This document shows, one piece after another, positions 1 through 64,000 of a stretch of DNA of 64,000 nt. A program made the position numbers and the translations under genes. Origin of the DNA: Chishuiella changwenlii (GTDB lineage: Bacteria > Bacteroidota > Bacteroidia > Flavobacteriales > Weeksellaceae). Position 1 is the first letter of the stretch; the number at the start of each line of letters is the position of its first letter. Under the pieces are notes generated by a model. That model did no database searches. It had not been told where the DNA came from and was given only the letters and a program-made list of their open reading frames with translations. The stretch is taken from contig NZ_FRBH01000005.1 in the NCBI RefSeq assembly GCF_900142565.1, forward strand, positions 1 to 64,000, read 5' to 3'.

Positions 1-4
1 CTTC

Positions 5-81
5 TATTTAACATAATAAAAGTTATTTGTATTAATATTTCTTACAAAATATTAATACTATAATATATATTATGTTAAATA
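5..81. repeat. Nested inverted repeats upstream of uraA
   Basis: A perfect 14-bp inverted repeat (TATTTAACATAATA at 5-18, its complement at 68-81) encloses a perfect 11-bp inverted repeat (TATTAATATTT at 30-40, complement at 47-57). The whole could fold as a cruciform or as RNA. There is no T-tract of terminator type. It lies about 100 bp upstream of the uracil permease start, near the left edge of the window, so its relation to a gene on the left is unknown. Confidence 0.6.
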
Positions 82-170
82 AGACTATTGAACTTTATAA
101 TAATCAACTTTCCCATCGATATAAATTTATCTTAAGTAATTTGAATCGTTACCATATTATATTTTAAACT

Positions 171-178
171 TAACTTTG
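171..178 (+). promoter_or_regulatory. -7 promoter element of uraA (TAACTTTG)
   Basis: TAACTTTG matches the Bacteroidota -7 consensus TAnnTTTG. Only four bases separate it from the ATG at 183, so transcription would begin at or next to the start codon and the mRNA would be leaderless. Confidence 0.55.
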
Positions 179-182
179 CCGC

Positions 183-1502
183 ATGAACCAAGAAAATAAT
201 CAAAAAATAGTTTTAGCTATTAATGAAAAACCTAAAATTGGACAAGGTATTTTATTAAGCATTCAACATCTTTTTGCCATGTTTGGCGCAACAGTTTTGG
301 TACCAGCACTTACAGGAATGAGTCCTGCGATTGCTTTAATTTCTAGTGGTATTGGAACATTAATTTTTATTCTTATTACCAAAGGAAAAGTTCCATCTTA
401 CTTAGGATCATCATTTGCCTTTATAAATCCAATCATTACTTTAAAAGCTTTAGAAGCAAATCCGAATAGTGAAATTGCTTTTGGAAGCTTCTTAGTTGGT
501 AGCTTTTTAGTTGGATTAACCTACTCGTTTGTAGCCTTAATTATAGCAAAAGCTGGTACAAAATGGTTAATGAAACTTTTACCACCAATTGTTGTTGGAC
601 CAGTTATTATGGTTATTGGTCTTGGATTGGCTTCTACAGCAATAAAAATGGTAATGAATAACCCAAGTAATGAATATGATTTAACATATGTAACAATTGG
701 ATTTATAACTTTATTTATTACAATTATTACAGCGATTTTTAGCAAAGGTTTTTTAAGCGTTATACCTATTCTAGTTGGAATAATTGGTGGTTATTTATTT
801 TCTATTGCTATGGGAGTTGTAGATTTACAGCCTGTTATAGAAGCTAATTGGTTAACGGTTCCAGATTTTACTATTCCATTTTTAGATTACACTCCTGCCC
901 TTTCTTGGTACGTTATATTTTTAATGATTCCTGTTACAATTGTACCAATTGCAGAACATATAGGCCACCAATTGGTATTAAGTAAAGTAGTAAATAAAGA
1001 TTTAATAGAAGATCCAGGATTAGATCGTTCTATGTTCGGAGATGGCTTAGCAACAATGGTTGCAGCTTGTTTAGGAGGACCTCCTAGCACAACTTACGGA
1101 GAAAATATTGGTGTATTAGCCATTACAAGAGCTTTTAGTATATATGTTTTTATTGGTGCAGCTTGTCTTGCTATTTTGTTCGGATTTTGTGGAAAAATAT
1201 CGGCATTATTAAGCACAATTCCAACTCCAGTAATGGGTGGTGTTTCTATCTTATTATTTGGTATTATAGCTTCTAGCGGATTAAGAATGTTGATTGAAAA
1301 TAATGTAGACTTTAAGATAAAAAGAAACTTAATCATATCATCTGTTATTTTAATTATAGGTATTGGTGGAGCTGCAATACATATAGGAGATTTATTCTCT
1401 TTAGAAGGAATGGCTTTATCTTCTATAATTGGAGTTATACTTAATTTAATTCTCCCAGGTAGAGAGTTTATTTCATTTAAAAATATGTTTAAAGAAGAAT
1501 AA
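183..1502 (+). CDS. uraA: Uracil permease (NCS2 family, UraA-like)
   Basis: This 439-aa inner-membrane protein belongs to the nucleobase/cation symporter 2 family and most resembles UraA, which imports uracil with protons. It is made almost entirely of hydrophobic segments. It opens with the family motif QHLFAMFGATVLVPALTG (residues ~28-45) and contains the AEHIGHQLVLSK stretch around residue 258 and the GGPPSTTYGENIG stretch around residue 299, which carry substrate-binding Glu and Gln residues in the family. The length is normal. Uracil as the substrate is inferred from similarity; xanthine/urate relatives are usually longer. A TAnnTTTG promoter lies immediately upstream and a strong terminator immediately downstream, so it is a single-gene unit. 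Confidence 0.9.
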   Translation: MNQENNQKIVLAINEKPKIGQGILLSIQHLFAMFGATVLVPALTGMSPAIALISSGIGTLIFILITKGKVPSYLGSSFAFINPIITLKALEANPNSEIAFGSFLVGSFLVGLTYSFVALIIAKAGTKWLMKLLPPIVVGPVIMVIGLGLASTAIKMVMNNPSNEYDLTYVTIGFITLFITIITAIFSKGFLSVIPILVGIIGGYLFSIAMGVVDLQPVIEANWLTVPDFTIPFLDYTPALSWYVIFLMIPVTIVPIAEHIGHQLVLSKVVNKDLIEDPGLDRSMFGDGLATMVAACLGGPPSTTYGENIGVLAITRAFSIYVFIGAACLAILFGFCGKISALLSTIPTPVMGGVSILLFGIIASSGLRMLIENNVDFKIKRNLIISSVILIIGIGGAAIHIGDLFSLEGMALSSIIGVILNLILPGREFISFKNMFKEE

Positions 1503-1531
1503 AAAAATCCAGCTTTTTAGCTGGATTTTTT
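1501..1531. terminator. Bidirectional terminator between uraA and the reductase gene
   Basis: AATCCAGCT (1506-1514), a TTTT loop, and AGCTGGATT (1519-1527) form a hairpin flanked by an A-run on the left and a T-run on the right. It can therefore serve uraA on the plus strand and the convergent reductase gene on the minus strand. Confidence 0.85.
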
Positions 1532-1556
1532 ATATATAATAATTTTATTATTTCAT

Positions 1557-2606
1557 TTAAACATCATCAAAATCTATTGATAATGTAGCTGTTTTTGGAC
1601 GAGAAATACAAGCTAAAGTCATCCCTTCTTCGTAATCAGAATCAGTTAATACAAAGTTATCACCCGTATGCACTTCTCCCTCTGTTACTTTACACATACA
1701 AGAAGAACAAACACCTCCTTTACATGAATATGGTGCGTCTATATCAGCTTCTAATAAAGTATCAATTAAATTTTTACCTCTGTCCCATGTTACTTCAGAA
1801 GTTTCACCGTCTAATGTAACAGTAACTTGAACTGTTTGTGCACCTTCGTCGTGTTTTGTGAAGATGTTTTCAGTTTTTATTGATGGATTAAACATTTCGA
1901 AATGAATATGTTTTTCAATAATTCCAGCTTCATTGATTTTCTTTGCTAAAGTTAAAATCATTTCTTCTGGACCACATATCATTGTTTCATCTACCTCGTT
2001 AATATCAACAAGTTGATTTAAAATTAAATCGAATTTTTTCTCATCAATACGACCATTGTAAATAAAATCATCTTGGTCTTGTCGTGTATAAAAATGATGA
2101 ATAAAAATATTATTCGGATATTGTTGTTTAAGTGCTGTTAATCGCTCTTTAAACATCACAGAGTTTTCATCTCTATTTACATAAAACAGATGAAAATTTA
2201 CCCATTCTTCTGTTTGTAAAGTAAACTCCAACATACTCATAATTGGAGTAATTCCACTACCAGCAGTAAAAGCTAAAAGTGTTCTTTTTTCGTTTGGTTT
2301 TGTAGGTATTGTAAAACGACCACTTGGTGTAGAAACTTCTAATTGATCACCTACTTTTATGGTATTAAATAAATAATTAGAAATATTACCATTTGGCTGA
2401 GCCTTTACTCCTATGCTCCATTTTTTATCGTTAGGAGAAACACATAATGAATAATCTCTACGTTCTCCATTTATGTTAAGTGTTATATATTGTCCAGGTA
2501 AAAAGTTATAATCATTTTGTAAATCTTCAGGAATTTCAAAACTAATTTGTACAGAATCATCTGTTAATTTTATAACTTCATTTACTGTAAGTAAGTTAAA
2601 TTTCAT
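1557..2606 (-). CDS. PaaE-like 2Fe-2S ferredoxin / FAD / NAD(P)H oxidoreductase
   Basis: A 349-aa cytoplasmic electron-transfer flavoprotein with three domains in order: an FAD-binding barrel (RRDYSLCVSP near residue 55 is the flavin motif), an NAD(P)-binding domain (TAGSGITPIMSML around residue 115, MICGPEEM around residue 209), and a C-terminal plant-type ferredoxin. The cluster cysteines are visible as C295-x4-C300-x2-C303 and C333. This order is that of PaaE, the reductase of phenylacetyl-CoA epoxidase, and of related ferredoxin-NADP reductases. No paaABCD genes are nearby, so a role in phenylacetate degradation is not supported here and the redox partner is unknown. It is divergent from mgsA, with facing promoters. 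Confidence 0.8.
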   Translation of the reverse strand: MKFNLLTVNEVIKLTDDSVQISFEIPEDLQNDYNFLPGQYITLNINGERRDYSLCVSPNDKKWSIGVKAQPNGNISNYLFNTIKVGDQLEVSTPSGRFTIPTKPNEKRTLLAFTAGSGITPIMSMLEFTLQTEEWVNFHLFYVNRDENSVMFKERLTALKQQYPNNIFIHHFYTRQDQDDFIYNGRIDEKKFDLILNQLVDINEVDETMICGPEEMILTLAKKINEAGIIEKHIHFEMFNPSIKTENIFTKHDEGAQTVQVTVTLDGETSEVTWDRGKNLIDTLLEADIDAPYSCKGGVCSSCMCKVTEGEVHTGDNFVLTDSDYEEGMTLACISRPKTATLSIDFDDV

Positions 2607-2634
2607 AGTTTTTTTACTATTTAATAAATGCTAA

Positions 2635-2680
2635 AACATTCTCATATTTAAGAATGTTCAACTAAATTTGTACAAAAGTA
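2635..2680. promoter_or_regulatory. Facing promoters and inverted repeat between the reductase gene and mgsA
   Basis: TAAATTTG at 2663-2670 (plus) and TACTTTTG at 2673-2680 (minus) are -7 elements pointing at each other, separated by two bases. The predicted transcripts of mgsA and the reductase gene would overlap by a few bases at their 5' ends. A perfect 8-bp inverted repeat, AACATTCT/AGAATGTT with an 8-base spacer (2635-2658), lies upstream of the mgsA -7 element and in the reductase leader, where an operator would be expected. Confidence 0.5.
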
Positions 2681-2707
2681 AGATTTTCGATTTTAATTAA
2701 AAAATAT

Positions 2708-3073
2708 ATGGAAATAGCATTAATTGCCCACGATGGAAAAAAAGCAGAAATGGTAAACTTCTTAATGAGACATAAAGAAGCATTAAGTAAGAATAATATT
2801 ACATTTATTGCAACTGGTACAACTGGTAAATATGCAGAACAAACAGGCTTAAAAGTTACACGCTATCTTTCTGGTCCTCTTGGTGGTGATGCTCAAATAG
2901 CTGCTCGCGTTGTTGAAGGAAAAACGAATATGGTTTTCTTTTTTCGCGATCCAATGGGAAAACACCCACACGAGCCAGATGTAAATATGCTATTAAGATT
3001 ATGCGATGTACATAATATTCCTTTAGCTACAAATCCTGCAACAGCAGAAATGTTGTTAGATCATTTAAAATAA
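2708..3073 (+). CDS. mgsA: Methylglyoxal synthase
   Basis: A 121-aa cytoplasmic enzyme that converts dihydroxyacetone phosphate to methylglyoxal and phosphate, a bypass of lower glycolysis that relieves sugar-phosphate stress. The family signature is clear: ALIAHDGKK at the N terminus, ATGTTGK for phosphate binding (residues ~36-42), SGPLGGDAQ with the catalytic Asp (residue ~61), and RDPMGKHPHEPDV. It is shorter than the 152-aa E. coli enzyme but is a complete core domain, as in many other bacteria. It has its own promoter at 2663-2670 and a strong terminator after it. Confidence 0.93.
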   Translation: MEIALIAHDGKKAEMVNFLMRHKEALSKNNITFIATGTTGKYAEQTGLKVTRYLSGPLGGDAQIAARVVEGKTNMVFFFRDPMGKHPHEPDVNMLLRLCDVHNIPLATNPATAEMLLDHLK

Positions 3074-3104
3074 ATAACTTATACTGATAATTGAAATATA
3101 TTTG

Positions 3105-3141
3105 AAAACAACAATTTTTACTGAATAAAAATTGTTGTTTT
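3105..3141 (+). terminator. Terminator of mgsA
   Basis: A perfect 16-bp stem (3105-3120 pairing with 3126-3141) with a 5-base loop ends in a T-run, 31 bases after the mgsA stop codon. Confidence 0.85.
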
Positions 3142-3154
3142 TTAATTAAAAAAG

Positions 3155-3180
3155 AAAGCCATCAAACTATTGATGGCTTT
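3155..3180 (-). terminator. Terminator of the DUF3592-like gene
   Basis: AAAGCCATCAA (3155-3165) pairs with TTGATGGCTTT (3170-3180). The A-rich stretch to its left gives a U-run for the minus-strand transcript ending at 3186. Confidence 0.8.
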
Positions 3181-3185
3181 AGAAT

Positions 3186-3614
3186 TTATAAACTTTCATA
3201 ATAAATATTTTCAGGATCCTGAGGATCTATCAAAATATCTACTTCTTTTCCTTTCTTTAGCAAGTTATTACTATTCACATCTCCAAAATACTCAAATTCA
3301 GTATGATATATTTTTTGATTATCTGGATGTTTGTAGAAAACTTCTATAACATAATCTGGCAAATTTCCTTCTCCTAATAATGTTCTTTTAATTTCGGTAA
3401 TATGAGCTTTAACTTTAAACCCTTTTTTAATTAATCGGTTATAATTGGAATATGCAAAAATGAATTTTAATCCTAAGTATGCAAAAAACAAACCTGATAA
3501 AATAAAAAATAAACCAAGTATTTGATTAAAAAATATTTCAAAATTCAAAAAGTAACAAAGAGAAATCAATCCTAAACTTATAAGAACAAATCCTATACCT
3601 ATTGACAACTTCAT
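3186..3614 (-). CDS. DUF3592-like membrane protein
   Basis: A 142-aa protein of unknown function. Two hydrophobic segments (residues ~4-25 and ~30-55) are followed by a beta-rich domain of about 85 residues that ends in VDILIDPQDPENIYYE. That ending and the overall plan resemble DUF3592 proteins, small membrane proteins widespread in bacteria; the assignment is by eye. It is a single gene between two terminators or promoters and gives no functional context. Confidence 0.65.
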   Translation of the reverse strand: MKLSIGIGFVLISLGLISLCYFLNFEIFFNQILGLFFILSGLFFAYLGLKFIFAYSNYNRLIKKGFKVKAHITEIKRTLLGEGNLPDYVIEVFYKHPDNQKIYHTEFEYFGDVNSNNLLKKGKEVDILIDPQDPENIYYESL

Positions 3615-3779
3615 TTTTTTTAGATTTACTTGTCTAAATTCATAAACCGTACCAAATGATTTTTTTTTAAAGTATATTATTGTTCTTTTTTAATACTTTA
3701 ACAATTATAATGTTAAACATTTTGTTTTAATAATCAATTATTTACCGTTTATCATATTGTAAAATATACTGTTATTCAA

Positions 3780-4187
3780 TTATTCAAACTCGTTAGAAAA
3801 CTCTTTTAAAGTTTTCTTATTTAATGAACTAATTAAATCTCTTTCTGCTTTATTAAATAAATCTTCTAAGTTCTCATTCATTTGTTTTCCAATAGGACAA
3901 ATAGGATTCGTTTGATTTAATTTAGCAAAAGTATTCTCTTGATTAACGATTCTATAAACATCTCCAATTAAAATATCATTCGGATCTTTAGCCAAAAAGC
4001 ATCCCCCTTCTTTCCCTTTTTTTGCTCCAATTAATCCAGCTTCTCTTAAAAATTTAATTTCACGTCTAACCACAACAGGATTTATATTGATGCTTCCAGC
4101 AATAAATTCTGATGTAATTAATTGATTTTTAAATTTTTCGGTTAAAACTAAAATATGTATTGCAGTTGCAAATCTTAAATTACTCAT
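3780..4187 (-). CDS. Rrf2-family transcriptional regulator
   Basis: A winged-helix repressor of 135 aa (MSNLRFATAIHIL... start). The helix-turn-helix covers about residues 20-55 (TSEFIAGSININPVVVRREI) and the wing carries KGKEGGCFLAK. An upstream in-frame ATG at 4208 would start inside the predicted -7 element, so I chose the ATG at 4187. Only two cysteines are present (in GGCFLA and NPICPIG), so it lacks the three-Cys Fe-S site of IscR and NsrR and looks more like the YwnA/Rrf2 branch. It is divergent from a Crp/Fnr-type gene across a perfect palindrome, which suggests autoregulation and control of the neighbour. The signal is unknown. Confidence 0.85.
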   Translation of the reverse strand: MSNLRFATAIHILVLTEKFKNQLITSEFIAGSININPVVVRREIKFLREAGLIGAKKGKEGGCFLAKDPNDILIGDVYRIVNQENTFAKLNQTNPICPIGKQMNENLEDLFNKAERDLISSLNKKTLKEFSNEFE

Positions 4188-4205
4188 TACAATAATTTTA
4201 CATTG

Positions 4206-4275
4206 CAAATATACTACGATTATAAAATGTAATAAAATTTATTACATTATTTATCTTTATAAATGTGTAAATTTG
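4206..4275. promoter_or_regulatory. Divergent promoters with a perfect 11-1-11 palindrome
   Basis: AATGTAATAAA (4226-4236), one base, and TTTATTACATT (4238-4248) form a perfect 23-bp palindrome. On the minus side, TATATTTG (4206-4213) is a -7 element for the Rrf2 gene. On the plus side, TAAATTTG (4268-4275) is a -7 element for the Crp-type gene. The palindrome covers the -33 zone of both promoters, a typical repressor position. The 11-1-11 geometry matches operators known for Rrf2-family proteins such as NsrR. Confidence 0.7.
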
Positions 4276-4296
4276 TTTGATACTATTATTAAAGTA

Positions 4297-4872
4297 ATGG
4301 AAAATTATAAGAAACATTTACAAAGTATTATTAATTTCTCTGATGAAAGTTGGGAAATAATAGAGAATACTTTGGTAGAAAAGCAAGTTAAAAAAAACGA
4401 ATTTATTATGGTTCCGGGTGAATACTCAGAAGACTATTACTTTGTAGAATCTGGTGTAATTCGTTCCTATACAATAGATGAGAATGGAAAAGAACATGTT
4501 CTACAATTTGGAACAGAAAATTGGATTGTAAGTGACAGAAACAGTGCTTTTTGCAAACAACAATCTAAGTTTTACATTCAGGCAATAGAAGATTCAAAAG
4601 TTATTCTATTAAATGAGAAATTAACCAATTTAATTTCAAGCTTAAATCCTGATTATTTAGCAGCTCAAAACAAGCTTGTTCAGAATCATGTACGTAGTTT
4701 ACAAGACAGAATTAATTTATTATTGGGAGCAACTGCAAAAACTAGATATTTAGAGTTTATGCGTTTATATCCTAATCAATTAAATCGTATTCCACAATGG
4801 ATGATTGCATCGTATCTAGGAATTACACCAGAAAGTTTAAGTAGGGTTCGAAAAGAAATAGCACATGGATAA
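4297..4872 (+). CDS. Crp/Fnr-family transcriptional regulator
   Basis: A 191-aa regulator with an N-terminal cyclic-nucleotide-binding-type beta-barrel (GEYSEDYYFVESGVIRSY, residues ~40-57) and a C-terminal winged helix (PQWMIASYLGITPESLSRVR, ~165-184). It lacks the Fnr Fe-S cysteines and the PRSSFGEMAL-type cAMP motif, so it belongs to the large Bacteroidota group of Crp-like proteins with unknown ligands. An in-frame ATG at 4273 lies within the -7 element TAAATTTG, so the ATG at 4297 (MENYKK) is the better start. The next gene begins inside its last codons, implying co-transcription. It is divergent from the Rrf2 gene. Confidence 0.82.
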   Translation: MENYKKHLQSIINFSDESWEIIENTLVEKQVKKNEFIMVPGEYSEDYYFVESGVIRSYTIDENGKEHVLQFGTENWIVSDRNSAFCKQQSKFYIQAIEDSKVILLNEKLTNLISSLNPDYLAAQNKLVQNHVRSLQDRINLLLGATAKTRYLEFMRLYPNQLNRIPQWMIASYLGITPESLSRVRKEIAHG

Positions 4873-5464
4873 ATATAGTTTTGAAATTTTTATACCTGCT
4901 AAACCGAAAAGAGATACAATGAAATTTGTAAAAGTTGTCTTATCTTTTTTAGCTGTTTCGGTTATAAGTTTTGTAATGTTAGAATTAGAAATCTTTAAAA
5001 ATAAAACTTACTACTATATTTTTGTTGGAGTTTTAGCAACATTGGTAGCTTATTTAAATGGCTATTTTAAAAAACCTACCAATGATTTAAAAGGTGGTTT
5101 TGATGGTAAATTAACTTTTTCTAATGATGGTATTGCTATTAATAACGATTTTTATTCCGTAAAAGACTTATACTCTATTTTAATAGATAACGATGATTAT
5201 AAAGGGAAAAAAATAAAAGAGTTTGGAGAATTCGATCATCCTGAGGGTTCTAACGGAGTTGATAATTTACTTACACTTAAAACAAAAGCTAATAAGTTTA
5301 TAGAAGTTTACTTTTTACAAAAAACATCAACAGAATTTAATAAAATAGAATCTATTTTAATCAACTATTATAAACAAAACTTACTTACTGAAGAAGATTT
5401 AGTTAGTATTTTAAAATATAAAAGTGATAGTGATAAAATGGAATTAAATAGAAAATTGAGATAG
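4865..5464 (+). CDS. Hypothetical membrane protein
   Basis: A 199-aa protein I do not recognise. A short N-terminal stretch (MDKYSFEIFIPAKPKRD) is followed by two membrane segments (residues ~19-38 and ~47-65) and a soluble domain of about 130 residues rich in charged residues. The topology resembles bacterial membrane proteins carrying a PH-like domain on the cytoplasmic side, but this is only a guess from the layout. Its start overlaps the Crp/Fnr-type gene by 8 bases, so the two are translated from one message and the protein may be a target or partner of that regulator. Confidence 0.6.
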   Translation: MDKYSFEIFIPAKPKRDTMKFVKVVLSFLAVSVISFVMLELEIFKNKTYYYIFVGVLATLVAYLNGYFKKPTNDLKGGFDGKLTFSNDGIAINNDFYSVKDLYSILIDNDDYKGKKIKEFGEFDHPEGSNGVDNLLTLKTKANKFIEVYFLQKTSTEFNKIESILINYYKQNLLTEEDLVSILKYKSDSDKMELNRKLR

Positions 5465-5775
5465 TAAATTAGATTTGAGATATTAGATTTGAGATATTAG
5501 ATTTTAGTAGTGAGATTGATTTTTACTAGATGCGATGTTGAAACAAGTTCAACATGACACTTGATGTAATAAACTCTTCTAGTTTAGTTTGTCTTCTTTG
5601 TTATATTGAGCTTAGTCGAAATGTTATTTTAGTATTACATGATGCTAAAACACTCAATCAGACAAAATTCAAATTTCTAATTTCAAAACACCAAATATTA
5701 ACCTATCACTAACAAATAAAAACAAGATTTCTATTAATAATTAACGTATTTTTGTTTCAAATAAAAAAATAAGCT
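5465..5775. repeat. Repeat-rich intergenic region
   Basis: No gene is apparent in these 311 bases. At 5468-5504 a 14-bp unit (ATTAGATTTGAGAT) is repeated about 2.6 times. At 5535-5559 and 5604-5631 are two degenerate, oppositely oriented copies of the dispersed GTCGAA/TTCGAC repeat found in four other intergenic regions; the first copy also holds a perfect inverted repeat ATGTTGAA/TTCAACAT. The last 60 bases before the DUF4241 gene are plain AT-rich sequence. Confidence 0.65.
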
Positions 5776-6534
5776 ATGCAGCCAACAGCAGAATGGTTAA
5801 AAACTTGGGAAGCTAAAAGAGAATTTACTTTAGCACCTAACGATTTAGAAAAATATTTTACAAATAAAGAAATTGGTGGAGTTGAGATTGATCAAATCAG
5901 TTTAGGAGAAGTTTCTCTTCCATCTGGAAAAATCTTTGTGAATGATCCATTAGGAGAATACTTAGCAATGGATAAAGATCCATATTTTATAGAAACTCCA
6001 AAAGGGAATTTCCCAGTTTCTGCAAGTATTGTAAAATATGAAGACGATGGTGATGTAGAAAACTTAATTGGTTGTATTAAAATTGCTTTTACAAACGAAA
6101 AACCAGTTCGTTACGAAGAAGCAATGAAAGGAATCGAATTAATTGAAGAATTACAAGAAGGTGAATATTTTGGTTTTGCAATAGAAAGTGGTTTAGCTAC
6201 TATTGTTGATGCTGAAGCAAAGGAGTCTTTTGTGAAATTTATTGATGAATTTGAAAATAAAGGAAATGATGTAAATCTTTATGATGACTATTTTAATGAG
6301 TTATTTGTAGAGAATGCAAAAAATAATCCTAAATACCAGTCAGAAGAAGGAGATTGGTTAAACTGGACAATTCCAGGAACGGAGTATAAATCTCCAATTT
6401 TCCAAGCTGGTTTTGGAGAAGGTGTTTACCCTGCTTATTTTGGTTACAATGAAAAACGTGAAGTTGTAGCATTCTATATTCAATTTATTGATGCAGAATT
6501 AGAAGATTCAGAAGATGATGACGAGTGGTTATAA
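5776..6534 (+). CDS. DUF4241 family protein
   Basis: A 252-aa acidic cytoplasmic protein with the features of DUF4241: the early LPSGKIFVNDPLGEY segment (residues ~48-62), the middle PVSASIVKYEDD, and the late signature GEGVYPAYFGYNEKREVVAFYIQF (quoted in part; residues ~216-239). It ends in a very acidic tail. The function is unknown. Homologues occur in Bacillota and flavobacteria, some near toxin-type genes, but nothing here shows such a partner. It is monocistronic, with a terminator directly after it. Confidence 0.8.
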   Translation: MQPTAEWLKTWEAKREFTLAPNDLEKYFTNKEIGGVEIDQISLGEVSLPSGKIFVNDPLGEYLAMDKDPYFIETPKGNFPVSASIVKYEDDGDVENLIGCIKIAFTNEKPVRYEEAMKGIELIEELQEGEYFGFAIESGLATIVDAEAKESFVKFIDEFENKGNDVNLYDDYFNELFVENAKNNPKYQSEEGDWLNWTIPGTEYKSPIFQAGFGEGVYPAYFGYNEKREVVAFYIQFIDAELEDSEDDDEWL

Positions 6535-6556
6535 ACTCTCATTTATAAAATAAAAC

Positions 6557-6593
6557 AAAAAAGACTGTCTCACACTGGTGAAACAGTCTTTTT
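6557..6593 (+). terminator. Terminator of the DUF4241 gene
   Basis: AAAAAGACTGT (6557-6567) pairs with ACAGTCTTTTT (6583-6593), with a second small stem CAC/GTG in the loop, followed by further Ts. Confidence 0.85.
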
Positions 6594-6817
6594 TTATTTA
6601 TAACAAGTGAGAATGTTCAGGAGTAAAAGTCTAAGTTTTATACAAACTCAATCTTACAAAATGGCTTAAATACGCATCAACTTAAGAACATATATCTTTT
6701 CACTTTTAGTCTTATATCTTATAATCTGGAATTAATTTAAATAATGTAAATAGAAATTATAATTATATAACGATACACAATATTATTATTCCGAAATTTG
6801 AACTAGAAAATAGTAGA

Positions 6818-9217
6818 ATGAATAATACACAATTAAATATACCAATAATTAACTTAGCATCTGGTGATGTAGATAAAATTCAGAATTTTTTAGCTAATCT
6901 AGAAAATATAGAATCTTATTCCGTTGACTTAGATTCTAAAGTAATTCATTTATCAGCTAAAAAGCTTGCTAAAGCATCTTCTAAAGTTTACGAATTCCTT
7001 AAACAAAATAATTATAAAATAGATTCTGTAGAAAAATCCTTTCCTGTTCTTAATATGACATGTGCATCTTGTGCAAGCAGCTCTCAAGCAAACCTAAAAA
7101 GACAATTAGGGGTTGTTAATGCAGAAGTGAATTATGGAAACGGAATTGGAAAAATTGAATTTATTCCAACGTTAACTTCTCCAGAAAAATTAAAAGACTC
7201 TTTAATTGAGGTTGGTTATGATTTAGTAATAGATGAGGATAAAAGTAAAGATGAAGATTTAGAAAGATACAATAAAGAAGGTTATCAGATCCTGAAAAAC
7301 AATGTACTTTTCTCTTTAGTTTTTGGTATTCCATTATTTGTAATAGGAATGTTTTTTATGAATATGCCTTATGCAAACTATATTATGTGGGCACTTTCCA
7401 CTCCTATTCTATTTATTTTTGGACAACAATTTTTTGTAGGAGCACTAAGACAGTTAAAAAATAAATCTGCAAATATGGATACACTTGTTGCTCTTAGTAC
7501 AAGTGTTGCCTATATTTTTAGTGTGTTTAATACTTTATTTCCCACATATTGGCATAATAAAGGTTTGCATGCTCATCCTTATTTTGAAGCTGCTGGACTA
7601 ATTATTGTTTTTGTTTTAATTGGTAAATTATTAGAGGAACGCGCAAAAGGAAATACAACAGAAGCTATAAAGAAACTGATTGGTTTACAACCTAAAACAG
7701 TTATCGTTATAAAAAACGATCAACATATTGAAACGTCTATAGAAGATGTACAAATAAATGATATACTGTTAGCTAAACCAGGCGATAAAATTGCTGTAGA
7801 TGGAATAGTAATCAAAGGAGAATCTTTTATAGACGAAAGTTCTCTTACAGGAGAGCCTATTCCTGTTGAAAAAGGAATTAATCAAAATGTATTCTCTGGA
7901 ACAATTAATCAGAATTCGGTTATTCAATACAAAGCACTTAAGGTTGGTAAAGAAACTTTATTAGCACAAATTATTCAGTCTGTAAAAAATGCCCAAGGAA
8001 GTAAAGCGCCTGTACAAAAAACAGTAGATAAAATTGCAGGAATTTTTGTTCCAATTGTATTAATCATTGCAGTTTTAACTTTTATTACTTGGATGATTTT
8101 AGGAACTGAAAACGCATTTACTATGGCACTTTTGTCTATGATAACGGTATTAGTTATAGCATGTCCATGTGCATTAGGTTTAGCAACACCAACTGCAATT
8201 ATGGTTGGAATGGGAAAAGGTGCGGAAAAAGGAATTTTAATTAAAAATGCCGAAAGCTTAGAACAAGCAAAAAAAATAGACACTATTATTTTAGATAAAA
8301 CAGGAACTATAACACAAGGAAAACCAAAAGTACAGGAGTTAATTTGGATAGATGAATCTTATCAGAATATTCTTTATCATATCGAAAAAAACTCTACTCA
8401 TCCTTTAGCTAAATCTGTTGTAGACTTTATTGGAGAGCAAGAAAATAACATTGAATTAAAAGTTGAAAACATATCGGGTAAAGGTTTAAAATCAAATTAC
8501 TTAAATAAAAATTATTATATAGGTAAAACGAGCTGGAGTGATGAATTAAACCTTACAAAAGATAGAAAAATAAATGAAATTATAGAGCAGTTTTCTGCTA
8601 AAAATTATACGATTTCTTTCTTTGGTAACGATGAAAAAGTATTGGGTTTAATTGGTATTTCTGATGAAGTAAAAGCAAGTTCTAAAGAAGCGATTAAGTT
8701 ATTCCATCAAAAAGGAATTGAAGTTTTTATGGTAACTGGTGATAATGAATTTTCTGCTAATGCTATAGCTAAAGAAGTTGAAATAGATAAAATTGTAGCC
8801 AATGCTTTACCAAATGACAAGCTACAAATTATAAAAGATTTACAACAGAAAGGTAAAATTGTAGCAATGGTTGGTGATGGAATAAATGATAGTGCCGCTT
8901 TAGCACAAGCAGATGTATCCATTGCGATGGGAAATGGTTCTGATATTGCTATAGATGTTGCTCAAATAACTATAATTGGTGGTGATTTAACCAAAATTGT
9001 TCACGCAATAAATTTATCTAAGCAAACTGTAAAAACAATTCATCAGAATTTATTCTGGGCATTTATTTATAATTTGATCGGAATTCCAATTGCCGCAGGA
9101 ATTTTATATCCAATAAATGGTTTCTTACTTAATCCTATGCTAGCTGGTGCAGCAATGGCTTTAAGTAGTGTTAGTGTTGTTACAAATAGCTTATCATTAA
9201 AGTATAAAAAGATTTAA
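6818..9217 (+). CDS. copA: Cu+-exporting P1B-1-type ATPase
   Basis: A 799-aa inner-membrane heavy-metal pump. Residues ~75-140 form an HMA domain with the metal-binding C82-A-S-C85. A preceding segment (residues ~1-70) has HMA-like length and pattern but no CxxC. The transmembrane metal motif is C449-P-C451, the phosphorylated Asp is in DKTGT (D493), HP is in NSTHPLA, and the hinge is GDGINDSAAL (~686-695). The last helices carry N-x6-YN-x4-P (NLFWAFIYNLIGIP) and M-x2-SS-x5-N (MALSSVSVVTN), the Cu+/Ag+ signature of class P1B-1, so copper export is well supported. No copper chaperone or CueR-type regulator is adjacent. GAAATTTG at 6793-6800 is a near-consensus -7 element. Confidence 0.93.
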   Translation: MNNTQLNIPIINLASGDVDKIQNFLANLENIESYSVDLDSKVIHLSAKKLAKASSKVYEFLKQNNYKIDSVEKSFPVLNMTCASCASSSQANLKRQLGVVNAEVNYGNGIGKIEFIPTLTSPEKLKDSLIEVGYDLVIDEDKSKDEDLERYNKEGYQILKNNVLFSLVFGIPLFVIGMFFMNMPYANYIMWALSTPILFIFGQQFFVGALRQLKNKSANMDTLVALSTSVAYIFSVFNTLFPTYWHNKGLHAHPYFEAAGLIIVFVLIGKLLEERAKGNTTEAIKKLIGLQPKTVIVIKNDQHIETSIEDVQINDILLAKPGDKIAVDGIVIKGESFIDESSLTGEPIPVEKGINQNVFSGTINQNSVIQYKALKVGKETLLAQIIQSVKNAQGSKAPVQKTVDKIAGIFVPIVLIIAVLTFITWMILGTENAFTMALLSMITVLVIACPCALGLATPTAIMVGMGKGAEKGILIKNAESLEQAKKIDTIILDKTGTITQGKPKVQELIWIDESYQNILYHIEKNSTHPLAKSVVDFIGEQENNIELKVENISGKGLKSNYLNKNYYIGKTSWSDELNLTKDRKINEIIEQFSAKNYTISFFGNDEKVLGLIGISDEVKASSKEAIKLFHQKGIEVFMVTGDNEFSANAIAKEVEIDKIVANALPNDKLQIIKDLQQKGKIVAMVGDGINDSAALAQADVSIAMGNGSDIAIDVAQITIIGGDLTKIVHAINLSKQTVKTIHQNLFWAFIYNLIGIPIAAGILYPINGFLLNPMLAGAAMALSSVSVVTNSLSLKYKKI

Positions 9218-9227
9218 TTCAATTATT

Positions 9228-9265
9228 TTGCATAATGTTGTCGTATATATTATATTTGCAACAAC
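9228..9265 (+). promoter_or_regulatory. Promoter and inverted repeat of the VOC/marR operon
   Basis: TTG at 9228-9230 and TATATTTG at 9251-9258, with a 20-base spacer, fit the Bacteroidota -33/-7 promoter. GTTGT (9237-9241) and ACAAC (9261-9265) form an inverted repeat bracketing the -7 element and could bind the MarR protein encoded downstream. Confidence 0.5.
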
Positions 9266-9280
9266 AAAAATATAAATAAT

Positions 9281-9640
9281 ATGAAACAACTAACATTTGC
9301 ATCATTACAAGTAAAAGATTTAAAAGCATCAAGAGATTTCTATGTCGAAAAATTAGGTTTTGAAATAGATAATGAAAATCCACATGCATGCGTTTTCAAA
9401 TATAACAAAGGACAAGCAAGTTTTGCCATTAGAACTCCATTAGAAGCGTTAGAAGAAAGAGAATTAGGAGTTGGTGTTGCACTTTGGTTTGCTGTAGAAG
9501 AAAACGTAGATGAATTAAGAAACAAATATATAGAAGATCAAATACAAAATATTGGTCCAATAATCGAAACGCCTTTTGGAAAAGCATTCCATGTACAAGA
9601 TATAGATGGTTATAAACTAACATTTTTAAACGAAATATAA
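9281..9640 (+). CDS. VOC family protein (glyoxalase/bleomycin-resistance fold)
   Basis: A 119-aa protein of the vicinal-oxygen-chelate superfamily, with two beta-alpha-beta-beta-beta halves. The family pattern is visible in VKDLKASRDFYVEKLGFEI (residues ~12-30), the mid-protein VALWFAVEENVDEL, and the terminal KAFHVQDIDGYKLTF that places a metal or substrate ligand near the C terminus. The substrate is unknown. It lies two bases upstream of a MarR regulator gene in one operon, a common arrangement for detoxification enzymes controlled by their small-molecule substrate. Confidence 0.8.
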   Translation: MKQLTFASLQVKDLKASRDFYVEKLGFEIDNENPHACVFKYNKGQASFAIRTPLEALEERELGVGVALWFAVEENVDELRNKYIEDQIQNIGPIIETPFGKAFHVQDIDGYKLTFLNEI

Positions 9641-9642
9641 TT

Positions 9643-10101
9643 ATGAGTAAGGAAATTGAATTTCAGTTTTCGTCTCCAGAAGAAAGTCCTGGTTATTTAC
9701 TGGGGCAATTAACTACCTTATGGCAACGTAAGCAAAAGAAAGTCTTAGATCCATTAAATATCACACAAACTCAATTTGTACTACTTGCAGCATTAGGCTG
9801 GTTATCCAGAGAAAATGATCAAGTAACACAAGTAGATATTGCTAATCAAGGTAATGCTGATAGAATGATGGTTTCTAAAGTTTTAAGAACATTAGAAGAA
9901 AAGAAGTTTATTAGCAGAGAAGAACATTTAACTGATACAAGAGCTAAAGTTATAAAGCTAACAGATAGCGGAGCTATTGTTTTACAAAAAGCTTTAACTG
10001 CCATAGAAAATGCTGATAAAGAGTTTTTCTCGGTTTTAGAAGATAATATAGCATCTTTTAACAAGAATATTATTAAGGTAATTAATCAAAACAAAAATTA
10101 A
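9643..10101 (+). CDS. MarR-family transcriptional regulator
   Basis: A 152-aa winged-helix regulator. The helix-turn-helix and wing are seen in TQVDIANQGNADRMMVSKVL, EEKKFISREEHLTDTRAKVIKLT (quoted in two parts, residues ~67-112), the wing holding the conserved D-x-R (TDTRAK). It is co-transcribed with the upstream VOC gene (two-base gap) and may repress this operon through the inverted repeat at 9237-9265. The inducer is unknown. Confidence 0.85.
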   Translation: MSKEIEFQFSSPEESPGYLLGQLTTLWQRKQKKVLDPLNITQTQFVLLAALGWLSRENDQVTQVDIANQGNADRMMVSKVLRTLEEKKFISREEHLTDTRAKVIKLTDSGAIVLQKALTAIENADKEFFSVLEDNIASFNKNIIKVINQNKN

Positions 10102-10471
10102 TATCAAAACCACCTATCCTATTCTTTCCTAAAAATTAAAACAAAAATTTTAAACTAATTATCAATTAATATCGTAAAAGGTTAATCAGTTAGTTAGATT
10201 TATTCTTAATAAAAATATTTATCCTAATCATTTTTTAAACTACTTAATTTTAAAAAATCTCATAAAAGCTTATTAAAGCTATATTTATATCATTTTTTTT
10301 CATTAAAAACATTTTGGCATAAATATTGTTAAGACAGGAATCATATTTAATTTTAACTACCTATCTATTTACGTAAATCTATAAATAACAAATTTATAGG
10401 CTAATTATATCATGCAATCATTATGTATAGGTGTGTTATTTAAATAAAGAATATTACAAACCTATATATTT
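10102..10471 (+). other. AT-rich intergenic region with a sigma-54-like element
   Basis: No gene or hairpin terminator is evident in these 370 bases. At 10314-10330 the sequence TTGG-CATAAATATT-GTT has GG and GT dinucleotides 10 bases apart, close to the sigma-54 -24/-12 consensus TGGCAC-N5-TTGC. It lies 141 bases before the next start codon. Long T-runs surround it, so a chance match is possible. Confidence 0.3.
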
Positions 10472-11086
10472 ATGAAAAAGAAATTATTTTTTTCTGTAGC
10501 ATTAATTTTATTAACTAATGCTATAGCTACAGCTCAAGTCGGAATAGGAACAGAAAATCCTCAAGCTACTCTAGACATCAATGGAAATCTTCGTATTGCA
10601 AACAGAGGAGATGGGGAAAATGACGAAAAAGTGCTTACAATATCATCTAATGGTATTGTAAATGAAAAAATAATAAAAGATTTTACAGCAAGAAAGTTTA
10701 GAACAAATAAAACCATTAAGAGTGGAGAAAGTATTATTATTAATAATCCTCAAGTTTTCAGTAATTCAAATTTTAATATTACCAGTACAAATAATTGCGG
10801 AAGAAATATGATTTCAAGTTTCATGAGTTCAGATGGTTCTGTTGTTTTAACAGGTGGTATCGCAAGAGATAAATCGGCAGAGTATACTATAGAACCTATT
10901 AAAAGTAGCGAATCTAGTTATTCTCCACGAATCATTGTTACATTTAAAAATGTTTTAGGCTGTGGAGGTGATGGAAATGATACTCAATTTAATTTTAGTA
11001 TAAAAAAATTAAATAATACAGAGTATGAAATTACGAATAATGGAAATGTAACTAGAACGTATACTATTACTTGGTTAGAAATTTAA
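10472..11086 (+). CDS. Secreted hypothetical protein with a flavobacterial N-terminal module
   Basis: A 204-aa exported protein: signal peptide (residues 1-21, cleaved after ATAQ or TAQ), then VGIGTENPQATLDINGNLRI, the module found at the mature N terminus of many Flavobacteriia surface proteins of unknown function. The rest is beta-rich with four cysteines (in NNCGRN and VLGCGGDG) and no known domain that I recognise. It is four bases upstream of a small outer-membrane barrel gene, so the pair probably forms an operon of cell-surface proteins. Confidence 0.7.
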   Translation: MKKKLFFSVALILLTNAIATAQVGIGTENPQATLDINGNLRIANRGDGENDEKVLTISSNGIVNEKIIKDFTARKFRTNKTIKSGESIIINNPQVFSNSNFNITSTNNCGRNMISSFMSSDGSVVLTGGIARDKSAEYTIEPIKSSESSYSPRIIVTFKNVLGCGGDGNDTQFNFSIKKLNNTEYEITNNGNVTRTYTITWLEI

Positions 11087-11090
11087 GAAA

Positions 11091-11603
11091 ATGAAGAAAA
11101 TTTTATTATATGTTGCATTACTATTTATTAGCTTATCTAATGTTAATGCGCAAGAAGGTCATTTTAAAGCAGGAACACATTTAGGTTTTCCTGTAGGAAA
11201 ATTAAGTGATAATTACTCTTTTAATCTTGGTATTGATGTCGCCTATCTATGGAAATTAAACAACATTACAGAATTAGGTATTACAACAGGTTTTTCTAAT
11301 TATTTTGGAAAAACTGTATCTGCTTCATACTGGGGCTATACTTTTAATTCTGATATTAAAGATGTTCAGATTATTCCTTTGGCTGCTACTGCAAAATTTA
11401 ATATTGCAAATGATTTTTTTATTGGAACTGACCTTGGTTACGCTTTTTTCTTAGATGGAGGTGATGAGACAGGAGCTTTTTATTTTCAACCAAAAGTAGG
11501 GTTAGATTTTAAAAAGTCTGAATTATATTTAAGTTATAAAGGAATGTCAAAAAATGGAAACAATATTGGATCTGTTAATTTAGGTTATGCTTATAATTTT
11601 TAA
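11091..11603 (+). CDS. Small outer-membrane beta-barrel protein
   Basis: A 170-aa protein with a signal peptide (MKKILLYVALLFISLSNVNA) and alternating hydrophobic/polar strands typical of an eight-stranded barrel. It ends in aromatic residues (NLGYAYNF), as outer-membrane barrel proteins do for BAM recognition. It resembles the outer-membrane-protein beta-barrel domain families of Bacteroidota. The specific function is unknown. It is coupled to the preceding secreted-protein gene by a four-base gap. Confidence 0.75.
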   Translation: MKKILLYVALLFISLSNVNAQEGHFKAGTHLGFPVGKLSDNYSFNLGIDVAYLWKLNNITELGITTGFSNYFGKTVSASYWGYTFNSDIKDVQIIPLAATAKFNIANDFFIGTDLGYAFFLDGGDETGAFYFQPKVGLDFKKSELYLSYKGMSKNGNNIGSVNLGYAYNF

Positions 11604-11645
11604 TTATAATAATGTTTTTACTACAATCTGTTATAATTTTTATTA

Positions 11646-11710
11646 ATTCTGAGCCAGTCGAAGAATAACAAAGCGTTTTATAAAATGTTTCAATAAACTC
11701 AACATAACAG
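11646..11710. repeat. Dispersed repeat pair (copy 2)
   Basis: ATTCTGAGCCAGTCGAAGAA at 11646-11665 and a degenerate oppositely oriented partner (ATGTTTCAATAAACTCAACA) at 11685-11704 lie between convergent genes. Related copies occur at 5535-5631, 37960-37983, 45501-45575 and 47563-47590. Confidence 0.65.
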
Positions 11711-11721
11711 TTAAAAATATA

Positions 11722-11749
11722 AAACCCGTAATACTATAATTACGGGTTT
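11722..11749. terminator. Bidirectional terminator
   Basis: AAACCCGTAAT (11722-11732) pairs with ATTACGGGTTT (11739-11749) and is followed by ATTTTTT on the plus strand. It lies between convergent genes. Confidence 0.85.
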
Positions 11750-11764
11750 ATTTTTTGAGTTTTT

Positions 11765-12805
11765 TTAATCTATATGAAAATGACTTGGGAAGCTTTTCTT
11801 AGGATTCTTCTTTAAAATATTTAATTTAAATTGACTTTCTAAAAATCCATAACCATAATTAAAAAACTGAATTAATGTGGTTTGTATAGATAACAACCCT
11901 ACAATTGCAGAACTAAATCGTATTGTAGAAAGTAAGAAAATCATAAACAAATAAATCAGCCATAAAACAAATGGAGTTTGTAAAATAAATTGCAAATTAC
12001 CTTCGAAAAATAAACTAAATGCATAGGATAATAATGCTATTAAAGTTCCGACAAAAAATAAACTTGGAAACCAAAATGTTGGTTTTATATATTTTGGATG
12101 TCGTTGATTAAGAATAGGACGAGCCACTCCAAATTGATACACTTGTTTTGCAAACTTTTTTAAAGATGTTCTTCTTTTATGAATAACTTTAGAATCTTGA
12201 AACAATCTAGTTTCAAAACCATTTTCCCATAAACGCATAGATAAATCGGGATCTTCACCAATTCGTAAATCTGCGAAACCTCCAGTTTTTTGATAAGCAG
12301 CTTTAGAAAGTCCCATATTAAAACTTCTTGGTTGGAATTTTCCTATTTGTTTCTTTCCTCCTCTTATTCCACCAGTCGTTAAAAAAGATGTCATAGAGAA
12401 AGTAATTGCTTTTTGCAAATCTGTAAACGAATCATCTGCATCGTCCGGTCCTCCAAAAGCATCAACAAAATTATTTGTTAATTCATTTTTAACCGAAGCT
12501 ATGTAAGTAGCTGGAATAATAGTATCCGAATCTAAGAAAATAAAATAATTTCCTGTCGCTTTTTCTATTCCGTAATTTCTAGATTTCCCTGGGCCAGAAT
12601 TACTTTTATAGTAATAATGAAGATTTAATTGAGAATTAAATTTTGCACAAACGTTATCTAAAGTATTTTTAGATCCATCGTCTACAATTATAATTTCAAA
12701 ATTAGAATCAGTTTGTTTTGTTAAACTCGATAATAATTCAGTTAGTTCATCTTGACGTTCGTAAACGGCAATAATAATCGACAGTTTTAAATCTTCTACG
12801 TTCAA
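11765..12805 (-). CDS. Glycosyltransferase family 2, membrane-anchored
   Basis: A 346-aa protein with a GT-A domain followed by two or three hydrophobic segments (residues ~247-315) that anchor it in the inner membrane. The nucleotide-sugar site shows IIIVDDGSKNT (~38-48) and the metal-binding FLDSDT (DxD, ~94-99); IGEDPDLSMRLW is the acceptor-side ED motif. The sugar and acceptor are unknown. It is the last gene of a tight three-gene operon after a THUMP RNA methyltransferase and a DUF2750 protein, with a 7-base gap, an association without an obvious functional link. Confidence 0.85.
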   Translation of the reverse strand: MNVEDLKLSIIIAVYERQDELTELLSSLTKQTDSNFEIIIVDDGSKNTLDNVCAKFNSQLNLHYYYKSNSGPGKSRNYGIEKATGNYFIFLDSDTIIPATYIASVKNELTNNFVDAFGGPDDADDSFTDLQKAITFSMTSFLTTGGIRGGKKQIGKFQPRSFNMGLSKAAYQKTGGFADLRIGEDPDLSMRLWENGFETRLFQDSKVIHKRRTSLKKFAKQVYQFGVARPILNQRHPKYIKPTFWFPSLFFVGTLIALLSYAFSLFFEGNLQFILQTPFVLWLIYLFMIFLLSTIRFSSAIVGLLSIQTTLIQFFNYGYGFLESQFKLNILKKNPKKSFPSHFHID

Positions 12806-12812
12806 TGGAATA

Positions 12813-13247
12813 TTATTGGTTAAATGATTCTTTTAACTCTAATGTTACTTGGTGAATTTCATCTAAACTCTTAAAATGGTTTAATTTAAAGTCTAAATTC
12901 GTTCTTCTTAATTCGTGTACAATCATCAAAATAGTATCTAAAGGGCTTTCCTCCTCTCCTTTTGACGTTTCATCAAAATTAATTCCAACCAACGAAACTT
13001 CTTCAATCATTCCAAATAACCATTCTTCTAAAAAAGTATTCAAATCTATTGAATCTATTTTATGATTTTTCCATTGATTTTGTTTTGCTTTCTCAGCTAA
13101 ATCTGCATTCGACCAAAAACAAATAACTTCTAAATTAGATCCGTCTTCGTATTCAAATTCCTCAGAATATGAAATAGCAAAGCCTTGATCCGAAGTTAAA
13201 AGATAAACTTTTTGATCCTGACAAATTTCTTTTATAAATTGATTCAC
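12813..13247 (-). CDS. DUF2750 family protein
   Basis: A 144-aa acidic cytoplasmic protein. The start (VYLLTSDQGFAISYSEEF) and the following VICFWSNADLAEKA fit DUF2750, whose members pair a 'W-L-L-x-x-x-G' strand with a 'W-S-x-x-x-x-A' helix. The function of the family is unknown. It sits between an RNA methyltransferase (6-base gap) and a glycosyltransferase (7-base gap) in the same operon. Confidence 0.65.
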   Translation of the reverse strand: MNQFIKEICQDQKVYLLTSDQGFAISYSEEFEYEDGSNLEVICFWSNADLAEKAKQNQWKNHKIDSIDLNTFLEEWLFGMIEEVSLVGINFDETSKGEEESPLDTILMIVHELRRTNLDFKLNHFKSLDEIHQVTLELKESFNQ

Positions 13248-13253
13248 GTGTTA

Positions 13254-14405
13254 TTAGTTTTGATTTTTTGTTTTTTTACTTCCTTCGTACATTTCATATT
13301 GTAAGAAATCACATTCTAATTTCCCATTAAATACTTTTGTTTTGCGAGAAGGACGTAAGCCAACATATTTTTTTGCTTGTAAATCTGATGTGATAAACCA
13401 AGCCAATGTATTTGGATAACTCGATTTTAGAGTATCCCCAATTTGTTTATAAAAATCCTGATTATTGTTTTCTATTCGCTCATCATAAGGCGGATTAAAA
13501 ACTAATAAAACGGGGAACATTTCTTTTTTAGATGTAAAGAAATCTTGGTGTCTAATTTCAATAAAATCTTCTAAATCAGCAGATTTAATATTTAATTGAG
13601 CAATTTTTACCATCATTGGAGAAATTTCATATCCAACAATTTTATATTCAGATTCTTTTATACGATTTAAACGTGTATTTCTTATTTGTGTAAATAACGT
13701 TTCATCATAATCTGGCCAATTCTGAAAAGCAAAATGTTTACGGTGAATTTGTGGTGGTATATTATTCGCAATCATAGCTGCTTCTATTAACATTGTACCA
13801 GAACCACACATTGGATCTAAATAATTTCCTTTTCCATCATAACCAGCAATTTGTAATAAACCAGCTGCTAAAACCTCGTTAATTGGTGCAGGTCCAGTTT
13901 CATCGCGATAACCACGTTTGTGTAAAGAATCTCCTGAAGAATCTAAAGATAATGTTACTTTATCATGTGAAATATGCAGATTAAAACGCACATCTGGAGA
14001 ATCTTTATCAATGCTTGGTCTTCTACCGTCTTTTTCTTTAAAACGATCCACAATTGCATCTTTTACTTTTAATGCTGCATAATGTGAATGCGTAAAGTAA
14101 TCTGAATGCACAGTAGGATCAATCATAAAAGTTTGATTGACATCTAAATGATTTTCCCAATGAAATTTTTTAAATTTTTCATACAATTGCCCTTCTGTTT
14201 TTGCAGAAAATGTAAGGATTGGTTTCTGAATTCTTAATGCTGTACGCAGACTATAGTTTGCTTTGTACATAAAACCTAAGTCTCCGTAAAATTCAACCAT
14301 TCTGTTCTGAATATTTACATCTGCCGCTCCTAACGCTTTTAGTTCTTGCGCTAATATCTCTTCGAAACCAAAAAAGGTTTTCGCAATCATTCTGAAATTT
14401 TCCAA
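13254..14405 (-). CDS. THUMP-domain class I RNA methyltransferase (RlmL N-terminal-like)
   Basis: A 383-aa enzyme with an N-terminal ferredoxin-like/THUMP RNA-binding region (residues ~1-155) and a C-terminal Rossmann methyltransferase. The SAM motif is LDPMCGSGTMLIEAA (~197-211) and the catalytic N-P-P-Y is in VFNPPYDER (~305). This matches the N-terminal half of RlmKL, which makes m2G2445 in 23S rRNA; in Bacteroidota the enzyme is separate from RlmK, as here. The exact modified base is inferred. It is the first gene of the operon with the DUF2750 and GT2 genes. Confidence 0.87.
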   Translation of the reverse strand: MENFRMIAKTFFGFEEILAQELKALGAADVNIQNRMVEFYGDLGFMYKANYSLRTALRIQKPILTFSAKTEGQLYEKFKKFHWENHLDVNQTFMIDPTVHSDYFTHSHYAALKVKDAIVDRFKEKDGRRPSIDKDSPDVRFNLHISHDKVTLSLDSSGDSLHKRGYRDETGPAPINEVLAAGLLQIAGYDGKGNYLDPMCGSGTMLIEAAMIANNIPPQIHRKHFAFQNWPDYDETLFTQIRNTRLNRIKESEYKIVGYEISPMMVKIAQLNIKSADLEDFIEIRHQDFFTSKKEMFPVLLVFNPPYDERIENNNQDFYKQIGDTLKSSYPNTLAWFITSDLQAKKYVGLRPSRKTKVFNGKLECDFLQYEMYEGSKKTKNQN

Positions 14406-14580
14406 GGAAATAATATTTTTACAAAAGTACGAGAAATAAAGGAAATTGAGAAGTTGTAATGACTATATTTGGTTATTATAGTAAACCTATTGTATATTTT
14501 GGATTGAAAATGCTAAGAAATAATCTTTATAAAATAGAGAAGTAACATATCTAATATTAATTTATCTAACTAAAAAAGTA

Positions 14581-15276
14581 ATGAAAACTATTTTTTCTAT
14601 CACACTCCTACTCTTTAGTCTTATCGGTTTTTCACAAGAAAAGTTAGTTGAAAAATTAACAGTAAATGGAATCGATTTTAAAGTTATTGAAACAGTATCA
14701 CCAAATAATAAAGAAGAAAAACTATATGAAGTTCAAAAAGTTTTAAATGATTCTGTTTTATCTAAAATAGAAATTATTAAAAGCTATAAAAATGATTTAG
14801 AAGATTATAATTCTACTTTTAAAATGATTGATAGTGTATTTACATTTAAAATTACTTTAAAGAAAAAAGATCAAACATTATACGCTATAAATCGTGTATT
14901 TATTAGTCCAAAAGGAAATTTAGTTAAAGGATTAGAATATGATAATTTAACTGTAGATATGCCTGATGAAAATACATATCCAGCACAATTTGAAGGTGGT
15001 GTTGTAAAATTAAGACAATGGGTACAAACTAATTTAGATGCTCAAAAGTTATTGCTATTGTCTCCTATGGGAAATCTTAAATTATCTTTAGAAATTGATG
15101 TTGATGAAAAAGGAACTGCTATTTTAAGAAATGTTACTGGAAGCGACCAGCCTAAAGTAAAAGCAGAAATGGAAAGAATTGTAAAAAAAATGCCGAAATG
15201 GATTCCTGCAAGAGAAAAAAATAAGAAAGTTGTTTCTAAATTTCATATTCCTGTTAATGTAATAGGAATCGATTAA
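14581..15276 (+). CDS. Secreted protein with a TonB-C-like domain
   Basis: A 231-aa exported protein: signal peptide (MKTIFSITLLLFSLIGFSQ), a middle region of about 110 residues without recognised domain, and a C-terminal ~95-residue domain like that of flavobacterial TonB homologues (PAQFEGGVVKLRQWVQTNL, LEIDVDEKGTAILRNVTGS, and MPKWIPAREKNKKVVSKF). There is no N-terminal membrane anchor of the usual TonB type and no Pro-rich linker, so it is probably a periplasmic relative and not an energy transducer. It is monocistronic, ending in a strong terminator. Confidence 0.65.
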   Translation: MKTIFSITLLLFSLIGFSQEKLVEKLTVNGIDFKVIETVSPNNKEEKLYEVQKVLNDSVLSKIEIIKSYKNDLEDYNSTFKMIDSVFTFKITLKKKDQTLYAINRVFISPKGNLVKGLEYDNLTVDMPDENTYPAQFEGGVVKLRQWVQTNLDAQKLLLLSPMGNLKLSLEIDVDEKGTAILRNVTGSDQPKVKAEMERIVKKMPKWIPAREKNKKVVSKFHIPVNVIGID

Positions 15277-15296
15277 TGTAACAAATGCGTATAAAA

Positions 15297-15344
15297 AAAA
15301 CGATTTTTAATTAGGTTTGATAATATCTAATTAAAAATCGTTTT
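15297..15344. terminator. Strong bidirectional terminator
   Basis: A perfect 18-bp stem (15297-15314 with 15327-15344) starting in AAAA and ending in TTTT lies between convergent genes and could serve both. Confidence 0.85.
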
Positions 15345-15367
15345 CAATTCAAATTCAACTAAGTCAA

Positions 15368-16771
15368 CTATGCTGTTGGCAATTCTCTAGTTAACCAACC
15401 ACTTCTACTTGCAGTTGCAATAGCATATGGTGTAATCCAGAATAAAGTAAATAAATAAAATATACTGTACGTATAGGCTAAGAAACCTTCGGAAATATTA
15501 TATTTTTTTGCATAGAAAAACATTTGTACACTAGAGAAAATAAATGCTCCAGTTAAACTTGTACATAAAAATATGATTGGGTGTGTAATGACAAAAGAAA
15601 AAAGTAATAAGATTAATGGATAAGCCATAATAACTTTTAACCATTGCATACTTAATAAGATTCTTGAACCAGTTGTAGATTCTTCTCTAAATTTTGTAAA
15701 TGCAAATTTACTCATCATTATATTCTCACGAACATTACTTCTCTCCCATCTAATAAACATTTTATACAAACCTTTATATTCTACAGGTGTATTTGTGTAT
15801 ACGTAAGCCTTTTTCTGAAACAACACATGTAAACCTTGTTTAAGAATCATATTGGTCATTGCTCTATCTTCTCCAATATCGCTTCGCTTACCGTTAAATT
15901 TCTGATTAATCCAGTTTTCTAAACAGTTCATTACAGCGTCTCTACGATAAGCAGCTAAAGCACCAGGTGTACATAAAACAGAACCAATTGCACTTTGTGC
16001 AGATCTTACAAATTCAAAACTAAATACAAAACTTACATTAAGCATTTTAGGAATTAAACTATCTTGTTTGTTTAATACTCTTACATTTCCTGCAACAGCA
16101 CCACATTTTTCATTAACAACAAATGGACTAACCATAATTCTTAATGTATCTTCTTTTACAATAGAATCACTATCAACAGTAACAAATACTTCTCCATTAC
16201 CTTCTTTAAAGGCTCTGTATAAAGCATGTCTTTTACCCATGTTTTTTGGTTGCTGATATATCGTTAATCGATCTCCTATAAGTGCTTTTGCTTTCAACAT
16301 CCACGCCCAAGTATCATCTTTACTTCCATCATCAATAGATAATATCTGTAATTTTTCTTTAGGATAATCGCTTTCTGCTAAGCTTAATAGTGTTTCATAT
16401 ACTAACTTACCTTCATTATAAGCTGGCACAATTACACTAATCAGAGGTAATTCCTCGTCTGAAACAGATTTTATTGGTTTGTATTTTATATAAAGAAATA
16501 ATAGATAAGCTAGGAATGCTAATTGTAAAACAAGTAAGGTTACCGCAATGTAATTAATTGTTGCTCCCCACCACGTACTCATACGTTCAAAGTGAATTCT
16601 TTCTATATCTGGCTTAAAATAAATAAAAGCAAAAATAGACAATACCATAACTATTAAAGTGCTGGTAATAACTACATAATCTTTAACCTTTAATGAATTA
16701 AAAGAAAGTTGATCTAAAAATCTCGATCGACTAAGACTTTTCTCGGTGGAGTGATATACAGTATTTGACAT
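15368..16771 (-). CDS. Processive glycosyltransferase family 2 (hyaluronan/cellulose-synthase-like)
   Basis: A 467-aa inner-membrane enzyme with two N-terminal membrane helices (residues ~31-50 and ~71-93), a GT2 catalytic domain, and C-terminal helices (~370-455). The motifs are IDDGSKDDT (~145-153), VTVDSDS (DxD, ~197-203), IGEDRAM (TED-like, ~297-303) and a Q/RxxRW-like FIRWERSNVRE (~338-348). This is the plan of chain-forming synthases such as hyaluronan synthase or PgaC. The polymer is unknown, and no export or modifying genes are adjacent. It is monocistronic with a long upstream region. Confidence 0.82.
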   Translation of the reverse strand: MSNTVYHSTEKSLSRSRFLDQLSFNSLKVKDYVVITSTLIVMVLSIFAFIYFKPDIERIHFERMSTWWGATINYIAVTLLVLQLAFLAYLLFLYIKYKPIKSVSDEELPLISVIVPAYNEGKLVYETLLSLAESDYPKEKLQILSIDDGSKDDTWAWMLKAKALIGDRLTIYQQPKNMGKRHALYRAFKEGNGEVFVTVDSDSIVKEDTLRIMVSPFVVNEKCGAVAGNVRVLNKQDSLIPKMLNVSFVFSFEFVRSAQSAIGSVLCTPGALAAYRRDAVMNCLENWINQKFNGKRSDIGEDRAMTNMILKQGLHVLFQKKAYVYTNTPVEYKGLYKMFIRWERSNVRENIMMSKFAFTKFREESTTGSRILLSMQWLKVIMAYPLILLLFSFVITHPIIFLCTSLTGAFIFSSVQMFFYAKKYNISEGFLAYTYSIFYLFTLFWITPYAIATASRSGWLTRELPTA

Positions 16772-17212
16772 GTGTTTAAATTTAAGAAGCGATGTTAGTT
16801 TGTTATTTGCCTCAAGTTACATCTGCAAATTTTCAAGTATTATGCCACTCTAAACACTCATAAATAGAGGTTTTGTAATTTTAAGATAAAATTAAGAAAC
16901 TCTGAAATTGTTAATTTTTGTATGAAATATTAAAAAATAGTCCAATAAAATTATTACCAACTCACTCATGCTTAGAAGGTTTATTTTTTAAAATAAATAA
17001 TCCCTATTTGAGCATTTTTATAACACTTTTAAAAGTGTTTTTTAGAAATGAATTAATAAATTAAACTAATATTTTCACATTTTTTTAGGTATTTTTTAAC
17101 TTTATATAACCTTCTTTTACGCGAAACTTCTCTCAATTCATTAAACATTTATCATTGTATTCTTTGTACCTTTCGACTATCAAACAATAATATTTTTTAG
17201 AATTCACGTAAA
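16772..17212. other. Divergent intergenic region with an 18-bp palindrome
   Basis: This 441-base region separates the divergent glycosyltransferase and aminopeptidase genes. AACACTTTT/AAAAGTGTT is a perfect 18-bp palindrome (17022-17039) followed by Ts; with no plus-strand gene before it, it is an operator or an orphan hairpin. I find no clean TAnnTTTG for the aminopeptidase; the nearest is TATTCTTTG at about 17158-17166, one base too long. No small gene is supported. Confidence 0.45.
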
Positions 17213-18994
17213 ATGGAAAAAATCTTAGATCGTCTTGCTAGCTTAAGAGAAGTAATGAAACAAAATGGAATTAGTGCAACAATAATTCCTGGAACAGATC
17301 CTCATGGAAGCGAATATCTACCAAATAAATGGAAAGAAAGAACATGGATTTCTGGTTTTAATGGATCTGCAGGGACTGCTGTTGTTACATTAGAAAAAGC
17401 CGCTCTTTGGACAGATTCTCGTTATTTTATTCAGGCAGAAGATCAATTAAAAGATACAACATTTGAATTGATGAAAATGAAAATGCCAGAAACTCCTTCT
17501 ATTAACGATTGGATTATTCAACAATTAAACGAGGGAGACACAGTAGGATTAAACCCTCAGATGTTTTCTCATAATGCATTTTTAGAAAATTATAATGATT
17601 TTACTTTCAACAACATTAATGTAAAATCTTTAGATTTAATAGATGAAGCATGGCAAAATAGAGCTGAATTACCACAAAATCCTATATTTTTATTTGATGT
17701 AAAATACGCTGGTAAATCTGCCTCAGAAAAAATTGCTGAAGTAAGAAAGGAAATGAAACAAGCAAAAACGAATGTTTATATTATGAATTCGTTAGATGAA
17801 ATTGCTTGGTTATACAATATTCGTGGGAATGATGTAAATTTTAATCCATTGGCTATTTCTTATGCAGCTGTAGACACAGAGAAAGCTTATCTATTTATTG
17901 ATGAAAAGAAGGTTTCTAACGAAATAATAGTTGCTTTAAATGAGCAAGGAATTGAAATAAAAGACTATTTAGATATCTATAATTATTTAGAAAATCTATC
18001 TAATAAAGCACATGTTTTTGTTGATGGTAATAGAATCAATCAATCTTTATTTGAAACTATTCCGACAACTTCAACTGTAAAATTAGCAACATCTATTGTG
18101 ACTAATCTCAAAGCAATAAAAAATGAAACAGAATTAGAAGGTTTCAGAAATGCAATGGTTAAAGATGGTGTTGCCTTAACAAAATTCTTTATTTGGTTAG
18201 AGGAAAACGTGGCTCAAAATAACATTGATGAAGTTACAATTTCTGAGAAATTAATTGAATTCAGAGCTACACAAGAAAATTTTAAAGGCCCAAGTTTCGG
18301 AACTATTTGTGGTTATGCAGATCATGGTGCAATGAATCATTATTCTGCAACGCCAGAAACAGCTTATAAAATTGGAACAGACAAAATGTTGTTAATAGAT
18401 TCTGGTGCTCAATTTTTAGAAGGAACAACAGATATAACACGTACCTTAATTTTAGGAGAACCAACACAACAACAAAAAACAGATTATACCTTAGTTTTAA
18501 AAGGTAATATTGCTTTATCTCAGGCTGTTTTTCCAGCCAACACACGTGGCTCTCAAATAGATGTATTGGCACGTAAAGATCTTTGGGAAAATGGTTTAAA
18601 CTTTGGGCATGGAACTGGACATGGTATTGGTCATTATTTATGTGTGCACGAAGGACCACAAAGTATACGTATGGAAGAAAATGCAGTTACTTTAAAACCA
18701 GGAATGATTCTTTCTAACGAACCAGGATTATACCGTGATGGTGAATATGGAATTCGTATAGAAAATTTAATTGTTGTTAAACCTTTAGTTACTACAGAAT
18801 TTGGAGAGTTTTATAATTTCGAAACAATCACAATTGCTCCTATCGATAAAACATTAATTGATACTAATCTGTTAACTGAAAATGAAATAATGTGGTTAAA
18901 TATCTATCATCAAATCGTTTTTGATAAATTACAACCTTTATTAGACGAGAAAGAGACAAATTGGTTAAAAGAAAAGTGTGAGGCTATCGTTTAA
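17213..18994 (+). CDS. pepP: Aminopeptidase P family metallopeptidase (Xaa-Pro aminopeptidase)
   Basis: A 593-aa enzyme of peptidase family M24 that removes N-terminal residues preceding proline. It has the long three-domain form found in eukaryotic cytosolic aminopeptidase P and in Bacteroidota: two creatinase-like N-terminal domains (to ~310), a catalytic 'pita-bread' domain, and a C-terminal extension. The dinuclear metal ligands are visible as D396 (LLIDSG), D407 (TTDITRT), H470 (GHGTGHGIGH), E503 (SNEPGLY) and E517 (GIRIENL). There is no signal peptide, so it should be cytoplasmic. It is a single gene with a terminator just downstream. Confidence 0.92.
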   Translation: MEKILDRLASLREVMKQNGISATIIPGTDPHGSEYLPNKWKERTWISGFNGSAGTAVVTLEKAALWTDSRYFIQAEDQLKDTTFELMKMKMPETPSINDWIIQQLNEGDTVGLNPQMFSHNAFLENYNDFTFNNINVKSLDLIDEAWQNRAELPQNPIFLFDVKYAGKSASEKIAEVRKEMKQAKTNVYIMNSLDEIAWLYNIRGNDVNFNPLAISYAAVDTEKAYLFIDEKKVSNEIIVALNEQGIEIKDYLDIYNYLENLSNKAHVFVDGNRINQSLFETIPTTSTVKLATSIVTNLKAIKNETELEGFRNAMVKDGVALTKFFIWLEENVAQNNIDEVTISEKLIEFRATQENFKGPSFGTICGYADHGAMNHYSATPETAYKIGTDKMLLIDSGAQFLEGTTDITRTLILGEPTQQQKTDYTLVLKGNIALSQAVFPANTRGSQIDVLARKDLWENGLNFGHGTGHGIGHYLCVHEGPQSIRMEENAVTLKPGMILSNEPGLYRDGEYGIRIENLIVVKPLVTTEFGEFYNFETITIAPIDKTLIDTNLLTENEIMWLNIYHQIVFDKLQPLLDEKETNWLKEKCEAIV

Positions 18995-19016
18995 GTTAGA
19001 AGAAACAATAACAAGT

Positions 19017-19045
19017 AATCCTATCTAAAAAAATTAGATAGGATT
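19017..19045 (+). terminator. Terminator of pepP
   Basis: AATCCTATCTAA (19017-19028) pairs with TTAGATAGGATT (19034-19045) around an AAAAA loop, followed by a T-run. Confidence 0.88.
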
Positions 19046-19095
19046 TTTTTATATCAACGAATAGTCGTATTATTGCAAACTATTTGCATTAAGAA

Positions 19096-19476
19096 ATGAA
19101 AAGACGAAATACACCAACAAAACAAGCTGTTTTAGATTTATTCGATTCGTGTTCTACTGCACTCAATCAAGAACAAATTGAAACACAATTAAAAGGGAAA
19201 ATGGACAGAGCAACGATTTATCGTATTCTGAACAGTTTCTGCGAAGATGGAATGATGCACAAAGTTGTGGCAGATGACGGTGTAAATTATTTTGCAATGT
19301 GTAAAAACTGTTGCGAAGAAGCAAAACATCATCACGATCATTTTCATTTTCGATGTACCAAATGTAATCAATTAACTTGTTTACAAGAAAATATTATAAT
19401 TAATTTACCACAAGGATATAAGATGCAAAACTATAATTGCGTTATAACAGGAACTTGTGCTAAATGTCAAAACTAA
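19096..19476 (+). CDS. Fur-family regulator, probably zinc-responsive (Zur-like)
   Basis: A 126-aa metalloregulator: winged helix in the first ~65 residues (LNQEQIETQL..DRATIYRIL), then a metal-binding half with a His cluster (HHHDHFHF, 78-85) and two CxxC pairs (C87/C90 and C121/C124) for the structural zinc. The ZIP transporter encoded two genes downstream suggests that it senses zinc. An inverted repeat TGCAAA-cta-TTTGCA (19074-19088 region, just before the start codon) may be its operator, though it does not match the known Zur boxes of E. coli or Bacillus. It is the first gene of a three-gene operon. Confidence 0.82.
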   Translation: MKRRNTPTKQAVLDLFDSCSTALNQEQIETQLKGKMDRATIYRILNSFCEDGMMHKVVADDGVNYFAMCKNCCEEAKHHHDHFHFRCTKCNQLTCLQENIIINLPQGYKMQNYNCVITGTCAKCQN

Positions 19477-19485
19477 CAACAACTT

Positions 19486-20214
19486 ATGGATTTACAATGG
19501 TTTGTAAAATGGTTTAACTCGCCATACTACCACATATTATACAAAAATAGAAGCTTAACTGAAGCCGAAGATTTTATAAAAAAAATTACAACTTACTTAG
19601 AACTTGCTCCAAACACTAAAATATTAGATTTAGCTTGTGGAAAAGGAAGACACTCTATTACTTTAAATAAATTAGGATTTGATGTTTTAGGAATTGATTT
19701 AGCAACTGCAAGTATAGAATTTGCTAAACAATTTGAAAATGAAACATTAAAATTTGAAGTGCATGATATGCGAGAAGTTTATCATCCAAATGAATTTGAT
19801 GTTATTGTTAATCTTTTTACAAGTTTTGGTTATTTCAAAGAATATCAAGATAATTTTAAAGTTTTTGAAGCTGTAAAACAACAATTGAAAACGACAGGTA
19901 TTTTTGTTTTTGATTATTTAAATGCTGAAAAAGTTGTTGCTCAAATGATTCCTTATGAGGAAAAAATAATTGATGGAATTGTATTTAAAATTACAAAATC
20001 TATTGAAAATGGCTTCATCAAAAAAGAAATTGATTTTGAAGACAAAGGAGAAAGTTTCCATTTTGAAGAGTATGTTCGCTTAATTTATGCGAAGGATTTT
20101 AAAGAGATATATGAAAAAGAAGGGTTTAAATTAGATAAACAATTTGGTAATTATAATTTAGATGCTTTTGATGAAAAGAATTCAGATCGATTAATACTTA
20201 TTCTTAAAAAATGA
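19486..20214 (+). CDS. Class I SAM-dependent methyltransferase
   Basis: A 242-aa soluble enzyme with a Rossmann SAM-binding site: motif I ILDLACGKGRHSITL (residues ~45-59), motif II ending in VLGIDLATAS (~65-74), and motif IV FDVIVNLFTSFGYF (~104-117). It resembles small-molecule methyltransferases; the substrate is not apparent. It sits 9 bases after the Zur-like regulator gene and overlaps the ZIP transporter by 4 bases, so it is translationally coupled to metal uptake, an association for which I know no explanation. Confidence 0.8.
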   Translation: MDLQWFVKWFNSPYYHILYKNRSLTEAEDFIKKITTYLELAPNTKILDLACGKGRHSITLNKLGFDVLGIDLATASIEFAKQFENETLKFEVHDMREVYHPNEFDVIVNLFTSFGYFKEYQDNFKVFEAVKQQLKTTGIFVFDYLNAEKVVAQMIPYEEKIIDGIVFKITKSIENGFIKKEIDFEDKGESFHFEEYVRLIYAKDFKEIYEKEGFKLDKQFGNYNLDAFDEKNSDRLILILKK

Positions 20215-20918
20215 TCGAGAGTCTTATACTAATTTCAAGTGTTATTATTGGGGTTCTATTTTCTAAACTATTTTTAAAAAACAAGCATAATTCTAAATTA
20301 CTTTTAACGTTTAGTGGAGCTTATTTTTTAGCCATGACTGTTTTAGAAATTCTACCACAAGTTTATGGGCATCCAGCAGCTGATGATAAACATCATTCTA
20401 TTGGTTTATATGTCTTATTTGGAGTTGTAGTACAATATATTCTAGAAACAATAAGTAAAGGGGTTGAACATGGACATATTCATTTACATAAGAAAGAACA
20501 ATTTCCTGTAGGAATTTTTAGTGGATTATTTTTACATTCTATTATAGAAGGTATTCCTGTTGCAACTTCTGATTCGAATGATTTTATGTGGGCAATTTTT
20601 GTACACAATATTCCTGTTTCTATGATACTCTACAGTTCATTAGCTCAGCATACGCCATCATATTTTAAACGATTTTTATTTATGACATTGTTTGCTTTGG
20701 CTGCACCATTTGGATATTTACTAGGAAAACATACTATTATTTCTAATTATTCATTAGAAATGAGCGCTATAGTTTCTGGAATATTCTTACATATTTCGAC
20801 TGTTATTTTATTTGAAACAAATGAAGGTCATAAATTTAATTTGAAAAAATTCGGATCGATAATCGTCGGCTTTATTTTAGCTTACGTTACCGTATCAATG
20901 CATGTACATTCTCATTAA
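20211..20918 (+). CDS. ZIP-family divalent metal transporter
   Basis: A 235-aa inner-membrane protein with about seven or eight hydrophobic segments. The ZIP metal-site motifs are in LHSIIEGIPVA (H-S/N-x-x-E-G, residues ~109-119) and VHNIPVSM (~131-138). A His-rich loop precedes them (GVEHGHIHLHKK, ~85-96) and another His cluster closes the protein (MHVHSH). Family members import zinc or iron. Coupled expression with a Fur-type regulator carrying CxxC pairs points to zinc. It overlaps the upstream methyltransferase by 4 bases and is followed by a strong terminator. Confidence 0.85.
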   Translation: MIESLILISSVIIGVLFSKLFLKNKHNSKLLLTFSGAYFLAMTVLEILPQVYGHPAADDKHHSIGLYVLFGVVVQYILETISKGVEHGHIHLHKKEQFPVGIFSGLFLHSIIEGIPVATSDSNDFMWAIFVHNIPVSMILYSSLAQHTPSYFKRFLFMTLFALAAPFGYLLGKHTIISNYSLEMSAIVSGIFLHISTVILFETNEGHKFNLKKFGSIIVGFILAYVTVSMHVHSH

Positions 20919-20964
20919 AACAAGGAATAAAATCTTATAAACACAAGATTTTACTAAAAAATAT

Positions 20965-20994
20965 AAAACCTCGAGAGTTACTTCTCGAGGTTTT
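20965..20994 (+). terminator. Terminator of the Fur-methyltransferase-ZIP operon
   Basis: AAAACCTCGAGA (20965-20976) pairs with TCTCGAGGTTTT (20983-20994) around a six-base loop, followed by further Ts. Confidence 0.9.
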
Positions 20995-21158
20995 TTTTAT
21001 TTTTTATTTCTTTTACTTGATTATGTTTTAACGCGATGAGAAATTGAATTAAATTCAACTTGATATACATTGTTAATTAATTTAAATAAAAGCATTATTG
21101 TAAATACTAAAGGTTTTTCTTTTTATTACTGATTTGATCTAGCAGTAGAATTTTCACG

Positions 21159-21341
21159 CTAATTATTATTAGTATAAGTACAATCTTGATATTTAGTACA
21201 ATTATCCTTATTTGTTTCAGAACCTCCTTCTATCGGTTTACTATTATTATGCTTTGCATTAACATCTACACCATCATCTTGTGAACAAGAAAATACAAAA
21301 AATAAAATAAGGAGTGAAGCTAAGAATGAACTTTTATTCAT
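21159..21341 (-). CDS. Small lipoprotein of unknown function
   Basis: A 60-aa protein with a clear lipoprotein signal (MNKSSFLASLLILFFVFSC, Cys at 19). The mature part is only about 42 residues, polar, and holds two cysteines (DNC, DCT) that could form a disulfide. No domain is recognisable. It lies alone between the ZIP operon and the efflux operon, in AT-rich sequence. The lipobox and start support a real gene, but its size keeps confidence moderate. Confidence 0.55.
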   Translation of the reverse strand: MNKSSFLASLLILFFVFSCSQDDGVDVNAKHNNSKPIEGGSETNKDNCTKYQDCTYTNNN

Positions 21342-21487
21342 ATAATTTAAATTTAGGTTAGTTTTATTGCTGCCAAATATAGTAACAATAAATTGAGAAT
21401 GATTAATTACAAATTATAAAACACTAGATTTAATACAATGGTAATCAATAGATTAAAACCATTAACTACTATTGTTTTATATAAAAA

Positions 21488-21510
21488 AAGGCGAACCAAT
21501 GGTTCGCCTT
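21488..21510 (-). terminator. Terminator of the RND efflux operon
   Basis: AAGGCGAACC (21488-21497) pairs with GGTTCGCCTT (21501-21510). The A-run at 21483-21489 provides the U-run for the minus-strand transcript, 25 bases after the TolC-type gene. Confidence 0.85.
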
Positions 21511-21534
21511 CATTAAAACTAGATAAATAAGATG

Positions 21535-22941
21535 TTATTGCCATCCTCCTCCTACTGCACGGTATAATTCTACCATAGAAGAAAGAGAAGCTAACTTAGC
21601 ATCAACTACATTTAGCTCAGCATTAAGACCATTGTCTTTTGCTGTAATTACTTCTAAATAATTTGCCATACCGTAGTTTAACAATTCTTCAGAATATGTA
21701 ATTGCTTGATCGTATAACTGAAATTCTTTTTGCTTATACTCTGCTTTCTTTACAGAAGCATCATACGTATATAAAGCATCAGAAACTTCTTTACTTGCCG
21801 TTAATATTTTATTCTTATAATTAATTAATGCAATTTCTTGATTTGCTAAAGCAACTTCTTTTTGCGTACGTAATTTACGTTGCTGTAAAATTGGTTGTGT
21901 CAGGTTTGCTATAATTGTAGCAAAAACAGATTGCGCATCAAAAAGTTTATCAATATCAATACCTTGAACCCCACTTGTAGCAGAAATTGTTAATGATGGA
22001 TAAAAACTTGCATTAGCAATATTTACACCTTCAAATGAATTTATTAAACCAAATTCAGCAGCTCTCACATCAGGACGATTTTCTAATAACTGAGCAGGAA
22101 CCCCAACAGATAATTTTGCATCTATGTTCTGAGATTCTAAAGTACTACGTGTTATTGCTTGTGGCGTTGCTCCTAGTAAAACACTTAAAATATTTTCGTT
22201 TAATTTGATGTTGTTTTCAACATCAACTAACATAGACTTTGCATTATACAACTGAGCCTCTGTTTGGTTAACAGCTACTTCTGTAACATTACCAGCTTCT
22301 TTTAAAGCTTTTGTTGTTTCTAAGCTTTGCTCACGGTTAATTAAAGTCTGATCTAAAATACTTTTCTGCTCATCTAATGCTAGTAACTTATAATAAGCAT
22401 TTGCAATAGAAGCTACAATTTGAGTTTTTACAGCTTTGTGCGCTTCAACAGTTTGTAAATATGTTGCAGCAACTCCTCTTTGGTTACTTCTTATTTTTCC
22501 CCAAATATCTGCTTCCCAGCTTAAAGCACCAGAAAGTTCATATTGACTTAACGATTGTTTTCCTGCAATTGCACCAAATTGTGTATTAGCAGAAGTTTCA
22601 TTAAAACTATATTTAGGACCAATTGTTAAAGTTGGTAAATAACCAGCTCTTCCTTGTTTTGCATACGCCTCAGCAACTGCAATATTTTGCAGTGCTGTAC
22701 GTATGTCTAAGTTATTTTCTAAACCTTGATTAATCAAAGTTTGTAATTGCGAATCTTTAAAAATCTGTTTCCAAGAAACTGTTGCTACACTTGCACTATC
22801 TTTAGCGATAACATCAGTTCTAAAGTTTGCTTCGTTTACTACAGCTTCCGGACGTTTATAGTCTTTTGCTACGAAACATGATTGAACGGCAAACAATCCA
22901 GCAGCAATTAAAGTAATATTTAATATTCTATACTTTTTCAT
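21535..22941 (-). CDS. RND efflux outer-membrane factor (TolC/OprM type lipoprotein)
   Basis: A 468-aa outer-membrane channel subunit. The signal ends in a lipobox (AAGLFAVQSC, Cys ~22) and the mature protein starts FVAKDYKRPE, a typical NodT/OprM beginning. Two repeated outer-membrane-efflux domains follow, with long coiled coils forming the periplasmic tunnel. GVPAQLLENRPDVRAAE (~280-296) is the family's hallmark. It is the last gene of the efflux operon, two bases after the permease gene, and should complete the tripartite pump with the two upstream products. Confidence 0.92.
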   Translation of the reverse strand: MKKYRILNITLIAAGLFAVQSCFVAKDYKRPEAVVNEANFRTDVIAKDSASVATVSWKQIFKDSQLQTLINQGLENNLDIRTALQNIAVAEAYAKQGRAGYLPTLTIGPKYSFNETSANTQFGAIAGKQSLSQYELSGALSWEADIWGKIRSNQRGVAATYLQTVEAHKAVKTQIVASIANAYYKLLALDEQKSILDQTLINREQSLETTKALKEAGNVTEVAVNQTEAQLYNAKSMLVDVENNIKLNENILSVLLGATPQAITRSTLESQNIDAKLSVGVPAQLLENRPDVRAAEFGLINSFEGVNIANASFYPSLTISATSGVQGIDIDKLFDAQSVFATIIANLTQPILQQRKLRTQKEVALANQEIALINYKNKILTASKEVSDALYTYDASVKKAEYKQKEFQLYDQAITYSEELLNYGMANYLEVITAKDNGLNAELNVVDAKLASLSSMVELYRAVGGGWQ

Positions 22942-22943
22942 AA

Positions 22944-25900
22944 TTAGATTGAATTATTATGTTCAACTTCTCCTTGTGGACGGTCAAATTTCATTGGCTT
23001 AATTTTCTCTTGTAATGTTTGGAAAATAACAAACAATACTGGAATTACAAATACCCCTAAAATTGTTCCGATTAATAATCCAAATGCAGCTCCAGTACCA
23101 ACAGAACGGTTACCAGCAGAAGAAACTCCTGTTGCTACAACTAATGGCATTAAACCTAAAATAAAGGCAAAAGATGTCATTAAGATTGGACGTAAACGTG
23201 CTTTCGCTCCTTCTATCGCAGCTTGTACAATACTCATTCCGTGTGCACGTCTTTGTAAAGCGAACTCCACAATCAAAATCGCATTCTTGGCTAATAAACC
23301 AACTAACATGATTAAGGCAATCTGGAAATAAATATTATTTTCTAATCCAGCTAACCATTGAGATAAGTAAGCTCCCATAATACCACATGGCACAGATAAT
23401 AATACTGCTAATGGTAAAACGTAAGATTCGTACTGTGCAGATAAAATAAAGTATACAAACACGATACATAAAGCAAATATTAATACTGTTTGCGAACCTG
23501 CATTAACCTCTTCACGTGTTAAACCAGCGAAGTCTGTTCCATAACTTGGAGATAATGTTTGTGCATTTACTTCATTAATCGCATTAATTGCATCCCCTGT
23601 AGAATAACCAGGTTTTACAGCACCACTAATATTTGTATTTGTAAATAAGTTAAAACGGTTAACAGAGTTAGGTCCATATACTCTTTTTAATGTCACAAAT
23701 TGTGATACTGGAGTCATTGTTCCGTCTGTTGTTTTAACAAACATTTTATTTAAACTCATTTCATTAATACGATCTTCTGGTAAAGCTTGTATATATACAC
23801 GATATTGTTTACCGAAACGAGTGAAATCTGCTGCATATAAACCTCCAATATAACCTTGTAATGTAGAGAAGATAGAACTCACAGAAACTCCTGATTGTTT
23901 AGCTCTTTCAATATTTACATCAATTTCATATTGTGGGAAATTAGTATTTAAAGAAGATTGAGCATATAAAATCTCAGGTCTTTGCATTAATGCTCCAATG
24001 TACTCGTTAGCGAATTTATTAAAGTCATTAATCTCTCCTCCTGTTTTATCCATCAATTTTAACTCGAAACCAGATGACATACCAAAACCAGGAATTGCTG
24101 GTGGTTGGAAGAAAATCATTTGAGCATCTGGAATTTGAGCAGCAGCCCCAAATAATTTACCAATAATTGTATTTACCTGTAAATCGTCTGTTGTACGCTC
24201 TTCGAAAGGTTTTAATTTAACGAACATCATACCGTAGTTAGATCCCGCACCATTAATAATAGAGTTACCAGAGATAATTGTTGCTTTATCTACTCCAGGA
24301 ATGTCTTTAATTTTTTGTTGAAATTCTCTCTCAACTTCATAAACACGGTCCATAGAAGCACCAGCAGGCAATTCGATATTACCAATAATAAATCCATTAT
24401 CCTCTGTTGGAACGAATCCTGATGGCATCATTTTTCCTATTCCGTAAATTCCAAAACCAGATGCAATGATGATTATAAATGAAATCCATTTGTGTTTGAA
24501 TAAAAACTTAAATGATCTTCCATATTTATTTGTCATTGTATCAAACGCTGTATTGAAAGCATCAAAGAAACGTTGAACAAAATTACGTTTGCGTTCACCT
24601 TCTTCATGTGCTTTTAAGAATAATGCACATAAAGCTGGAGATAATGTTAAGGCATTTAATGCAGAAATTAAAATAGAAACAATTAATGTAATACCAAATT
24701 GTTTATAGAAAACTCCTGTTGGACCCGAGATAAATGTTACGGGTACAAATACCGCACACATTACTAATGTAATAGAGATAATGGCTCCAGATATTTCATC
24801 CATTGCATTTTTCGTTGCATCTAATGGTGTTTCATGATGAGATTCCATCCTAGCATGAACAGCTTCCACAACAACAATGGCATCATCCACCACAATACCA
24901 ATGGCGAGAACTAAGGCAAATAACGTTAACAAGTTTAATGAGAAACCTGCTAAATTTAAGAAAAAGAATGTACCAATAATAGAAACAGGTACAGCAATTA
25001 ATGGAACTAATGTTGAACGGAAATCTTGTAAGAAGATATACACAACAATAAATACCAATATAAATGCCTCAATCATTGTATGAATTACTTTCTCAATAGA
25101 AGCATCTAAGAACGTATTTGTATCCATTAAGATTGTATACGTAATTCCTTCTGGGAATTGTTTAGAAGCCTTTTCAAGTTCAGTTCTTAAATTGTTAATG
25201 ATATCTTGTGCATTAGATCCTGGTGTTTGGTATACTGCAAATACAGCAGATGGGTTACCATTCATTTCAGATGTACTTGAATAAGTTTGTGCACCAAACT
25301 CAATATCAGCTACATCTTGTAAACGTAATACTTGACCATTACCTAATGATTTTATTACGATATTACGGTACTGATCTTCTGTTTTGTAACGTCCAGAATA
25401 AGTAATTGCGTACTCAAAAGATTGTCCAGCATTTTGCCCTAAAGCACCAGCTGCAGCTTCTAAAGATTCTTGAGATAATGCAGCTGAAACATCAGCAGGA
25501 ACTAATCCGTAACTTGCCATACGAGATGGGTTTAACCAAATACGCATAGAATAAGTCATCGCACCAAATACTGTTGCATCCCCTACACCACTTACCCTTT
25601 TTAAAGAAGGTATAACATTAATATTCAAGTAATTTTGAATATATGTTTGGTCATACTTTGGGTTTGTTGAACTTACAGAAGTAAACATCAATGCAGATGT
25701 TTGTTGTTTCTGTGTAACAACTCCAGAACGCGTTACCTCTGCTGGTAATAATGGCGTTGCTCTAGCAACACGGTTTTGCACGTTTACCTGTGCAATATCT
25801 CCGTCTACTCCTGGTTTAAAAACAACAGTAGTTGTTGCAGATCCATTATTAGATGCTGTAGATTGAATATAATCCATCCCTTCAACACCATTTACTTGCT

Positions 25901-26099
25901 CTTCTATTGGAATAACAACAGACTCCATAACTGTCTTAGCATTTGCACCAGGATAAGATGCAGTGATCTGTACAGTTGCGGGAGCAATATCAGGATACTG
26001 AGTTACTGGAATGATAATCAATCCCAATATACCCAATATTAATATAATAATAGAAATTACCGTAGATAATACGGGTCTTTCAATAAACTTTTTTAACAT
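22944..26099 (-). CDS. RND multidrug efflux permease (HAE1 family, AcrB-like)
   Basis: A 1051-aa inner-membrane proton/drug antiporter. The plan is AcrB-like: FIERPVLSTVISIIILI at the N terminus, two large periplasmic loops and twelve membrane helices. The proton-relay aspartates are in GIVVDDAIVVVE (equivalent to AcrB D407/D408), and the matching Lys is in GLLAKNAILIVEF (equivalent to K940). Substrates are probably hydrophobic compounds such as drugs, dyes or bile-like molecules, but are not predictable here. It lies between adaptor (12-base gap) and outer-membrane factor (2-base gap). Confidence 0.95.
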   Translation of the reverse strand: MLKKFIERPVLSTVISIIILILGILGLIIIPVTQYPDIAPATVQITASYPGANAKTVMESVVIPIEEQVNGVEGMDYIQSTASNNGSATTTVVFKPGVDGDIAQVNVQNRVARATPLLPAEVTRSGVVTQKQQTSALMFTSVSSTNPKYDQTYIQNYLNINVIPSLKRVSGVGDATVFGAMTYSMRIWLNPSRMASYGLVPADVSAALSQESLEAAAGALGQNAGQSFEYAITYSGRYKTEDQYRNIVIKSLGNGQVLRLQDVADIEFGAQTYSSTSEMNGNPSAVFAVYQTPGSNAQDIINNLRTELEKASKQFPEGITYTILMDTNTFLDASIEKVIHTMIEAFILVFIVVYIFLQDFRSTLVPLIAVPVSIIGTFFFLNLAGFSLNLLTLFALVLAIGIVVDDAIVVVEAVHARMESHHETPLDATKNAMDEISGAIISITLVMCAVFVPVTFISGPTGVFYKQFGITLIVSILISALNALTLSPALCALFLKAHEEGERKRNFVQRFFDAFNTAFDTMTNKYGRSFKFLFKHKWISFIIIIASGFGIYGIGKMMPSGFVPTEDNGFIIGNIELPAGASMDRVYEVEREFQQKIKDIPGVDKATIISGNSIINGAGSNYGMMFVKLKPFEERTTDDLQVNTIIGKLFGAAAQIPDAQMIFFQPPAIPGFGMSSGFELKLMDKTGGEINDFNKFANEYIGALMQRPEILYAQSSLNTNFPQYEIDVNIERAKQSGVSVSSIFSTLQGYIGGLYAADFTRFGKQYRVYIQALPEDRINEMSLNKMFVKTTDGTMTPVSQFVTLKRVYGPNSVNRFNLFTNTNISGAVKPGYSTGDAINAINEVNAQTLSPSYGTDFAGLTREEVNAGSQTVLIFALCIVFVYFILSAQYESYVLPLAVLLSVPCGIMGAYLSQWLAGLENNIYFQIALIMLVGLLAKNAILIVEFALQRRAHGMSIVQAAIEGAKARLRPILMTSFAFILGLMPLVVATGVSSAGNRSVGTGAAFGLLIGTILGVFVIPVLFVIFQTLQEKIKPMKFDRPQGEVEHNNSI

Positions 26100-26111
26100 A
26101 CAATTCGTATT

Positions 26112-27353
26112 TTAGAAAATTGTTTTTGTAGATTCTACAATTTGATCAAAATTTGCAGGTGTTGGTTTAATTGGAGTTTTATCTCTTAATTTACCTACTC
26201 CTTGTGCTACTACTTTTTCTCCTTTCTTAACACCATCTTTTATTACTACAAGATTATTAGTTTTATCTAATACGTTAATAGAAGTTGCGATAGCAGAATC
26301 ATTTCTAACTTTGTAAACATAAGTTAAACCTTGTTGCTCGAATGTTGCAGCAGATGGTACAACTAATGCGTCTACATAAGTTTTAGGAACGCGAATACGT
26401 CCAGAGTTTCCGTTAGCTAATAATTTTGCTTCATTATTAAATGTTACACGGAAATCAATTGTTCCTGTTACAGGATTAATTTGACCAGTTACAGTTTGGA
26501 TTTTTCCTTTTTCAGGATAAATTTCACCGTTTGCTAAAACTAATTCTACTGCTGGAATTTTATTTAATTTATCTTTTAAAGTTGCTCCTTCAGATTTTGA
26601 GATAAAGTTTAAATAATCTCTCTCGTTCATAGAGAAATAAGCATAAACTTTACTTGTATTAGAAACAACTGTAATTGGACTTTGATCTGTTGGACCAACT
26701 AATGATCCTTGACGAGATGTAATTGCTCCAACTACTCCACTAACAGGGGCACGAACTACAGAGTAGTCTACGTTTGCTTGTGATCCTTTGTATGTTGCAT
26801 TAGCTTGTGTTACACCAGCTTTTGCTTGTGCTAATGCTGCAACAGTTTGATTGTAACTAGCTTCTGCTTTTGCTAAATTAGCTTTTGCAGTTTCTAATTG
26901 AATATTACTAATAATATTTTTTTGAACTAAAGGGATCAATTTATTTACCTCTACTTGTGCAGCATTTACAGCAGCTTTAGCAGCACTAACATTTGCTTGT
27001 GCAGCTTGTACACTAGCTTGAGCAGCACCAACAGCAGATTTAGATGCATCAGCATTTTGAGTTAAAACATTTGTTTCTAACTTAAATAATGGCTGACCAG
27101 CTTTTACGTATTGACCTTCATCCACATAAACCTCAGTTATATATCCTTGGATTTTTGCACGAACATCATTATTTACAATCCCTTGAATATTTGTAGGGTA
27201 TTCATCATAACTAGTTACCACTTTTGTAGGTACATCAACTACCGGATATGGAGCTGGACCTTGTGCTTGTTGTGCAGCTGCATCGTCCTTTTTACCACAA
27301 GAACTTAATGCTATCGCCAAAGCACCAACCATCATAACGTTAACGTTTTTCAT
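26112..27353 (-). CDS. RND efflux periplasmic adaptor (membrane fusion protein)
   Basis: A 413-aa adaptor that links the permease to the outer-membrane channel. A lipoprotein-type signal (MVGALAIALSSC, Cys ~19) is followed by the lipoyl domain (YITEVYVDEGQYVKAGQPLF, ~72-91), a long Ala-rich coiled-coil hairpin (~100-185), a beta-barrel domain and a membrane-proximal domain. The Ala/Gln-rich hairpin is longer and more repetitive than in AcrA. It is encoded five bases after the GbsR/MarR-type regulator gene and 12 bases before the permease gene. Confidence 0.92.
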   Translation of the reverse strand: MKNVNVMMVGALAIALSSCGKKDDAAAQQAQGPAPYPVVDVPTKVVTSYDEYPTNIQGIVNNDVRAKIQGYITEVYVDEGQYVKAGQPLFKLETNVLTQNADASKSAVGAAQASVQAAQANVSAAKAAVNAAQVEVNKLIPLVQKNIISNIQLETAKANLAKAEASYNQTVAALAQAKAGVTQANATYKGSQANVDYSVVRAPVSGVVGAITSRQGSLVGPTDQSPITVVSNTSKVYAYFSMNERDYLNFISKSEGATLKDKLNKIPAVELVLANGEIYPEKGKIQTVTGQINPVTGTIDFRVTFNNEAKLLANGNSGRIRVPKTYVDALVVPSAATFEQQGLTYVYKVRNDSAIATSINVLDKTNNLVVIKDGVKKGEKVVAQGVGKLRDKTPIKPTPANFDQIVESTKTIF

Positions 27354-27358
27354 ATTAC

Positions 27359-27853
27359 TTATTTATTTTCTAGTTGAATTTGATTAATAGTTTCTATAGT
27401 TTCACTTAAAATTTTCTTTGTTTCATTAAGGTGATTTAGGTAAACATTTAATATATCCATATTAAAGTTTTTTGGAAATGAATTATTTTGCATTTTGTAC
27501 TCATTTATTCTATTCGTGTAAATAATATCCTGAGAAATCATTTCATGAACAAAATCTAATTTTTCTTTCAAATAATTCGCATTCATTCTAAAGTACCTCT
27601 TACGAGAATCAATCTTATTGATGTATTCAATTTGATTGGTAGATAGTAGAAAATTTATTGAGTTCGATAACGAACTCTTGCTAACATTAAAAACGTCTAG
27701 TAACTCTTCAAATGTGACACCTTCTTCGTTACATTCTAAAATCATATAAGCTTGCAACTTAGAAGTTAAAGGTGCTAATTTATATGTCTTTTCTATGTGC
27801 GCGCTAAAGCAACAAAAAAGATCTGTATTACATGGATTATTATCTATATTCAT
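27359..27853 (-). CDS. GbsR/MarR-type transcriptional regulator of the efflux operon
   Basis: A 164-aa winged-helix protein: the DNA-binding region is GVTFEELLDVFNVSKSSLSN (residues ~45-64) with a wing around KIDSRKRYF, followed by a long helical dimerisation tail. The N terminus carries three cysteines (C8, C14, C15) ahead of the first helix, an unusual cluster that could sense metal or oxidant. Being the first gene of the efflux operon with an inverted repeat over its promoter, it is most likely a local autoregulated repressor. The ligand is unknown. Confidence 0.8.
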   Translation of the reverse strand: MNIDNNPCNTDLFCCFSAHIEKTYKLAPLTSKLQAYMILECNEEGVTFEELLDVFNVSKSSLSNSINFLLSTNQIEYINKIDSRKRYFRMNANYLKEKLDFVHEMISQDIIYTNRINEYKMQNNSFPKNFNMDILNVYLNHLNETKKILSETIETINQIQLENK

Positions 27854-27875
27854 AATGTTTTAATATAAGACGGAG

Positions 27876-27913
27876 CAAATGTATATTAGTTAGTTCGTTT
27901 TTTACAGAACTAA
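27876..27913 (-). promoter_or_regulatory. Promoter and operator-like repeat of the efflux operon
   Basis: On the minus strand TACATTTG (27876-27883) is a -7 element 22 bases before the regulator start. Upstream of it, TTAGTTC (27890-27896) and GAACTAA (27907-27913) form a perfect inverted repeat with a 10-base spacer in the -33 zone. The plus-strand left arm is preceded by an extra TTAG, giving a partial direct repeat. Confidence 0.65.
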
Positions 27914-28103
27914 TTATTTTATTTATTTATAATTTTTATAAATAATATTTATAATCATGCAAATCTTTATATTTCATGTTGATTTTAAAAATCTTTATAA
28001 ATGTAAAACAAATACTTACAATAAAGTAAGCGAAAATAAATATTTGATAATTAATTAAACATTTGTTTGATTTTTATTAAAAAAAGAGTAAAAAGACAAT
28101 CAT

Positions 28104-28649
28104 TTAGCCTCTTAAATCATTAATAAAAGTTGAAATAAAATCAAAATCGTTCTTATAATCGAACTGAACATCTTCATGAAATTGATAAAATAGCTTGGTA
28201 ATTAATTGTAATCTGGCTTGCTGATATTTTAAAAGTTTTTCAGCATTTGTTCCAATCATTTTATCTTCATATAAAAAACCAAAACGTTCAAAAGATTGTT
28301 TTAAGATATAAACTCTCAACTCAAATTCGGAAAGTTTATCTTTTGTAATCTGACTATGGAAATTTACCAATCCACTTTGAGATTTTTGAAGTAGTAATAA
28401 TAATCTTTGACCAGTATTTATATTTCTAGGATTAATAGATTTAGTTGCGTCATCAAACAACTCATCTATTTTCTGAAAAACAGTTTGTATTCTTTTCTGT
28501 AAGTCACTTCCATCTTCTAATAACTGAAAATGTAATTGTTCCACCAAAACATCATCTTTCGCAATTAAGCGTAATAAAAGTTTATCTTTCTCTTTCTGTG
28601 ATAAATCTAAAATAGACAATTTTAATTCTGGTAAATCTCTTAATTTCAT
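28104..28649 (-). CDS. Conserved-looking helical protein of unknown function
   Basis: A 181-aa soluble protein, highly helical and rich in Leu, Lys and Gln (MKLRDLPELKLSILDLSQKE at the start). No signal peptide, membrane segment or catalytic motif is visible. It may be a helical-bundle protein, and I do not recognise the family with confidence. It is transcribed alone, with 250 AT-rich bases between it and the efflux regulator. Confidence 0.6.
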   Translation of the reverse strand: MKLRDLPELKLSILDLSQKEKDKLLLRLIAKDDVLVEQLHFQLLEDGSDLQKRIQTVFQKIDELFDDATKSINPRNINTGQRLLLLLQKSQSGLVNFHSQITKDKLSEFELRVYILKQSFERFGFLYEDKMIGTNAEKLLKYQQARLQLITKLFYQFHEDVQFDYKNDFDFISTFINDLRG

Positions 28650-28732
28650 ATCAGTTATTAGTGATGTAAAGATAAGGATTATAAAGTAGAGATAATGGAT
28701 AGTGATTGATTTTCATATAAATATTTGCTTAA

Positions 28733-29389
28733 TTAATATGAAGTATTATCTCTTTTAAAAATTAATATACTGGGTATAGTCATTTTAGAATTGTCATTTA
28801 TAATTTTACAGTTTAAATATTCCTCCATATCATTGTCCTGATTATCTTCATTCATTATTTCACTTATCCAAATAAGTTGATTGGGTTTAGAAGGAAGTAT
28901 AGTCAATTTTGCAGCAACATAAGTAAAACAGTTTTTATAATCCATTAATTGAAACGAATAACTGTGATTTAAATTTGTTTTATTTATTAATTGTAATGGA
29001 TAATCAACAGGATCTGCTAAAATATTCATATTTACGGTTGACCACACTGAATATTTATCGTAAATTTTTTCTCCATCTTTATCTGTTGCAAGTACTGTTT
29101 TACTATTCTTATCAATTACTTGGTAACTTAATAACATTTTATAATTTGGTATCGATTTATTTGTTGATACAATTGCATCTTTATCAATTAAAATCCAATC
29201 TAATTTTAAATCAATTTTTATAATTTTATTATCACTTTCTGCAGTCCATACACCAGGAAAAGGAAAAAAATCTGATATGCTAGTAGACAATGTTTTTCTA
29301 GTTCCATCACGATCTAAGTGTTGAGCTTTTAATTGATGGACACTATTTAAAATAAATAATAAGGCTGAAATTATTTTTATTGTTTTCAT
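28733..29389 (-). CDS. Secreted protein, DUF6705-like
   Basis: A 218-aa exported protein. I take the start at the ATG at 29389 (MKTIKIISALLFILNSVHQL), which gives a clean signal peptide and an eight-base gap after the upstream gene; an ATG at 29404 would overlap that gene's stop. The mature protein is beta-rich and has the layout of flavobacterial DUF6705 proteins (a W near the N terminus, then long strands and charged turns), but the match is by eye. The function is unknown. It is probably co-transcribed with the JAMM-like protein gene before it. Confidence 0.55.
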   Translation of the reverse strand: MKTIKIISALLFILNSVHQLKAQHLDRDGTRKTLSTSISDFFPFPGVWTAESDNKIIKIDLKLDWILIDKDAIVSTNKSIPNYKMLLSYQVIDKNSKTVLATDKDGEKIYDKYSVWSTVNMNILADPVDYPLQLINKTNLNHSYSFQLMDYKNCFTYVAAKLTILPSKPNQLIWISEIMNEDNQDNDMEEYLNCKIINDNSKMTIPSILIFKRDNTSY

Positions 29390-29397
29390 ATCTTTTT

Positions 29398-30417
29398 TTA
29401 ACAAGGGTTTACAAATACACCATTACCATTTTCTCTAGTCAACAGCTTCCTCCATCTCGGGGTCTTGTTCTTCTTATCATAATTTTCTAAACGATAAATT
29501 CTAACACCTATTTTTGATAAAACTTTACTTCCTAGTTCATTTAATGCATCTTTATTTTCGTCTGGATATGAGTAATAATTATCTTTAAAAAAATTAAAAT
29601 GAATATCTGCATTTCTATACATTATATCCAACCTATTCATCATTCTAAGTTTAATATTGTTTTCATTTTCGTGAAATTTTTTATAGAGCGATAAATTATC
29701 AATCTTCATAGAATATATTTGATTTCCATAGATTAAAATAGAATACAAATCGTAAATACTATATGTTTTTATCTTTTCATTTTTAATGTTTTCATAGGTT
29801 AAATATGCCAATTGAAGAAAAACTTTTACATCTGCGTCAGAATAGAAACCACGTGTTGTTCCACCCAACGTATGCGAATGTGCAAAACCAACAGTACCAA
29901 CTGCTATTCTAAACATGATCGTTTGTTTTTGCTGTTTAATTGGATCTACAAACACACAAGGTTTTATAACCTTTATATTTCTAGCTTCCATGTAGCCTTC
30001 TTCTGTATTACTAATGTTTGCTAATTTTTCTAAAGATTTTATTTTATCTAATTGTGTATCCAATTGGATTGATAGAGAATGACAAGATGATGGAGATTCT
30101 GTGTAAACAACATCATCTTCAATAATTTTTAATGAATCAACAGCAATTACATCTTCTGGTTTCAATAAAATATCATGTAACTCATGATCTTTTTTTAAGA
30201 GCTTAAAACCATTTGACTCATGGATAAGATTGTTTACAGCCTTATTTTCTGTAACTTTTTTTAAACTAACTATTTGGTAAGGGAAATTAGATTCAGATAC
30301 ATTATTATAAGAATATAAAACAGTTTTAGAGTTTGCAAAATAATCTCCTTTTTCACAATAATGTTGATATAGAATATATACTATAGGAATAAAAAAACTA
30401 TAGGGTATTTTTTTCAT
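29398..30417 (-). CDS. Exported hypothetical protein with a JAMM-like HxH motif
   Basis: A 339-aa protein with a hydrophobic N terminus (IPYSFFIPIVYILYQHYC), which could be a signal peptide or anchor; the Cys at 21 is a weak lipobox. Around residues 174-195 is FAHSHTLGGTTRGFYSDADV: H-x-H followed by S-x-x-D, like the zinc site of JAMM/MPN peptidases but with a longer spacing. A possible catalytic Glu is not identifiable by eye. The C terminus ends in Cys. No other domain is recognised. It precedes a secreted DUF6705-like protein gene by eight bases. Confidence 0.55.
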   Translation of the reverse strand: MKKIPYSFFIPIVYILYQHYCEKGDYFANSKTVLYSYNNVSESNFPYQIVSLKKVTENKAVNNLIHESNGFKLLKKDHELHDILLKPEDVIAVDSLKIIEDDVVYTESPSSCHSLSIQLDTQLDKIKSLEKLANISNTEEGYMEARNIKVIKPCVFVDPIKQQKQTIMFRIAVGTVGFAHSHTLGGTTRGFYSDADVKVFLQLAYLTYENIKNEKIKTYSIYDLYSILIYGNQIYSMKIDNLSLYKKFHENENNIKLRMMNRLDIMYRNADIHFNFFKDNYYSYPDENKDALNELGSKVLSKIGVRIYRLENYDKKNKTPRWRKLLTRENGNGVFVNPC

Positions 30418-30555
30418 AGGTTGATACTAATAAGATGCATAAACAGGTGTTAACCTATCTAACCTTATTTAATACTAACCAACACTAATATACAAAAAAA
30501 TATTAAAAACAATAAATCTTAATAGTGTATTTGTCTTACTTTTTAAATAAATAAT

Positions 30556-30580
30556 AAAAGCTACTTAAAAAGTAGCTTTT
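30556..30580 (-). terminator. Terminator of the polyamine operon
   Basis: AAAAGCTACTT (30556-30566) pairs with AAGTAGCTTTT (30570-30580), 25 bases after the deoxyhypusine-synthase-like gene. The U-run on the minus strand is short, so strength is uncertain. Confidence 0.65.
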
Positions 30581-30605
30581 ATATTATAATTTGTTATATC
30601 AAAAA

Positions 30606-31580
30606 TTAATGACCTAATATATAGCTAAAAATTAATGGAGCTACAATTGTTGCATCAGATTCTATCATAAATTTTGGCGTATCAATATCTAATTTCCCCC
30701 ATGTAATTTTCTCATTAGGAACTGCTCCAGAATAAGAACCATAAGAAGTTGTAGAATCAGAAATCTGACAGAAGTATGACCAAAATGGAACATCTTCCCA
30801 CTCTAAATCTTGGTACATCATAGGAACAACACAAATAGGGAAATCTCCAGAAATTCCACCAGCAATTTGGAAGAACCCTACTCCTTTTCCATCAGAATTT
30901 GCACGGTACCATTCTGTTAAGTAAATCATGTATTCTATACCAGATTTTACTGTAGAAGCTTGTAAGTTACCTTTAATTACATTTGCAGCAAAAATATTAC
31001 CTGTTGTAGAATCTTCCCATCCTGGACAAACAATAGGTAAGTTTTTTTCTGCAGCTGCTACAATCCAAGAATCTTTAGGATCAATTTCATAATACTGCTC
31101 TAAAACACCTGAATTAACAACTTGGTATAAAAATTCGTGTGGTAAATAGCGCTCTCCTTTTTCTTCCGCAGCGTGCCAAGCATCTTCTAAATGTTGTTGT
31201 AAACGACGAAAAGCCTCCTCTTCTGGAATACAAGTATCCGTTACTCTATTATAATGAGCATCTAATAATTCACGTTCTTGTTCTGGTGTTAAATCTCTAT
31301 AATTAGGAATTCTTTTGTAATGAGAATGTGCAACTAAATTCATTACATCTTCTTCTAAGTTTGCACCTGTACAAGAAATAATTTGAACTTTATCTTGACG
31401 AATCATTTCTGCTAAAGAAACACCTAATTCTGCAGTAGACATTGCTCCTCCTAAAGAGATTAACATCTTTCCTCCTTCTAATAAATGTTTTTCATAACCT
31501 TTTGCAGCATCTACTAAAGCAGCTGCATTAAAGTGTCTGTAATTATGCTCAATGAATTGACTAATTGGTCCTTTACTCAT
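30606..31580 (-). CDS. Deoxyhypusine synthase family protein (likely polyamine synthase)
   Basis: A 324-aa protein of the deoxyhypusine synthase family. The NAD-binding part shows ISLGGAMSTAELG (residues ~41-53) and SCTGANLEEDV (~79-89). The catalytic lysine is K296 in NEKITWGKLD, the same position as in eukaryotic enzymes. Bacteria lack eIF5A, and bacterial relatives transfer an aminobutyl group from spermidine to small amines (homospermidine-synthase-type activity) or have unknown targets. It lies 36 bases after an arginine decarboxylase gene, so a role in polyamine metabolism is the best inference. Confidence 0.83.
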   Translation of the reverse strand: MSKGPISQFIEHNYRHFNAAALVDAAKGYEKHLLEGGKMLISLGGAMSTAELGVSLAEMIRQDKVQIISCTGANLEEDVMNLVAHSHYKRIPNYRDLTPEQERELLDAHYNRVTDTCIPEEEAFRRLQQHLEDAWHAAEEKGERYLPHEFLYQVVNSGVLEQYYEIDPKDSWIVAAAEKNLPIVCPGWEDSTTGNIFAANVIKGNLQASTVKSGIEYMIYLTEWYRANSDGKGVGFFQIAGGISGDFPICVVPMMYQDLEWEDVPFWSYFCQISDSTTSYGSYSGAVPNEKITWGKLDIDTPKFMIESDATIVAPLIFSYILGH

Positions 31581-31616
31581 CTTATTATTTTTTTATTTTT
31601 AATTTAAAATTTTCTA

Positions 31617-32999
31617 TTACTTATATCCTAATGTTTCTAAAACATTTTGATGTGTTTGTTCTTCAGAATATACTTTGGTTTCATAATTCTCATCAATCAA
31701 AATATATTTTGGTTGCGGAATTAAACAGTGATTAATTCCACCAAATCCACTAATATTATCTTGATAAGCACCTGTATTAAAGAAACCGATATACAATGGT
31801 TTTGCAGAATCGTATTTTGGTAAATAGATTGCATTTACATGTTGTTCAGAATTGTAATAATCATCAGAATCACATGTTAATCCTCCCAATAAAACACGCT
31901 CATACTTGTCGTACCAACGGTTAACAGGCAACATAACAAATCTTTTAGAAATAGCCCATGCATCAGGTAATGTTGTCATAAAAGAAGAATCTATCATATC
32001 CCAATATTCCTTATCATTTTGTTTCTTTTGATAAAGTATTTTATAGATAATTCCACCACTTTCTCCAACAGTAAATGATCCGAACTCTGTAAAAATATTA
32101 GGAACAGGAATTCCCTCTTCATCACAAATCGTTTTTATTTGTAATAAGATTTCTTTTGCCATATACTCGTAATCATATGTAAAGCTTAACGAGTTTTTAA
32201 TAGGAAATCCTCCACCAATATTTAAACTATCTAATTCTGGACAAACTTTTTTCAGGTTTACATAAACCTTTAAACACTTTGTTAATTCGTTCCAGTAATA
32301 AGAATTATCTTTAATTCCAGTATTAATAAAGAAATGAAGCATTTTAAGTTTTATGCGTTCATTAGGTTTTACCATTGTTTGGTAAAAAGGAACGATATCT
32401 TTATATCCAATTCCTAAACGAGAAGTATAAAATTCGAATTTTGGTTCTTCTTCAGATGCAATTCTAATTCCGATTTCGAAATCACCTTCAATAGCTTCAG
32501 AGAAAAGATCTACTTCTTCGTAATTATCAATTACAGTAATTGTTTTACGGTGACCACTGTTTACTAAACGAGCTATGTTTTCTACATATTCCTCACGTTT
32601 AAAACCGTTACATACGACATATTGATCTTCATTAATTAAACCTTCTTTAATTAAATTTTCTACAATATTAATGTCGAATGCAGAAGATGTTTCTATGTGG
32701 ATATCATTTTTTAAGGCTTCACCAAGAATATGGCGAAAATGTGAGCTCTTTGTACAATAACAATAATTGTATGAGCCTTCATAGTTTAATTCTTCACGGG
32801 CTTTTTCAAACCAATGTTTTGCCCTCTGTATATTTTCAGAGATTTTTGGCAAATAAGTAAATTTTAATGGAGTACCATGTTCTTCAACTAAGGCTTTTAA
32901 ATCAATTCCATTAAATTTTAAGTGCTCTCCATCCAATTCAAATTCATCTTGAGGAAAGTCAAAAGATTGTGTGATTAAATCTATGTATTTTGTTTTCAT
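31617..32999 (-). CDS. speA: Arginine decarboxylase (PLP-dependent, alanine-racemase fold)
   Basis: A 460-aa fold-type III PLP decarboxylase. The PLP lysine is K84 in YCYCTKSSHF, the glycine-rich phosphate site is NIGGGFPIK (~259-267), and the active-site Cys-Asp is in GGLTCDSDD. Its length and its pairing with a deoxyhypusine-synthase-like gene fit the short Bacteroidota arginine decarboxylase that makes agmatine for polyamines. It lacks the extra beta domain of the 630-aa E. coli SpeA, so a related decarboxylase (diaminopimelate or carboxynorspermidine) cannot be fully excluded. Its upstream region holds a structured element (33089-33180). Confidence 0.8.
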   Translation of the reverse strand: MKTKYIDLITQSFDFPQDEFELDGEHLKFNGIDLKALVEEHGTPLKFTYLPKISENIQRAKHWFEKAREELNYEGSYNYCYCTKSSHFRHILGEALKNDIHIETSSAFDINIVENLIKEGLINEDQYVVCNGFKREEYVENIARLVNSGHRKTITVIDNYEEVDLFSEAIEGDFEIGIRIASEEEPKFEFYTSRLGIGYKDIVPFYQTMVKPNERIKLKMLHFFINTGIKDNSYYWNELTKCLKVYVNLKKVCPELDSLNIGGGFPIKNSLSFTYDYEYMAKEILLQIKTICDEEGIPVPNIFTEFGSFTVGESGGIIYKILYQKKQNDKEYWDMIDSSFMTTLPDAWAISKRFVMLPVNRWYDKYERVLLGGLTCDSDDYYNSEQHVNAIYLPKYDSAKPLYIGFFNTGAYQDNISGFGGINHCLIPQPKYILIDENYETKVYSEEQTHQNVLETLGYK

Positions 33000-33417
33000 T
33001 ATGCTATATAAATATTACGTGTGTTTAAATAATTCAAAAAAAATTGTGATAATTATTTAGGGTATTACAGACGTATTGCATAAAATACATTGCGAAGCAA
33101 TAACGGAAAAGAATAATTTTTGTTTCCTTTTCTATTCGTTATTAAAGCGGCGTCGAAGCTTTTACTGTTTTCAACGCTTTTGAATAAAAGGTTAAAATTC
33201 ATCAACTTTTTTCTTGAAAAAATTATAAAAATGTTAGGTGCAAATATAATGCTTTTAATCGTGTTTAGATGATAAATCCTCTTAAAATTTAAACGTATAT
33301 GTGCATTAAATAGAAGTGCTTCTTAAAATTTTATTAACATATTCAAAAAAATTATTTTTTCTTTAAGGTTTAGCAATGTTAAATATTGTATTTTTGAATT
33401 CGTTTTGAACGTAAATT
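33000..33417. other. speA-parA intergenic region with a folded element
   Basis: This 418-base divergent region is richer in G+C from 33065 to 33180 than its surroundings and contains: ATTGC-GAA-GCAAT (33089-33101); AATAACG (33099-33105) pairing with CGTTATT (33137-33143), extended by GAAAAG/CTTTTC; and GCGTCGAA (33150-33157) pairing imperfectly with TTCAACGC (33170-33177). It could be a leader of speA on the minus strand or a small RNA. The right part is AT-rich and holds the parA promoter (TATTTTTG, 33389-33396). No ORF is supported. Confidence 0.5.
33389..33396 (+). promoter_or_regulatory. -7 promoter element of parA (TATTTTTG)
   Basis: TATTTTTG fits TAnnTTTG and lies 21 bases before the parA start codon. 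A convincing -33 TTG is not evident. Confidence 0.5.
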
Positions 33418-34191
33418 ATGGGTAAAATAATTGCTATAGCTAATCAGAAAGGTGGCGTAGGAAAAACAACAACTTCGTTAAACCTTGCTGCTTCATTAGG
33501 AGTATTAGAGAAAAAAGTTTTATTAATAGATGCAGATCCGCAAGCAAATGCAACTTCTGGTTTAGGTTTCGATTTAGATGAAATTTCTGTCGGAACTTAT
33601 GAAGTATTAGAAAATCAAATTGCTGCAAGCGAAGCTATTTTACAATCAGAATCGCCTAACCTAGATTTAATGCCAGCGCACTTGGACTTAGTTGCTGCTG
33701 AAATAGAAATTGTAGATTACGATAACAGAGAGTATATGCTGAAAACTGCTTTAAATGAAGTAAAGGATCAGTATGATTATATTATAATAGACTGTGCTCC
33801 TTCTTTAGGTTTAATTACTTTAAATGCTTTAACAGCTTCTGATTCGGTTATAATTCCTATACAATGCGAATATTTTGCATTAGAAGGATTAGGGAAATTA
33901 TTAAATACAATTAAAGGAATACAACAACATCATAACAAAGAATTAGACATAGAAGGTTTATTATTAACTATGTATGATTCTCGTTTACGTCTTTCTAATC
34001 AAGTATTAGAGGAAGTTAATAATCATTTTCCACAAATGGTTTTTAAAACAATTATTACACGAAATGTACGATTATCTGAAGCTCCAAGTTTTGGAGAAAC
34101 AATTATTCAGTACGACGCGGCAAGTAAAGGTGCTGAAAATTACCTAAATTTAGCGCGTGAATTTTTAATCAATAATAACGATACAGTTTAA
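33418..34191 (+). CDS. parA: Chromosome-partitioning ATPase ParA (Soj)
   Basis: A 257-aa cytoplasmic Walker-type ATPase that positions chromosome origins with ParB. The deviant Walker A motif is KGGVGKTTTSLNLA (residues ~10-23, with both lysines). Walker A' is VLLIDADPQANAT and Walker B is DYIIIDCAPSLGL (~121-133). The length is standard for chromosomal ParA; there is no N-terminal DNA-binding extension of plasmid type. It begins a co-directional block parA-parB-DUF5683-dapB-lepB with very short gaps. No parS site is visible in this window. Confidence 0.95.
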   Translation: MGKIIAIANQKGGVGKTTTSLNLAASLGVLEKKVLLIDADPQANATSGLGFDLDEISVGTYEVLENQIAASEAILQSESPNLDLMPAHLDLVAAEIEIVDYDNREYMLKTALNEVKDQYDYIIIDCAPSLGLITLNALTASDSVIIPIQCEYFALEGLGKLLNTIKGIQQHHNKELDIEGLLLTMYDSRLRLSNQVLEEVNNHFPQMVFKTIITRNVRLSEAPSFGETIIQYDAASKGAENYLNLAREFLINNNDTV

Positions 34192-34194
34192 AAA

Positions 34195-35088
34195 ATGGCA
34201 AAGCCAAATAAAAATAATCGCTTAGGACGTGGATTATCTGCTCTTTTAAAAGATGAACCTACTGTAAAAACTGCACAAGATGAAGGTGCACGTAAATTAG
34301 TGGGTAATATTTTAGAAATTGATTTAGAAAAGATAACGACTAATCCTTGGCAACCTCGAACAAATTTTGATAAAAAAGCTTTAGAAGATTTAGTAGCCTC
34401 AATTAAAACATTGGGCGTTATTCAACCAATTACTATTCGTAAAAAAGCAACTGGTGAATATGAATTAATTTCTGGAGAAAGACGTTTTCGTGCTTCTCAA
34501 TTAGCAGGTAAAAAGACAATTCCAGCTTACGTACGTTTAGCTAACGATCAAGAAATGTTAGAAATGGCGTTGGTAGAAAATATTCAACGTCAAGATTTAG
34601 ATGCGATAGAAATAGCGCTTTCTTATCAACAATTAATTGATGAAATTAAGCTAACACAAGAGGAATTAAGTAAACGTGTCGGAAAAGATCGTTCTTCTAT
34701 TACAAATTATTTACGTTTATTAAAATTAGACCCTATCATCCAAACAGGAATTCGCGATGGAATGATTTCTATGGGACATGGACGTGCCTTAATTGCAATT
34801 GAGGATACAGATTTACAATTTGAAATTTATGAGAAGATTGTAAAAAATAATCTATCAGTTCGTGATACAGAAAAATTAATAAAATCTATAAAAGAAGGTG
34901 ATGATAAAACTGCTAAAAAAGTAGTTGAATTACCAACACAATATAAGGAGGCATTAAGTTCTATTTCTACTTCTCTAAAAACTAAAGTAGAAATTAAACG
35001 TGCGCAGAATGGAAAAGGTAAAATTATTTTAAATTTTACTTCTGATGAAGATTTTGAACGATTAAGCAAATTTTTAAATGAGAATTAA
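34195..35088 (+). CDS. parB: Chromosome-partitioning protein ParB (Spo0J)
   Basis: A 297-aa DNA-binding CTP-switch protein. The N terminus (RLGRGLSALLKDE) is the ParA-stimulating Arg-rich motif. The CTPase/ParB domain carries NPWQPR (residues ~47-52) and the GERRFRASQLAG box (~96-107). The helix-turn-helix is TQEELSKRVGKDRSSITNYL (~154-173). The C-terminal dimerisation part follows. It starts three bases after parA, and the next gene overlaps its end by 11 bases. Confidence 0.95.
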   Translation: MAKPNKNNRLGRGLSALLKDEPTVKTAQDEGARKLVGNILEIDLEKITTNPWQPRTNFDKKALEDLVASIKTLGVIQPITIRKKATGEYELISGERRFRASQLAGKKTIPAYVRLANDQEMLEMALVENIQRQDLDAIEIALSYQQLIDEIKLTQEELSKRVGKDRSSITNYLRLLKLDPIIQTGIRDGMISMGHGRALIAIEDTDLQFEIYEKIVKNNLSVRDTEKLIKSIKEGDDKTAKKVVELPTQYKEALSSISTSLKTKVEIKRAQNGKGKIILNFTSDEDFERLSKFLNEN

Positions 35089-35641
35089 AACATTATTTAT
35101 TGGCTTAATGGTTTCGTTGTCAACTTTATCATCTGCTCAAACTGTTATAGACTCTACATTAGTTATAAAAGATAGTGTAAAAATTAGCGAAGAAGTTACA
35201 ATGGAGAAAAGTCCAATGCGAGCTTCTTTATATTCTGCAATTTTACCTGGAGCGGGACAGTTATACAATAAAAAATGGTTAAAAGCTCCTATCGCATTAG
35301 GTTTAGTTGGTACAGGTACAGGTTTTACAATTTATTATAATAATTTATATAAAAGATATAGAAGAGCTTATATTGCAGTACGAGAAGGAACTCCAAATGA
35401 ATTTACGGGGATTTTAACTCCTGAACAATTAGCCGTTATTCAGGATGATTTTAAAAGAAAACGTGATTATAGTGTAGCTTTAACAGTATTGGCTTATTTA
35501 TTAAATGTTGTAGATGCAACGGTAGATGCACATTTATTTACAATTAGACACGATTCTGAAATGTCTTTTAAACCAACAATAATACAAGGAGAAATGACGC
35601 CAGAGCCAGTTTTTGGTTTGGCTTTTAATTTAAAATTTTAA
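35078..35641 (+). CDS. DUF5683 domain protein
   Basis: A 187-aa exported or envelope protein: signal peptide (MRIKTLFIGLMVSLSTLSSA), a short linker, then the DUF5683 core with ASLYSAILPGAGQLYNKKWL (residues ~48-67) and two membrane or amphipathic segments (~70-85 and ~128-145). The function is unknown. The start overlaps parB by 11 bases, so translation is coupled. The same order (parB, DUF5683, dapB, lepB) is common in Flavobacteriaceae. Confidence 0.82.
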   Translation: MRIKTLFIGLMVSLSTLSSAQTVIDSTLVIKDSVKISEEVTMEKSPMRASLYSAILPGAGQLYNKKWLKAPIALGLVGTGTGFTIYYNNLYKRYRRAYIAVREGTPNEFTGILTPEQLAVIQDDFKRKRDYSVALTVLAYLLNVVDATVDAHLFTIRHDSEMSFKPTIIQGEMTPEPVFGLAFNLKF

Positions 35642-35648
35642 TTAAAAA

Positions 35649-36353
35649 ATGAGAATTGCTTTAATAGGATATGGAAGAATGGGTAAAGCCATAGAAGAAA
35701 TTTTAATTCAGAGAGGACATGATGTTGCTCTTAAAATTTCTAGAACTCCTAATCCTGAAGAATTAAAAAATATTGATGTTGCTATAGAATTTTCTATTCC
35801 AGAATTTGCATATAATAATCTTAAAGTATTACTTGAGAATAAAGTTGCAACAATATGCGGAACAACTGGTTGGTTAGATCAACAAGAAGAAATAAATCAA
35901 TTAGCGATTGATAATAATACAGCATTTTTATATGCTTCTAACTTTAGTTTAGGTGTAAATTTATTTTTCGAATTAAACAAAGTTTTAGCAAATATGATGA
36001 ATAAGTATCGTAATGAATACCAAGTTAATTTGGAAGAAATTCATCACACACAAAAACTAGACGCTCCTTCTGGAACTGCAATTACAATTGCCGAAGGAAT
36101 TATAGAAAAAACATCATATAATACGTGGTCTATGGAAGATAAATCAGAAGATAGTATCCCAGTAGAAGCAAAAAGAATAGAAAATGTTCCAGGTACGCAT
36201 ATCGTACAATATAATTCTGCTGTTGATACAATAGAGATTTCTCACACGGCACATTCTCGTCAGGGATTTGCTTTAGGAGCTGTAATTGCTGCGGAATGGA
36301 TTTGGAATAAACAAGGTGTTTTTTCTATGAAAGATGTACTTGAATTAAACTAA
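35649..36353 (+). CDS. dapB: 4-hydroxy-tetrahydrodipicolinate reductase
   Basis: A 234-aa cytoplasmic NAD(P)H-dependent enzyme of the lysine/diaminopimelate pathway. The nucleotide-binding motif is ALIGYGRMGKAIEE (residues ~3-16). The substrate-binding motif is EIHHTQKLDAPSGTA, with the catalytic His pair and Lys (residues ~134-148). ICGTTGW (~73-79) contacts the cofactor. It is shorter than the 273-aa E. coli enzyme, as in other Bacteroidota. Encoded seven bases after the DUF5683 gene and 26 before lepB. Confidence 0.93.
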   Translation: MRIALIGYGRMGKAIEEILIQRGHDVALKISRTPNPEELKNIDVAIEFSIPEFAYNNLKVLLENKVATICGTTGWLDQQEEINQLAIDNNTAFLYASNFSLGVNLFFELNKVLANMMNKYRNEYQVNLEEIHHTQKLDAPSGTAITIAEGIIEKTSYNTWSMEDKSEDSIPVEAKRIENVPGTHIVQYNSAVDTIEISHTAHSRQGFALGAVIAAEWIWNKQGVFSMKDVLELN

Positions 36354-36379
36354 TTTAAAATACTTAATATCAAAACTTT

Positions 36380-37951
36380 ATGAATATATTAATTTATTGG
36401 TTAATAGGCTTTATAATATTCAACTTAATTGTTGGTGCCGGAACTTGGAAACTTTTTAAAAACGCAGGAAAAGAAGCGTGGCAAGCTTACGTTCCATTTC
36501 TTAATATCTGGAAAGGTTTAGAAATAATACATCGTCCAAAATGGTGGATTATCCTTTTCTATTTACCAATTGTTGGTCCAATATTTTGGTTAGTTTACTT
36601 TGTAGATTTAGGTGATGCTTACGGAAAAATTGAAATTAAAGATAAAGTAATTATTGCTTTAACATTAGGTTTATACCTTTTTGCAATTAACTATTCTGAT
36701 AATCCTAAATACTTAGGACCAGAAAAACGCAAACCAACATTTATTTCTTCATTAATTTTCGCTTTAGTTTTAGCAACATTAGTACACAATTGGTTTATTC
36801 AACCAATGATTGTACCTACTGGATCTATGGAAAATACAATAAAAATTGGTGATGCTCTTTTTGTAGAAAAAGTAAGTCATGGTGCACGTGTTCCATTTAC
36901 TCCGCTAGGAATTCCTTTTTCTGAGTTTATTTATAGAGATGGATTTATAGACAAAGCACGTTTACCATATATGCGTCTTCCAGGTTGGAGAGATTTAAAA
37001 TCTAACGATATTGTTGTATTCAACTATCCTACAGATTCTGTTTACTCTGCAATAGATCGTAAAGATGCTTATGTAAAAAGATTAGTTGGTTTACCAGGAC
37101 AAACAGTACAAATTCGTAACGGAATTTTATATGTAGATGGAAAGAAATTTATTCCTAAGAAAGATGCGCAAGTACAACATTCTTACAAAGTAGTTGTTAA
37201 AACTCCTTTTAGTGAGAAATTATTATACGATAACTTCGGAATTATTAGTTCTGATTACGCAGGATCTTTCGGTAAAAATACAGAAGATAATACTTTTGTG
37301 TATATCTTCCCTGCTCTTACAGATGCACATGTTACTGCAATGAAATCTAATACAAATGTTGTTTCTGTAGAACCAGTTTTACAGCCAGTAGGAAGCAAAG
37401 CAGAACATATTTCGAAAGGAAAAATTGACAGTACAAATACAATATTCCCAGTAAATAAAAATTGGAATCCAGATCAATATGGTCCTTTATACATTCCTAA
37501 AAAAGGAGATGTTGTTGATGTAACAAAAGAAACTTTACCTCAGTTTATTAATATCATCCGTAAATACGAACATAAAAGCTTACGTGTAGATTCTGCAAAT
37601 GGTAAGTATGATATTTTTATTGATAATCAAAAAACAAATAAATACGAAATTGAGCAAAACTATTACTTCATGGTTGGAGATAATAGAAATCAATCATTAG
37701 ATGCTCGTTTCTTCGGTTATGTAGGAGAAGATCATATCATTGGACGTCCAATAATGATTTGGGCTAACATGAATGGAATGTTTGAACCTGCTGCGCCTAA
37801 AAAGTTTATTTGGAATCGTTTCTTTACATCTATCAATAATGATAATCCAAACAAAACATCTTATGGTATTTATGTTTTAATCGCATTAGCTGCATGGATT
37901 GGATATGATATTGTAAAAGCAAGAAAAGACAAAAAGAAAAACAAATATTAA
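36380..37951 (+). CDS. lepB: Signal peptidase I, long flavobacterial form
   Basis: A 523-aa inner-membrane protease that cleaves signal peptides. An N-terminal membrane domain of about 120 residues (several hydrophobic segments, including AGKEAWQAYVPFLNIWKGLE) precedes the S26 catalytic region. The Ser nucleophile is S149 in PTGSMENT, the general-base Lys is K233 in VKRLVGLPGQ, and the signature GDNRNQSLDARFFGYV lies near residue 433. About 200 residues separate K233 from that box, much longer than in E. coli LepB (324 aa total). A C-terminal membrane segment and Lys-rich tail end the protein. It is the last gene before a terminator. Confidence 0.92.
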   Translation: MNILIYWLIGFIIFNLIVGAGTWKLFKNAGKEAWQAYVPFLNIWKGLEIIHRPKWWIILFYLPIVGPIFWLVYFVDLGDAYGKIEIKDKVIIALTLGLYLFAINYSDNPKYLGPEKRKPTFISSLIFALVLATLVHNWFIQPMIVPTGSMENTIKIGDALFVEKVSHGARVPFTPLGIPFSEFIYRDGFIDKARLPYMRLPGWRDLKSNDIVVFNYPTDSVYSAIDRKDAYVKRLVGLPGQTVQIRNGILYVDGKKFIPKKDAQVQHSYKVVVKTPFSEKLLYDNFGIISSDYAGSFGKNTEDNTFVYIFPALTDAHVTAMKSNTNVVSVEPVLQPVGSKAEHISKGKIDSTNTIFPVNKNWNPDQYGPLYIPKKGDVVDVTKETLPQFINIIRKYEHKSLRVDSANGKYDIFIDNQKTNKYEIEQNYYFMVGDNRNQSLDARFFGYVGEDHIIGRPIMIWANMNGMFEPAAPKKFIWNRFFTSINNDNPNKTSYGIYVLIALAAWIGYDIVKARKDKKKNKY

Positions 37952-37959
37952 ATTTTGTA

Positions 37960-37983
37960 ATGTTGAGCTAGTCGAAACATTTT
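37960..37983. repeat. Dispersed repeat (copy 3, single)
   Basis: ATGTTGAGCTAGTCGAAACA, just after lepB, is a single arm of the dispersed GTCGAA repeat. Confidence 0.6.
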
Positions 37984-38011
37984 AAACAATTTTAATATTT
38001 AAAAATAAATC

Positions 38012-38050
38012 AAAATTGTGCATTATAATTTAATTGTAATGCACAATTTT
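38012..38050 (+). terminator. Terminator of the parA-lepB block
   Basis: AAAATTGTGCATTA (38012-38025) pairs perfectly with TAATGCACAATTTT (38037-38050), ending in Ts. Confidence 0.8.
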
Positions 38051-38075
38051 ATATAACAGAATAATATAAAAAATA

Positions 38076-38681
38076 ATGAAAAATACTTTTGCCGCTTTTT
38101 ATTTTGGCCCGATAGATTATTATGCAGAATTGATTAAAAGCGAAAGTTTAAATATAGAAGCACACGAAAATTTTCAGAAACAAACTTATCGTAATCGTGT
38201 AAATATATTAGGAGCGAATGGAAAGCTAATGTTAAATATCCCTATTTTACATGATGGTCCTCGTTTAATGAAGGACTTGCAACCATCTTACGAATACAAT
38301 TGGCAAAAAGAACATTATAAGTCGCTAAAATCTGCTTATCGTAGTTCTCCATATTTCGAATATTATGAAGATGAATTGGCTCCTTTTTATGAGAAAAAGG
38401 AAAAGTATTTATTCGATTTTAATTTAAAAACAATTGAGTTTATTAATCAGAAATTAAAATTAGATTTAGATATTTCTACAACAGAATCTTACGAGAAAAT
38501 TGAAAAAGAGTACGATTTTAGAAATCAGTTTTCTGCAAAAAAGCCATCACAATACCATTTACCAGAATATGCACAAGTATTTGATGAAAAATTTGATTTC
38601 ATAGAAGGTTTAAGTATCTTAGATTTATTATTTAGTGAAGGGCCAAGTGCCGCAGTATATATAAAAAACGTCATAAAATAA
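38076..38681 (+). CDS. WbqC family protein
   Basis: A 201-aa protein matching the WbqC family (FGPIDYYAEL near the start, FQKQTYRNRVNILGANG at ~33-49, SYEYNWQKEHYKSLKSAYRS at ~76-95, then SPYFEYYEDEL). WbqC-like proteins are found in polysaccharide gene clusters and are annotated as related to surface-glycan biosynthesis, but the reaction is not established. It has no signal peptide. It precedes a subtilase gene by four bases, a common flavobacterial pairing next to lepB. Confidence 0.85.
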   Translation: MKNTFAAFYFGPIDYYAELIKSESLNIEAHENFQKQTYRNRVNILGANGKLMLNIPILHDGPRLMKDLQPSYEYNWQKEHYKSLKSAYRSSPYFEYYEDELAPFYEKKEKYLFDFNLKTIEFINQKLKLDLDISTTESYEKIEKEYDFRNQFSAKKPSQYHLPEYAQVFDEKFDFIEGLSILDLLFSEGPSAAVYIKNVIK

Positions 38682-38685
38682 CAAC

Positions 38686-40287
38686 ATGAGAAAATTATTT
38701 ATAGCATTAGGTTTTGCTTTTACTCTAGGTTTCGCGCAGGCGCAAACAGCAGAAGTTGCTAAAGAAAAATGGTACCACGTAGGTATTAAGCAAACAGGAG
38801 TTTACGGAGTAAATACAGACCAAGCATTACAATTCTTAAAAGAACACAAGCGTAAAGCAAATACAATAATTGTAGGAGTTTTAGACAGCGGTGTAGAAAA
38901 TTTCCACGAAGATTTAAAAGCTAATATGTGGAATAATCCTAAAGAAATTCCAGGAAACGGAATTGATGATGACAAAAATGGATACATCGACGATGTACAT
39001 GGATGGTCTTTTTTAGGTACAGCAAAAGGAATTAATTACAACGACGATACAACTGAAATAACACGTGTTTACAAGCATTTAGCTGATAAATACAATACGT
39101 TTGATTCTAAAAAGAATCAAGCAGCTGCAAGTCAAAATCCTACTGAATATGCTGAATTCTTAAGAGTTCAAAAAGAGTATTTAAGTGAAGTTGGTAAAGC
39201 AAAATACAATCAACAAGTTGGTCAAGCAAGATTAAATGCTGTTGAAGGTGGAATTAACAAAATGGTTTTAGAATTTGGTGATACTAAATTATCTAAAGAT
39301 ATTTTAAAAAACTATCAAACATTAGACTCTCAAGTATTAGAAGCATTATGGATTTTTGGTGAGTTAAAAGAGGAACAATGGGTTGGAAAAACAATGAAAG
39401 AAGTTGCTAACTCTTATTTAGGTTCTGCTCGTCGTGCTGCAAAAGGTGACGCCTTAACTTCTCACTTAAATTTAAATCTTGTAGATCGTAAAGATGTTGA
39501 TAATCCGAACGATAAAACTGAGCGTTTTTACGGAAACAATGATTCTAATGGACCAGAATCTTCTCATGGAACACACGTTGCAGGAATTATTGGTGCTGTA
39601 AGAGGAAATAACATAGGTTCTGAAGGAACTGTTGGTGGAAATAATGTAAAAATTATGTCTGTTCGTACTGTGCCAAATGGTGATGAGCGTGATAAAGATG
39701 TTGCAAATGCTATTCGCTATGCAGTAGATAATGGAGCAAAAATCTTAAACATGTCTTTTGGAAAAACATTTTCTCCAGATAAAGAATTAGTTTGGGATGC
39801 ATTTAAATATGCTTCTGATAAAAATGTATTAATTGTTAAAGCTGCAGGAAATAGTAACGAAGATATTGATGTAGATATCCACTATCCTACAAACTTTAGA
39901 AATGGAGCTCCTGTTTCTAAATCTGTTTTAACTGTTGGTGCATCTACTAAAGATCCTAAAGCTTTAAAAGCACGTTTTTCTAATTATGGTAAACAATCTG
40001 TTGATGTTTTTGGACCAGGGCAAGAGATTTATGCTACTTACCCAGGTGTAGATCAATACAGATTCTTAAACGGAACGTCTATGGCTTCTCCAGCTGTTGC
40101 TGGTGTAGCTGCTTTAGTTTGGTCTCATTATCCAAAATTAACTGCAGAAGATATTCGTAATATTTTAATGGAAACTGTAAATAAAAACGAACAATTAAAA
40201 GATATTTCTGTATCTGGTGGTGTTGTAGATTCTTACAAAGCTGTACAGAAAGCAGAAGAAATTTACAAACAACGTAAATTAAAATAA
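38686..40287 (+). CDS. S8 family serine peptidase (subtilase), exported
   Basis: A 533-aa exported protease with a signal peptide (MRKLFIALGFAFTLGFAQAQ). The catalytic triad is visible: Asp in IVGVLDSGVENFHEDL (residues ~60-75), His in SSHGTHVAGIIGA (~291-303) and Ser in NGTSMASPAVAGVAALVW (~463-480). An insertion of about 200 residues separates the Asp and His motifs, a feature of this flavobacterial subfamily. It has no type IX secretion C-terminal domain, so it is probably periplasmic. It follows the wbqC-like gene by four bases. Confidence 0.92.
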   Translation: MRKLFIALGFAFTLGFAQAQTAEVAKEKWYHVGIKQTGVYGVNTDQALQFLKEHKRKANTIIVGVLDSGVENFHEDLKANMWNNPKEIPGNGIDDDKNGYIDDVHGWSFLGTAKGINYNDDTTEITRVYKHLADKYNTFDSKKNQAAASQNPTEYAEFLRVQKEYLSEVGKAKYNQQVGQARLNAVEGGINKMVLEFGDTKLSKDILKNYQTLDSQVLEALWIFGELKEEQWVGKTMKEVANSYLGSARRAAKGDALTSHLNLNLVDRKDVDNPNDKTERFYGNNDSNGPESSHGTHVAGIIGAVRGNNIGSEGTVGGNNVKIMSVRTVPNGDERDKDVANAIRYAVDNGAKILNMSFGKTFSPDKELVWDAFKYASDKNVLIVKAAGNSNEDIDVDIHYPTNFRNGAPVSKSVLTVGASTKDPKALKARFSNYGKQSVDVFGPGQEIYATYPGVDQYRFLNGTSMASPAVAGVAALVWSHYPKLTAEDIRNILMETVNKNEQLKDISVSGGVVDSYKAVQKAEEIYKQRKLK

Positions 40288-40295
40288 TATAAGTA

Positions 40296-40385
40296 GCGAC
40301 AGGGATTGACGTGAAAATCCTTTTTACAACTGAGATTCTCTCGAAGTTTAGTAAAAAGATTGTAACAAAAAGCCCGCTCGGTCGC
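40296..40385. repeat. Folded intergenic element (single copy in the window)
   Basis: GCGAC (40296-40300) pairs with GTCGC (40381-40385) as a closing stem, and CTTTTTAC (40320-40327) pairs with GTAAAAAG (40351-40358) inside. It is richer in G+C than the flanks and contains ACAGGGATTGA and AAAAGCCCG. It resembles structured intergenic repeats I associate with flavobacterial genomes, but with one copy here the repeat nature is not shown. Confidence 0.5.
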
Positions 40386-40401
40386 CCAAAAAATAGTTAT
40401 T

Positions 40402-40428
40402 ATAGGCTTCATATTGTATGGAGCCTAT
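40402..40428 (+). terminator. Terminator of the S8 peptidase gene
   Basis: ATAGGCTTCATA (40402-40413) pairs with TATGGAGCCTAT (40417-40428), with one G-U pair, followed by a T-rich tract. Confidence 0.7.
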
Positions 40429-40466
40429 TTTATTTATTATATGTTAGATGAGTTATAGTCATAAAA

Positions 40467-40491
40467 AAACTCCAATAAAATATTGGAGTTT
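40467..40491. terminator. Terminator of ffh (bidirectional)
   Basis: AAACTCCAATA (40467-40477) pairs with TATTGGAGTTT (40481-40491), with an A-run on the left serving the minus-strand ffh transcript. Confidence 0.8.
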
Positions 40492-40513
40492 AATTTTATA
40501 TAGTGAAAAACTA

Positions 40514-41881
40514 TTACATTTTAGGCATTCCTGGGAATCCACCACCACCTGCTGGCATGTTTTTAGACATTGTTTCCATCATCTTTTTACCATTAGCAGA
40601 ATTCATAAATTTCATCATTTTACCCATTTCAGAGAATTGTTTTAATAACTGATTCACTTCTTGTAATGATGTTCCAGAACCAGCAGCAATTCTTTTCTTA
40701 CGAGAATTATCGATAATATTTGGGTTTTTACGTTCTACTTTTGTCATAGAATGAATGATAGCTTCAACACCTTTAAAAGCATTATCGTCAACTTCTACAT
40801 CCTTTAATGCTTTTCCAGCACCAGGAATCATTCCAACTAAATCTTTCATATTACCCATACGTTTAATTTGTTGGATTTGTTTTAAGAAATCATCAAAATC
40901 GAAGCTATTTTTAGCAATTTTCTTTTGTAAACGTTTTGCTTCTTCTTCGTCAAATTGTTCTTGAGCACGTTCCACTAACGAAACAACGTCACCCATTCCC
41001 AAAATACGATCTGCCATACGTTCTGGATAGAAAACGTCTAACGCTTCCATTTTTTCTCCAGTAGAGATAAATTTAATTGGTTTATCTACAACAGAACGAA
41101 TAGTTAAAGCAGCTCCACCACGTGTATCACCATCTAATTTTGTTAGAACAACACCATTATAATCTAATACATCGTTGAAAGCTTTTGCCGTGTTTACAGC
41201 ATCTTGACCTGTCATAGAATCTACAACAAATAAAGTTTCTGTAGGATTTATTGTTTGATGAACTTTACGGATTTCCTCCATCATTTGCTCATCTATAGCT
41301 AAACGACCTGCTGTATCGACAATAATTACATTATTACCATTTTGTTTAGCTTGCGCAATTGCAGATTGTGCAATTTCTACAGGGTTTTTATTTTCTAAAT
41401 CAGCATAAACATCTACTCCAATTTGTTCTCCAAGAACTTGTAATTGGTTGATGGCTGCCGGACGATAAACGTCACCAGCAACTAATAATACTTTTTTATT
41501 CTTTTTTGTTTTTAAGAAACTTGCTAATTTACCAGAAAATGTTGTTTTACCAGAACCTTGTAAACCAGCAACTAAAATAATTGATGGATTATTATCTATT
41601 TTAAGTTCTGTAACTTCACCTCCCATTAATTTTGCCAATTCATCGTGAACAATTTTCACCATTAATTGACTAGGATTTAAAGACGTAATTACATTTTCAC
41701 CAAGTGCTTTTTCTTTTACAGTATTCGTAAAATCTTTTGCAACTTTATAACTAACATCGGCATCAACAAGAGCTCTTCTCACCTCTTTTACCGTTTCTGC
41801 AACGTTAACTTCTGTAATTTGACCTTTCCCTTTTAGGGTATGTAAAGCTTTATCTAATTTATCCTGAAGATTTTGGAACAT
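40514..41881 (-). CDS. ffh: Signal recognition particle protein Ffh
   Basis: A 455-aa GTPase that, with 4.5S RNA, targets nascent membrane proteins to the membrane. The helical N domain covers residues ~1-85. The G domain shows the P-loop GLQGSGKTTFSGKLASFL (~109-126), DTAGRL (~189) and TKLDG (~247). The methionine-rich M domain runs to the end, finishing in MPAGGGGFPGMPKM. The length is standard. It is transcribed alone; I see no 4.5S RNA gene next to it. Confidence 0.96.
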   Translation of the reverse strand: MFQNLQDKLDKALHTLKGKGQITEVNVAETVKEVRRALVDADVSYKVAKDFTNTVKEKALGENVITSLNPSQLMVKIVHDELAKLMGGEVTELKIDNNPSIILVAGLQGSGKTTFSGKLASFLKTKKNKKVLLVAGDVYRPAAINQLQVLGEQIGVDVYADLENKNPVEIAQSAIAQAKQNGNNVIIVDTAGRLAIDEQMMEEIRKVHQTINPTETLFVVDSMTGQDAVNTAKAFNDVLDYNGVVLTKLDGDTRGGAALTIRSVVDKPIKFISTGEKMEALDVFYPERMADRILGMGDVVSLVERAQEQFDEEEAKRLQKKIAKNSFDFDDFLKQIQQIKRMGNMKDLVGMIPGAGKALKDVEVDDNAFKGVEAIIHSMTKVERKNPNIIDNSRKKRIAAGSGTSLQEVNQLLKQFSEMGKMMKFMNSANGKKMMETMSKNMPAGGGGFPGMPKM

Positions 41882-41985
41882 TTTAAGTAAATTTTATAAA
41901 CGCAAATATAAAGAATTTATAACGAAATCAATAAAATTAGAACATGTAGATACTATATGACTAATTATTAAATGCTATAAATACA

Positions 41986-42240
41986 TTATTTTTCAATTTC
42001 TGCTTCTATTTTCTGAATTTGCTTTTCTAGCTTTTTATTCTCTTTCTTTAATTTATTTTGTGGGCTAAACATTGCGTAAACCATAAGGCCTAAACCAATT
42101 CCTACCACTGCTCCTACTTTCTCATTTTTATTAATAGCTTTCGAAATAGCTATTCCTGCCGCAGCGCCAGTCGTTACAATTGAAACTGTGTTTTCAAATG
42201 CTTTTGACTTTGTATCTAAAACTTCTAATAAATTATTCAT
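41986..42240 (-). CDS. Small membrane protein with a C-terminal coiled coil
   Basis: An 84-aa protein of unknown function. Residues ~18-60 hold two Gly/Ala-rich hydrophobic helices (IVTTGAAAGIAISKAI and VGAVVGIGLGLMVYAMF), and the last 20 residues are a Lys/Glu coiled coil. The Gly-zipper pattern resembles small stress-related membrane proteins such as YtxH-type proteins, but I do not assign a family. It is monocistronic, between ffh and ligA. Confidence 0.6.
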   Translation of the reverse strand: MNNLLEVLDTKSKAFENTVSIVTTGAAAGIAISKAINKNEKVGAVVGIGLGLMVYAMFSPQNKLKKENKKLEKQIQKIEAEIEK

Positions 42241-42321
42241 AGCTTAATGTTTTATTATTATTTATCTAAACTTCTACAAGAAATATTCCTAAAATTAAAT
42301 AAAACCAAAGAATTTTAAAAA

Positions 42322-42354
42322 TTGTACAAAAATAAAATGGAGTGTTTATCTTTG
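42322..42354 (+). promoter_or_regulatory. Promoter of ligA (TTG ... TATCTTTG)
   Basis: TTG at 42322-42324 and TATCTTTG at 42347-42354, spaced by 22 bases, fit the Bacteroidota promoter. The start codon is 18 bases after the -7 element. Confidence 0.6.
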
Positions 42355-42369
42355 TTCGGTAACATTTAG

Positions 42370-44366
<1,997 letters not shown>

Positions 44367-44367
<1 letters not shown>

Positions 44368-44924
44368 TGGATTCAGGTGTAATTGCTGTAATTATTTTTG
44401 GAATTATATTTCTTATTTTAATTCCATTCATTTATTATGGTATTAAAATGGCTGGCTACAACAAAGCTGCTGGTATTGTTTCTATTACTATTTTTTTAGT
44501 AGTTATGATACCATTAATAAAATATGGTTATCGTAGTAAAATGTACAGTTCTTTAGAACTAAAAGATGATTTACATAAAGCTGGAATTGGATTTAAAAAT
44601 CCAATTAAAATAGTTTCTAACGATGTTTCTGGAATAAAAATAAAGAAACAAGAAACTAGATTTATAATGGATACAGTTGATGTAAATAAAATTATTTCTA
44701 GAATAGAAAGTAATTCTCATTATAAAATTGTTCCGAAATTAGTTAATTTAAAAACTGATTTTGGAGCTAAAGCGCAACAAAGAAGAGAAAGAAACTATCG
44801 TTTCAAGAATTTTTATATTCTAGAAACTTATGGGAAGATTGATGATTATACTGTTCGTTATACTGAATTAAAATTTAGAAAAAATAACGATACTGTTTTC
44901 TTTGTAAAAGAGGAAGTATATTAA
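44367..44924 (+). CDS. Hypothetical membrane protein
   Basis: A 185-aa protein with two N-terminal membrane helices (residues ~4-25 and ~35-52) and a soluble domain of about 130 residues, basic and beta-rich (RRERNYRFKNFYILETY, YTELKFRKNNDTVFFV). No family is recognised. Translation is coupled to ligA through a TAATG overlap, and an 11-base gap separates it from another membrane protein gene. Nothing suggests a link to DNA ligation beyond position. Confidence 0.6.
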
Positions 44925-44935
44925 TTTAGAGGAAG

Positions 44936-45481
44936 ATGAAAAATAGAACTTTACTACAAACAATAGCTATTACTGTTTTTATTCTTTTATCTTCTAGCCT
45001 TTTATTATATTATTTTTACAATAATTCTGTAAAAACATATAGTAAGAAACCTATTTACAACATACATAAAGAATCTTTTGCGTTAATTTTAAATAGCGAA
45101 ACATCTTCTTTTGATTACAAGAAAAATTCTTTTGAGAGATATTTTTTAGAGGATACAATCAAGATAGAACAAGTTTTAAATAAGGAAGAATTAAACGAGA
45201 TTGAAGAACTAATCTATAAATCGAGCGTGTTTAATTTTGATAGTATTTATGTTACAAGCAAAAGTATATCAATATCTTTACCTGACTTAAAAACAAGATT
45301 ATTTGTTAAAGATAGAGACAAAAGTAGGCAATTTGTAATGTCTTCCTATTTTTCTGATAATGAATTATCAAGTAAAAAAGATTATAATCATTTGGAAGAA
45401 TTAATTTCTGATTTAAATAATATTCTTGATAAAAATATTAAAATCAAAAAAATTCCAGAATCGGATTTAGTATTTTATTGA
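44936..45481 (+). CDS. Hypothetical single-pass membrane protein
   Basis: A 181-aa protein with one N-terminal membrane segment (residues ~7-28) and a charged external domain without cysteines. Pattern and length resemble other small flavobacterial envelope proteins, but I recognise no domain. It is probably the third gene of the ligA transcript. A pair of dispersed repeats follows it. Confidence 0.55.
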   Translation: MKNRTLLQTIAITVFILLSSSLLLYYFYNNSVKTYSKKPIYNIHKESFALILNSETSSFDYKKNSFERYFLEDTIKIEQVLNKEELNEIEELIYKSSVFNFDSIYVTSKSISISLPDLKTRLFVKDRDKSRQFVMSSYFSDNELSSKKDYNHLEELISDLNNILDKNIKIKKIPESDLVFY

Positions 45482-45500
45482 ATTTAGATTGACATAAAGT

Positions 45501-45575
45501 GTCATTCTGAGCCTGTCGAAGAATAATTAGTGAAATTAGATCCTGAAACGACATTTCGACAAGCTCAATGTGACA
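45501..45575. repeat. Dispersed repeat pair (copy 4, best preserved)
   Basis: GTCATTCTGAGCCTGTCGAA at 45501-45520 and its near-complement CATTTCGACAAGCTCAATG (45552-45570, then TGACA) face each other across about 30 bases, between convergent genes. The arms pair over roughly 20 bases with mismatches, so a long hairpin is possible. Confidence 0.75.
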
Positions 45576-45670
45576 AGGATAACATACCAGACTTAAACTA
45601 AATTTATCATTACATAATATTTCGTTCTGTCATAGAAATCAGCATAAGAAAACGATTATTATTAAAAATA

Positions 45671-45703
45671 TAAAGCGAATTTAGAAGTTCTAAATTCGCT
45701 TTA
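45671..45703. terminator. Terminator of hemB
   Basis: TAAAGCGAATTTAGAA (45671-45686) pairs perfectly with TTCTAAATTCGCTTTA (45688-45703), 21 bases after the hemB stop. The flanking A/T tracts are short. Confidence 0.75.
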
Positions 45704-45724
45704 TCATTATATCTAATTCTTAAT

Positions 45725-46717
45725 TTATTTATTCAATAATTTTGCTGCTTCTTTTGCAAAATAAGTTGAAATTAAATCTGCTCCAGCTCTTTTAAAAGCA
45801 GTTAAAGATTCTAAAATAACTTTATCATTATCTAACCATCCTTTTTCTACAGCAGCTTTTATCATAGCATATTCACCCGAAACTTGATAAACAGAAACAG
45901 GAACTTGTAAATTATCTTTTACTAATTTTACAATATCCAAATAAGCCATTCCTGGTTTTACCATTAAAATATCAGCTCCTTCTTCCACATCTGCAATTGC
46001 TTCGCGTAATGCTTCTTCAGAATTATGATAATCCATTTGGTATGTTTTTTTATCACTTGGGATATCTTGAGAATCTACTGGTGCAGAATCTAAAGCAGAA
46101 CGAAAAGGACCATAAAAAGATGAAGCGTATTTTGCAGCATAAGACATAATACCAACATTATGATAACCATTTTCTTCTAATGCCATTCGCATAGCACCTA
46201 TTCTACCGTCCATCATATCAGAAGGAGCAACAAAATCTGCTCCCGCTTCCGCATGAGATAATGTCATTTTTACTAAAGCATCAACCGTTTCATCATTTAC
46301 AATTTCACCATTTTTAATGATTCCATCATGTCCATAAATAGAAAACGGATCCAAAGCTACATCTGGCATTACAATCATTTCTGGAACAGCATCTTTAATT
46401 GCTTTTATTGTAGTTTGCATTAAACCATTCGGATTCCAAGCTTCTTTTCCAGTATTATCTTTTAAGTTATCACTTACTTTACAGTAAATGTTAACTGCTT
46501 TTATTCCTAAATCCCAAATTTCTTTTACTTCTTTAATTGTATTGTCTAAAGAATGACGATAAATTCCAGGCATAGAAGCTATTTCTTCTTTTATACCTTC
46601 GCCTTCAGCAACAAAAATTGGTAGAATAAAATCGTTTGGAGTTAAATGGTTTTCACGAATCATACTACGAATAGCTTCGTTTTTGCGTAATCTTCTGTGT
46701 CTATTATATAAATGCAT
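45725..46717 (-). CDS. hemB: Porphobilinogen synthase (delta-aminolevulinate dehydratase)
   Basis: A 330-aa cytoplasmic enzyme that joins two 5-aminolevulinate molecules in tetrapyrrole (heme) synthesis. The two active-site lysines are in the conserved segments around SDKKTYQMDYHNS (residues ~206-218) and LMVKPGMAYLD (~252-262). The metal-site segment reads MPDVALDPFSIYGHDGI (~117-133): Ala and Asp replace the cysteines of zinc-type enzymes, so this is the zinc-independent, Mg-dependent variety. A -7 element lies 18 bases upstream. Confidence 0.95.
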   Translation of the reverse strand: MHLYNRHRRLRKNEAIRSMIRENHLTPNDFILPIFVAEGEGIKEEIASMPGIYRHSLDNTIKEVKEIWDLGIKAVNIYCKVSDNLKDNTGKEAWNPNGLMQTTIKAIKDAVPEMIVMPDVALDPFSIYGHDGIIKNGEIVNDETVDALVKMTLSHAEAGADFVAPSDMMDGRIGAMRMALEENGYHNVGIMSYAAKYASSFYGPFRSALDSAPVDSQDIPSDKKTYQMDYHNSEEALREAIADVEEGADILMVKPGMAYLDIVKLVKDNLQVPVSVYQVSGEYAMIKAAVEKGWLDNDKVILESLTAFKRAGADLISTYFAKEAAKLLNK

Positions 46718-46735
46718 TCTTATAAAAATTTAGTA

Positions 46736-46743
46736 CAAATTTA
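46736..46743 (-). promoter_or_regulatory. -7 promoter element of hemB (TAAATTTG)
   Basis: TAAATTTG on the minus strand fits the Bacteroidota -7 consensus and is 18 bases from the hemB start. Confidence 0.55.
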
Positions 46744-46838
46744 CTTGTTTTAGTTTGATTTTTAGACTGAATAATATCAATATTATTTATGAAATAAATT
46801 CTTTCATTCATGATTCTTTTATAAACAATAAAATAAAA

Positions 46839-46846
46839 TATCTTTG
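46839..46846 (+). promoter_or_regulatory. -7 promoter element of trmD (TATCTTTG)
   Basis: TATCTTTG is followed after four bases by the trmD ATG, so the transcript should be leaderless. This placement also rules out the upstream in-frame ATG at 46755 as the start. Confidence 0.6.
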
Positions 46847-46850
46847 CAGC

Positions 46851-47537
46851 ATGCGAATAGATATTATCACAGTTTTACCAGAATTATTAGTTAGCCCATT
46901 CTCGGCATCAATCATGAAACGTGCACAAGACAAAGGACTGGCTGAAATACATGTACATGATTTACGAGATTTTGGAAAAGGAAGATATCGTCATGTTGAT
47001 GATTATCCTTACGGAGGAACATCTGGAATGGTATTAATGTGTGAACCTTTAGATAAAATGATTTCTAAGTTAAAGGAAGAAAGAGAATATGATGAAATTA
47101 TTTACTTAACACCAGACGGAGAAACATTAAATCAGAATATTGCAAACGATTTATCATTAAAAGGAAATTTAATGATGATTTGTGGGCACTATAAAGGAAT
47201 AGATCAACGTATTCGTGATATGTATGTAACACGTGAAATATCAATTGGTGATTATGTACTTTCTGGTGGAGAATTTGGCGCAATTATTTTGGCTGATTCT
47301 ATTATTCGATTACTTCCTGGTGTTATAGGTGATGAAACTTCAGCATTATCAGATTCTTTTCAAGATGATTTATTAGCTCCTCCTATTTATACAAGACCAG
47401 CAGAATATAAAGGTTTAAAAGTTCCTGAAGTTTTACTTTCTGGGAATTTCCCTAAAATTGAAGAATGGTTGCATGAAAAAGCGGTTGAGCGAACAAAAGA
47501 AAGAAGACCAGACTTATTAGATAAACGAAATAAATAA
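46851..47537 (+). CDS. trmD: tRNA (guanine-N1)-methyltransferase
   Basis: A 228-aa SPOUT-family enzyme that makes m1G37 in tRNA, needed to prevent frameshifting. The start [13 protein letters not shown] matches the family N terminus. The trefoil-knot SAM site shows [11 protein letters not shown] (residues ~59-69), [10 protein letters not shown] (~85-94), [13 protein letters not shown] (~106-118) and [13 protein letters not shown] (~129-141), with a catalytic Asp in [11 protein letters not shown]. The more upstream ATG would add 32 residues unlike the family and start before the promoter. It is transcribed alone, away from rpsP and rimM. Confidence 0.95.
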
Positions 47538-47562
47538 TTTGACACCATTCGAAGCAGAAACT

Positions 47563-47590
47563 ATGCTTCGACAGGCTAGGCTCAGCAAAA
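47563..47590. repeat. Dispersed repeat (copy 5, degenerate)
   Basis: ATGCTTCGACAGGCTAGGCT (47563-47582, continuing CAGC) matches the TTCGAC arm of the dispersed repeat with a small internal duplication. It lies between trmD and the heptamer array. Confidence 0.55.
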
Positions 47591-47613
47591 CAAAAGTGTT
47601 TAAGCTGAATCAA

Positions 47614-47676
47614 TATCTAATATCTAATATCTAATATCTAATATCTAATATCTAATATCTAATATCTAATATCTAA
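47614..47676 (+). repeat. Nine perfect heptamer repeats (TATCTAA) upstream of an ECF sigma gene
   Basis: TATCTAA is repeated nine times without error over 63 bases, ending 71 bases before the sigma factor start. Perfect arrays of this length are prone to slippage; a change of one unit would shift upstream DNA by seven bases, about two thirds of a helical turn. Just downstream, TTACAA-t-TTGTAA (47688-47700) is a small palindrome. Confidence 0.9.
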
Positions 47677-47747
47677 TTAAAAATTAATTACAATTTGTAA
47701 CATTTAATCTTTAATTACTACAAATAGTTAAAACCAAAAATAAAAGG

Positions 47748-48248
47748 TTGAATAATAAGGCTAGCATATTTACAGAATTAGTTGAAAAAAATCAGGGGAT
47801 TGTTCACAAAGTTTGTCGTATTTACACGGACGACAAAGACTCTCATGACGATTTATTTCAAGAAATTATTTTGCAATTATGGCGATCTTATGACTCTTTT
47901 AAAGGAGATTCTAAGTTTAGTACTTGGATGTATCGTGTTAGTTTAAATACTGCTATTACTCTAATTCGTAAGAAATCGAAATACAATGAAACAGATTTTA
48001 ACGAAGCTCAATTTATTAATATAAAATCTGATGATAAAGACGAATTTTTAGAGGAACGAATTACACTTTTATATGCTGCAATTCGACTTTTAAATGATGT
48101 TGAAAGAGCCTTAGTATTATTATTTTTGGAAGATTTACCCTATAAAGATATCGCCGAAACATTAGGTATTTCGGAGGTTAATGCAAGAGTTAAAATGAAT
48201 AGAGTAAAGATTAAATTAAAAGAAATAATGTCTAAAATGGAACAATAA
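47748..48248 (+). CDS. ECF-type RNA polymerase sigma factor
   Basis: A 166-aa sigma factor. Region 2 includes DLFQEIILQLWRSYDSF and KFSTWMYRVSLNTAI (residues ~35-71). Region 4 includes LEDLPYKDIAETLGISEVNA (~125-144). There is no ATG in frame before residue 61, so a TTG codon at 47748 is taken as the start; no Shine-Dalgarno sequence is evident. The stop overlaps the next start as TAATG, so the downstream membrane protein is coupled and may be the anti-sigma factor. A heptamer array lies 71 bases upstream. The regulon is unknown. Confidence 0.87.
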   Translation: MNNKASIFTELVEKNQGIVHKVCRIYTDDKDSHDDLFQEIILQLWRSYDSFKGDSKFSTWMYRVSLNTAITLIRKKSKYNETDFNEAQFINIKSDDKDEFLEERITLLYAAIRLLNDVERALVLLFLEDLPYKDIAETLGISEVNARVKMNRVKIKLKEIMSKMEQ

Positions 48249-48889
48249 TGGAGTTAGACGATTTAAAATCAATTTGGGGTTCCATAAAGGAAGAGAAAAA
48301 ATTTGATCAAAATCAAATTTTTAAAATGCTTAAAAAGAAATCAAGTACAACAATAAAGTGGTTGTTTATATTTACTTTATGTGAGTTCTTTGTCTTTTTA
48401 GGTTTTAATTTATACATCCTAATTTCTGGAAAAAACTTTTTTAACAATGATATAAATTCGCTAGTACAAGCGAATACTATAAATAATTATGAAATAGCGT
48501 CTGTTTTTAGTATCATTATAACAGTTGGCTTTCTTATTATTGCTTATAAGTTTTATAAAAAGATTAATCTTAATCAATCTGTTGTAGAATTGATGAAGAA
48601 TATTATTGCATTTCGCAGATTAGTTAACTTATTTATTGTGTTTACAATTCTTAGTTTAATTGCTTCTTCGGCACCATTTTATTATGAAATGGGACAATCT
48701 ATTTACATTGCTAAACATGCAAATGATTTAAAACCTATTGTTGAAAATGCTAGTATTTACGGTTGGATTGCGATACTTACATCTGTTATGTTTATTGTTA
48801 TTATTGGACTTATTTACTACGCAGTTATTTACTTATTATTCTTAAAAAAATTACAACAAAATTTAAAAGAATTAAGAGAAATAAAATAA
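48248..48889 (+). CDS. Membrane protein coupled to the ECF sigma factor (putative anti-sigma)
   Basis: A 213-aa protein with a short cytoplasmic N terminus (MELDDLKSIWGSIKEEKKFD) and four membrane helices (residues ~38-58, ~85-103, ~125-145, ~175-200). The 'LDDLKSIW' start is common among flavobacterial membrane proteins encoded right after ECF sigma genes. The one-base overlap with the sigma gene and the cytoplasmic N terminus make an anti-sigma role plausible, but it has no zinc-binding anti-sigma motif (HxxxCxxC), so this is inference only. Confidence 0.65.
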   Translation: MELDDLKSIWGSIKEEKKFDQNQIFKMLKKKSSTTIKWLFIFTLCEFFVFLGFNLYILISGKNFFNNDINSLVQANTINNYEIASVFSIIITVGFLIIAYKFYKKINLNQSVVELMKNIIAFRRLVNLFIVFTILSLIASSAPFYYEMGQSIYIAKHANDLKPIVENASIYGWIAILTSVMFIVIIGLIYYAVIYLLFLKKLQQNLKELREIK

Positions 48890-48895
48890 TAGTCA

Positions 48896-48903
48896 TACTT
48901 TTG
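48896..48903 (+). promoter_or_regulatory. -7 promoter element of the His-rich receptor operon (TACTTTTG)
   Basis: TACTTTTG fits TAnnTTTG and lies seven bases before the ATG at 48911, so the transcript would have almost no leader. It marks a separate transcription unit after the sigma/membrane-protein pair. Confidence 0.5.
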
Positions 48904-48910
48904 TAACCAA

Positions 48911-49219
48911 ATGAAAAAGTTCATCCAATATTTAATGCTATCGATATCGCTGTTTATGACAGTGTATCAATCTGCGCATATATTGGAACATGCAAATGAC
49001 AAGGAACATCAAGAAACGAAGAATAAGTATTCTACACACGATCATGATTGTACTATTTGTCATTATTCGCAACAATTTGTTGAAACTAATTCTGAAATAG
49101 AATTATTTGAATGGACTAAAATACTTCTTCAAAAAGATAAAACACTTTATACAACTCATTTAAAACAATCTGTTTTATTTGCTCATAAAAGTTTACGAGC
49201 ACCCCCCTACGCAATTTAA
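48911..49219 (+). CDS. Small exported His/Cys-rich protein
   Basis: A 102-aa protein with an N-terminal signal or anchor (MKKFIQYLMLSISLFMTVYQ). The mature part is rich in potential metal ligands: H23, H27, H33, then THDHDCTICHYS (H43, H45, C47, C50, H51), and it ends in RAPPYAI. A CxxC next to a His cluster is a likely metal site. The plan is like that of small Bacteroidota proteins with a His/Cys core and a C-terminal PP motif found next to TonB-dependent receptors. The promoter is directly upstream and the receptor gene 49 bases downstream. Confidence 0.65.
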   Translation: MKKFIQYLMLSISLFMTVYQSAHILEHANDKEHQETKNKYSTHDHDCTICHYSQQFVETNSEIELFEWTKILLQKDKTLYTTHLKQSVLFAHKSLRAPPYAI

Positions 49220-49268
49220 TTTCAGAAAAAAACAACTTACTTTTTTACGTTATTAAATTATTGTATTC

Positions 49269-51656
49269 ATGTCAATCAATATAAAATGTAGTTTAATTGC
49301 TACATTATTATGCGGAACAGCATTCGCTCAAAACATTTTTGAAGGTCAAATTGTAGATAAAAATCAAAGACCTATTCCTTTCATTACATTCACTTTTGAT
49401 GAAAAAGATATACATACTGATGCTGAAGGGAAATTTAAAATTGAAAATTTATCAAAAGGAAAGTATCATGTAGAAATAAATGAACAAGGTTATGAACCTT
49501 TTTCACAAACTGTTACATTTGATACACAACAGAAAATTGTTTTTACACTAACATTTCATAGCTCTTATAAATTAGATGAAGTTACTGTATTAGGACATCA
49601 TCACGATTTTACAACAGCTAATACAGAGCGAGTAGATCAAACATTTATTCAGGAAAATTACGCTGGTTCTTTAGCTAAATCTTTAGAAAACATAGCAGGT
49701 GTAAATGCTTCTGGAATTGGAGCTTCTGCTTCAAAACCTATTATTAGAGGTTTAGGTTTTAATCGATTAATTGTTACTGAAAATGGTGTAAAACAAGAAG
49801 GTCAACAATGGGGAGCCGACCACGGTTTAGAAATTGATGCATTAAATGTAGAAGATATAGAAGTTATAAAAGGACCTTCTGCATTAGAGTACGGAAATGA
49901 AGCAATTGCTGGTGTCATAAAAATTAATAACAATAATTTACCTAAAAAGAACTCGACTTCTGGTGAAGTAAGAGCGCTTTATCAATCTATTAACGATAAT
50001 TATGCACTTGGTTTTAACCTGAAATCACGTGGCGATAAATTCTTTTATAAAATAAAAGGATCTTATTCTGATTATGCAGATTATCGCACAACAGCAGACA
50101 GAATTTATTATTTAAGTAGATATCTACCTATTTATAATAAACGTGTAAAAAATACTGCTGGACAAGATATTAATAGCGAAGTACAAGCAGGATTTGTGGG
50201 CGATAAATTCCGTTCTATTTTAACTTTATCTAATGTGAATCAGAAAATTGGTTTTTTCCCAGGTTCTCATGGTATTCCTTTAGTGGATAGATTACAAGAT
50301 GATGGTAATTATAGAAATGTTGAATTTCCTTACCAAAGTGTTAATCACTTTAAAGCAATCTCTGAAAATGAGTTTCGCGTAGATACAAAAAACACGATTA
50401 AATTTATAACGAGTTACCAAAATAATCACCGTCAGGAAATTAGTGCTTTTCATACGCATTATGGGAATCAGCAAGCGCCAACAAAAAACCCTGATTTAGA
50501 ATTAGATTTTAAACTTACTACGTATGATTCTCAATTAAAATTTGAACATAATCATAATAAGAATTTTAAAACAATTATTGGTGCTCAAGCACAATTACAA
50601 TCGAATAACGTAGCTGGATATAACTACTTGTTACCAGAATATGACCGTAATATTTTTAGTGGATTCTTAATAGAAGAATTTAAAAAAGGAAATACATGGA
50701 AAGTAAATGCTGGTATACGATATGATTATGCTACATTTAAATCTCAAGGTTATTTTGATCAAATTTTATACGATTATTTAATTACTCAAAACAACTCTCC
50801 TTCGTTAGCAGATTATTACGCTAACCGAAGCAAAACAATCAACAAGAATTACAGTAATTTAAATGCAATGGTTGGTGCTACATATCAACCAAATGATTTA
50901 TGGGATTTTAATTTAAATTTCGGAACAAACTTTCGTTTACCAACAGCTATAGAACTTGGTGCAAATGGAATTCATCATGGTAGTTTTAGACACGAACGTG
51001 GAAACGAAAATTTAGATACTGAGAAAGGTCTTGCATTAGATTTTAAAGCATCTTTCCATAAAAATGATTGGTTAATTTCTGCTAGTCCGTATTTATATTA
51101 TTTTAGTAATTATATTTTCTTAAAACCATCGGGACAATTTTCTATTCTTCCTCATGGTGGACAAATCTATGAATATACACAAAGTAAGGCTTTGTTAACT
51201 GGATTTGAGATTGAAGTTCGTAAGAAAATAAACGAAAATTTTGACGCAAATGTTATCTACGAATACTTATATAATCGTCAGATACAAGACAATAATAAAT
51301 TTGGTTATTATTTACCTTTTACTCCTGCTAATAATTTGTTTGGACAAGTAAATTATAACATAAAAAAATCGGCTGGAATATTCGAAAATTTTAACTTTTT
51401 CGTAAATGGAAAATATACTTTCGAACAAGATAAAATTGCATTAAATGAAGATATTACACCAAGTTATTTCTTAGTTGGACTTGGAGGTAAAACAACAGTA
51501 AAGATTAATAATTTTACAGCTAATTTAAGCGTGCAAGTTTCTAACTTATTCAATGAAAACTATTTTAATCATACTAGTTTTTATCGTGCATTACAATTGC
51601 CAGAACAAGCTAGAAATATACAAGTAATGTTAGGAATACCGTTTGGTAAAAAATAA
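49269..51656 (+). CDS. TonB-dependent receptor, probably for a metal (ZnuD-like)
   Basis: A 795-aa outer-membrane receptor: signal peptide (residues 1-20, ending AFAQ), a carboxypeptidase-regulatory-like domain (GQIVDKNQRPIPFITFTF, ~27-44), a plug (SLAKSLENIAGVNASGIGAS, then PIIRGLGFNRLIV) and a beta-barrel ending in aromatic residues. GHHHDF (~108-113) precedes the plug, and the plug has QEGQQWGADHGLEIDALNVE, resembling the PDHA region of the zinc receptor ZnuD. Zinc or another metal is therefore a reasonable substrate, supported by the His-rich neighbours. Direct proof is lacking; a siderophore-type ligand is the alternative. Confidence 0.85.
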   Translation: MSINIKCSLIATLLCGTAFAQNIFEGQIVDKNQRPIPFITFTFDEKDIHTDAEGKFKIENLSKGKYHVEINEQGYEPFSQTVTFDTQQKIVFTLTFHSSYKLDEVTVLGHHHDFTTANTERVDQTFIQENYAGSLAKSLENIAGVNASGIGASASKPIIRGLGFNRLIVTENGVKQEGQQWGADHGLEIDALNVEDIEVIKGPSALEYGNEAIAGVIKINNNNLPKKNSTSGEVRALYQSINDNYALGFNLKSRGDKFFYKIKGSYSDYADYRTTADRIYYLSRYLPIYNKRVKNTAGQDINSEVQAGFVGDKFRSILTLSNVNQKIGFFPGSHGIPLVDRLQDDGNYRNVEFPYQSVNHFKAISENEFRVDTKNTIKFITSYQNNHRQEISAFHTHYGNQQAPTKNPDLELDFKLTTYDSQLKFEHNHNKNFKTIIGAQAQLQSNNVAGYNYLLPEYDRNIFSGFLIEEFKKGNTWKVNAGIRYDYATFKSQGYFDQILYDYLITQNNSPSLADYYANRSKTINKNYSNLNAMVGATYQPNDLWDFNLNFGTNFRLPTAIELGANGIHHGSFRHERGNENLDTEKGLALDFKASFHKNDWLISASPYLYYFSNYIFLKPSGQFSILPHGGQIYEYTQSKALLTGFEIEVRKKINENFDANVIYEYLYNRQIQDNNKFGYYLPFTPANNLFGQVNYNIKKSAGIFENFNFFVNGKYTFEQDKIALNEDITPSYFLVGLGGKTTVKINNFTANLSVQVSNLFNENYFNHTSFYRALQLPEQARNIQVMLGIPFGKK

Positions 51657-51660
51657 GATC

Positions 51661-51981
51661 ATGAAAAAGAAAAATCCATTTTTTGGACTATTCTTTAGCT
51701 TAATCATTATTTCTATTCCAATTTTTAATCAGCTTCATTATTCGTTAATAGATCATTTCGAAACGATTGATAAAACCAATAAAGAAGTTATTCATCATCA
51801 ATGTAATCATTTTACATTTTATGTTGTTTTTCTTGATACACATGATGATCCACATATAAAAAAGGAAGAAGAGTTAACATTTAATCTAAAGATAAAAACA
51901 ACACTTGTAGAAAATGTTAAGAACATTACAAGTTGTTTGTTTTTTAATCGTGGTCCGCCTAGAAATTTTATTTTTTGCTAA
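51661..51981 (+). CDS. Small exported His-containing protein
   Basis: A 106-aa protein with an N-terminal hydrophobic segment (residues ~7-25), then several His and Cys (VIHHQCNHF, DTHDDPHIKK, NITSCLFF) and a C-terminal RGPPRN. The plan (anchor, His/Cys core, R-G/A-P-P end) matches the protein encoded just before the receptor, though the sequences are diverged. I chose the ATG at 51661, four bases after the receptor stop; an upstream ATG at 51643 would overlap the receptor and spoil the signal peptide. The function is unknown; metal handling is inferred. Confidence 0.55.
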   Translation: MKKKNPFFGLFFSLIIISIPIFNQLHYSLIDHFETIDKTNKEVIHHQCNHFTFYVVFLDTHDDPHIKKEEELTFNLKIKTTLVENVKNITSCLFFNRGPPRNFIFC

Positions 51982-52032
51982 AATCAATCAAAATCTAAAA
52001 AAACATAATTCAAATTAAAAAAATTAATAAAA

Positions 52033-52494
52033 ATGAAAAATTCAATTTTAAAATATACATTCGTTTCAGCTACAGCATTATTTATTTCATCTTGTTCTAG
52101 TGATGATTCTTCTTTAGATACAACTAAACCAGAAATCTCATTATTAACTCCAAAAGATGATGCGCATTTTCATCCTGGAGATGTTATTTCTTTAGAAGCT
52201 ATTTTAAAGGATAATGTAGAATTAGGAAATGTAAAAGTAGAAGTACATTCAGCTGCTGATGGTCATACACACCAACACAAAACAGCAGATGCAACAGTAG
52301 ATTTTACATTCAACAAAGAGTATTCTATTCCTGCAGGTTCTAAAGAATTTGTTTTAAAAGACAACATTCAAATTACTACAGATAATGTAACATCTGGTCA
52401 TTACCATTTAGGTTTACATTTAACTGATAAAGCAGGTAACGAAACTGAAAGTTTTATCGAAATTGAAATCGCTGATCACGGTCACGAGCACTAG
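52033..52494 (+). CDS. DUF4625 lipoprotein, His-rich
   Basis: A 153-aa lipoprotein: signal with lipobox (ATALFISSC, Cys ~21), then an immunoglobulin-like DUF4625 domain (KPEISLLTPKDDAHFHPGD, ~31-49; DNVELGNVKVEVHSAAD). Histidines cluster in three places: DGHTHQHK (~77-84), GHYHLGLH (~127-134) and the C-terminal DHGHEH. This suggests surface or periplasmic metal binding. It is the last gene of the His-rich receptor unit and ends at a strong terminator. Confidence 0.8.
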   Translation: MKNSILKYTFVSATALFISSCSSDDSSLDTTKPEISLLTPKDDAHFHPGDVISLEAILKDNVELGNVKVEVHSAADGHTHQHKTADATVDFTFNKEYSIPAGSKEFVLKDNIQITTDNVTSGHYHLGLHLTDKAGNETESFIEIEIADHGHEH

Positions 52495-52510
52495 AAAATA
52501 ATTTATTTTA

Positions 52511-52540
52511 AAAAATGCCTGAAAAATCAGGCATTTTTTT
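52511..52540 (+). terminator. Terminator of the His-rich receptor operon
   Basis: AAAAATGCCTGA (52511-52522), AAAA loop, TCAGGCATTTTT (52527-52538) and further Ts. Confidence 0.9.
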
Positions 52541-52602
52541 TATGCTTATTGTTAAAAGAATCTTATTTTAGCAGTCTTCAAAATAAAGAAAAAAAGGGAA
52601 AA

Positions 52603-53460
52603 ATGATTGCAATAGCTGATAGTGGTTCTACTAAAACTGATTGGGTAGTTTTAGATAGCGAACTTAATGAAGTTTTTAGAACAAATACAATTGGATTTAA
52701 TCCATACTTTGTAAAACCAGAAGACATTACTGCAGAATTACTTAAAAACGAAGACTTAGCACCAATTGCTAGCGAGTTTAAAAAAGTTTTTTTCTATGGT
52801 GCTGGTACATCTAGTGATAGTTTAAAAGAAATTGTAAAAGAAGGTTTACAAGATTTCTTTACAAATGCTGACTTTGTAGTTGATCATGATTTATTAGCTG
52901 CATGTTATGCAACTTACATGGGAAATCCTGCAATGGTTTGTATCTTAGGAACAGGATCTAATTCTTGTTACTTTGATGGTAAAAATTTACGTGAAGAAAC
53001 AAAATCTTTAGCTTACATCTTAGGAGACGAAGGTTCTGGTAACGATTTAGGAAAACGTGTTTTACGTGGATTCTTTACAAAAAAAATGCCTCCACATTTA
53101 GCAAAAGCATTTGATGATTATTATAAATTATCTGTAGAAGAGTTAAATAAAAATGTATACCAAAACAAGTTTGCGAATACTTATTTAGCTTCTTTCAATA
53201 AATTTGTTGTAGAGCACAAAGACGATCCATATATCATTAAAATTATATATGATGCAATGTCTTCATTCATAGAATATCAAATTTTACCATACGAAGAAGC
53301 TCGTCATTCAGAATTAAATTTCATTGGTTCTATTGCTCACATTTACGAAGATATTATTCGTTCTGTAGCAGCTGAATATCACTTAACTGTTGGTCATATT
53401 ATTAGAAAACCAATAGATAATTTAGTTAGTTACCATATCAATTATTTATTGAATAATTAA
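52603..53460 (+). CDS. BadF/BadG-type ATPase, N-acetylglucosamine kinase-like
   Basis: A 285-aa sugar-kinase-fold protein (ASKHA superfamily). The start MIAIADSGSTKTDWVVLD holds the phosphate-1 loop; GTGSNSCYFDG (residues ~127-137) is phosphate-2; and LGDEGSGNDLGKRVL (~145-159) is the hallmark of GlcNAc-kinase-like members. Relatives phosphorylate N-acetylglucosamine or glucosamine. I chose the ATG at 52603; a TTG at 52549 would add 18 unlikely residues. It is followed after two bases by a formyltransferase-like gene. Confidence 0.82.
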   Translation: MIAIADSGSTKTDWVVLDSELNEVFRTNTIGFNPYFVKPEDITAELLKNEDLAPIASEFKKVFFYGAGTSSDSLKEIVKEGLQDFFTNADFVVDHDLLAACYATYMGNPAMVCILGTGSNSCYFDGKNLREETKSLAYILGDEGSGNDLGKRVLRGFFTKKMPPHLAKAFDDYYKLSVEELNKNVYQNKFANTYLASFNKFVVEHKDDPYIIKIIYDAMSSFIEYQILPYEEARHSELNFIGSIAHIYEDIIRSVAAEYHLTVGHIIRKPIDNLVSYHINYLLNN

Positions 53461-53462
53461 TA

Positions 53463-54161
53463 ATGTCACAACCCAAAATTGCGGTTATAACATACAATGT
53501 ACCGCACCGCAAAACACAAGATGTTTTAAATGGATTAAAAGCAAAAGGTTATGAAACTGTAAAAGTTTTTGCATTACCATTTGTACAAAGAGAAAATCCT
53601 TTTCAACCAATCTATCAACATCGCCCTAGTAAGGCGATTAATATAGCTATTGATGTTTTTTGTAATCATTTTGGGTATGAATTTGACTTAACATCTGAGG
53701 AGATAATAAGTAACCAACTATCAGAATATAATGCAGATTATGTTATAATAGCTGGAGCTGGTTTATTACCAGACGAATTGGTAGAAAACTTTAAAATTAT
53801 TAATACGCATCCTGGATTTTTACCTTTAACAAGAGGTTTAGATTCGTTAAAATGGGCTATTGTAAAAGGAGTTGAAATTGGTGTTACAACCCATTTCGTA
53901 GATACAGAAGCAGATGCTGGTTTTTTAATAGAACAACAGCATATACCTGTTTATGAAAATGATACATTTCATTTATTAGCACAACGTCAATATGAAACAG
54001 AAATTGAAATGTTGGTTAATTCCATAGAAGTTATACCTACTCTATCCGAGTATAAATCACTTTCTTCTAATGAGTACGAAGCTACTCGAAGAATGCCAAA
54101 AGCTATTGAAAAAGATTTATTAAACTCTTTCGAAGCTTACAAACAAAAATTTAAAGAGTAA
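53463..54161 (+). CDS. Formyltransferase-family protein
   Basis: A 232-aa cytoplasmic protein with the formyltransferase catalytic core: INTHPGFLPLTRGLDSLKWA (residues ~109-128, H near 112) and VTTHFVDTEADAGFLIEQ (~138-155, with the Asp of the N-H-D triad in FVDTEADAG). It is shorter than methionyl-tRNA formyltransferase and lacks that enzyme's C-terminal domain, so it is more like GART/PurN or sugar formyltransferases. The substrate is unknown. Coupling with a GlcNAc-kinase-like gene (two-base gap) hints at an amino-sugar. Confidence 0.75.
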   Translation: MSQPKIAVITYNVPHRKTQDVLNGLKAKGYETVKVFALPFVQRENPFQPIYQHRPSKAINIAIDVFCNHFGYEFDLTSEEIISNQLSEYNADYVIIAGAGLLPDELVENFKIINTHPGFLPLTRGLDSLKWAIVKGVEIGVTTHFVDTEADAGFLIEQQHIPVYENDTFHLLAQRQYETEIEMLVNSIEVIPTLSEYKSLSSNEYEATRRMPKAIEKDLLNSFEAYKQKFKE

Positions 54162-54177
54162 TACTTAAATATAAAAT

Positions 54178-54211
54178 TACCCTCAAAAGTTAAAAAACTA
54201 TTTTGAGGGTA
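54178..54211. terminator. Terminator after the formyltransferase-like gene
   Basis: TACCCTCAAAA (54178-54188) pairs with TTTTGAGGGTA (54201-54211), followed by TTTTTTT. It lies between convergent genes. Confidence 0.85.
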
Positions 54212-54259
54212 TTTTTTTATATAAAAAAAATAAATATACTATTTAATAAAAGCATTTTA

Positions 54260-55093
54260 TTATTTTTCTACAGGTAGATTTTCATCTGCTCCCCACTCCG
54301 ACCAAGATCCATCATAAACTTTTACTTTATCAAAACCTGCAATAGTAAAAGCTAAAGCAAGAATAGATGCTGTAATTCCAGAACCACACGAAAAAGCATT
54401 TTCTTTAGTTCGATTTGATAAGTTATCGAAAATTGAAATCAATTCTTCTTTACTTTTAAATTTTTCTCCATCTAAAACATTTTCGAAAAATAAATTTTTA
54501 GAAGTTGGAATATGTCCACTTCTTAAACCTTCTCTTGGCTCTGGAGCAACCCCATTAAAACGACCTTCTGACCGAGCATCAATAATGATTTTCGAATCAT
54601 CATTTATTATATTTAACATAATCTGTTTATCAGCATACCAATCTGTCTGAAAATCAGCAACAAAATCACCATTTTCTGTTGAAATAAAATGACTTAATTC
54701 TGTAGAAAAATGACATTTTTTCCATTCTGGTAAACCACCATTTAAAACAAAAACATTTTCATGTCCCATAGTTTTAAACATCCACCAAACTCTTGGACTA
54801 GAATATGTTCCCCAACGATCATAACATACAATTACTGAGTTTTTATTTATACCTAATGCTTGTGCTTCTTTAGTAAAAATATCTTCACTAACTAAAGTAT
54901 GAGGTAAGCTATTTAAATGATCTGAAAATTTTCCTTCCAAATCAAAAAAGCGAGCCATTGGAATTGTTTCTAGATTTTCTTTAGCTATAGATTGTCCAAC
55001 TTTATCTATTGTACAATCTAAAATAATAAATGATGAATTATTTAAATTTTGATGTAATTCCTGTGCTGTTATAATTGGTGAATTAAAGATCAT
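54260..55093 (-). CDS. Sulfurtransferase (two rhodanese domains, SseA-like)
   Basis: A 277-aa cytoplasmic enzyme with tandem rhodanese domains. The first, inactive one covers residues ~1-130 (VIVCYDRWGTYSSPRVWW). The second carries the catalytic Cys in SCGSGITAS (~234-242), the CG-S-G-x-T loop typical of 3-mercaptopyruvate sulfurtransferases; thiosulfate sulfurtransferases have a more basic loop. It transfers sulfur from mercaptopyruvate or thiosulfate to thiols or cyanide. It is monocistronic: the argD-like gene upstream ends at its own terminator. Confidence 0.88.
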   Translation of the reverse strand: MIFNSPIITAQELHQNLNNSSFIILDCTIDKVGQSIAKENLETIPMARFFDLEGKFSDHLNSLPHTLVSEDIFTKEAQALGINKNSVIVCYDRWGTYSSPRVWWMFKTMGHENVFVLNGGLPEWKKCHFSTELSHFISTENGDFVADFQTDWYADKQIMLNIINDDSKIIIDARSEGRFNGVAPEPREGLRSGHIPTSKNLFFENVLDGEKFKSKEELISIFDNLSNRTKENAFSCGSGITASILALAFTIAGFDKVKVYDGSWSEWGADENLPVEK

Positions 55094-55129
55094 TGTTTTG
55101 TGTTTTTATGAATTTAAATTTAATAAAAA

Positions 55130-55149
55130 AATCCTCAATAATGAGGATT
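55130..55149 (-). terminator. Terminator of the fur-ostA-aminotransferase operon
   Basis: AATCCTCA (55130-55137) pairs with TGAGGATT (55142-55149). The A-run 55124-55131 is the U-run of the minus-strand transcript. Confidence 0.75.
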
Positions 55150-55187
55150 CTATTCTTATACTATATGAAGTTGTTAATATAAAACGA

Positions 55188-56375
55188 TTAATCTAATTCG
55201 TCTAAAACAGCTTTTAAAATTGAGCATCCTTTTATAATATCTTCATCCGAAATATTAATTGGTGGTGTAATACGTAATGTTTCAATACTATACATTAACC
55301 AAAAAAGAATTAACCCTCTATTCATACATTCCGCAGCAACACGTAATGCATAATCTACATCTTTAACTTCTGGTGCAAGCATTAAACCTTTACCATGAAT
55401 TTTCTTAATTTTTGGATGTTGAAGATGTTCACGAAATAATTGTTCTTTTCGGTCTATATCTTCCATTAATTTCTCATCCTCTATCACATTCAATAATTCT
55501 AAAGATGCAGCAGCAATTACAGGATTTCCACCAAAAGTCGTAATATGACCCAATTGAGGATTCTGTTTAAGAGAACTCATAATTTCGTTAGATGTCATAA
55601 AAGCGCCTACTGGTAAACCACTTGCCATCCCTTTTCCCATTGCAACAATATCTGGAACAATACCAAAATGCTCGAAACCAAATAATTTTCCAGTTCTTCC
55701 GAAACCTGGCTGAATCTCGTCCATTATTAATAATGCTCCTACTTCTTCACAACGTTTTTTTAGTTTTATAAAAAAGTCATTTTCGGGTAAGCGAAATCCA
55801 GATGCGCCACGAATACTTTCTACAATTACACCAGCAGTTTCTGTTGTAATTTTCTGTAAATCTTCTTCATTATTAAAATCAATAAAATAGACTTCTGGTA
55901 ATAATGGTCTAAATGCAGATTTTTTACGTTCGTCTCCAGAAACACTTAAAGATCCATGTGTATTTCCATGATAAGCATTTCTAAAAGAAACTAATTGTCT
56001 TCTTCCAGTGTAACGTTTTGCTAATTTTAAAGAAGCCTCTATAGCTTCTGTTCCTGAGTTTACTAAATAAACTTGATCTAAACCTTCTGGTGTTAAATCA
56101 ACCAATCGCTTACATAATTCAACAGGTTTTTCTTGTGCATATTCACCATAAACAGCAACATGCATATATTTATTTACTTGATTAATAATAGCTTCGTTAA
56201 TACGAGGATGACTATGACCCAATGTATTAACTGAAACTCCTGCTACAAAATCAAGATAGGCTCTTCCATCTTTACCATAGATATAAGAGCCTTTCGCGTA
56301 ATCAACTTCAAAACCAGAAGCAAAATTTGTTGTTTGCGCCTGGTATTTAAAAAATTCTTCTTTTAATGTTCCCAT
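55188..56375 (-). CDS. Class III PLP aminotransferase (ArgD/ornithine-aminotransferase-like)
   Basis: A 395-aa PLP enzyme. It shows YLDFVAGVSVNTLGHSHPRI (residues ~41-60), the phosphate-binding VNSGTEAIEAS (~105-115), the MDEIQPGFGRTGKLF segment (~218-232) and the Schiff-base lysine in VAMGKGMASGLPVGA (~245-259). It belongs with acetylornithine and related omega-aminotransferases. The amino donor is not certain, and arginine genes are not nearby. It ends a four-gene unit after a lipoprotein gene (two-base gap), an OstA-like gene and a Fur gene. Confidence 0.83.
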   Translation of the reverse strand: MGTLKEEFFKYQAQTTNFASGFEVDYAKGSYIYGKDGRAYLDFVAGVSVNTLGHSHPRINEAIINQVNKYMHVAVYGEYAQEKPVELCKRLVDLTPEGLDQVYLVNSGTEAIEASLKLAKRYTGRRQLVSFRNAYHGNTHGSLSVSGDERKKSAFRPLLPEVYFIDFNNEEDLQKITTETAGVIVESIRGASGFRLPENDFFIKLKKRCEEVGALLIMDEIQPGFGRTGKLFGFEHFGIVPDIVAMGKGMASGLPVGAFMTSNEIMSSLKQNPQLGHITTFGGNPVIAAASLELLNVIEDEKLMEDIDRKEQLFREHLQHPKIKKIHGKGLMLAPEVKDVDYALRVAAECMNRGLILFWLMYSIETLRITPPINISDEDIIKGCSILKAVLDELD

Positions 56376-56377
56376 TT

Positions 56378-56914
56378 TTATTTTAGTAATAAAAATAAAC
56401 CAACACCACCAAGTGCATAAGCTGCAACTGTCAAAGCATCTGATTTACCTTTAGAAAATTTTCTGATTTTTACGTCAGAAAGAGCTATTTCATTTTTGTG
56501 AAACTTTAATTCTTTATTTGGTTTCCCTTTTACAACAGAATATAATGTATCTGCTTTCCATTGTTTAGCTTCAATTGTATATTCTTTATCTAATACAGTA
56601 ACTTTATAAAACTGATTTTCTTTAATTATATCTGTATGTTTTATTGTAGAAGGATCAATTTTAGGTGCATTTTTTTTAGCATCTCTTTCTTTTATTCTTT
56701 GATCTAGAATATCATCTTCTTTTATAATTTTTGCACCACCTGCTCTTACATTGTTTATCTCATTACGAGAAATTTTGTTAGACGGAGATGAAGAAGAATT
56801 ATTACCTCCTTTGGCTTCTAATTCTGCAGCATATTCTTCAGGGTCAAATGTTCTGTAAGAATAGCAACTTGATAAAATAAGAAAAAATGTAAATATAATA
56901 GTTGTTGTTTTCAT
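56378..56914 (-). CDS. Lipoprotein of unknown function
   Basis: A 178-aa protein with a lipoprotein signal (MKTTTIIFTFFLILSSC, Cys 17). A low-complexity Ser/Asn/Lys stretch (GGNNSSSSPSNK, ~37-48) is followed by a basic domain (ITVLDKEYTIEAKQW region) and a C-terminal hydrophobic segment (ALTVAAYALGGVGLFLLL) that may be a second membrane anchor. No family is recognised. It is encoded in the OstA-like operon and two bases before the aminotransferase gene. Confidence 0.65.
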   Translation of the reverse strand: MKTTTIIFTFFLILSSCYSYRTFDPEEYAAELEAKGGNNSSSSPSNKISRNEINNVRAGGAKIIKEDDILDQRIKERDAKKNAPKIDPSTIKHTDIIKENQFYKVTVLDKEYTIEAKQWKADTLYSVVKGKPNKELKFHKNEIALSDVKIRKFSKGKSDALTVAAYALGGVGLFLLLK

Positions 56915-56954
56915 TCGGTATTTTATAGGTTAACGGATAAATGTAAAAAAGATT

Positions 56955-58598
56955 TTATTTCGGTTTAATAAAAATATCTTGCCATTTATTTAATCGTTCA
57001 TCAATTCTCCATTTAAAATCTATCAAATAACGCATTTCTTCAGGAAATTGAGTTAATGGATACATTTTTCCGTCAGATTTTATACGACAAGCAACTAGTT
57101 CTACATCTTTTCCAACAACATCAACCTCTATAATTCCACAGTAAGAAATATTTATACCATAGCGTTCTCTTTGTTTTGTTTTAGGATCTGTATCATCCAT
57201 ATAAGTTAAAGCTACAGCATTTTCTTCTACATTAATAAAATCAATTTTATCATCTTGAAATAAAACCGTTAAATATTTCCCTTTGATTTGATGAAATTCA
57301 TTATCAGCTAATGAATCGACTTTAGCAATTACAAAAGCATTATTAAATACTTTCATTGAATCAACATTTTCTGTTTTTTCGTTGATATATGCTTCAATAA
57401 AATCTCCAGTAATTTGGTTATCACCAGAAAACAAAATTGGATCTTTATAAAACTGCATTAATCCTTTTGTTTGATTATAAACCAAAGAATCTGCTTTTCC
57501 GTTAGCATTAGATTTATAAAAACGTGCTTGGTGAGATGCTTTTATTAATGAAGTAGAATCTGCATCATGACGTTTTACTGCCAATAAAGTATCAGCACTA
57601 ATGTATAAAGAATCTTTTTCGAAAGCCTTTACAGCATAAGCATTTTTAGTAACATAAGCAGAATCTAAATAACGGAATGCCTCGCCATAATCACCTTTTA
57701 AAAAACGTTTTTCTAATGGATCATCTAAAACGACATTTCCTTCTCCTTTACCAAATCCAGTTTTATCGTTGAAATAAAGCTTTTCTGCTGATAATATTTT
57801 TTGTTGATAATAAACTTTTGAGTTCTTTCTTAACCATGCTTCTCCAGTAATTTTATTAAAATCACCATCATAAGTAATAATATATTGAGAAGGATCATCG
57901 CGACGAGTTACTTTAGAATAATCTCTAAATGTTGTAATACCAGTTACATCATTGGTTGTCATTTTTCTAGAATAAATCGTATAATCTTTATTCGTAATAA
58001 AAACCTCTGAACCAAAATTAGCAGATTTAGAATTTACATTGTAAACAACATTTCGTCCTTCAACCAAAGTACCGTCAGAACCAATCGTTTTATAAGAATC
58101 ATTAACAATGATATTTCCCGTTAAACGTTCGTAGATCATTTTCTCCGAACTAATTTGTTGTGTAGGAGTACGAACATCTACATTTCCTGTTCCTATTGCA
58201 ATTTCTGTTGTACGATTGTACTCCATAAAATTTGCTTTTATAGTAGAACCGGGATCAGTTAAAACAACATTATCGTATGCTTTTGCGATGGTTGTATTTC
58301 CATCATACTCCATTTTCTTAGCTGTTATTGTTTTATCTTTACTAACTAATTTAGCGTTAGACCAAACAACAGCCACGTTTTTATCTTGATAAAAGACTGC
58401 ACTATCTCCCGAAACTAAATCTCCTTTGTATTCTATTAAAACATTTCCAGATAAGAATTGATTTCCTTCGAATTTCTTTGGATCGCGTTCAATAAAATCG
58501 GCATGTTTAAGAACAGCTCGAGTTTTCTTGGGTTTTTGTTGTGCAAATACTCCTACACTTAATAAAAAGCATAAGATGATTGAAATTTTAAATTTCAT
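56955..58598 (-). CDS. OstA/LptA-like periplasmic protein
   Basis: A 547-aa exported protein: signal peptide (MKFKISIILCFLLSVGVFAQ), then repeated OstA/LptA-type beta-jellyroll segments (LSGNVLIEYKGDLVSGDSAV, ~48-67; AKAYDNVVLTDPGSTIKANF; AIGTGNVDVRTPTQQISSEK). The repeats extend through most of the length. LptA-like domains carry lipopolysaccharide across the periplasm to LptD. The protein is much longer than E. coli LptA (185 aa), which fits the long form of Bacteroidota. It lies between a Fur regulator gene (19-base gap) and a lipoprotein gene. Confidence 0.83.
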   Translation of the reverse strand: MKFKISIILCFLLSVGVFAQQKPKKTRAVLKHADFIERDPKKFEGNQFLSGNVLIEYKGDLVSGDSAVFYQDKNVAVVWSNAKLVSKDKTITAKKMEYDGNTTIAKAYDNVVLTDPGSTIKANFMEYNRTTEIAIGTGNVDVRTPTQQISSEKMIYERLTGNIIVNDSYKTIGSDGTLVEGRNVVYNVNSKSANFGSEVFITNKDYTIYSRKMTTNDVTGITTFRDYSKVTRRDDPSQYIITYDGDFNKITGEAWLRKNSKVYYQQKILSAEKLYFNDKTGFGKGEGNVVLDDPLEKRFLKGDYGEAFRYLDSAYVTKNAYAVKAFEKDSLYISADTLLAVKRHDADSTSLIKASHQARFYKSNANGKADSLVYNQTKGLMQFYKDPILFSGDNQITGDFIEAYINEKTENVDSMKVFNNAFVIAKVDSLADNEFHQIKGKYLTVLFQDDKIDFINVEENAVALTYMDDTDPKTKQRERYGINISYCGIIEVDVVGKDVELVACRIKSDGKMYPLTQFPEEMRYLIDFKWRIDERLNKWQDIFIKPK

Positions 58599-58617
58599 TT
58601 AAATTAACGAATAATAA

Positions 58618-59073
58618 TTATTGCTTATTTTTTCGTGTACCGTAAAAATATAATGAATGATTATCTATTTTGATATCAAAAACTTCTTCTATTGTTTGTT
58701 TGATAGTTTGAATTCTAGGATCACAAAATTCTAAAACTTCACCTGTATCAGACAAAATAATATGATCGTGATTTTTGTCAAAATATGATTTTTCGTAATG
58801 TGCTTGTTGATCTCCAAATTGGTGTTTACGAACCAATTTAGCATCCATTAATAACTCTATCGTATTGTATAATGTAGCACGACTAACACGGTATTTCTTA
58901 TTTTTCATTTTGATATATAGCATATCAATATCAAAATGATCATCTGTAAAATAAATTTCTTCTAAAATAGCGTAACGTTCAGGTGTTTTACGGTGCCCAT
59001 GTTCTTCTAAAAAATTAGTAAACACTTGCTTTACTATTTCGTAATTGCTCGATTTTACTGATTCGTCTGTCAT
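58618..59073 (-). CDS. Fur-family regulator lacking the CxxC structural zinc site
   Basis: A 151-aa Fur-type regulator. The winged helix spans residues ~10-85 ([35 protein letters not shown]), and the metal half shows [20 protein letters not shown]. Only one cysteine is present, so there are no CxxC pairs. The conserved H-x-H remnant may still bind a regulatory metal. I chose the ATG at 59073 (MTDESVKSS); an ATG at 59157 adds 28 residues unlike the family. It is first in an operon with the OstA-like, lipoprotein and aminotransferase genes. The target metal (iron or peroxide-type) is not predictable. Confidence 0.85.
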
Positions 59074-59499
59074 ATAAAAAAATTTGTGTAAATATAAGAA
59101 TTTATAATTTACGAAAGTAGCGTTTAAATCACGATTTATTACTATAAATCTATTCATTTATAACAAACATTTATGATTTGTATTTGTTAGATAAATTTAC
59201 CCATTACAATTTATGATTTAGATATAAGATTGTAAGCTGTAAGACATAATGATTTATAATCTTGAGTTATTTTGCTGCATTGATTATTCTTCGTTAAAAA
59301 AAATATGGAAATAGTAGAGAAAGTAAGTTTAAAATCAATATTACATATTACATATTACATATTACATTTTACTTTGTACATTTTACTTTGTACATTTTAC
59401 TTTGTACATTTTACTTTATTTGACAAGAAAATTCTTAAATGTCGAATAACTTAAAAAATTATTTCATCCTTTACTGTACATCTGTTAACTTTGCATACA
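59074..59499. repeat. Divergent intergenic region with heptamer-based tandem repeats
   Basis: This 426-base region holds ATTACAT repeated four times (59340-59367) and then the 14-mer TTTTACTTTGTACA three times plus a partial copy (59367-59418). They end about 80 bases before the uvrD start. The rest is AT-rich sequence; no ORF is supported. The uvrD promoter element is at 59486-59493. Confidence 0.8.
59486..59493 (+). promoter_or_regulatory. -7 promoter element of uvrD (TAACTTTG)
   Basis: TAACTTTG fits TAnnTTTG and is six bases before the ATG at 59500, predicting a leaderless or nearly leaderless mRNA. It also excludes the TTG at 59491 as start codon, since that TTG is part of the element. 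Confidence 0.6.
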
Positions 59500-61848
59500 A
59501 TGGAAGAAAATTATTTAGATAAGTTAAACGAACCACAGCGCTTGGCTGTAGAAGCTACCGAAGGTCCAGTAATGGTAATTGCAGGTGCTGGTTCTGGAAA
59601 AACAAGAGTATTAACCTATCGTATTGCTCATTTATTGAATAAAGGAGTTGACGCATTTAATATTTTATCCCTGACTTTTACCAACAAAGCCGCACGTGAA
59701 ATGAAAGAGCGTATTGGATATGTTGTTGGAGAATCTAATGCAAAGTCACTTTGGATGGGAACTTTTCACTCTGTTTTTGCTCGTATTCTACGTGTAGAAG
59801 CACCTTTATTAGGTTATCCTTCAGATTTTACTATTTACGATCAACAAGATGCTGTTTCTGTGATGACAAAGATTATCAATGAAATGAATCTTGACAAAGA
59901 TATTTATAAAGCAAAACAAGTTTTAGGACGAATTTCTCAATTTAAAAATAATTTGATAACTGTTCGTGCTTACCACAACAATCAAGCTTTAATAGAAGCT
60001 GATAACGAAGCTATGAAACCTAGAATGGGTGACATTTACAGAGCTTACGTGGACAGATGTTTTAAATCTGGAGCGATGGATTTTGATGACTTACTATTAC
60101 GTACGAACGAGATTTTAACAAGATTCCCTGAAGTTTTAGCAAAATATCAAGAACGTTTTAAATACATTATGGTTGATGAGTACCAAGATACCAACCATTC
60201 TCAGTATTTAATTGTAAAAGCATTAGCTTCTCGTTACGAAAACCTTTGTGTGGTTGGTGATGATGCGCAATCTATTTATGCATTCCGTGGAGCAAATATT
60301 CGTAATATTTTATCTTTTAAACAAGATTATCCAGATGCAAAATTATATCCATTAGAACAAAATTATCGTTCTACACAAATGATTGTTGAAGCTGCTAATC
60401 AGATTATTAAACAAAATCAAGATCAGCTAGAAAAGAATGTTTGGACAGCAAATGAATCTGGAGAAAAAATCGCCATTTATCGTGGATTATCTGATGCAGA
60501 TGAAGCAAGATTTATTGCTTCTCAGATATGGGAAAGACAAATAAGTGAGCATTTACAACCAAAAGATTTTGCTATATTATATCGTACAAATGCGCAATCT
60601 CGTGCATTAGAAGAAGCGTTAAGAAAAAGAGGAATTCAGTATCGTGTATTCGGTGGAACTTCTTTCTATCAACGTAAAGAGATTAAGGATATGGTTGCAT
60701 ATATGCGCCTTTTAATTAATCAGAACGATGAAGAAGCTTTATTACGTACTATAAATTATCCTGCAAGAGGAATTGGTCAAACAACAATTTCTAAGTTATT
60801 AGTTGCGGCAGATCAACACCAAATAAGTTTATTTTCTCTTGTAGAAAATATAGCTATGTATGCACCGACAATCGGTATAAATGCTGGTACTACAACAAAA
60901 CTTAATAATTATGCTTTAATGATTAAACGTTTTCAAGTGATGTTAAAATCACATGACGTTTATGAAGTTACAATGGAAATGGCAAAAACAACACAGTTGT
61001 TGAATGCTTTAAAAGAAGACTCTACTCCAGAGGGAGTTTCTCGTTTAGAGAACGTACAAGAATTGTTAAACTCAATACAAGGTTATGTAGAGGAACAACA
61101 ACAATTAGAAGATGGTGACGCTTCTCTTTCTGGATTTTTAGAAAACATTGCTTTAGCAACGGATGCTGATAACGAAGAAGAGGACGATAATAAAGTTAAT
61201 TTAATGACTGTTCACCTTGCAAAAGGTTTAGAGTTCCCGATTGTATTTATTGCTGGTTTAGAAGAGAATCTTTTCCCATCGATGATGAGTGTGAATACAA
61301 GAGCAGAATTAGAAGAAGAACGTAGATTATTTTATGTTGCACTTACTCGTGCAGAAAAAGTAGCTTACATGACTTATTCTGTTTCTCGTTTCCGTTGGGG
61401 AAAAATTATAGATTGTGAACCTTCTCGCTTTTTAGAAGAAATAGATGATGATTTCTTAGATTGGAAAAATTTAAATATTCCTGTAAGAAATAGCAATAAC
61501 AGTGGTTTATCTGCTGATTTATTTGGTGATGAGCCAAGTGCTGAAAGTTACAAACAAAGAGAAAAATCCGTTGCAAGACCAAATCCAAATCAACGACCAA
61601 GTGGAAATGTGCAACCAAGACCAAATTTTAAACCAGTTAATCAAACAAGTTCATCTTCTGCTGGTTCGCAAGAAAATGCGCTAGGTTTAAAAGTAGGACA
61701 AGTTGTAGTACATGATCGTTTTGGACGTGGTGTTGTTAGAGATTTACAAGGTGAGCCAAATGATATGAAAGCAATCATCCATTTTGATAATGCTGGTGAA
61801 AAGAAGTTATTATTAAACTTCGCTAAACTAAAAATTATTAGATCTTAA
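59500..61848 (+). CDS. uvrD: ATP-dependent DNA helicase, UvrD/PcrA type
   Basis: A 782-aa superfamily 1A 3'-5' helicase for excision repair and replication-fork upkeep. The motifs run in order: Q motif LNEPQRLAVEATEGP (residues ~6-20), Walker A GAGSGKTRVLTYR (~25-37), Ia TFTNKAAREM, Walker B VDEYQDTNHSQY (~223-234), III GDDAQSIYAFRGA (~250-262), IV LEQNYRST, V VHLAKGLEFP and VI VALTRAEK (~608-615). The C-terminal tail is Gln/Pro/Asn-rich (~665-720) and ends in the PcrA/UvrD Tudor-like domain (GRGVVRDLQGEPNDMKAIIH), the RNA-polymerase-binding part. Start chosen from the promoter position. Confidence 0.94.
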   Translation: MEENYLDKLNEPQRLAVEATEGPVMVIAGAGSGKTRVLTYRIAHLLNKGVDAFNILSLTFTNKAAREMKERIGYVVGESNAKSLWMGTFHSVFARILRVEAPLLGYPSDFTIYDQQDAVSVMTKIINEMNLDKDIYKAKQVLGRISQFKNNLITVRAYHNNQALIEADNEAMKPRMGDIYRAYVDRCFKSGAMDFDDLLLRTNEILTRFPEVLAKYQERFKYIMVDEYQDTNHSQYLIVKALASRYENLCVVGDDAQSIYAFRGANIRNILSFKQDYPDAKLYPLEQNYRSTQMIVEAANQIIKQNQDQLEKNVWTANESGEKIAIYRGLSDADEARFIASQIWERQISEHLQPKDFAILYRTNAQSRALEEALRKRGIQYRVFGGTSFYQRKEIKDMVAYMRLLINQNDEEALLRTINYPARGIGQTTISKLLVAADQHQISLFSLVENIAMYAPTIGINAGTTTKLNNYALMIKRFQVMLKSHDVYEVTMEMAKTTQLLNALKEDSTPEGVSRLENVQELLNSIQGYVEEQQQLEDGDASLSGFLENIALATDADNEEEDDNKVNLMTVHLAKGLEFPIVFIAGLEENLFPSMMSVNTRAELEEERRLFYVALTRAEKVAYMTYSVSRFRWGKIIDCEPSRFLEEIDDDFLDWKNLNIPVRNSNNSGLSADLFGDEPSAESYKQREKSVARPNPNQRPSGNVQPRPNFKPVNQTSSSSAGSQENALGLKVGQVVVHDRFGRGVVRDLQGEPNDMKAIIHFDNAGEKKLLLNFAKLKIIRS

Positions 61849-61864
61849 TAAGGATTTTATTTAT

Positions 61865-61905
61865 AAAACAATACGAATTTCGATTCTCGAAATTCGTATT
61901 GTTTT
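61865..61905. terminator. Terminator between uvrD and the nucleoid protein gene
   Basis: A perfect 19-bp stem (61865-61883 with 61887-61905) with a three-base loop, ending in a long T-run, lies between convergent genes. Confidence 0.9.
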
Positions 61906-61915
61906 TTTTGTTTTT

Positions 61916-62965
61916 TTATTGTTCAGAGTTAAAAAATACTTTATAATAATACATTTTCTTTTCTTCATCAAAACCTCTCTCCAAATATTCTTCTGCAGCA
62001 TCAGGATTTGTTAAATCAAGCTTAATGTTAATCTTCGTATCTAATTTTATTTCACTCTTTATTTTTTTAGATTCCTTCATTAAAGTAGGAACAGAAACTT
62101 CAAAAGATTCTACAAATTCTACTCTATTATTTTCGCTGTAGTCTTTTTTATAATCTTTAAAATCGTCTATCAATTCAAATGGTTTAAGAACCTGTTCTTC
62201 CAAAATCTCATTAGTTACAAATTCATTTGTATTTAAAACATTTATCGAATTAGAAATAAACTCTGCTTGTTGTTTTTTATCTGTTTTATCTAATAAGAAA
62301 TCATTAGAAAAATCAGTAATTAACTCCATGTATTTCTTTGTGTGATAATTATTATCTTTTATCAAATCTATTTCTAGGAAATTCTTTTTCCAGTATTCAG
62401 ATTCAACATTTTTATCATCTATAGAAAAAACTCGGAAACCTTCGTCTCTGTGCACATCTAGTATTAAACATGCTTTGTCTATACCTTCAAGCTTATAACC
62501 TTTCCAGATATTATAATCTAAACCTTTAGATTCATCGAAACGTAAAAACTTTTTCTTATTTTCTAATTTATAAATTCCTATTCCACGACATGGTATTCCG
62601 TCAAACATCATATTTTCAAATAATGCGACAAACACTTCACCACTTTTTATTTGTGGATGTAATGATTTTTCGTATAAATGACTTAGCACCTCTTGTGAGA
62701 AATCTACAAAGTCTACTTCTTCATCAAACATTTGCTTACACTGATTATACAAAACATTAAATTCTAATTTCTCTGTATAATGTGTAAAACGATTTATTTC
62801 TAACGATTTTCTAAAAGGACTTAATAAAAAAGGAACCAATTGTTCTTCTTTCGCTTCATCATATTCGATTGTTTGATCTGCAAAAATATTTGCTTCTTCA
62901 CGAACCTTATGTCCTACTTTTTGTAAAGTTATAAAAGCTATATAAGCATTTTTAACGTCAACCAT
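61916..62965 (-). CDS. Nucleoid-associated protein (NdpA/YejK family)
   Basis: A 349-aa soluble protein of the 37-kDa nucleoid-associated family. The recognisable parts are FALFENMMFDGIPCRGIGIY-like segment (VALFENMMFDGIPCRGIGIY, ~116-135), FRFDESKGLDYNIWKGYKLE-like stretch (~141-160) and a C-terminal domain with EEYLERGFDEEKKMYYYKVF. YejK binds the nucleoid in E. coli, where its role is not settled; flavobacterial members are similar in length. It is monocistronic and convergent with uvrD. Confidence 0.78.
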   Translation of the reverse strand: MVDVKNAYIAFITLQKVGHKVREEANIFADQTIEYDEAKEEQLVPFLLSPFRKSLEINRFTHYTEKLEFNVLYNQCKQMFDEEVDFVDFSQEVLSHLYEKSLHPQIKSGEVFVALFENMMFDGIPCRGIGIYKLENKKKFLRFDESKGLDYNIWKGYKLEGIDKACLILDVHRDEGFRVFSIDDKNVESEYWKKNFLEIDLIKDNNYHTKKYMELITDFSNDFLLDKTDKKQQAEFISNSINVLNTNEFVTNEILEEQVLKPFELIDDFKDYKKDYSENNRVEFVESFEVSVPTLMKESKKIKSEIKLDTKINIKLDLTNPDAAEEYLERGFDEEKKMYYYKVFFNSEQ

Positions 62966-63193
62966 TGTTTAAATTTTCTAAGAAAACAAAAGTAATGAAT
63001 TTAAAAATCAATACAAATCTTGAAACAGAATAAAAAAATAGACAATATTGTTAAACAAACTAGTTAATACAATTAATTCATTTACAAATAATTATATAAT
63101 CAAGAATTATTACATGCATTAAAATGAAGAAATTCTTGTAAAAATTGGCATAGAAATAGTATATATAAAGTTGTTATAATAAATGATAATAAC

Positions 63194-63982
63194 ATGAAAA
63201 AGATTCGATTTACAATTTTAGGATTAGCTTTTACTGCAATGTTTGCAATTGGAGTAAATGCGCAAGAAAGAGGTTCGAGAGGAGAAAGAAATGCTAGAGA
63301 ATCTCATGTAAAAAATAAACGTTCGGAAGTTTCAAGAGATAAGGCGCGACAAAATAATCACGATAAAAACGTTTGGAATAAAGATAGTAGAATAAAAAGA
63401 GTTGAGCCTACTAGAAAAGTTAATACGACAAATAAAGATTGGAACCGAGATAGTAGAATAAAGCGTGTTGAACCAAAAAGAAAAGTTACTACTCCAAGTA
63501 GAAATAATTCGTTAGGTAATCGCGATTTTCATAAAAATCCGGTGAGAATAAATTCTCGTGATGTTTCAAGAAGTACTCGACCAGTAACAAATATTAATAT
63601 TGGAAATTATAAAAAGCATAAACACAACAACGTTAATTTTTACTCTAATAAAGGTATCTATTATCGTAATTATAATAAAGGTTATGCACGATATATTCCA
63701 TCAAATGGATTCAGAATTAATGTTTTACCAATCGGATATTCAACAATAAATTTAGGTAATCGTAATCCTTATTACTTCTACGAAGGTGTTTATTATAGAC
63801 CTTACAAAAGTTATTACGAAGTAGTACAAGCTCCTATAGGAGCAATCGTTTATGGCTTACCATCTGGCTACGAACGTGTAAGGTTTAGCGGTGAATATGT
63901 GTATGAATTTGGTGGAACATTATACCAAAGAATAAATCATAAAGGAAATAGAGCTTATCAAGTAATCGGTTATTTAAGCTAA
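63194..63982 (+). CDS. DUF6515-like exported basic protein with internal repeats
   Basis: A 262-aa exported protein: signal peptide (MKKIRFTILGLAFTAMFAIG, cleaved after NAQ), a very basic Arg/Lys/Asn-rich region (residues ~25-150), and a C-terminal domain of about 100 residues rich in Tyr. The basic region contains the unit DSRIKRVEPxRKV twice (about residues 64-76 and 85-97). The C-terminal VQAPIGAIVYGLPSGYERVR and VYEFGGTLYQRI fit DUF6515, found in envelope proteins of unknown function. It is monocistronic, near the right edge of the window. Confidence 0.72.
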   Translation: MKKIRFTILGLAFTAMFAIGVNAQERGSRGERNARESHVKNKRSEVSRDKARQNNHDKNVWNKDSRIKRVEPTRKVNTTNKDWNRDSRIKRVEPKRKVTTPSRNNSLGNRDFHKNPVRINSRDVSRSTRPVTNINIGNYKKHKHNNVNFYSNKGIYYRNYNKGYARYIPSNGFRINVLPIGYSTINLGNRNPYYFYEGVYYRPYKSYYEVVQAPIGAIVYGLPSGYERVRFSGEYVYEFGGTLYQRINHKGNRAYQVIGYLS

Positions 63983-64000
63983 ATTTTAAATGAAAATAAA

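Follow-up and report, generated by a model that had tools for sequence, protein, structure and literature searches.

The small ORF that heads a TonB-dependent receptor operon in this genome (ORF1, sensor 1) and, less certainly, a second small ORF within the operon (ORF2, sensor 2) are probably regulatory uORFs encoding nascent-chain metal sensors; for ORF1, stalling together with an mRNA stem would gate the receptor. Regulatory uORFs of the CruR/CutF type are already known; what is new here is a co-varying stem between the stop codon of the sensor and the start of the receptor. The motifs, their spacing, the conserved gene order and the co-varying complementarity are properties of the sequences that we compared; that the peptides stall, which metal they sense and which way the switch works are what we infer. 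Our broader proposal is tentative: Bacteroidota may control zinc acquisition through zinc-sensing nascent peptides that stall over a stop-codon/start-site stem, with tandem sensors gating first the receptor and then a lipoprotein. Part of this proposal is the arrangement of two sensors in series in one operon, which would occur in the Empedobacter genus, in a second genus of the family and in two genera of another family.

Organization and conservation of the operon

The window (the whole 64-kb stretch of DNA analyzed) had initially been annotated as carrying a metal-scavenging operon, composed of two small ORFs, a ZnuD-like receptor and a His-rich DUF4625 lipoprotein behind a TAnnTTTG promoter box, and this description is borne out by the coordinates, all on the + strand, and by the conservation of the locus. 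ORF1 (48911..49219; 102 aa, with HDHDCTICH and a C-terminal RAPPYAI) is the gene before the receptor and has its own promoter-like box. After a gap of 49 nt it is followed by the ZnuD-like TonB-dependent receptor (49269..51656; 795 aa, with GHHHDF and the plug segment GQQWGADHGLEID). ORF2, the third gene (51661..51981; 106 aa from ATG, with HHQCNH and a C-terminal RGPPRNFIFC), starts 4 nt past the receptor stop codon; an alternative form of 112 aa would start from a TTG at 51643. A further 51 nt separate ORF2 from the lipoprotein (52033..52494; 153 aa, with the His-rich motifs HTHQHK, HYHLGLH and HGHEH; Pfam DUF4625, E 1.2e-31), and a terminator-like hairpin with a T run (52510..52539) lies at the operon end. 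The N-termini of both small ORFs are hydrophobic by eye, the single feature by which we call their products putatively exported.

The TAnnTTTG box (TACTTTTG, 48896..48903), which we take to be a -7 box of the Bacteroidota type, lies 7 nt upstream of the ORF1 ATG, so that the ORF1 mRNA is likely near-leaderless. Such a box is kept 6–20 nt ahead of the ORF1 ATG in 15/15 loci, of which 14 belong to the genus and the other is G022; taken alone it is not rare, being found within 30 nt of the start of 11 of the 51 ORFs of at least 150 aa in the window. Because a 213-aa gene stops 21 nt upstream of ORF1, co-transcription of ORF1 from further upstream may also occur. The order ORF1-receptor-ORF2-lipoprotein was found in 14/14 of the genomes searched in the genus (our own counted; the named relatives are Empedobacter and Algoriella) as well as in one other genus, and a search anchored on the receptor identified at least one small sensor-type ORF at 17 of 18 loci.

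Geometry of the small ORFs

In ORF1, the CxxC (C47-T-I-C50 in the alignment; codons 49049..49060) is separated by 45 aa from RAPP (codons 49196..49207), which is followed by 3 aa and the stop codon, and this geometry is present in 14/14 genomes of the genus. RAPP is kept as a protein motif while its codons vary (3, 3, 4 and 4 different codons over the 14 genomes). Alignment of 17 ORF1s leaves Met1, two His, two Cys and the L, R, P and P of the C-terminal motif as the invariant positions, H23 and H27 being those of ligand type besides the CxxC; identity to our own ORF1 is 27–42% for the eight most distant ORF1s. A profile search gave 76 matches, which came down to 72 further relatives once our own protein and three broken or incomplete matches (G077, G245, G101) were removed. 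R[AG]PP stands 2–9 aa from the end in 72/72 of them, a figure that is partly selected since the search profile includes the RAPP columns. Furthermore, the distance from Cys to motif is 46–49 in 86 of 87 ORF1-type proteins, with a standard deviation of 0.79, as against 7.1 for the distance from Met to Cys. A c-type haem site at CTICH was rejected, as many relatives have Asp, Glu or Gln directly after the CxxC.

The RAPP/RGPP codon pattern matches the DNA of the 3.4-Mb genome 13 times, but only three of these matches lie in frame within an ORF of 100 aa or longer. The three ORFs are all small and Cys/His-bearing, with the motif 3–6 aa from the end; two are ORF1 and ORF2, and the third is a small ORF of the same plan.

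The assignment of ORF2 as a nascent-chain sensor is less certain than that of ORF1. Its geometry is Cys48, 48 aa, RGPP (codons 51949..51960), six residues and the stop codon, with a single Cys and the motif [RK]GPP, as KGPP is found instead in 3/14 genomes of the genus. The distance from Cys to motif is exactly 48 in 15/15 ORF2s, though their tails range from 4 to 16 aa. Across the order, an ORF2 profile returned its own match and eight weak ones, with no convincing relatives: five of the eight have stop codons inside, and three extend over only 27–47 model positions.

The initial annotation had also described the small proteins as sharing a common plan and flanking the receptor. Both points stand: each protein has Cys/His ligands at a set distance from a C-terminal RAPP/RGPP, and a TonB receptor follows the ORF1 relative in 70 of the 72 loci. 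Its reading of the two as exported accessory metal-binding factors, i.e., chaperones or scavengers serving the receptor, would suit His/Cys-rich proteins with hydrophobic N-termini that adjoin the receptor in 14/14 genomes of the genus. However, we consider this reading improbable, as (i) few residues are invariant besides the ligands and the arrest motif; (ii) the spacing from Cys to motif is nearly fixed while the remainder drifts; (iii) RAPP/RGPP is reportedly avoided in bacterial proteomes and, the third small ORF aside, is absent here from every other ORF of 100 aa or longer; and (iv) the RNA co-variation described below is located at the stop codon and would be unneeded by a binding protein. 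Invariant ligands and motif, fixed spacing, stalling motifs and a co-varying stem are better read as those of a sensor. The description of the small proteins as the least described part of the locus is partly outdated, sensors of this kind having been described in 2022–2025.

Predicted pairing between the sensor stop codon and the receptor start

In loci with short gaps, the stop region of the sensor is complementary to the start region of the receptor, and the sequences involved differ between lineages. At our locus, the proposed stem has a 5' arm (AATTTAAT, 49213..49220) spanning the sensor 1 stop codon and a 3' arm (ATTAAATT, 49252..49259) located 10–17 nt before the receptor ATG. The test set comprised receptor-first loci with gaps of 20–120 nt (29 of the 72 relatives and 15 loci from the genus and G022), thinned by similarity to representatives; the rule was fixed after the genus loci had been seen and before other loci were tested. 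Pairing energy for the 32 short-gap representatives was -8.40 kcal/mol for native and -5.31 kcal/mol for swapped pairs, and 0 of 20,000 permutations were as good. The 26 representatives outside the discovery set gave -8.30 against -5.62 for swapped pairs (0 of 10,000 permutations) and against -5.82 for the reversed start window (Wilcoxon p 0.008). When the sensor-side window was slid, the pairing signal was maximal at the stop codon; pairing fell off only to -7.0 to -6.3 when the receptor-side window was moved inside the receptor gene. Counted from the first P-site nucleotide, the 5' arm pairs mainly through positions +10 to +21. No complementarity signal appeared at 88 control gene pairs (57 representatives; z -0.6), nor was one seen between ORF2 and the lipoprotein start (17 loci, 12 representatives, z -0.3).

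Five of the 26 independent representatives do not pair better: L097, L113 and L127 are worse than the swaps, and L129 and L130 no better. The stem at our own locus is short and all A-U, with fold z-scores of only -1.9 and -2.9 for two overlapping segments, and 15 of 86 swaps, which include close relatives, pair equally well.

We propose that, when metal is scarce, a ribosome translating ORF1 would stall at the C-terminal RAPP, with the CxxC 45–48 residues back; the length of the ribosome tunnel would place it near the exit. By masking the 5' arm, the stalled ribosome would keep the stem from forming upstream of the receptor start codon and so allow receptor translation. Metal, most likely zinc, on the Cys/His site would relieve the stall and the ribosome would depart, whereupon the stem would close and receptor synthesis would drop. 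ORF2 might then repeat the metal test ahead of the lipoprotein.

The long-gap sensors, 43 of the 72 relatives, lack a stem of this kind (z 0.1 and -0.1), so that the stem is not the sole output. Nor do these relatives have an intrinsic-terminator-like hairpin (0/43), and they therefore need another output, which a Rho switch of the type demonstrated for CruR-bfrG in Bordetella (PMC9426467) could provide. In such a switch the stall would shield nascent mRNA from Rho, and metal would free the ribosome and let Rho terminate before the receptor gene; the sensor would be the same and the output different. As an explanation of this operon we regard it as unlikely, given a gap of 49 nt as against 162 nt in Bordetella and a specific co-varying stem in short-gap loci that Rho control would not need. 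Attenuation by an intrinsic terminator in the gap between sensor and next gene was rejected, with a terminator-like hairpin in 0 of 72 gaps; the scan is strict, with 0 of 215 for shuffled sequences as well.

Candidate metal and relation to known systems

The receptor contains Plug and barrel domains, and its closest solved relative is the zinc receptor ZnuD (PDB 4rdr; E 2e-17, residues 130–275). However, its full-length likeness is 133.3 bits to the ZnuD model NF038289, which has a curated cut-off of 950, so that it is not ZnuD by that test, and it is slightly better, at 141.9 bits, to the TonB-hemin model, both values being far below the cut-offs. A ligand other than zinc, such as copper (as for CruR), iron or haem, thus has points in its favour: besides this score, the copper-responsive CruR has the same CXXC-45-RAPP layout, and the genes that follow some ORF1 relatives encode an ABC ATPase, a siderophore-type receptor (one checked, over the cut-off) or DUF3526 permeases. 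We see such a ligand as possible, if somewhat doubtful. ORF1 relatives also head zinc-type genes, namely ZigA (above the curated cut-off), the series CobW-DCD-FolE-FUR-carbonic-anhydrase-like-PTPS and AztD-like genes (at nine loci, two checked), and copper-class uORFs are reported to be absent from Bacteroidota. A C-terminal R[AG]PP ORF lies nearby on the same strand at 3/30 ZigA-like loci, two of which belong to the same genus, as against 0/30 PCuAC loci, numbers too few to decide; these were 30 of the 38 ZigA-type and 30 of the 73 PCuAC matches listed, and at least two ZigA loci (L161, L184) are without full upstream sequence. Judged by gene neighbourhoods, zinc is favoured over copper.

In SecM-secA, a stalled ribosome opens a stem hiding the next start. 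Our proposal for ORF1 is alike in this respect, but in SecM the signal is secretion and the motif RAGP.

RAPP and RGPP have been identified as stalling motifs by experiment, and small secretory proteins with either motif at the C-terminus are described upstream of TonB-related genes in Gram-negatives generally (PMC12992588). ORF1 and ORF2 resemble these arrest peptides in being small and in having a C-terminal motif that is rare elsewhere in the proteome. Those tested include peptides from Streptomyces and Bordetella, in addition to the earlier ApcA/ApdA/ApdP, and the words 'zinc' and 'tandem' are absent from the main text (PMC12992588). Within the open PMC literature we found no arrest peptide that is zinc-responsive and none that is operon-internal.

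CutF of the Rhodobacter capsulatus cutFOG operon is an exported nascent copper sensor with a Pro motif at its C-terminus, and the ribosome-binding site of the next gene is shielded by a stem-loop in the mRNA; Bacteroidota account for 19% of the listed CutF-like proteins, or 40% when normalised (PMC9973294). Both ORFs fall within the listing rules given there (under 150 aa, PP in the last 15 residues, a same-strand gene within 1000 nt), with PP 3 residues from the end in ORF1 and 6 in ORF2. A predicted stem over the next start is shared by the ORF1-type short-gap loci as a set and not by ORF2. In contrast to CutF, the stem here takes in the stop-codon region of the sensor itself, and whereas CutF is described as raising CutO with copper, the reverse logic is probable for an uptake receptor.

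A close parallel in layout is CruR (DUF2946, Pfam PF11162) of Bordetella pertussis bp2923-bfrG, a uORF that responds to copper and precedes a TonB receptor gene; it has CXXC at 90–93 and RAPP at 139–142, three residues from the C-terminal end (PMC9426467). Like CruR, ORF1 is a small ORF heading a TonB-receptor operon, with CXXC, 45 residues, RAPP, 3 residues and the stop; ORF2 shares this geometry only in part (one Cys at 48, [RK]GPP). Neither matches PF11162 at E up to 10, and our genome has 0 matches. The DUF2946 model, which itself spans the motif, gave nine matches, of which L160 (internal stops) was dropped; the remaining eight Bacteroidota ORFs have a C-terminal R[AG]PP and, 45–50 residues ahead of the motif, a Cys (the spacing is exactly 48/45 for three of them), and ORF1 matches them profile to profile with E 2.7e-6 and probability 88.6. 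ORF1 differs from CruR in its short gap, its co-varying stem and a context pointing to zinc, and ORF2 is operon-internal, whereas DUF2946 genes are reported to be systematically first. The CruR paper points out that riboswitches for copper and zinc are not known and suggests nascent proteins as what fills this gap (PMC9426467). The locus described here would extend that idea to Bacteroidota and points to zinc, and it adds both an RNA element tying the stall to the receptor start by co-varying sequence and a pair of putative sensors in series. Small genes annotated as 'hypothetical' next to TonB receptors in genomes of the Flavobacteriales type may thus be switches rather than accessory proteins.

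Two arrest-peptide-like ORFs in one receptor operon

The box, the two small, putatively exported proteins, the receptor and the His-rich lipoprotein that the initial annotation had joined in one operon were all found where it placed them: the TACTTTTG box (TAnnTTTG; 48896–48903), putative sensor 1 (ORF1, 102 aa; 48911–49219), a ZnuD-like TonB-dependent receptor (49269–51656), putative sensor 2 (ORF2, 106 aa; 51661–51981) and a DUF4625 lipoprotein (52033–52494). A terminator-like hairpin follows at 52510–52539. The operon mRNA is probably almost leaderless, a reading for which we take TAnnTTTG to be the consensus. Such a box is not unusual by itself, standing within 30 nt of the start in 11 of the 51 window ORFs that reach 150 aa; what counts is its conservation at sensor 1, where all 15 loci compared have it 6–20 nt 5' of the ATG. 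The interval directly upstream (47748–48889) codes for an ECF sigma factor and for a hydrophobic protein of 213 aa (a possible anti-sigma factor); both genes were also found in the nine plus-strand loci of the genus and in G022, a genome of another genus. In all 15 loci an open frame similar in length to the 213-aa gene stops 19–39 nt ahead of the sensor.

ORF1 ends in RAPP plus three residues and ORF2 in RGPP plus six. According to a 2025 survey, stalling is particularly robust at RAPP and RGPP, and bacterial proteomes avoid both (PMC12992588). The codon pattern for these motifs has 13 matches in the 3.44-Mb genome. Three of them are in frame within ORFs of 100 aa or more, namely ORF1, ORF2 and, on another contig, an ORF of 111 aa that again has RAPP plus three residues. 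Of the other ten, nine fall on longer ORFs that use a different frame or the opposite strand, and the tenth (L009) falls in no ORF above 21 aa. The RAPP codons differ synonymously among relatives; thus, the protein is what is kept. Judged by sequence, ORF1 and ORF2 are arrest-peptide-like.

The 111-aa ORF (locus L034, G000:C15:38000-53500; sensor at 12037–12369, minus strand) contains CQCLLHMH, with a Cys 48 residues ahead of RAPP, and is followed 304 nt downstream by two DUF3526 ABC-2 permeases and an ABC ATPase.

Conservation of the proposed sensors and their neighbourhood

A receptor-anchored search (E ≤1e-80) identified the receptor in 18 of 60 genomes, and at least one small ORF adjoins it in 17 of the 18 loci: both in every one of the 14 genus loci and in G022, one in G038 and G053, and none in G049. 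The relatives that one scan identified by name were Algoriella xinjiangensis and four species of Empedobacter. In every case tested (the window, L026, L029 and both of G022), the lipoprotein following sensor 2 matched DUF4625. In one genus relative (L028, G004:C1), stop codons interrupt the receptor gene and both sensor ORFs are still open.

Of 395 genomes from the order, 54 yielded a total of 76 matches to the ORF1 profile. All 72 examined carry R[AG]PP 2–9 residues from the end (37 RAPP, 35 RGPP), a figure that is partly selected because the profile covers these columns; 63 have a CxxC 43–46 residues ahead of the motif and nine lack it. A TonB receptor lies in the downstream gene run in 70 of the 72 loci, as the first gene in 50. 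In two loci (L095, L118) a second R[AG]PP ORF stands between receptor and DUF4625 lipoprotein; among the 72, their receptors are the closest to that of the window (47% identity). An ABC ATPase and a receptor come after the sensor in 11 loci. In 15 (L090, L099, L106 and 12 more), the receptor is followed by lipoprotein-like proteins of about 185 aa that form one cluster; the three tested had no Pfam match.

Spacing is also conserved. ORF1 reads CxxC-45-RAPP-3 in all 14 genus genomes (own included), which places its first Cys 48 residues from RAPP; in ORF2 of these genomes and G022, a Cys likewise lies exactly 48 residues ahead of R/KGPP (KGPP in 3 of the 14), with a tail of 4 to 16 residues. 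Of 87 ORF1-type proteins, 86 show a Cys-to-motif distance of 46–49 and one a distance of 52; its sd is 0.79, versus 7.1 for Met-to-Cys. Invariant residues are Met1, His23, His27, Cys47, Cys50, Leu95, Arg96, Pro98 and Pro99 in 17 aligned ORF1s, and Met1, His26, His32, Cys48, Pro99 and Pro100 in 15 ORF2s. The profile–profile match between ORF1 and ORF2 is weak (probability 85.8).

Complementarity between sensor stop codon and receptor start

In the window, AATTTAAT (49213–49220), over the sensor 1 stop codon, is able to pair with ATTAAATT (49252–49259), just ahead of the receptor start, and in some relatives complementarity is retained through different sequences. We compared the pairing energy of native pairs with that of swapped pairs, in which a sensor end meets the receptor start of another locus. 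The sensor-side window spans 30 nt around the stop codon, and the receptor-side window, of at most 41 nt, ends 6 nt into the receptor start. For receptor-first loci with gaps of 20–120 nt (44 loci, 32 representatives), native pairs gave -8.40 versus -5.31 kcal/mol, and none of 20,000 permutations was as good. Sliding the sensor-side window along the sensor gave -5.2 to -6.1, then -6.9 and -8.5 near the stop codon; sliding the other into the receptor gene gave -7.0 to -6.3. The signal persists without the genus and G022, the source of the idea (29 loci, 26 representatives: -8.30 versus -5.62, z -6.3, 0 of 10,000 permutations as good), where reversing the start window gave -5.82 (Wilcoxon p 0.008). 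Among the controls, 88 further pairs of adjacent genes, reduced to 57 representatives, showed no such pairing (z -0.6), and ORF2-to-lipoprotein complementarity did not exceed swaps in 17 loci (z -0.3). Three short-gap loci (L097, L113, L127) pair worse than swaps and two (L129, L130) no better, and the window's own stem is modest, with fold z-scores of -1.9 and -2.9 and with 15 of 86 swaps pairing as well.

The 5' arm pairs mainly 10–21 nt past the first P-site nucleotide, and a stalled ribosome would cover its near part. In metal-poor cells, a ribosome stalled at RAPP would keep the stem open and the receptor would be made; in metal-rich cells, a filled Cys/His site would relieve the stall, the stem would close and receptor synthesis would fall. 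We infer this direction from CruR, the copper-responsive Bordetella uORF, and from what an uptake gene would be expected to do. A possible alternative, most of all for long-gap relatives, is Rho-dependent control of the CruR type; the 43 long-gap loci have no stem signal (z 0.1 for the start window, -0.1 for the whole gap). Because sensor 2 begins 4 nt past the receptor stop, its translation may be coupled to that of the receptor.

Candidate metals and known systems

On balance we lean towards zinc. The closest solved structure to the receptor is ZnuD, and an AztD-like protein occurs in the downstream run of nine loci (the two tested matched the zinc chaperone model at E 5e-23 and 1e-22, with 80 bits against a 400-bit cut-off). 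The L087 sensor heads genes for CobW, dCTP-deaminase-like, FolE, FUR-family, carbonic-anhydrase-like and PTPS proteins, a set that we take to be a zinc-starvation signature; the L156 sensor precedes a ZigA barely over its curated cut-off (608 versus 600 bits). In G049 a convergent FUR-family gene adjoins the His-rich lipoprotein, but this genome lacks a sensor. In Caulobacter, a DUF2946 gene is reported to come first in a Zur-activated zinc-efflux operon (PMC4176598). Three observations speak against zinc, with copper or haem as possible alternatives: CruR and the Rhodobacter capsulatus protein CutF sense copper, the receptor has a slightly higher score against the haem-type model, and just 3 of 30 ZigA loci have such an ORF. 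The L087 run (L087:796-6307), from a single genome in the Flavobacterium-like genus g26, has a RAPP sensor and an LCIB-type carbonic anhydrase; it may be a zinc-starvation operon that contains its own FUR-family regulator.

In the article texts of the open PMC library we found no zinc candidate arrest peptide, no operon with two such sensors and no stop-codon/start-site co-variation. The kind itself is already known: CruR and CutF are regulatory uORFs that combine a metal site with a RAPP-like end, and the 2025 survey describes TonB-associated ones across Gram-negatives generally and reports the copper class as missing from Bacteroidota (PMC12992588). ORF1 matched eight Bacteroidota ORFs from the DUF2946 model weakly (profile probability 88.6). 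Its matches to NCBIfam CzcI (E 7.6e-4) and, over nearly full length, LIC10965 (E 0.015) are far under the cut-offs; these families may include more such sensors. In CruR, CXXC lies at 90–93 and RAPP at 139–142, three residues from the end (PMC9426467); its spacing of 45 residues and tail of three are the same as those of ORF1.
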